Part shown: one piece after another, positions 1 to 21,129 of the stretch
How the letters are laid out: every line of letters starts with the position of its first letter
How positions within the stretch are numbered: position 1 is the stretch's first letter
Assembly (NCBI GenBank): GCA_003153935.1
Contig: PMCA01000034.1
Coordinates: forward strand, 76,684 to 97,812
DNA length: 21,129 nucleotides
Source of the DNA: Elusimicrobiota bacterium
GTDB taxonomy: Bacteria > CAYTYR01 > UBA6262
Direction of reading: 5' to 3'
The notes under the pieces: model-generated
Told to the model about the DNA's origin: nothing
Databases searched by the model: none
The model's input: only the letters and a program-made list of their open reading frames with translations
Position numbers and translations under genes: made by a program

Positions 1-806
1 TAACCAGGAAAACCAAAGCTATCATTCCCGTGCATATGGGAGGGGTGCCGGCCAAAATGGATGAAATCATGAGCATTGCGGCCAAGCACCATGTGCCGGT
101 ACTGGAGGACAGTGCTCAGGCTTTGGGCGCAACTTATAAAGGAAAACCACTGGGCACCTTGGGCCAGATGGGCATCTATAGCCTGGATATCGGTAAAATA
201 ATCACTACCGGTGAAGGTGGGGTAGTGGTCACCAATAACCGCGATTATTATTTAAAGGCCAGGGAGTATTCCGATCATGGCCATGAGCAAAATCCTAAAG
301 TACCTCGGGGTGAAGACACCCGGACTACCTGGGGATTCAATTATAAAACTACCGAGTTTCTTGGCGCTGTTGGTTTAGCGCAGCTAAAAAAGCTGGATAT
401 GATACTGCAAAAACAGAAAGACAACAAAAAACGTTTGAAAGACGGGCTAATGGCTATTCCCGGAATAGAATTCAGGGAAATACCCGATATGGCGGGGGAT
501 GCAAGCGATACCTTGATCTTTTTTGCCTCTTCACGGGAAAAAGCATCGGCCTGGGCTAAAAAACTGGCAACCAGAGGTGTCGGGACTAAGAACCTGCCCG
601 ACGCGGTGAATTGGCATTATGCCGGCACCTGGACCCATATTTTCTCGGACTATCCCGAATATAAAGGGAAAGACCTGGAACAGGTATGGCCTAAATCAAC
701 CGGATATTTAAGAAGAGCCATAGCCTTGCCGGTTATGGTCCAGATGATCGACGAGCGGATCGATACCATAATAAAAGCGGTAATAGAAACTGCGAAGGAG
801 ATTTAG
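1..806 (+). CDS. DegT/DnrJ/EryC1/StrS sugar aminotransferase, 5' partial
   Basis: PLP-dependent aminotransferase that would transaminate a keto group on a nucleotide-linked sugar in the cytoplasm. The reading frame is open to the window edge (first full codon at 3). The residues before the GTG at 30 (TRKTKAIIPVHMGG) match the conserved middle of this family, so that GTG is internal and not a start. Visible signatures are the EDSAQALG stretch, whose Asp binds the pyridine nitrogen, and the PLP-lysine segment DIGKIITTGEGG, with the lysine codon at 195-197. About 267 residues are present, so roughly the N-terminal third is missing (family length about 370-400). The gene ends in TAG immediately before the next gene. 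It is one of three DegT-family genes in the window, and it belongs to the EDxAQ subgroup, unlike the two at 12900 and 14260. The family is certain; the sugar substrate is unknown. Confidence 0.93.
   Translation, partial: TRKTKAIIPVHMGGVPAKMDEIMSIAAKHHVPVLEDSAQALGATYKGKPLGTLGQMGIYSLDIGKIITTGEGGVVVTNNRDYYLKAREYSDHGHEQNPKVPRGEDTRTTWGFNYKTTEFLGAVGLAQLKKLDMILQKQKDNKKRLKDGLMAIPGIEFREIPDMAGDASDTLIFFASSREKASAWAKKLATRGVGTKNLPDAVNWHYAGTWTHIFSDYPEYKGKDLEQVWPKSTGYLRRAIALPVMVQMIDERIDTIIKAVIETAKEI
795..800 (+). promoter_or_regulatory. Shine-Dalgarno site for the TTG start at 808
   Basis: AAGGAG lies 7 bases upstream of TTG 808, inside the end of the preceding aminotransferase gene. It supports the TTG as the true start, because the product then begins MKKIRFLGIIPARGG, exactly where this enzyme family starts. 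Confidence 0.8.
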
Positions 807-807
807 C

Positions 808-1455
808 TTGAAAAAGATACGCTTCCTGGGTATTATTCCTGCCCGCGGCGGCAGTAAAGGTATCCCGCGCAAGAATATAAAAATGCTGGCGGGTAAGCCA
901 CTTATTGCCTGGTCCATAGCAGCGGCCCAGGAGTCAAAATTACTGGATAGATTTGTGGTTTCTACCGAAGATGCCGAAATTACCGCGGTAGCCAGGAAAT
1001 ACGGGGCGGAAGTGCTCGACCGCCCAAAGGGACTGGCCAGCGACACGGCCAGCACTTTGTCGGTCCTGCAGCATATTTTAGGAATAATTGACGCTGAAAA
1101 TATAGTTTTATTACAACCTACTTCGCCGGTACGTGAAAAAGGTCTTATTGATAAGTGTATTAGGCAATTTAAAAAAACTAAGGTTGATAATCTGGCTACA
1201 GGTTATATTTGCAAACTAATGGCCTACGGCAGTTATACAAAGCGCCGCCAGGAACTTAAAGGCTTCTTTTATGATGACGGTAATGTCTACGTCGCCAAAT
1301 CTTCATTGGTAAAAAAGGGGACATTATTCGGCAAAAAAGTCGGGCGGGTTTACATCAGCCGGGAACAGAACTTTGAAATAGATGATGAGTTTGATTTTTG
1401 GTTGAATGAGCAAATATTAACCCGGTACAAAAAAAAGATGGCTAAAAAGAAATAA
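808..1455 (+). CDS. neuA: CMP-N-acetylneuraminate-type cytidylyltransferase
   Basis: Cytoplasmic enzyme that activates a nonulosonic acid (sialic, legionaminic or pseudaminic type) with CTP to give a CMP-sugar. The 215-residue length fits the short form of the family. Seen in the product: the nucleotide-binding signature RGGSKGIPRKN (13-23), STED (52-55), SDTAST (78-83), LLQPTSPVR (101-109), DDGNVYV (156-162) and the C-terminal IDDEFDF (191-197). The start is TTG with a good Shine-Dalgarno site. The gene follows the aminotransferase with one base between stop and start. No NeuB-type synthase or NeuC-type epimerase is in the window; they may lie upstream. A second, KdsB-like cytidylyltransferase at 5852 suggests the cluster makes two different CMP-sugars. 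The symbol is a family name: legF or pseF homologues look alike and the exact sugar cannot be read from the sequence. Confidence 0.88.
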   Translation: MKKIRFLGIIPARGGSKGIPRKNIKMLAGKPLIAWSIAAAQESKLLDRFVVSTEDAEITAVARKYGAEVLDRPKGLASDTASTLSVLQHILGIIDAENIVLLQPTSPVREKGLIDKCIRQFKKTKVDNLATGYICKLMAYGSYTKRRQELKGFFYDDGNVYVAKSSLVKKGTLFGKKVGRVYISREQNFEIDDEFDFWLNEQILTRYKKKMAKKK

Positions 1456-1469
1456 GCGGTATTTATTAA

Positions 1470-2648
1470 ATGGCCAAAATCGGCAGAATAATTTATTTGA
1501 TAGATTATCCTTTTAGCCAGCGGGATTATGACCGGTATGGCGTGGGATTGTTAAAGAATAATGAATTTAAAGTTGAAGTTTGGGATCTCACTCCTTTTCT
1601 GCGCCCCAAAATATTTGCTAATAAGATAGCCATAGACCAGGTCAAGCATGAAGAGGATAAGCTGTTTTTGGACCAGGATAGCGCCCTGGCGGCCATTCGG
1701 CAATTAGGCAGTGATTGTTTTATAGTATGTTTAATCCCATATTGTCTGGATTCATACGCGGTTTACCAGGCGATTTCCCGTAAGCATCTGCCCTACGCCG
1801 TGTTTATTGGCAATACCACGCCGTCCATCAGCAACAGCGTAAGAAAAGAAAGTGCGATAGGCAAAGCGCTCAGAAAAATAAGAAGAATCAAGTTAAACTA
1901 TATGGGAGAACGCTTATTCCCTTACCTCCCTTATAAATTGCTAGGGATAGACCCCGTTACATATATTTTAGCCGGCGGGGAAAAATCGAATAGCTCGAGT
2001 TATCCGGTTGCCGCCAAAAGTGAAATAATGTGGCTGCACGCCCTGGATTACGATATTTATCTTAAAAGCAAGGATATGCCGGCCAGGGGAGGCAGCAGGA
2101 CAGCTGTTTTTTTAGATGAATACATGCCGTTCCACCCGGACTATATATATGCAGGTATCGCGCCTCATGCCACGGCCGAGGATTACTATAAAGCCCTTTG
2201 CCAGTTCTTTGACCGCGTGGAAGAAAATCTTAAGGTTAAAATAATTATCGCCGCCCATCCGCATTCCGAATATGAAAAGCACCCGGATTATTTTAATGGC
2301 CGCACCATTATTAAAAGGCAAACAGCCGAACTGGTCAGGGAAGCGGAACTGGTCATCGCTCATTCCAGCACGTCCATTAATTTCGCGGTGTTATTCAATA
2401 AACCGCTGATAATTGTTACCACCGATAAATTGGAGCAGAGTTCTTTAAAACCCTTTATCGATACCATAGCGCTGTCCTTAGGAAAGAAAGTTATCAATAT
2501 CAATAAGCCGGGGGAGATCGACTTTAACGCTGAGCTTAAAATTAACCAGGAATATTATTTGAGGCACAAGCAATATTACATCAAGAAAGCCGGGACTGAA
2601 GAGTTGCCTTTTTGGCAGATCGTGGCGAACCGCCTAAAACGGCTCTGA
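1470..2648 (+). CDS. Putative GT-B-like surface polysaccharide transferase (unassigned)
   Basis: A 392-residue protein with no strong family signature that I recognise. There is no signal peptide and no clear membrane span, so it is probably cytoplasmic. The C-terminal half looks like the donor-binding half of a GT-B glycosyltransferase: alternating beta strands and helices, LDEYMPFHPD at 215-224, AHPHSEY around HP 263-264, then VIAHSSTSINFAVLFNKPL with the Ser cluster at 298-302. An acidic pair, an HP motif and a downstream Ser/Thr cluster recall the motif set described for bacterial sialyltransferase families (GT38, GT52, GT80). That likeness is from memory and unsearched. The gene lies between the CMP-sugar synthetase and the flippase, a natural place for a transferase of the activated sugar. 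The start at ATG 1470 has no strong Shine-Dalgarno site. It could instead be a non-catalytic or epimerase-like protein. Confidence 0.6.
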   Translation: MAKIGRIIYLIDYPFSQRDYDRYGVGLLKNNEFKVEVWDLTPFLRPKIFANKIAIDQVKHEEDKLFLDQDSALAAIRQLGSDCFIVCLIPYCLDSYAVYQAISRKHLPYAVFIGNTTPSISNSVRKESAIGKALRKIRRIKLNYMGERLFPYLPYKLLGIDPVTYILAGGEKSNSSSYPVAAKSEIMWLHALDYDIYLKSKDMPARGGSRTAVFLDEYMPFHPDYIYAGIAPHATAEDYYKALCQFFDRVEENLKVKIIIAAHPHSEYEKHPDYFNGRTIIKRQTAELVREAELVIAHSSTSINFAVLFNKPLIIVTTDKLEQSSLKPFIDTIALSLGKKVININKPGEIDFNAELKINQEYYLRHKQYYIKKAGTEELPFWQIVANRLKRL

Positions 2649-2672
2649 TCTGCCGGATGCAGAAAAGTAAAA

Positions 2673-4208
2673 ATGAAAATTGCGCATAGCTTGAAAAAAA
2701 GATTTATCTATAAGTTGCTGGCCAATATAGTCGGATTATTCATTGGCCTGGTCACGCAGGCGATAATCCCACGCGGTCTGGGACCCAAAGCCTTTGGCGA
2801 CTTCAGTTTCCTTAATAATTTCTTCAGCCAGGTCGTCAGTTTTTTTGACGCGGGCACTTCCATAGGATTTTACACTAAGATCTCGCAGCGGATAAGAGAG
2901 TTCAAGCTCATCTCTTTTTATTCCTATTTCATACTGGTGGTTACTGTCCTGGTCGCGATTTTCGTGGCGGTTAGCCAGGCTACGGGAATATCCGCTAAAT
3001 TATGGCCGAACCAGCTGTCCCTTTATATTTATATGGCTTTTTTCCTGGCTATCATAGCCTGGGCTGCGCAAATACTCAACCAAATAGTCGATGCTTTTGG
3101 CTTAACCGTCCCGGCCGAGATGGGCAGGGTTTATCAAAAATTAGCCGGGTTATTCTTAATAATTATCCTGTTCATGTACAACAGCTTAAATTTTTTGAAC
3201 TATTTCCTTTATCAATATATTATCCTGTTCATTCTCATGATAATTTTTTTGCGTATCATTGATGCTCACGATTATCCTATACGGGAAGGCTGGCCGCTTA
3301 GTTTTAACGAAGCCAGGGGGTATATCAGGGAATTTTATAAATATTCGCAGCCCCTGTACATTTACGGTTTTGTAGGCATGCTGGTGGGTATTTTTGACCG
3401 CTGGTTACTGCAAATTTCCGGCGGCAGCGTGCAGCAGGGTTTTTACAGCCTATCTTTTGGCATCGGCGCGGTCTGCACTTTATTTACCAGCGCCATGACG
3501 CCGCTGTTCACCAGGGAATTTTCCATCGCGTATTATAACAAGGATTTAAGCCAGATGAAGAGCCTTTTCCGGAAACATATCCCGCTGCTTTACTCGATAA
3601 CCGCGCTGATAGCCTGTTTTGTAGCGGTAAATGCGGATAAGATCACGCTGATCATGGGTGGGGGCAGATTTAAGGAAGCAGCCGTGCCGGTGGCTATTAT
3701 GGCGTTTTACCCTATTCACCAAACCTATGGCAATCTTAGCGGCTCGGTATTTTACGCCGCTGAAAAGACGAAGTTGTACAGCAAATTGGGCATAATATTC
3801 ATGTTAATAGGCTTGCCGGTCACCTTTTTCCTGATCGCACCGGAAAAATATTACGGCTTGCATGCGGGAGCCTTTGGTTTGGCCATCAAAATGGTCTTGA
3901 TACAATTCCTGGGAGTTAATGTCCAGCTTTATTTCAATACTAAATACCTGGAGCTTCATTTTATTAAATATTTTGGCCATCAGCTCTTTACTGTCGCCTG
4001 TTTTCTGGTATTAGCCATTATCGCATCTTGGGGAATTAATGAAATAGCGCTATTGCACAATAAGATAATCCTTGGTGTTCTGGTTTCGGGAAGTCTGTAT
4101 GCGGTATTGGTTACAGTTATTATCTATTATTTCCCGGTAGTATTAGGCCTGGCGAAACAAGATGTGATGGATACCAAGAAATATATAATGTCTATGCTCA
4201 AGCAATAA
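2673..4208 (+). CDS. wzx: Wzx-type polysaccharide flippase (MOP superfamily)
   Basis: Integral inner-membrane protein expected to flip undecaprenyl-diphosphate-linked repeat units to the periplasmic face. The 511 residues form about 12-14 hydrophobic helices joined by short charged loops. The N-terminus is typical: a basic stretch (KKRFIYKLL) followed by a helix and the IIPRGLGPKAFGDFSF segment, resembling the RxLGPexyG motif of Wzx and RfbX proteins. The charged residues expected in transmembrane helices of this family are present (for example FDAGTSIGF near 65-75). The Shine-Dalgarno site is weak. A 24-base gap separates it from the preceding putative transferase. Together with the Wzy-like gene at 16303 it points to Wzx/Wzy-dependent assembly. 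wzx is a functional name and says nothing about which glycan is carried. Confidence 0.88.
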   Translation: MKIAHSLKKRFIYKLLANIVGLFIGLVTQAIIPRGLGPKAFGDFSFLNNFFSQVVSFFDAGTSIGFYTKISQRIREFKLISFYSYFILVVTVLVAIFVAVSQATGISAKLWPNQLSLYIYMAFFLAIIAWAAQILNQIVDAFGLTVPAEMGRVYQKLAGLFLIIILFMYNSLNFLNYFLYQYIILFILMIIFLRIIDAHDYPIREGWPLSFNEARGYIREFYKYSQPLYIYGFVGMLVGIFDRWLLQISGGSVQQGFYSLSFGIGAVCTLFTSAMTPLFTREFSIAYYNKDLSQMKSLFRKHIPLLYSITALIACFVAVNADKITLIMGGGRFKEAAVPVAIMAFYPIHQTYGNLSGSVFYAAEKTKLYSKLGIIFMLIGLPVTFFLIAPEKYYGLHAGAFGLAIKMVLIQFLGVNVQLYFNTKYLELHFIKYFGHQLFTVACFLVLAIIASWGINEIALLHNKIILGVLVSGSLYAVLVTVIIYYFPVVLGLAKQDVMDTKKYIMSMLKQ

Positions 4209-4269
4209 AAAATAGTGAAATAGGTAGCGCCAGGCAGTGATAGAGTAAAAAATTAAGGCGGGCCGATTG

Positions 4270-5052
4270 ATGAAACGGAAGCTTTATACCAAAAGCCACG
4301 ATCTGAATATCTTAAAGGAAATAGATCACCAGGGTGGTCAGTTTACGGCGGAAGAACACGCCTACGCTGTCGAAAAGGAATTCGGGGACACTCATTTTAA
4401 AACCAAGGACGATCTCCTGCGCTGGTATTTACAGGGTAATTGGAACAAGCTGCCGTCTCTTTCTTTCCTGATAGAGCATATAATCAAAAACCGGTACCAA
4501 AATGTCCTGTCTTTAGGCTCCGGGCAATGTGTCCTAGAATACTTATTGAAGTTATCCTTGACCGAAGATGTGGCGGTGGTGGCCAGCGATTTTGACGCCT
4601 ATTTTATTAAGAAGGCGAAGCAGTTTTTCCCGGAAATAACGGCCGTGACTTTTGATTTATTCCGGGAGGATATGAACGACCTGGAAAACAAGGTTAAACG
4701 AAAATTCGATCTGGCCGTGTTTTTCTTCTCCGCTTACGTTATGGACGACCGGCAGCTTGTCAATATTTTCAGCGGGCTGAAGAAGTCGGGGGTAAAAGAA
4801 ATAGTCGATTTTCACGCTGGGTATCTGGATATGGCCGGTGTTTTTCGCTATTGGCTGGAGCCCTTGACTAAAAATAATTTATTGCGAAGGGTTTTTAAAA
4901 AATCTCTTCTCAACCAGGGAGATTATATCGGTAAGTTTTATGGGTTTGCCAGAAGCCGCGGTGTCCTGCGGTCATTATACAAAGAAAGCGGGCTGGAGAT
5001 AGTGAAGGAGACGTCGGTCGGAGACTACAAGTATGTGGCTATCCTCAAATAG
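4270..5052 (+). CDS. Class I SAM-dependent methyltransferase-like protein
   Basis: A 260-residue soluble protein with a Rossmann-type SAM-binding fold. Motif I reads VLSLGSGQC (LGSGQC at 82-87), followed by an acidic residue after strand 2 (ASDFD, Asp107). A third strand region, FDLAVFFFSAYVMDD, sits where the post-motif usually lies. The N-terminal 60 residues are charged and of unknown role. I prefer the ATG at 4270 to the TTG three bases upstream: both share the AAGGCGG ribosome site, and TTG-ATG would simply add one Met. The gene follows a gap of 61 bases after the flippase, the largest gap in the window, and no promoter or terminator is evident there. It opens the enzyme block with the aldolase and the KdsB-like gene. 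The likely job is O- or N-methylation of a sugar or its precursor; the substrate is unknown. Confidence 0.72.
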   Translation: MKRKLYTKSHDLNILKEIDHQGGQFTAEEHAYAVEKEFGDTHFKTKDDLLRWYLQGNWNKLPSLSFLIEHIIKNRYQNVLSLGSGQCVLEYLLKLSLTEDVAVVASDFDAYFIKKAKQFFPEITAVTFDLFREDMNDLENKVKRKFDLAVFFFSAYVMDDRQLVNIFSGLKKSGVKEIVDFHAGYLDMAGVFRYWLEPLTKNNLLRRVFKKSLLNQGDYIGKFYGFARSRGVLRSLYKESGLEIVKETSVGDYKYVAILK

Positions 5053-5068
5053 TGACTATAAAGGAGCG

Positions 5069-5075
5069 AAAGGGG
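5069..5075 (+). promoter_or_regulatory. Shine-Dalgarno site deciding the aldolase start
   Basis: AAAGGGG lies 6 bases before ATG 5082. An in-frame GTG at 5052 would overlap the previous stop codon but has no site of its own. The ATG gives a product whose catalytic residues fall at nearly the same numbers as in E. coli HpaI, so 5082 is the better start. Confidence 0.75.
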
Positions 5076-5081
5076 TTTAAA

Positions 5082-5849
5082 ATGAACGGTACCCTTAAGG
5101 TAAAATTGCAACGGAGAGAAATTACTATCGGTTCGTGGATCACTTTGGGCCATCCCGCCATTGCCGAGATAATGGCCCAGGCCGGATTTGACTGGCTGGT
5201 AGTCGATATGGAGCATTCGGCGATAACCTTGCATGAAGCCCAGCAATTAATACAGGTCATTGAGTTATCCGGTGTCACCCCCTTGGTCAGGGTGGGAGAA
5301 AACGACCCTTGCCTTATCAAACGGGTAATGGACGCAGGCGCTTATGGCGTGATCGTGCCCATGGTCAATACCAAGGCGGAAGCCGAGCGCGCGGTAAAAG
5401 CGGTTAAATATCCGCCCACAGGCACCAGGGGCGTGGGGTTGGCCCGGGCCCAGGGATATGGGATGGATTTTGATAATTATCGGCACAAGGTGAACAAAGA
5501 CAGCCTGGTAATCGTGCAAATTGAGCACATACAAGCGGTGGAGAACCTGGAAGATATTTTAAGTACGGTGGGAATAGACGCTTTCTTTGTCGGGCCCTAT
5601 GATCTGTCAGGCTCTTTGGGTGTCCCCGGTCAGTTAAAGCATCCGAAAGTGCTTAAGGCGCTGGCGGAGGTGGGAAGAATAAGCAAACATTATAAGGCGG
5701 TACCGGGCTATCATGTCGTAAAGCCCGAAGCAGCAGAAATGGCGCGGAAAATAAAAGAAGGATACAGGTTCTTAGCTTACTGCTTTGATGCGCTATTCCT
5801 GGCGACGAAATGCACTGAAGATTTGGCTGCTATAAGACGGAAGGGGTAA
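5082..5849 (+). CDS. HpcH/HpaI-family class II pyruvate aldolase
   Basis: Metal-dependent aldolase of the HpaI/GarL type, which reversibly joins pyruvate to an aldehyde to give a 4-hydroxy-2-keto acid. At 255 residues it is standard length. The catalytic set is complete: Asp42 and His45 in VVDMEHS, Arg70 in PLVRVG, metal ligands Glu148 in VQIEH and Asp174 in GPYDLSGSLG. E. coli HpaI numbers, from memory, are 42, 45, 70, 149 and 175. The family is usually catabolic (aromatic or glucarate breakdown). Here it sits directly before a KdsB-like cytidylyltransferase (stop and ATG two bases apart) in a polysaccharide cluster. That suggests a biosynthetic aldol addition of pyruvate to an aldose, giving a 3-deoxy-2-ulosonic acid. 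The family call is firm; the biosynthetic role is inference. Confidence 0.92.
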   Translation: MNGTLKVKLQRREITIGSWITLGHPAIAEIMAQAGFDWLVVDMEHSAITLHEAQQLIQVIELSGVTPLVRVGENDPCLIKRVMDAGAYGVIVPMVNTKAEAERAVKAVKYPPTGTRGVGLARAQGYGMDFDNYRHKVNKDSLVIVQIEHIQAVENLEDILSTVGIDAFFVGPYDLSGSLGVPGQLKHPKVLKALAEVGRISKHYKAVPGYHVVKPEAAEMARKIKEGYRFLAYCFDALFLATKCTEDLAAIRRKG

Positions 5850-5851
5850 AA

Positions 5852-6655
5852 ATGGACAAGGATAACAAGTTGAACATAGTAGGCGTCATACCGGCGCGCA
5901 TGGCCTCAACCCGCTTCCCTGGGAAGCCCCTGGCCAAAATTTGCGGGATACCGATGGTCGGTCATGTATATTTCAGGAGCAAAATATCTAAAATATTGGA
6001 TGACGTCTATATCGCGACCTGCGATGAGGAGATCGCCAAGTATGCCGAATCCATAGGCGGGAAAGCGGTCATGACCGCCTCGACCCATGAACGGGCTTCC
6101 GACCGGACCCAGGAAGCTATGCTGAAAATAGAGCGGCAAACGGGCAGGAGAGTGGATATAGTCGTGATGATCCAGGGTGATGAGCCGATGTTCTACCCCG
6201 CGATGATAGATGAGGTAATGGCCCCAATGATAGCCGACCGGTCCATAGAAATAGTGAATTTAATGTCGGAAATTACCTCCCGGAGCGAGCAGGATGATCC
6301 AAACGTGGTTAAAGTTGTAGCCAGTCTGGATAACCAGGCCCTGTATTTCTCCCGTGAGCCCATACCGTCAAGAAAAAAAGCCGGCAATAATACTTATCAC
6401 ATGTATAAACAGGTAGCTATTATTCCTTTTAAAAGAGATTTCCTGATCAAGTACAGCGCGCTAAAGCCGACGCCTCACGAGATCATTGAGTCGGTCGACA
6501 TGTTGAGACTTTTGGAGCATGGCTATAAGATAAAGATGGCGGTGACGAATTTCTCCACTTCCGGCGTGGATACGCCCGCTGATTTGCAAAGAGTGGAAAA
6601 ACTAATGGCCAATGACACCTTATTGCCTGGATACCGGGAAAAGGAAAGCAGATGA
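5852..6655 (+). CDS. kdsB: KdsB-like 3-deoxy-ulosonate cytidylyltransferase, divergent
   Basis: CMP-transferring enzyme of the KdsB family, normally making CMP-Kdo for lipopolysaccharide or capsule. The 267 residues show IPARMASTRFPGKP (13-26), the metal- and CTP-binding IQGDEP (107-112), DPNVVKVV, ALYFSREPIPSRK (around 163-175) and the C-terminal metal site GVDTP (238-242). Two regions differ from textbook KdsB: the usual SGT(D/E)R is RASDR (81-85), and the usual RH(I/L)GIYxY strand is KQVAIIPF (186-193). This suggests a substrate other than plain Kdo. The Shine-Dalgarno site GGAAGGGG precedes ATG 5852, and the stop overlaps the next ATG (ATGA at 6652). The symbol records family membership. 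Being paired with an aldolase and located outside a core Kdo operon, it is probably a specialised paralogue and not the housekeeping enzyme. Confidence 0.88.
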   Translation: MDKDNKLNIVGVIPARMASTRFPGKPLAKICGIPMVGHVYFRSKISKILDDVYIATCDEEIAKYAESIGGKAVMTASTHERASDRTQEAMLKIERQTGRRVDIVVMIQGDEPMFYPAMIDEVMAPMIADRSIEIVNLMSEITSRSEQDDPNVVKVVASLDNQALYFSREPIPSRKKAGNNTYHMYKQVAIIPFKRDFLIKYSALKPTPHEIIESVDMLRLLEHGYKIKMAVTNFSTSGVDTPADLQRVEKLMANDTLLPGYREKESR

Positions 6656-7635
6656 AAGAAAGCGACATAAGGAATGTAAATGTTCTAAATGAATACCTGA
6701 AGCTGGTGGAAAAAGACGTAAAGAACTTTTTCGATCCTGGTTCGTTTGTTGCCGTAAAATGTCCGGCCTGTTCCGGCGGGAGTTTTACTCCGGAGTTTAA
6801 TAAAATAGGGTTCCAATACGTCAGCTGCCAGAAATGTCGAACGCTTTTTGTCAATCCCCGGCCGCCATTTGAAACGCTTAATAAGTTTTACTCCGATTCT
6901 CCTTCTACCGGCTTCTGGGTGGAAAAGTTTTTTAATCCGATGGCGGAAGCGCGGAGAGAAAAAATATTTCGGCCCAGGGCTGAATATGCCGCTAAAATCT
7001 TCGCCAACCGGGAAAATATAGTAGTAGGGGATATAGGAGCCGGGTTCGGCTTATTCCTTGAAGAATTAAGAAAAATAATGCCGGCTAACGAATATATCGC
7101 CATCGAGCCGTCCACGGACATGTCCCATATATGCTCCGCCAAAGGCTTGAAGGTTAAATGCATGTGCCTGGAAGAAGTTAGCGGGTTGGACGGGCGCTTT
7201 GACGTGCTTACCGCGTTTGAGCTGCTGGAACATTTGTATGACCCGGCGGTTTTCTTAAGTAAAGCGTTTTCGCTGCTAAAGCCAGGCGGCCATTTATTAA
7301 TGACCACCCTTAATGGCTTGGGTTTTGATATTTTACTCCTTTGGCAGCTGTCGAAAAGCGTTTCGCCGCCGCATCACCTTAATTTCTTAAATCCGGAATC
7401 CGCCCAACTGCTCCTGGAAAAGACCGGGTTTGAGGTGATCGAGACCGCTACCCCCGGTAGCCTGGACTGGGATATTGTGGAGAGCCGGATCCTGAACGAT
7501 AGCGCTCCGGTTGACCGTTTTTGGAAAATGGTGGCGGATAAAGGGACGCCTGCCGCCAAGCAGGAATTGCAGGAATGGATCGCCGGAAACAAATTCAGCT
7601 CGCATCTCAGGGTGCTGGCCAGGAAGCCTTCATAA
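6652..7635 (+). CDS. SAM methyltransferase with N-terminal zinc ribbon
   Basis: A 327-residue protein with two recognisable parts. An N-terminal four-cysteine zinc ribbon (Cys37, Cys40, Cys59, Cys62) ends in the typical TLFVNPRPP. It is followed by a class I methyltransferase domain with motif I DIGAGFG (127-133), acidic IEP after strand 2, FELLEHLYDP (189-198), LLKPGGHLLMTT and PPHHLNF (239-245). Proteins of this layout are common in O-antigen and capsule clusters, where they are thought to methylate sugars. It lacks the extra C-terminal domain of the TylC3-type sugar C-methyltransferases, so I favour O-methylation, but weakly. The start overlaps the stop of the KdsB-like gene (ATGA), implying coupled translation. 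A link to the product of the aldolase/KdsB pair is plausible from position alone. Confidence 0.85.
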   Translation: MKESDIRNVNVLNEYLKLVEKDVKNFFDPGSFVAVKCPACSGGSFTPEFNKIGFQYVSCQKCRTLFVNPRPPFETLNKFYSDSPSTGFWVEKFFNPMAEARREKIFRPRAEYAAKIFANRENIVVGDIGAGFGLFLEELRKIMPANEYIAIEPSTDMSHICSAKGLKVKCMCLEEVSGLDGRFDVLTAFELLEHLYDPAVFLSKAFSLLKPGGHLLMTTLNGLGFDILLLWQLSKSVSPPHHLNFLNPESAQLLLEKTGFEVIETATPGSLDWDIVESRILNDSAPVDRFWKMVADKGTPAAKQELQEWIAGNKFSSHLRVLARKPS

Positions 7636-7650
7636 CAAACATTAATTAAT

Positions 7651-7659
7651 GGGGAAGAG
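7651..7659 (+). promoter_or_regulatory. Shine-Dalgarno site deciding the Gfo/Idh start
   Basis: GGGGAAGAG lies 7 bases before ATG 7667. The earlier in-frame ATG at 7649 overlaps this site and has no purine-rich stretch of its own, so it is probably not used. Confidence 0.7.
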
Positions 7660-7666
7660 TGATAAA

Positions 7667-8716
7667 ATGGCGAAAAATGCGAAATTACGCGTAGGTATAG
7701 CCGGTTACGGGGTGGTAGGAAAGCGCCGGCACCAGTTCATTGAACAACACCCGCGGTTAAGAACGGTAGCTATTTGTGACCAGCATTTTACCAGTCAGGA
7801 CAAAACATTGGATGGTATGCGCAGTTTTACCAATTACCGCCAGCTGCTGAAAGAGCCGCTCGATGTTTTGTTCGTGTCTTTGCCGAATTACCTGGCGGCG
7901 GAAGTTACCATTGCCGGGCTGGAAAGGGGTTTGCATGTCTTTTGTGAGAAACCGCCCGGTTGCGATGTCCAGGATATTCGCCGGGTGATCAAAGCGGAAA
8001 AGAAACATCCCGGCCTGGTGCTGAAATACGGCTTTAACCACCGCTATCATGATTCCGTAAGGGAGGCCCTGCGTATCATAAGGTCCGGAGAGTTGGGCGA
8101 GATAATCAATATGCGCGGGATCTACGGCAAAAGCAAGATAATACCTTTTTCCGGAGGCTGGCGTTCCGAACGCAAATACGCCGGGGGAGGTATTTTGCTG
8201 GATCAAGGCATACACATGGTAGATCTCATGAGACTTTTCTGCGGTGAATTCCCGGAGGTGAAAAGCTATGTTTCCAATGACTATTGGCAACATGACGTTG
8301 AGGATAATGTTTACGCCCTGCTGAAGGATACCAGGGGCCGGGTGGCAATGTTGCATTCCAGCGCCACCCAATGGGAGCATCGCTTTTCCCTGGAGATCGC
8401 TTTTACCGGGGGATATATAGAATTGCGGGGGATACTTTCGGGTTCCAAAAGCTATGGTGAAGAGAAACTGATAGTGGCCAAGCGCGATAATGATAACGCC
8501 ACGTCCGCCGGGGAAGAAGTCACCGTGTACCAGGAGGATAATTCCTGGCGCGATGAAATATTCGAATTTGCCGAAGCGGCGATAAACGGCCGGCCTGTAC
8601 AATCGGGTACCAGCGCTGATGCCCTGGCCACCATGGAGCTGGTATACAGGATTTACGCAGCTGACACTGAGTGGCGGGATAAATTTAACATTAAAGATCC
8701 TAAAAACAAAAAATAA
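7667..8716 (+). CDS. Gfo/Idh/MocA-family NAD(P)-dependent oxidoreductase
   Basis: A 349-residue oxidoreductase expected to oxidise or reduce a sugar or cyclitol hydroxyl with NAD(P). Seen: the N-terminal Rossmann motif GYGVVG (13-18), the EKPP signature (94-97), whose Lys is catalytic in the family, and GGGILLDQGIHMVD (173-186) carrying the conserved Asp179, His183 and Asp186. The C-terminal alpha/beta domain follows, including a region rich in strands at 210-260. The ATG at 7667 is preferred on ribosome-site grounds; starting at 7649 would add six residues. Relatives in polysaccharide clusters include WbpB- and WlbA-type 3-dehydrogenases of UDP-GlcNAcA, but no acetyltransferase or UDP-GlcNAc dehydrogenase partner is in the window. 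Its position between the zinc-ribbon methyltransferase and the SIS isomerase suggests a place in the ulosonic-acid pathway. The substrate is unknown. Confidence 0.92.
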   Translation: MAKNAKLRVGIAGYGVVGKRRHQFIEQHPRLRTVAICDQHFTSQDKTLDGMRSFTNYRQLLKEPLDVLFVSLPNYLAAEVTIAGLERGLHVFCEKPPGCDVQDIRRVIKAEKKHPGLVLKYGFNHRYHDSVREALRIIRSGELGEIINMRGIYGKSKIIPFSGGWRSERKYAGGGILLDQGIHMVDLMRLFCGEFPEVKSYVSNDYWQHDVEDNVYALLKDTRGRVAMLHSSATQWEHRFSLEIAFTGGYIELRGILSGSKSYGEEKLIVAKRDNDNATSAGEEVTVYQEDNSWRDEIFEFAEAAINGRPVQSGTSADALATMELVYRIYAADTEWRDKFNIKDPKNKK

Positions 8717-8730
8717 AGGAGACAAGGCGA

Positions 8731-9378
8731 ATGCCCAAGATGGTCAAGAAACAATATCACAATAAACTGGACGAGATATATAAGCAAAGCGGGGATGTGG
8801 TTTCCTACCTTAAAAGTTACGGGAACTATTTGTCGGAATTACTGGCGGCATTGGACCATGATGAGGTAAGGCGGGTAGCGGACTGCTTCCTTAAGGCGAG
8901 AGCGCTGGCGGCAACCATATATTTTGTGGGTAACGGCGGGAGCGCGGCGACGGCTTCGCATTTTGCTCAGGACCTTACAGAAGTCGGCAGGAAAGCCGGG
9001 CTGAACGGTTTCAGGACCCTGAGCTTAACTGATAGCGTGCCTTATATCACGGCTTTGGCCAATGATTACGGCTACGAATCTGTTTTTACCTGGCAGCTGG
9101 CGGAGCTATTTAAGAAAAATGATGTCCTGGTGGCGATATCCGCCAGCGGGAACAGCCCCAATGTGGTTAACGCGGTACAATACGCAAAAAAATCAGGTGG
9201 CGTAACCATAGGATTGGTAGGGTTCGACGGCGGGAAATTGAAAACCATGTGTGACCATGTCATAAATGTAAAAACCAGGCCTGGTGAGTACGGCCCAGTA
9301 GAGGACGTTCATATGGTCCTGGACCATATGATCACTACTTATCTATTAATGAAATTGAGGCGGTCTCAGGATGAATAA
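8731..9378 (+). CDS. SIS-domain sugar phosphate isomerase, GmhA-like
   Basis: A 215-residue single SIS domain protein without CBS domains, thus closer to GmhA (sedoheptulose-7-phosphate isomerase) than to KpsF/KdsD arabinose-5-phosphate isomerase. Seen: VGNGGSAATASHF (GNGGSA at 67-72, His77), the turn ALANDYGYE (108-116), the phosphate-binding SASGNSPN (137-144) and C-terminal YGPVEDVHMVLDH with His194. In E. coli GmhA, from memory, the active-site zinc is held by a His and a Glu four residues later; here the second position is Asp81 (HFAQD). A good AAGGAG sits 9 bases before ATG 8731. The gene's last 8 bases overlap the next gene. It probably supplies an aldose phosphate (heptose or other) for the pathway; a DiaA-like non-enzymatic SIS protein is less likely here. 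Confidence 0.86.
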   Translation: MPKMVKKQYHNKLDEIYKQSGDVVSYLKSYGNYLSELLAALDHDEVRRVADCFLKARALAATIYFVGNGGSAATASHFAQDLTEVGRKAGLNGFRTLSLTDSVPYITALANDYGYESVFTWQLAELFKKNDVLVAISASGNSPNVVNAVQYAKKSGGVTIGLVGFDGGKLKTMCDHVINVKTRPGEYGPVEDVHMVLDHMITTYLLMKLRRSQDE

Positions 9379-10276
9379 AGGCATAAAGATACTCATAGGT
9401 CCGTCCACGTTTGCCGCAGTGGACAGGGAGCCGATGGATAAATTGGTTAGGAACGGCTTTGAGGTCATTCCTAATCCGTTCGGGAGGAAGCTTACACGGG
9501 AAGAACTGCTTAAGTTGTTACCGGGTGTCCAGGGTTTAATCGCAGGTTTGGAAACTTTAGACCGTCAGGTACTGCAGAATTCTGAGCTGAAGGTTATTTC
9601 ACGCTGCGGCGCCGGCATAAGCAACGTAGACCTTAATGCCGCCCAAGAACTGGGCATAAAAGTGTTTTCTACTCCCGACGCTCCGACGGAAGCGGTGGCG
9701 GAACTGGTCATAGGGGCTATGATCAGTTTATTAAGACATATTCCGCAGATGAATTTGGACCTGCATGGCGGCCAATGGGCAAAGAAAATAGGTCTCCAGT
9801 TGGAAGGCAAAACCGTAGCCATAATCGGTTTTGGCCGCATCGGCCGTCGGGTGGCAGAGTTATTACAGCCGTTTAGAACAAAAATAATTGTCATCGATCC
9901 TATAGTTAATAAAGAGGCCGGGTTAGAAATCCGGTCCCTGAAAGAGGCTTTGCCGCTGGCAGACATCATAACCATTCACGCCAGCGGCGAAGATGCGATC
10001 CTGGGGCCTAGGGAATTCGCCTTGATGAAGAAAGGAGCTTTATTACTGAACTGCGCCCGGGGTAACTTGGTAGACGAAAAACAATTGTTGGCAGCGTTGG
10101 AAAGCGGTACCGTACAAGAAGCCTGGTTAGACTGTTTTGTGGATGAGCCTTATAGCGGTCCCCTGACCAAATATCCCCAAGTTATCATCACTCCTCATGT
10201 CGGCTCATATACCGTGGAGTGCCGCCGGCAAATGGAAATGGAAGCAGTGGATAATCTTATAAAGGCCTTTAAATGA
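9371..10276 (+). CDS. D-2-hydroxyacid dehydrogenase (PGDH/SerA-like)
   Basis: NAD-dependent enzyme of the D-isomer 2-hydroxyacid dehydrogenase family, interconverting a 2-hydroxy acid and a 2-keto acid. The 301 residues comprise the catalytic and nucleotide-binding domains only; there is no C-terminal ACT or ASB regulatory domain as in many serine-pathway SerA proteins. Seen: SRCGAGISNVD (77-87), GFGRIG (153-158) followed by the acidic NAD-binding Asp176, and the catalytic residues Arg230 (NCARG), Glu259 (VDEP) and His276 (TPHVGS). It overlaps the SIS gene by 8 bases and the phosphatase gene by an ATGA. Located in a sugar cluster, it may act on an acid intermediate of the glycan pathway rather than make serine. 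A housekeeping 3-phosphoglycerate dehydrogenase role is possible but does not fit the context. The substrate is unknown. Confidence 0.9.
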   Translation: MNKGIKILIGPSTFAAVDREPMDKLVRNGFEVIPNPFGRKLTREELLKLLPGVQGLIAGLETLDRQVLQNSELKVISRCGAGISNVDLNAAQELGIKVFSTPDAPTEAVAELVIGAMISLLRHIPQMNLDLHGGQWAKKIGLQLEGKTVAIIGFGRIGRRVAELLQPFRTKIIVIDPIVNKEAGLEIRSLKEALPLADIITIHASGEDAILGPREFALMKKGALLLNCARGNLVDEKQLLAALESGTVQEAWLDCFVDEPYSGPLTKYPQVIITPHVGSYTVECRRQMEMEAVDNLIKAFK

Positions 10277-11037
10277 TTAACGGAAAGGTTATTATGATTG
10301 ATCTGGAAAAGTTGTTGGCAATCGCCGAACAGGCGGCTCGCCGTGCAGGAACACTTTTAGCCAAGCATATGGTCAGCGGCCGGGAATTAAGATCAAGCCA
10401 TGGGCACGATATCAAGATAGCGGCTGATGTCCAGTCAGAAACCTGCCTGATAAATTATCTGAAGACTAAAACCGATTACCCCATCCTGACCGAGGAAACA
10501 GGCATGATCGGCAGAGAAGTCCAGGACGGTTGTATGTGGGTAGTTGATCCCCTGGACGGGAGCATGAATTTTCTGCGCGGTATACCCCTAAACTGTATTG
10601 CCCTGGGACTTTGGAGGAAGAATAAACCTGTACTCGGGGTGATTTATGATTTCCATAGAAATGAGCTTTTTGCCGGGATAGCTGATAAAGCGGCCTGGTT
10701 GAACGGAGAACAAATAAAAGTGAGCCGCACCGCCAAGAAAAAGGACGCGATCATTTGTACCGGTTTCCCCGTTAATACTGATTATTCTGCCGCCGGTATC
10801 GCGGCCTTGATAAAGCAAATACAAGAGTATAAGAAGGTACGGCTATTTGGTTCCGCTGCCTTATCGCTGGCCTACGTGGCGTCGGGCCGGGTGGATGCTT
10901 ATTACGAAAACGATATCATGATCTGGGATGTGGCCGCTGGCTTAGCCATAGTGAGCGGAGCCGGGGGAGTAACGCGGCTACGACCCTCAGTAAAGAAGAA
11001 TGCTTTTAAGGTTTATGCCGCTAACGGACATTTTTAG
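10273..11037 (+). CDS. Inositol monophosphatase-family sugar phosphatase
   Basis: Mg-dependent phosphatase of the IMPase/SuhB/CysQ/HisN family. Seen in the 254-residue product: the metal-binding EET (74-76), the signature VVDPLDGSMNF (90-100), GSAALSLAYVASGRVDAYYE (193-212) and IWDVAAG (217-223). These are all the metal and phosphate-binding elements. Two starts are possible: ATG 10273, which overlaps the previous stop (ATGA), and ATG 10294, which has GGAAAGG just upstream and gives a 247-residue product starting where most relatives start. I list the first but they are close to equal. Next to an isomerase and an aldolase, the natural job is to remove phosphate from a sugar phosphate so that a free aldose can be condensed with pyruvate, or to act on a hydroxyacid phosphate. 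The family is certain; the substrate is inferred. Confidence 0.9.
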   Translation: MINGKVIMIDLEKLLAIAEQAARRAGTLLAKHMVSGRELRSSHGHDIKIAADVQSETCLINYLKTKTDYPILTEETGMIGREVQDGCMWVVDPLDGSMNFLRGIPLNCIALGLWRKNKPVLGVIYDFHRNELFAGIADKAAWLNGEQIKVSRTAKKKDAIICTGFPVNTDYSAAGIAALIKQIQEYKKVRLFGSAALSLAYVASGRVDAYYENDIMIWDVAAGLAIVSGAGGVTRLRPSVKKNAFKVYAANGHF

Positions 11038-11061
11038 CACCATGATGAGATAATTATAATT

Positions 11062-12876
11062 ATGCCAAGTGAATTCATAATCGGTTCAGAAAAGCAGATA
11101 CTAAACCAGGTCCGGAAGCTGCCAGCTAATGCCGCCTGGCAATGGTGCTATTTTGGCATTAACATGGGACGTAAGGAAAGATTAAGAGAGAAGTTGACCA
11201 GTGCCCGAAGATACCATTATGCGCCCGAGCTTTATGAGCTTTCCCGGAGTTTGAAGCAGCCGTTTCTGGATTGGATGACCAGGGTTAATTCCCAGCATCA
11301 AAATGATCTTAAATGGTGGGCGATGAGATTCGCTTCTAAATCGCCGTTCCAAACGAACTTCTTTCTGCTGGTTTGTTATTTCAACTTAGTAGATTCCTGG
11401 CTGGCTGGTCAAGCACCCCCGGAGCGGCAATTATTGATGATCGTTGTGGAAGATCCATACCTGCATCGGCTCCTGGCGGAACGGTCGTCCAAATATGATA
11501 GCCGCAGGGTGCAGGTTAAGGCCTCTGTTTGCCGTATACTGCGGGCCGGGGTTTACTATTGGGCGAAATCTTTGTTAGTACCGTTCACTTTTTTATCAAG
11601 GCAATTAAGGGCGACGCTAAAAAACCAGTATGTTAAAATAAAATTCAGAGACCGGTTGCACCTGTTGCGCAAGCTCCATAAAGAAGTGATAATTAATACT
11701 TTTATCGAAGAAAGAAGTTTCCGGGAGAACGGCTTTCATGATTATTATATGGGACAGTTGGCTGAATATTATGAGGGTAACGGGAAAAAAGTCGCCATAT
11801 CGTCACAGACTAATCTGGCCGTCGCTTTAAAGAAAAAAGCCTTAATATCCGGCATTAACTTCTGTCTTACGGATCTGTATTTAAAAACCGCCGATTGGCT
11901 AAGAGTGCTGTTTAAGCGTCCTTCCGTTCAAGTGACAAAAGATGCGCGGATTTTTAAGGGCGTTGATTATACGCTTTTGTTTGTCCGTGAATTTAACCGG
12001 GAGAAATCTTCGCTCTCATTTTCTTTTAATCTTTGCGAATATTACGCTTATAGAAACTATTTTGCCGATAATAAGCAAATTAAGCTGTTTGTTTATCTAT
12101 TCGAGAACCAGCCTTGGGAAAAAATGACCATAATGGCGCTGAGAGCAGCCAATCCGCATTGCAAATGCGCTGGTTACCAACATAGTACCGTTCCTATCAT
12201 GTTGATGAACTATTTTCTGGGGGCAGGAGAATATCAATATATTCCTCTGCCTGACTACATAATCACCAACGGTAACTATAATGAGAAGATTATGGCGGCG
12301 GCCGGATATAAGAGTACCAAAATATTAAATGGGGGTTCGCTGCGATACGCGAAAAAGACCGATGAAAAGAATCACATAAGGAAAAGAAAATCGGGCGAAA
12401 CTCTCAAGGTGTTGGTGCTATTAACTTTTTCATTGCCTTATAGTTTGGAAATAATTTATGGTGTCAAGAACATGTTTTATCCGGAGAGCAATTGCCGGTA
12501 TTATGTCAGGCCTCACCCGAACTTATTTAACGGCAAAATAGAGAAAGCGATACAGGAAATCGATAATATGGAGATTATTCAATCGGGATCAATGGATGAA
12601 GTCTTAGCGGAAATGGACATCGTTGTTTATTCTACTACTACAGCCGCCCTGGAAGCCCTTTATAAGGGATTGTCTGTTTACAAAGTAGCCACCGAATTAA
12701 TTGACCTGGACCTGTTAGACGACTTAAATATTAAAAAGCATTATAATTCTGATAAGTACTTACCGGAGTCAAGAATGCCCTATTTTTGTTATGACAGCCA
12801 GGTCGAGCTATCTTTTAATTATATAATCGGCGAACCGGTAAGAAAAGATACCTGGTTAGCGCTTTTGCAGAACTAA
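11062..12876 (+). CDS. Large putative GT-B-like surface carbohydrate transferase (unassigned)
   Basis: A 604-residue soluble protein that I cannot assign firmly. There are two parts. Residues 1-300 are rich in basic and aromatic residues and have no known motif. Residues 300-604 resemble a GT-B transferase: LFVYLFENQPWEK (342-354), GYQHSTVP (371-378), LPDYIITNGNYNEKI, NGGSLRY (423-429), RPHPNL with HP at 485-486, and VVYSTTTAALEAL (521-533). The HP motif plus Ser/Thr cluster parallels the protein at 1470 and, more loosely, bacterial sialyl- and Kdo-transferases and CDP-glycerol-type transferases. From memory it also recalls a surface-carbohydrate family of Leptospira O-antigen loci. The Shine-Dalgarno site is weak. 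It directly follows the enzyme block that would make a CMP-ulosonic acid, so it is my first candidate for the enzyme that uses it. Confidence 0.58.
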   Translation: MPSEFIIGSEKQILNQVRKLPANAAWQWCYFGINMGRKERLREKLTSARRYHYAPELYELSRSLKQPFLDWMTRVNSQHQNDLKWWAMRFASKSPFQTNFFLLVCYFNLVDSWLAGQAPPERQLLMIVVEDPYLHRLLAERSSKYDSRRVQVKASVCRILRAGVYYWAKSLLVPFTFLSRQLRATLKNQYVKIKFRDRLHLLRKLHKEVIINTFIEERSFRENGFHDYYMGQLAEYYEGNGKKVAISSQTNLAVALKKKALISGINFCLTDLYLKTADWLRVLFKRPSVQVTKDARIFKGVDYTLLFVREFNREKSSLSFSFNLCEYYAYRNYFADNKQIKLFVYLFENQPWEKMTIMALRAANPHCKCAGYQHSTVPIMLMNYFLGAGEYQYIPLPDYIITNGNYNEKIMAAAGYKSTKILNGGSLRYAKKTDEKNHIRKRKSGETLKVLVLLTFSLPYSLEIIYGVKNMFYPESNCRYYVRPHPNLFNGKIEKAIQEIDNMEIIQSGSMDEVLAEMDIVVYSTTTAALEALYKGLSVYKVATELIDLDLLDDLNIKKHYNSDKYLPESRMPYFCYDSQVELSFNYIIGEPVRKDTWLALLQN

Positions 12877-12899
12877 GCAGGATCCTGAGGAAACAAAAT

Positions 12900-14243
12900 A
12901 TGCTGCTAAAAATAGTAAGAAAAATGATAAATATAGCAAAATCCCTGAAACTATTAGGCGCCCCGTTCCTGATCGGATTTGTCCAGGGGCATGCATATTT
13001 AAGTGAAGAACAAGCAGGGGTTGTGAAGCGGATAGCGGAAACAGGGGATAACCGGGACCCTGAAGATATTGTATCCCAATATGAAGCAGCTATAACCTCT
13101 GTAATCGGAAAGGGATATGGTTTAAGTTTTGCGTCCGGCCGGATGGCTTTTTTTTCTTTACTGAAAGTCCTCAAGATTGGTCCCGGAGACGAGGTTATAC
13201 TGCAAGGTTTTACCTGTTCGGTTATGCCCAACGCCATACTAAGAAGCGGGGCCAAACCGGTATATTGCGATATAGATAAGGATACCTTTGGTCCAGCGGC
13301 GGCTGATATTGAAAGCAAAATAACATCGCGTACCAGGCTTATAGTCGCTCAGCACTCCTTTGGCATTCCCTGCGCCATAGAGCACATAATAGACATAGCC
13401 AAAAAACACGGCATTTTTGTATTAGAAGATTGTGCTATAACTTTCGATTCGGCGGTAAAAGGGATAAAAGTGGGTAATTTTGGCGATGCCGCAATTTTTT
13501 CAACCGATCATACTAAACCACTTAACACCCTGATCGGAGGATTGCTTTATACCACCAATCAGGCTCTTTATGAAAAAGTTAGATTTTATTCCGCCGCTTT
13601 ACCACAGTTGGACAAACCGCATCAAAAACGACTGTATCAACAGTTCCTATTTGAACGTAAATATTATCAACCGATAAAATTCAAACAGGCTAATTTTTTA
13701 AATTATTTAAACTTAATAAAAAAGCTGGGTTATGCGTATAAACCTAATTTTGTTTTTTTGGGGGATGATTATGGACGTGAGTCATCTCGGAGTTATCCCT
13801 ATCCAGCCAAAATGTCTCCCATGTTTGCGCAATTAGGGATCTTTGAACTGGCCAGATGGGATAAAGAAAGAGCCAGGAGGAAAGCGCTGCTATCAGAATA
13901 TCTCAGGCTGGCAGATAATACCAAAATTAAAGAATATTTGCCTAAAGCATATTTTGATCAAAGTTTAGATATAGTTCCCTTGCGCTTTGCCATGTCTTTG
14001 CCGGAAGCAGATACAATGCTGGAAAAAATGAAAAAAGAACACATCGAAGTTGCGGGGCGCTGGTTTCTTGATCCTATTATTTGCTGTCCCGCCGGCGTGG
14101 AAAATTTGGGTTATAACAAAGGTGTCTGCGCAATCGCCGAGGCTACGGGCCGGCATATGGTGAACTGGCCCTGTGTATTACCGGCAGGATGGGATGAACG
14201 TATCCTGAAGATATATAAGAAAATCTTGGAGACATACATATAG
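12900..14243 (+). CDS. Divergent DegT/DnrJ/EryC1/StrS-family PLP enzyme
   Basis: A 447-residue PLP protein of the sugar aminotransferase family, longer than the usual 370-400. The extra length is an N-terminal extension of about 30 residues, basic then hydrophobic (KLLGAPFLIGFVQG), and an insertion after residue 230 rich in aromatic and basic residues. Family features seen: SFASGRMAF (76-84), GDEVILQGFTC (96-106), VYCDID, VLEDCA with Asp177, and the PLP-lysine segment DHTKPLNT (Lys206). Unusual points: the His or Gln normally three residues after that Asp (EDAAHA, EDSAQA) is Ile180, and the glycine-rich GEGG after the lysine is LIGG. TGAGGAAA lies 8 bases before ATG 12900. It may act on an unusual substrate or carry out another PLP reaction. 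The family call is good; aminotransferase activity is likely but not assured. Confidence 0.82.
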   Translation: MLLKIVRKMINIAKSLKLLGAPFLIGFVQGHAYLSEEQAGVVKRIAETGDNRDPEDIVSQYEAAITSVIGKGYGLSFASGRMAFFSLLKVLKIGPGDEVILQGFTCSVMPNAILRSGAKPVYCDIDKDTFGPAAADIESKITSRTRLIVAQHSFGIPCAIEHIIDIAKKHGIFVLEDCAITFDSAVKGIKVGNFGDAAIFSTDHTKPLNTLIGGLLYTTNQALYEKVRFYSAALPQLDKPHQKRLYQQFLFERKYYQPIKFKQANFLNYLNLIKKLGYAYKPNFVFLGDDYGRESSRSYPYPAKMSPMFAQLGIFELARWDKERARRKALLSEYLRLADNTKIKEYLPKAYFDQSLDIVPLRFAMSLPEADTMLEKMKKEHIEVAGRWFLDPIICCPAGVENLGYNKGVCAIAEATGRHMVNWPCVLPAGWDERILKIYKKILETYI

Positions 14244-14259
14244 GGAAGGGAGCTTACTC

Positions 14260-15369
14260 ATGTTACCAGTGTCCAGACCGTCTATAGGTAGTGAGGAACT
14301 GGAAGAGGTAAAAAAGGTGTTTGCTACGGGTTGGCTTGGTTTGGGGTCGACTGTTTTTGAATTTGAGAACGCCATTAAGGAATATTTAGGGGCCAAAAAT
14401 GTAATAGCCGTAAATAGCGGTACCACCGCACTCCACGTCGCCCTGGATGCCTTTGGTATCACTGCCGGGGATGAGGTTATTGTGCCATCCCTTACATTTT
14501 GTGCGTCAGTGCAGGCTATTACCGCTCTGAAAGCTGTACCGGTGTTTTGCGAGGCGGAACCTGGCACCTTGAATATTGACCTGACGGACGTAAAGAAAAA
14601 AATATCGGCAAAAACAAAGGCGATTATGCCGGTCCACTATTGCGGAAATCCCTGTGACATGGACAGCCTTCTCGCTATCGGTAAAAAACATAATATCTTG
14701 ATCATTGAAGACGCAGCCCACGCTTTTGGTTCTTCTTATAAGGGGAAGAAGATAGGGGGCTTCGGGGATGTCACGTGTTTCAGTTTCGATCCCATCAAGA
14801 ACATTACTTGCGGCGAAGGCGGCGCCGTTGTACTTGCTGACGACGCTATCGCGGAAGAGATCCGTCGTAAAAGGATTCTGGGCATAGATAAGGACACCTG
14901 GCACCGGTATAGAAACGAAAGAAGCTGGTTCTATGAAGTGACTACGCAGGGTTACCGTTATCACATGAGCAATATCAGCGCCGCCATCGGGTTGGTCCAA
15001 TTAAAAAAATTGAATATGTTCTTAACCAGAAAGAAAAAGATAGTGCAGATCTATAGTGAGAGTTTTAAAAATCTGAAGGGCATTAGAACCCTGACCTGGG
15101 ACCATGAAGGGACTGCTCCCTTTGCCTTCATAATCAGGGTACTGGAAGGCCGGCGGGACGAAATGATGGATTTTCTTAGCAGCCGGGGTGTGGGTTCGGG
15201 TATACATTACATTGCCAACCATATTCAGCCATTCTTTTCACCTTATGCCCAACCCCTGCCGGTAACCGAAACGCTTTGGAAGGAAATTTTGACCCTGCCG
15301 CTATATTACGACATGACTGATGCTGAGGTAGATTTGGTTGCGCGGTCGGTCAAGGATTTTTTTAGATGA
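14260..15369 (+). CDS. DegT/DnrJ/EryC1/StrS sugar aminotransferase
   Basis: Canonical 369-residue nucleotide-sugar aminotransferase using PLP and usually glutamate. Seen: PVSRPSIG start, FATGWLGLGSTVFEFE, AVNSGTTALHVAL (50-62), GDEVIVPSLTF (70-80), IIEDAAHAFG (148-157) with Asp151 binding the pyridine ring, and PLP-lysine Lys180 in FDPIKNITCGEGG. The EDAAHA form resembles perosamine- and ArnB-type enzymes rather than the EDSAQA form of the first gene in the window, so the two probably act on different keto-sugars. GAAGGGAG precedes ATG 14260, and the stop overlaps the GT2 start (ATGA at 15366). No NDP-hexose 4,6-dehydratase that would make its substrate is visible here; it may be outside the window. 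The exact sugar is unknown. Confidence 0.95.
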   Translation: MLPVSRPSIGSEELEEVKKVFATGWLGLGSTVFEFENAIKEYLGAKNVIAVNSGTTALHVALDAFGITAGDEVIVPSLTFCASVQAITALKAVPVFCEAEPGTLNIDLTDVKKKISAKTKAIMPVHYCGNPCDMDSLLAIGKKHNILIIEDAAHAFGSSYKGKKIGGFGDVTCFSFDPIKNITCGEGGAVVLADDAIAEEIRRKRILGIDKDTWHRYRNERSWFYEVTTQGYRYHMSNISAAIGLVQLKKLNMFLTRKKKIVQIYSESFKNLKGIRTLTWDHEGTAPFAFIIRVLEGRRDEMMDFLSSRGVGSGIHYIANHIQPFFSPYAQPLPVTETLWKEILTLPLYYDMTDAEVDLVARSVKDFFR

Positions 15370-16289
15370 ATCCCAAAGTGAGCATCAATCTCTGCTGCTA
15401 TAATTCGGAGAAGTATCTGCGTGAAACCTTGGACAGTATAGTTGGGCAGACTTATAAGGATTGGGAACTAATAATCATTAATGACGGATCGTCGGATGCG
15501 ACCGCGGATATAATTGGTGAATATAAAGGAAAAGGGTTACCACTGGTTTATCATCACCAGGAAAACAAGGGGCTTGGGTATTCGCGCACTGAAGCCTTAA
15601 AACGTTCTCACGGCGAATATATTGCCTTTATTGATCATGATGATCTGTGGTTGCCGGATAAATTGGCAAGTCAGGTTAACGTTTTAGAGGATCACCCGGA
15701 AGTCGATTTTGTTTATAGCAACTATTTTGCCATGAAAGGCACGAGAAAGACGCTGGCTACGCGCAAGCGGCTCCCGCAGGGGGATGTTTTTGAGAGATTT
15801 CTGTGCCATTATCCGGTAGCTATCTTAACCGTAATGGTTAGGAAAAAAGCCATTGACCGCCTGGATGATTTCTTTGATATTAATCTCGCCTTAGCCGAAG
15901 AATATGACCTGTTTATGCGGCTTCTTTACCGGTCCCAGGCGATATATCTGGATAAGCCGACAGCAGTTTACCGCTTGCATGCGGGCATGAATAGCTTCAA
16001 ATCGATGGGAAAATGGCCTGATGAAATAGCGTATGTATTAAAAAAACTGGGATCTTTGTATCCAAATCTTGAGCATGACTATGCCAGCGCGATTAGCAGC
16101 TGTAAACTGGAAATGGAGTATGCTCGGGCGAAGATGTTCATGGAACAAGGTGATTTAAGATCGGCCCGGCGGCAAATTAAACCTTATAAATTTATAACTT
16201 TAAAATATTTTATTCTTTATCTTTTTTCCCATTTACCCGTAAAGTTTTGGAATCTCGTATATTTATATCTGGGCAAAAGCCCTTTTTAG
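15366..16289 (+). CDS. Family 2 glycosyltransferase (GT-A)
   Basis: A 307-residue cytoplasmic inverting glycosyltransferase. The N-terminal GT-A domain is textbook: VSINLCCYNSEKYLRETLDSI, IINDGSSDAT with the nucleotide-contacting DGSSD (40-44), the NKGLGYSR segment, and the metal-binding FIDHDDLW (Asp90, Asp92, Asp93). Further on, LAEEYDLFMRLLYRS has the usual ED-like catalytic acidic pair, followed by YRLHAGMNS. The last 60 residues are basic and aromatic and could rest on the membrane (YFILYLFSHLPVKFW), but do not form an obvious transmembrane span. It starts with an ATGA overlap on the aminotransferase gene and is followed by the polymerase. It should add one sugar to the lipid-linked repeat unit; donor and acceptor are unknown. 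Confidence 0.93.
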   Translation: MNPKVSINLCCYNSEKYLRETLDSIVGQTYKDWELIIINDGSSDATADIIGEYKGKGLPLVYHHQENKGLGYSRTEALKRSHGEYIAFIDHDDLWLPDKLASQVNVLEDHPEVDFVYSNYFAMKGTRKTLATRKRLPQGDVFERFLCHYPVAILTVMVRKKAIDRLDDFFDINLALAEEYDLFMRLLYRSQAIYLDKPTAVYRLHAGMNSFKSMGKWPDEIAYVLKKLGSLYPNLEHDYASAISSCKLEMEYARAKMFMEQGDLRSARRQIKPYKFITLKYFILYLFSHLPVKFWNLVYLYLGKSPF

Positions 16290-16294
16290 AGAGG
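16289..16294 (+). promoter_or_regulatory. Shine-Dalgarno site for the TTG start at 16303
   Basis: GAGAGG lies 8 bases before TTG 16303. The nearby ATG at 16296 is in another frame and soon meets a stop. The TTG opens the frame of the membrane protein just before its first hydrophobic helix. Confidence 0.65.
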
Positions 16295-16302
16295 TATGAC
16301 AG

Positions 16303-17742
16303 TTGCCATTCACACGCACTATTGCCGCCATTTCCCTTATTGTTCTTTTAACGTTTGCCTTTATGGGGCCCAGAGATAATACATGGATAAGCAATGAATC
16401 TCTGTGGGTGGCCGTATTGCTGGCCACGGTCATTTTTCTTATTTCACTGATGAGAAGTTTTTTTCTCGATGTGGTGGTTATCTTTGCTGTGACTTTTATC
16501 GTGCAGCGAATCGTGGTCTTATATTTTTTCCCCGAGCTGTTCGATTATGCCCTATCCATTAAATTAACCACAGATATATTTAATTCCGCGCTCTGGTTTA
16601 TTATTGCCTGCCTGTTGGCAGTTTGTCTGGGGTACATATTGTACCGCTTTAGCACGCCGTATAACCGGCAGGTGAAGGAAGAGCCGGATTTAGATAAAAT
16701 TCGTATAGGCGGCTGGGAAATATCGTTCAGCAGATTTTTCAGCTTTTACGCTGTCTTCGTCATCCTGACTTTTATTTTGCGTCAAGTACTAGATATGTAT
16801 TTTAACGTTGGGGTTACCGGTATCCAGTTTGACCGTTCGTTTTCTATTTTTTTCCGCCTGGCGATCCTGGTAAATGCATTATATTTTATTATGTTCATTC
16901 CCCTGATAAAGAAAAACAGGGTGCCACGTGACCGCAAACTGGCCTGGCTGCTGATCATGCTGCAGCTTTTGGAAGGATTCATGACTACTTCCAAAGCTGT
17001 CTTATTGATATTGTTGATCAATTTTATTGTCTGTTATGTTTTCATAAAAAGACGATTCTCTCGCCGTTTTGTTACTTGGGGGTTAGTAATTCTGGTCCTG
17101 TCAGTGTTAGTCTATGCTCCTCTAATCACCGTAGTTCGATCAGAAAAAATTACCGCCACTATGACCGGCAAGAGTTTTGACATATCCAGGGCTATAGAGC
17201 ATTTAAAAAGCAATGAGTCTTCAAAGTCACCCGTTAACTTGCTGGCACGCTTTGGCGGGCTGGATTGGCTCTTAGGACTAATGGCGGTCGGCCGGGATAA
17301 GTTCCCCTATTATATTAGCGTAAAGGGGGATGCGGCCATGATCATAAATAGTTTTATCCCCGGACATCCCATAGATACGTCCCGATGGCTTTCTTTAAGG
17401 CATGTTATTCCTATTTTATTAAGGGGTTACAACCCGGATAGCATAAGCAGTTGGGGAGGACACGGGGAATTACTCGGTATAGTTGGCATGGCTTATGTAT
17501 ATTTTGGATTATGGGGGGGGGCGCTATTCTTTTTAGTATGGACCTTTATTTCCCTAAAAGTCATTTCGTCTAAGTTAGGCGTTATGGCGAAAATACTATA
17601 TTTTCAATGCTTCGTTACAGAGATAATTTTGGGAGGATATATGGTAACTGCCTTTAAGGTGTTTTTTGAGGGGATATTGATATTTAGTGTGATTTTCATG
17701 TTAGCCAGGTTAACTCCAAAATTTCGCGTTAAGTTATTTTAA
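16303..17742 (+). CDS. Wzy-like O-antigen/oligosaccharide repeat-unit polymerase
   Basis: A 479-residue inner-membrane protein with about 11 hydrophobic helices (near 5-22, 33-50, 53-75, 93-113, 145-160, 181-200, 212-238, 248-268, 388-418, 429-447, 449-468). One large, probably periplasmic, loop spans residues 269-387. This layout is that of Wzy polymerases, which join repeat units at the periplasmic face. The segment GELLGIVGMAYVYFGLWGG (388-406) after the loop matches the fairly conserved closing motif of the group, with a small, Gly-rich helix after a hydrophilic loop. Wzy proteins share little sequence, so topology and context (flippase, glycosyltransferases) carry the call. The gene contains a run of nine G at 17513-17521, a possible slippage site. 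The start is TTG with GAGAGG upstream. An alternative is a ligase-type membrane protein (WaaL-like). Confidence 0.68.
   Translation: MPFTRTIAAISLIVLLTFAFMGPRDNTWISNESLWVAVLLATVIFLISLMRSFFLDVVVIFAVTFIVQRIVVLYFFPELFDYALSIKLTTDIFNSALWFIIACLLAVCLGYILYRFSTPYNRQVKEEPDLDKIRIGGWEISFSRFFSFYAVFVILTFILRQVLDMYFNVGVTGIQFDRSFSIFFRLAILVNALYFIMFIPLIKKNRVPRDRKLAWLLIMLQLLEGFMTTSKAVLLILLINFIVCYVFIKRRFSRRFVTWGLVILVLSVLVYAPLITVVRSEKITATMTGKSFDISRAIEHLKSNESSKSPVNLLARFGGLDWLLGLMAVGRDKFPYYISVKGDAAMIINSFIPGHPIDTSRWLSLRHVIPILLRGYNPDSISSWGGHGELLGIVGMAYVYFGLWGGALFFLVWTFISLKVISSKLGVMAKILYFQCFVTEIILGGYMVTAFKVFFEGILIFSVIFMLARLTPKFRVKLF
17513..17521 (+). repeat. Nine-base poly-G tract inside the polymerase gene
   Basis: A run of nine G encodes part of Trp404-Gly-Gly-Ala407. 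In the listed sequence the frame is open. One base fewer brings a TAG within about eight codons, one more brings a TAA within about twenty codons. It is the longest G run I found in the window. Confidence 0.9.
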
Positions 17743-17753
17743 AGGAGAGTTTA

Positions 17754-19331
17754 ATGAGATTGAGAAAGGTGATGGAGAACATAGATATCAAAAGTCTATT
17801 GGTGATAACTTTATTTTACTTTATAGCTTATGGTCTTATGCTGCTGAACGACGGGATATATTTTGATGATTGGACCGCCTATCATATCGATAATGCGACC
17901 CTAATGGCGGCCAACTCACAGCTGGGCATCCCCTGGGTAGGATGGTATGTAATCCTTATCCTTTCCTTGAAAACTATGATAGCCTGCCGAGTCCTGGTAT
18001 TTCTATGTTATCTATTTTCTGGTTTCTTTTTGTACGGTATCTTGAAAACTATCCAGGAAATCTCAGTGCAGGAAAGGTTGTTTCTCTCCATATTTTTTGT
18101 GCTCTTCCCGGTTAATTCGGCCAAGATCGCTTTATGCGTATCGCATTACGCGATATCCTATTTCTTGTTTTTCCTGGGCTTTTTCCTATTAGCGGAATAC
18201 TTCCGAAAAAAAGATGTTTATTTAAGAATATTGGCCCTGGCCTTATTATTCGTATCATTTATGTCTTTGCAATCGTTGCTGGTGTTTTATCTAATCGTTA
18301 TTATATATATCGGTTATATGGAAAGAGCGAATGTTAAAAATGTAAAAGGATTTTTTATGCGGGTATTTAAATATATGGATTTTTTGGTGACGCCGCTGGT
18401 ATTTTGGGCAATAAAACTGGTGTTTTTTAAACCTTATGGGGCGTACACTGGCTATAACGCGGTTTCCTGGGATAAATTAATAGGAGCAATTTACAAATTG
18501 GATGAAGCTTTTGAATTGGCCTTTTTAGCGCCTCTGAGAGGAGCTTATGGCGTTATTGGGCCAAATTATCTGGTGATCATCATTGCCACCTTACTGATAA
18601 GCGCAATTCTTTATAAGGGCTGGTCAATTAACAGGGAACAGGAAGGGATGGCTGATTTTTGGTTTCTACTTTTCGGGGTTTTCGCTTTTGTCACCGGCGT
18701 TTTCGGTTATTTGGCGGTAGACCGGGTGCCTGTCTACTGGGACTGGAACAGCCGTTTCCAGATGTTAGTCCCTTTAGGAGCGGGTTTTATCATCGTTTAT
18801 CTGGGGCGGATATTCTTAACCAGCAAAGCCAGGGTGCTTTTATATTCACTGCTGGTAGTTCTATTTATCTATGCAAATTATACAGTCTACATGAAATTCC
18901 AGCAGGACTGGTTTAAGCAACTTTCCATAGTAGAAAATCTGAAGAAAGAAGAAATAATGAAAAATAACACCACCTTTTTATTCACTGATAGAGCACCCAA
19001 ATTTAATGCTAACGATAGGCAATACCGTTTCTATGAATATACAGGTCTGATGAAGTTAGCATTTGGTAACGAGACCAGATTCGGGTCTGCGAATCAGCAG
19101 GACTTTATTCCCGAAGCTTTAACGCACTTTATAACGCAGGGCCAATTCAATTGCCGGGACTATAAGATTACCAAGCCGCAATACCAGGTATACATAGATT
19201 GGAGTGGTTGGAGTGGTTATAATCTTACTGATCTGGAAACTATAGAACTTGTTTGGTTGAAATTTACAAAGCCGAATGAATTTGCAGAAAAAATACAAAA
19301 ATTCATGGTTCTTGATATTGTGAAATTGTAA
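17754..19331 (+). CDS. GT-C-like polytopic membrane protein, putative glycosyltransferase
   Basis: A 525-residue membrane protein with roughly 10-11 hydrophobic helices in residues 14-380, then a soluble C-terminal tail of about 130 residues, rich in charged and aromatic residues. After the first helix comes LNDGIYFDDWTAY (31-43). A pair of Asp in the first outer loop (Asp38, Asp39) is typical of GT-C glycosyltransferases that use polyprenyl-phosphate sugars in the periplasm. This would fit side-branch addition (Gtr type), transfer to protein, or other late decoration. The gene begins 11 bases after the polymerase stop, with a strong AAGGAGAG site. Near the C-terminus a 9-base tandem duplication gives WSGWSG. 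The protein has no confident family assignment; GT-C is inferred from the topology and the Asp pair. Confidence 0.6.
   Translation: MRLRKVMENIDIKSLLVITLFYFIAYGLMLLNDGIYFDDWTAYHIDNATLMAANSQLGIPWVGWYVILILSLKTMIACRVLVFLCYLFSGFFLYGILKTIQEISVQERLFLSIFFVLFPVNSAKIALCVSHYAISYFLFFLGFFLLAEYFRKKDVYLRILALALLFVSFMSLQSLLVFYLIVIIYIGYMERANVKNVKGFFMRVFKYMDFLVTPLVFWAIKLVFFKPYGAYTGYNAVSWDKLIGAIYKLDEAFELAFLAPLRGAYGVIGPNYLVIIIATLLISAILYKGWSINREQEGMADFWFLLFGVFAFVTGVFGYLAVDRVPVYWDWNSRFQMLVPLGAGFIIVYLGRIFLTSKARVLLYSLLVVLFIYANYTVYMKFQQDWFKQLSIVENLKKEEIMKNNTTFLFTDRAPKFNANDRQYRFYEYTGLMKLAFGNETRFGSANQQDFIPEALTHFITQGQFNCRDYKITKPQYQVYIDWSGWSGYNLTDLETIELVWLKFTKPNEFAEKIQKFMVLDIVKL
19200..19217 (+). repeat. 9-base tandem direct repeat in coding sequence
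   Basis: TGGAGTGGT occurs twice back to back, coding WSGWSG in the C-terminal tail of the membrane protein. It keeps the frame and looks like a small local duplication. Confidence 0.85.
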
Positions 19332-19348
19332 TAAAAACAGGAGTCCCA

Positions 19349-20308
19349 GTGAACGAAATTATAATAATCGGTGGAACCGGTTTTGCCGGCAGGCATTTGA
19401 TAACCAGTCTTTTGTCGCAAAAGGATATAAAGATCAGGGTTTTACGGCACAAAGATAACCCGGATGAGGTGTTAAGTAACGATAGGCTCACGGTGATCAA
19501 TGGCGATCTTTTGCGCCCGGAGACCTTAACTGGACTTTGCGTAGGAAACGCTATCGTTATTAATTTGGCCTATATAAGAAACGGTTCAAGTCAGGATAAT
19601 TTATCAGCCATTAAGAATTTACTGGCAGCCTGCGCGAAAGCCAAAATAAAGCGTTTTATCCATTGCAGCACGGCTGTGGTCGCGGGTAGGGTAAGAGGTG
19701 ATATCGTTACGGAGGAAACGGCATGTTATCCAATAAGCGAATATGAAACAACTAAGAGGCAAATTGAGAAGACTGTTCTGGAAAATGCCGGTAAGGCTTT
19801 CGAGGCGGTGATTTTGCGTCCCACGGCAATATTTGGCGCTGGTGGGAAGAACTTATTAAAATTAGCGGATGATCTGCTGTTTGGTAATAGAATCGCTAAT
19901 TATTTTAAATCCTGCCTGTTCCATGAACGGAAAATGAACTTGGTGAGTGTTCATAATGTTGTTTCCGCTATAGAATTACTTATATATACGAACAAAAATA
20001 TTGATGAGGAAATTTTTATTGTTTCTGATGATGAGTATAATGGTAATAACTATTACGATGTTGAACGGAATTTGATGGAAAAGTTCGGGCTTAAGAGCTA
20101 CCCAATTCCCATTGTGCACATTCCTTTATTTGTACTAAAGGGAATATTGAAATTGATAGGCAAGTCTAATTATAATCCGCGTTGCACGTACAATTGCCAA
20201 AAGCTTTTTGACCTGGGATTTAAGAAAACTGTTATCTTTGAAGACGAACTAGCTAATTTTGCCAGTTGGTATAAACATTATCTGGCAGTGCAGAAGAACA
20301 TCCCATGA
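19349..20308 (+). CDS. NAD-dependent epimerase/dehydratase (extended SDR)
   Basis: A 319-residue extended short-chain dehydrogenase/reductase acting on a nucleotide-sugar or lipid-linked sugar. Seen: the N-terminal NAD motif GGTGFAG (8-14), acidic NGD at 51-53, the CST at 106-108 as the active-site Ser/Thr strand, and the catalytic YETTK (Tyr132, Lys136). It is a complete SDR triad. RPTAIFGAGG follows as the usual substrate-binding loop. The start is GTG with AGGAG five bases upstream. The stop overlaps the ATG of the final glycosyltransferase gene (ATGA at 20305). The C-terminal half is divergent, and I cannot tell a 4-epimerase from a 4-reductase or dehydratase. It likely supplies or modifies one sugar of the repeat unit. 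Confidence 0.88.
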   Translation: MNEIIIIGGTGFAGRHLITSLLSQKDIKIRVLRHKDNPDEVLSNDRLTVINGDLLRPETLTGLCVGNAIVINLAYIRNGSSQDNLSAIKNLLAACAKAKIKRFIHCSTAVVAGRVRGDIVTEETACYPISEYETTKRQIEKTVLENAGKAFEAVILRPTAIFGAGGKNLLKLADDLLFGNRIANYFKSCLFHERKMNLVSVHNVVSAIELLIYTNKNIDEEIFIVSDDEYNGNNYYDVERNLMEKFGLKSYPIPIVHIPLFVLKGILKLIGKSNYNPRCTYNCQKLFDLGFKKTVIFEDELANFASWYKHYLAVQKNIP

Positions 20309-21129
20309 AGATATTAAATGTTATCATATCACTGGACCCGGTGAATGGCGGTGGCTCTGTAGAACGGACTTTCCAGATGAGTCGTTTCCTTGCACGGGCC
20401 GGGGAAGAATGCAGTATTCTTACCACTGATCTGGGATTAACAACTGAACGTATTAATGCATTAAAAGGCGTAGAGGTAATTGCCTTGCCTTGTTTTAACA
20501 AGCGTTTTTATTTAGCAAGATTTTCATATTCAAACATAAAAAATATTATTGCAAAAGTTGATATCATTCATTTGATGAACCATTGGACTTTACAAAACGC
20601 CTTGGTTTATTTTTTAGCAAAACGTCTTCATAAGCCCTATGTTGTATGTGCGGCGGGTTCATTGCGCGTGTATGGCCGGTCAAAGATATTTAAGATATTA
20701 TATAATATGCTAATTGGCAAGAATATTATTAGAAATGCAGATTTTTGCATTGCTATAACCCCTGACGAAGTCGAACGTTATAAATCATACGGGGTGGAGG
20801 TAGATAAAATAATAGTTATTCCTAATGGAATTACCCAAGAGAATCTGGTAATGAGGGATGACGCCGCGTTTCGGAAGAAGTTTAAGATTAAAGACGGCCA
20901 TATTATTTTATTCGCTGGCAGACTGAGTTATATAAAGGGCCCAGATTTACTTTTGCGTGCTTTTTGTAATCTAAAACATGTTTTGAGTGATTATCAACTG
21001 GTTTTTATGGGCCCAGATGAAGGAATGTTATCTAGGCTAAAGGAGATAGTGGATGCTTATGAGGTAAAGGATCAAGTTCATTTTCTTGGTTATTTAAGTG
21101 GAAGAGATAAGTCTTATGCTTACAACGCG
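20305..21129 (+). CDS. Family 4 glycosyltransferase (GT-B), 3' partial
   Basis: The start is ATG 20305, overlapping the previous stop; the frame stays open for 275 codons to the window end. The product begins MKILNVIISLDPVNGGGSVERT, the usual GT4 N-terminus with a glycine-rich acceptor-domain loop (15-17). Next come IHLMNHW, AITPDEVERYKSYGV, VIPNGI and the donor-domain opening LFAGRLSYIKGPDLLLRAF (203-214 is the core). VFMGPDEG follows at 233-240, and HFLGYLSG is close to the cut. The ExxxxxxxE donor motif expected some 30-60 residues further on is outside the window. It is a retaining GT-B transferase, cytoplasmic, adding one sugar to the repeat unit. This end of the window is visibly more AT-rich than the enzyme block at 5-10 kb. 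Confidence 0.93.
   Translation, partial: MKILNVIISLDPVNGGGSVERTFQMSRFLARAGEECSILTTDLGLTTERINALKGVEVIALPCFNKRFYLARFSYSNIKNIIAKVDIIHLMNHWTLQNALVYFLAKRLHKPYVVCAAGSLRVYGRSKIFKILYNMLIGKNIIRNADFCIAITPDEVERYKSYGVEVDKIIVIPNGITQENLVMRDDAAFRKKFKIKDGHIILFAGRLSYIKGPDLLLRAFCNLKHVLSDYQLVFMGPDEGMLSRLKEIVDAYEVKDQVHFLGYLSGRDKSYAYNA

Follow-up and report, generated by a model that had tools for sequence, protein, structure and literature searches.

To our knowledge, the described routes to CMP-Kdo and to CMP-activated sugars of the sialic acid type obtain the 2-keto acid from PEP by KdsA or by NeuB/NANS. The gene cassette analyzed here lies in a window of 21,129 nucleotides (the whole stretch of DNA that was examined) from an Elusimicrobiota bacterium. 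It shares with the canonical CMP-Kdo pathway (KdsD, KdsA, KdsC, KdsB) a KdsB-family final step, an isomerase and a phosphatase, but its C-C bond would be formed by an HpaI-type aldolase instead of the PEP-dependent KdsA, its SIS isomerase and phosphatase come from other families or are absent, and its KdsB lacks two conserved motifs. The NeuB/NeuA pathways for sialic, legionaminic and pseudaminic acids likewise lead to a CMP-activated ulosonic acid; some cassettes carry a NeuA-like CMP-transferase, and DegT, glycosyltransferase and flippase genes lie near the cassettes as they do in those pathways. In contrast to them, NeuB is not part of the cassette and several cassette genomes contain no NeuB at all. 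In E. coli, too, loci for a surface polysaccharide, the capsule, carry an additional KdsB homologue together with a SIS isomerase (the kpsF/kpsU duplicates), but no aldolase. From these comparisons and the data below we conclude that the locus is probably a variant form of a surface-glycan cassette of wide distribution, in which an aldolase route leads to a CMP-activated 2-ulosonic acid.

Inspection of the open reading frames confirmed eight ORFs on the plus strand from 4267/4270 to 11037, with junctions, in order, of -1, +2, -4, +13, +14, -8 and -4 bases. Family assignment with Pfam and NCBIfam profiles and their cut-offs agreed with an earlier note on this DNA, which had described the eight genes as a single tight run of these families. 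Relatives of the first gene, MT1, were absent from the 80 loci compared, and it is probably specific to this locus.

Features of the cassette and its surroundings in the window
Feature	Position	Strand	Basis
NeuA/PseF-like cytidylyltransferase	808..1455	+	NCBIfam, upstream context
MT1, methyltransferase-like	4267..5052	+	23 bits, weak, below Pfam cut-off of 27
HpcH/HpaI-family class II 2-oxoacid aldolase, cassette clade	5052..5849	+	profiles, structure alignment
KdsB-like cytidylyltransferase, divergent second copy	5852..6655	+	TIGR00466, motifs, tree
SAM methyltransferase, Methyltransf_23	6652..7635	+	Pfam
Gfo/Idh/MocA oxidoreductase	7649..8716	+	Pfam
GmhA-like SIS-domain isomerase	8731..9378	+	NCBIfam, alignment
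D-2-hydroxyacid dehydrogenase, PGDH-like (2-Hacid_dh)	9371..10276	+	Pfam/NCBIfam, catalytic residues
Inositol-monophosphatase-family phosphatase (Inositol_P)	10273..11037	+	Pfam, DPLDGSMN motif kept
TIGR04326-family surface-carbohydrate protein, putative glycosyltransferase	11062..12876	+	NCBIfam, C-terminal GT-B-like fold

The aldolase gene starts with GTG, an alternative ATG at 5082 being possible. With 133.6 bits against PF03328 (HpcH_HpaI; Pfam gathering cut-off 25) the protein is a member of the superfamily, and it stays under the NCBIfam equivalog cut-offs for HpaI (196.6 versus 368.8), GarL (186.5 versus 406.8) and RhmA (165.4 versus 441). The closest solved structures are GarL, YfaU/RhmA and HpaI. 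Alignment to these structures showed that H55, R80, E158 and D184 are kept, and the four residues are invariant across 20 cassette aldolases. We take H55 to be the base and E158 and D184 to bind the metal, with R80 in its role by analogy with HpaI and GarL; this residue set fits the mechanism of a class II 2-oxoacid aldolase, which is the predicted activity. The fold family and the metal and base residues are shared with the catabolic aldolases HpcH/HpaI, GarL and RhmA/YfaU, and the identity to the HpaI sequences compared is 36-37%. Unlike these enzymes, which are encoded in degradation operons, the cassette aldolases are located in glycan loci and form a clade with AQGYG and GxHVV motifs. No relatives were found in viral contigs. 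Phage records gave two Staphylococcus matches with 28% identity.

The KdsB-like protein exceeds the TIGR00466 (kdsB) cut-off with 165.0 versus 155.2 bits and misses the NF003948 equivalog with 200 versus 281. Kdo-pathway KdsBs have the motifs K-H and LEQLR, whereas the protein of the window and its cassette relatives show K-Q and ESVDMLR (VDMLR). Kdo is bound by the C-terminal half of KdsB (PMC3149649), and the altered sites fall into this half. In a tree with KdsBs encoded beside kdsA as the Kdo-pathway reference, one branch with an SH-aLRT of 100 separates the cassette KdsBs from the reference sequences. PntC-type CMP-transferases belong to the phosphonate pathway (PMC6697681); this pathway was considered and rejected, because the cassette has a KdsB-family transferase and no PEP mutase.

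Of the 82 loci that were fetched, 52 have the aldolase next to a CMP-transferase, and they span about a dozen phyla. A sample of 193 genomes of another phylum, Omnitrophota, comprised 29 with and 164 without the cassette-type aldolase, and at least two KdsB homologues were present in 26/29 of the former versus 7/164 of the latter (Fisher 1e-22, calculated ignoring relatedness). The aldolase and a KdsB homologue were on the same contig and within 5.4 kb of each other in 21 of the 29 genomes, with a median gap of 1.0 kb. According to these co-occurrence statistics the grouping of the genes is far beyond chance. Co-occurrence beyond this locus had been set beforehand as the point on which the proposal of an aldolase-based pathway could fail, and the recurrence across phyla upheld the pairing of aldolase and KdsB-like enzyme. 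In an actinobacterial survey only 2/296 genomes contained the cassette-type aldolase, which is therefore rare and patchy in this group.

In several genomes the cassette is also decoupled from KdsA and NeuB. Both are absent from three cassette genomes (G015, G017 and G023, metagenome assemblies of unstated completeness), and such genomes could contain an unrecognised type of synthase. NeuA-type cassettes without NeuB occur in addition in G035, G038, G041 and G045, the last an isolate of Acuticoccus yangtzensis, and KdsB-type cassettes without KdsA or a Kdo-type KdsB in G005, G029 and G039. The search filter proposed in the earlier note, no kdsA or neuB nearby, does not fit the locus itself: neuB and neuC are located upstream, outside the window and 8.9 kb from the aldolase, and the host also encodes the normal Kdo pathway in full, with KdsA and KdsC on another contig and not in the cluster. 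The NeuB/NeuC module probably ends in the NeuA-like gene of the window, apart from the aldolase cassette. In view of this module and the host Kdo pathway, the cassette would therefore be an additional route. Since NeuB is encoded 9 kb away and the host can also make Kdo by the full pathway, the KdsB-like enzyme could here, in principle, use another ulosonate.

The core of the cassette is the aldolase, the CMP-transferase and the 2-hydroxyacid dehydrogenase, while the phosphatase and oxidoreductase modules are alternatives. The Gfo/Idh gene is present in 20/52 cassettes, and together with SIS it characterises one of the two alternative types of module; the SIS gene occurs in nine of the 52, each time alongside Gfo/Idh. 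IMPase was found in 5/52, a HAD phosphatase taking its place in others, and the Methyltransf_23 gene recurs in 20 of 52. Dehydrogenase, phosphatase or oxidoreductase is missing from some loci, partly due to contig ends. From the pathway proposed in the earlier note, the pairing of an HpaI-family aldolase with a KdsB-like enzyme, apart from KdsA and NeuB, stands as recurrent, but the scheme in which SIS isomerase, aldolase, IMPase and KdsB fill four roles is a minority arrangement. The PGDH-like enzyme, for which a tailoring role was suggested there, is present in 34/52 cassettes. The heptose acceptor proposed via GmhA is weak as well: the SIS isomerase reaches 109 bits against TIGR00441 (gmhA equivalog), below the cut-off of 209, and has Asp at the position aligned to a Glu of GmhA structures which is presumably catalytic. 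The data thus give no support to a heptose acceptor through a true GmhA.

The route that we infer begins with the aldolase, which would join a 2-oxoacid donor (pyruvate; hydroxypyruvate is less likely) to an aldehyde or aldose and yield a 2-keto sugar-acid skeleton. The KdsB-like enzyme, NeuA-like in other organisms, would place CMP onto C2, and the release of pyrophosphate would pull the aldol reaction, which is reversible, toward synthesis. The 2-hydroxyacid dehydrogenase, the phosphatase (IMPase here, HAD elsewhere) and the oxidoreductase module may provide the acceptor or the donor, or alter the product; this module is built on Gfo/Idh, with or without SIS, in cassettes like the present one and on an extended SDR elsewhere. 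A methyltransferase would finish the product and a GT-B-like transferase would transfer it. For the TIGR04326 protein, whose family was found in 14 loci, structure comparison gave a best Z of 13.1, to NeuC-type epimerases, a generic match. The best matches being these epimerases and general GT-B enzymes, the fold assigns it to no particular donor.

The donor deserves separate consideration. The PGDH-like enzyme keeps the Arg/Glu/His catalytic set and the NAD-binding domain of D-2-hydroxyacid dehydrogenases, and scores 205 versus 454 bits against TIGR01327 (SerA), a model that spans the regulatory domain too. If it provided hydroxypyruvate, with or without the phosphatase, the same cassette would make a 3-hydroxy ulosonic acid of the Ko type and not a 3-deoxy acid. 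PGDH is common to both oxidoreductase modules and accompanies the HAD phosphatase in 20/20 cases, which favors this donor. However, the PHGDH loop VRSATK, which we take to bind the phosphate of 3-phosphoglycerate, is replaced by AGLE in the window and by AGxE in 29/29 cassette PGDHs covering the region, so 3-phosphoglycerate is an unlikely substrate, and 18/52 loci have no PGDH. In vitro, HpcH/HpaI enzymes couple pyruvate or hydroxypyruvate with glycolaldehyde, glyceraldehyde or erythrose, and in a screen of 571 class II aldolases the 19 that accept hydroxypyruvate all belong to this family (PMC7610986). Overall we consider hydroxypyruvate as the donor unlikely.

It appears quite improbable that the KdsB-like protein is a spare CMP-Kdo synthetase and the SIS protein a KpsF-like isomerase, with Kdo provided by the host and the aldolase unrelated. 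Redundant kpsF/kpsU copies are known from capsule loci (PMC13171606), the kdsB cut-off is exceeded and the host makes Kdo, but KpsU (1gq9) retains both K-H and LEQLR, which the cassette copies have lost. The separate clade, the KdsB-type cassettes in genomes without KdsA and the link of a second KdsB to the aldolase also argue against it, and the SIS protein is GmhA-like, without the C-terminal extension that the host KdsD has. Least probable, and in our opinion doubtful, is an aldolase that works late or in reverse, either splitting or trimming a sugar acid or providing a small aldehyde or acid to decorate another sugar, with the CMP-transferase substrate coming from elsewhere, e.g. from NeuB: the known physiological direction of the family is retro-aldol cleavage in catabolism (PMC7610986) and NeuB is found in the host and the majority of cassette genomes, but the three genomes without NeuB and KdsA, the Acuticoccus isolate and a NeuB that seems to have its own NeuA in the window speak against it.

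A chemical precedent for an unusual product is the 3-deoxy-pentulosonic acid of Klebsiella K38, for which we found no gene data in the open-access literature. Nor did we find a description of the pairing of an HpaI aldolase with a CMP-transferase in this literature, subscription papers being outside the scope of the search. Tentatively, the cassette may represent a third general CMP-ulosonate route beside KdsA and NeuB. Its HpaI-type core and interchangeable modules would then be distributed over about a dozen phyla, some of which lack Kdo synthesis, and would yield at least one uncharacterised surface sugar, perhaps a 3-hydroxy ulosonic acid. Taken together, the cassette suggests a hitherto undescribed way of making Kdo-like or sialic-acid-like sugars without a PEP-dependent synthase.

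The earlier note proposed that eight genes in one tight run provide an aldolase-based route to a CMP-activated 3-deoxy-2-ulosonic acid. The run was borne out, since the eight ORFs lie on a single strand with junctions of -8 to +14 bases, and the families assigned to them agree with the profile results. A ninth gene, encoding a TIGR04326-family surface-carbohydrate protein, starts 24 bases after the eighth. Relatives of the first gene, MT1, were not found among the other loci compared, and it is probably a local gene.

Coordinates of the features discussed (window positions unless a contig is named)
Feature	Position	Remark
NeuA-like gene	808-1455	
TIGR04331 (LIC12162 transferase) match	1470-2648	weak; directly after the NeuA-like gene
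Eight-gene run	4267-11037	
MT1, methyltransferase-like	4267-5052	
HpaI-family aldolase	5052-5849	
KdsB-like gene	5852 (start)	
TIGR04326-family gene	11062-12876	
Second, longer NeuB-like gene	G000:C14:58586-60115 (locus L007, 1786-3315)	509 aa; 154 bits to PF03102

The host assembly (1.75 Mb, 95% complete; small phylum), in which the window spans G000:C14:76684-97812, contains the full ordinary Kdo pathway on another contig, C15, with kdsB, pyrG, kdsA, kdsD, kdsC and lpt genes; kdsB and kdsA (399 bits, cut-off 314) were identified by profile and the remaining ones from reading the neighbourhood. Because this pathway includes kdsB, the KdsB-like gene of the window is a second KdsB. The suggested search for such neighbourhoods without neuB nearby does not fit the window locus itself, where neuB (326.7 bits) lies 8.9 kb upstream of the aldolase. 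It is followed by neuC and others in a series running toward the NeuA-like gene, and by gene order the NeuB module owns a separate NeuA. The TIGR04331 match is a possible candidate transferase for the NeuB product. A thiamine-diphosphate-type synthase and a HAD-like protein of small size are encoded beside the longer NeuB-like gene, and this neighbourhood appears to be a further unusual module of nonulosonic-acid type.

Among plasmids, the window aldolase was matched best (48%) on one from Acuticoccus, where the gene order is aldolase, NeuA-like CMP-transferase, PGDH, HAD phosphatase and NAD(P) oxidoreductase. A scan with these two aldolases yielded 80 loci; adding the window and the plasmid locus brought those with an annotated aldolase to 82. 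A KdsB-like or NeuA-like gene was present within 8 kb in 52 of them, from Omnitrophota, Actinomycetota, Thermodesulfobacteriota, Myxococcota, Nitrospirota, Ignavibacteriota, Planctomycetota, Chloroflexota, Bacteroidota, Bdellovibrionota, Bacillota, KSB1, SAR324, Alphaproteobacteria and a Woesearchaeota assembly. The cassette label was strongly clustered on the aldolase tree (8 changes versus a shuffled mean of 27.5), in which many inner branches are weak and which does not demonstrate a strict single origin. At two loci, L069 (Paenibacillus koleovorans) and L062, an HpaI-type aldolase adjoins PGDH-like genes without any CMP-transferase, which may show a related use of this pair.

Since the scan patterns favour the cassette aldolase clade, co-location was tested separately in a sample of 193 Omnitrophota genomes, some of which had also contributed loci to the set above. 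At least two KdsB homologues were found in 26 of the 29 genomes with an aldolase match and in 7 of the other 164 (Fisher 1.2e-22, ignoring shared descent); co-occurrence beyond the window locus was thus confirmed. Among the matches listed, both genes shared a contig in 21 of the 29 genomes, at a median distance of 1.0 kb (maximum 5.3 kb).

The KdsBs beside kdsA, the host's own KdsB and the LPS and capsule enzymes of known structure share LEQLR and an H that precedes [LVI]-G. In the cassette copies Q replaces H and [VI]D[MLF][LM]R replaces LEQLR, and the two groups split with SH-aLRT 100. The altered sites fall in the C-terminal part, the Kdo-binding domain (PMC3149649). Judged by these residues, the window enzyme is not an ordinary KdsB. 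Exceptions are three Flavobacteria loci (L068, L077, L085) with adjoining kdsA, whose KdsBs retain EQ; here KdsA and aldolase co-occur, because kdsA and an HpaI-type aldolase gene share one cluster with a SIS-like gene, a KdsB homologue and two SDRs. Two kdsB genes are reported in only two Leptospira genomes in a paper on L. interrogans serovar Lai (PMC4758666), and the extra kdsB1 could be a candidate cassette-type copy in an organism that grows in culture.

Among 41 cassette-type genomes, KdsA and NeuB were both absent in two actinobacterial assemblies (G015, G017) and the Woesearchaeota assembly (G023). In G023 and others the KdsA profile gave matches at 110-140 bits, short of the cut-off, and the matched proteins resemble DAHP synthases. 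NeuB was absent despite a NeuA-type cassette in G035, G038, G041 and G045, and KdsA was absent, with a cassette-type sole KdsB, in G005, G029 and G039. Such assemblies could be incomplete or contaminated; G032, without KdsA and with a Kdo-type KdsB, was read as incomplete and excluded. The safest case of decoupling is G045, Acuticoccus yangtzensis, which is an isolate.

Within the 52 cassette loci we counted PGDH in 34, Gfo/Idh, SDR oxidoreductase, HAD and methyltransferase in 20 each, SIS in 9 and IMPase in 5. HAD was accompanied by SDR in 16 of 20 loci and never occurred without PGDH, SIS was accompanied by Gfo/Idh in all 9, and only one locus combined Gfo/Idh with SDR. These pairings and the near-exclusion therefore indicate two interchangeable modules on a common core, the window cassette being of the Gfo/Idh-SIS-IMPase kind. 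An arylformamidase/cyclase-like gene recurs beside the cassette HAD and SDR genes at L013, L025, L037, L040, L046 and L048.

Residues H55, R80, E158 and D184 do not vary among the 20 cassette aldolases compared, whose clade has additional GPYDLS and GxHVV motifs that are missing from HpaI references. IMPase and HAD motifs are intact. The SIS copies have Asp at the position of the GmhA Glu, and the second His is missing from those of L020, L022, L059 and L074. The cassette PGDHs retain Arg, Glu and His, with AGxE in 29 of 29 covering the loop VRSATK of human PHGDH. As we take this loop to bind the substrate phosphate, 3-phosphoglycerate is an unlikely substrate. The presence of PGDH in the core, not confined to one module, suggests that it acts on a common part of the chemistry, and hydroxypyruvate thus stays a possible aldol donor, a reading lowered by the AGxE loop.

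Modelled with AlphaFold2 (pLDDT 80), the TIGR04326 protein has a GT-B-like C-terminal half, which makes it a plausible putative transferase; NeuC was the best structural match (Z 13.1, 4.3 A over 296 residues), and many GT-B enzymes followed at Z 11.

A description of an aldolase-based CMP-ulosonate pathway was not found in searches of one open-access library and may still exist elsewhere. The identified roles of the aldolase's family are catabolic, and in vitro its members join small polyhydroxy aldehydes with pyruvate or hydroxypyruvate (reviewed in PMC7610986). On the best reading, the cassette aldolase would build a 2-keto acid, which the KdsB- or NeuA-like enzyme would then trap as a CMP-sugar.
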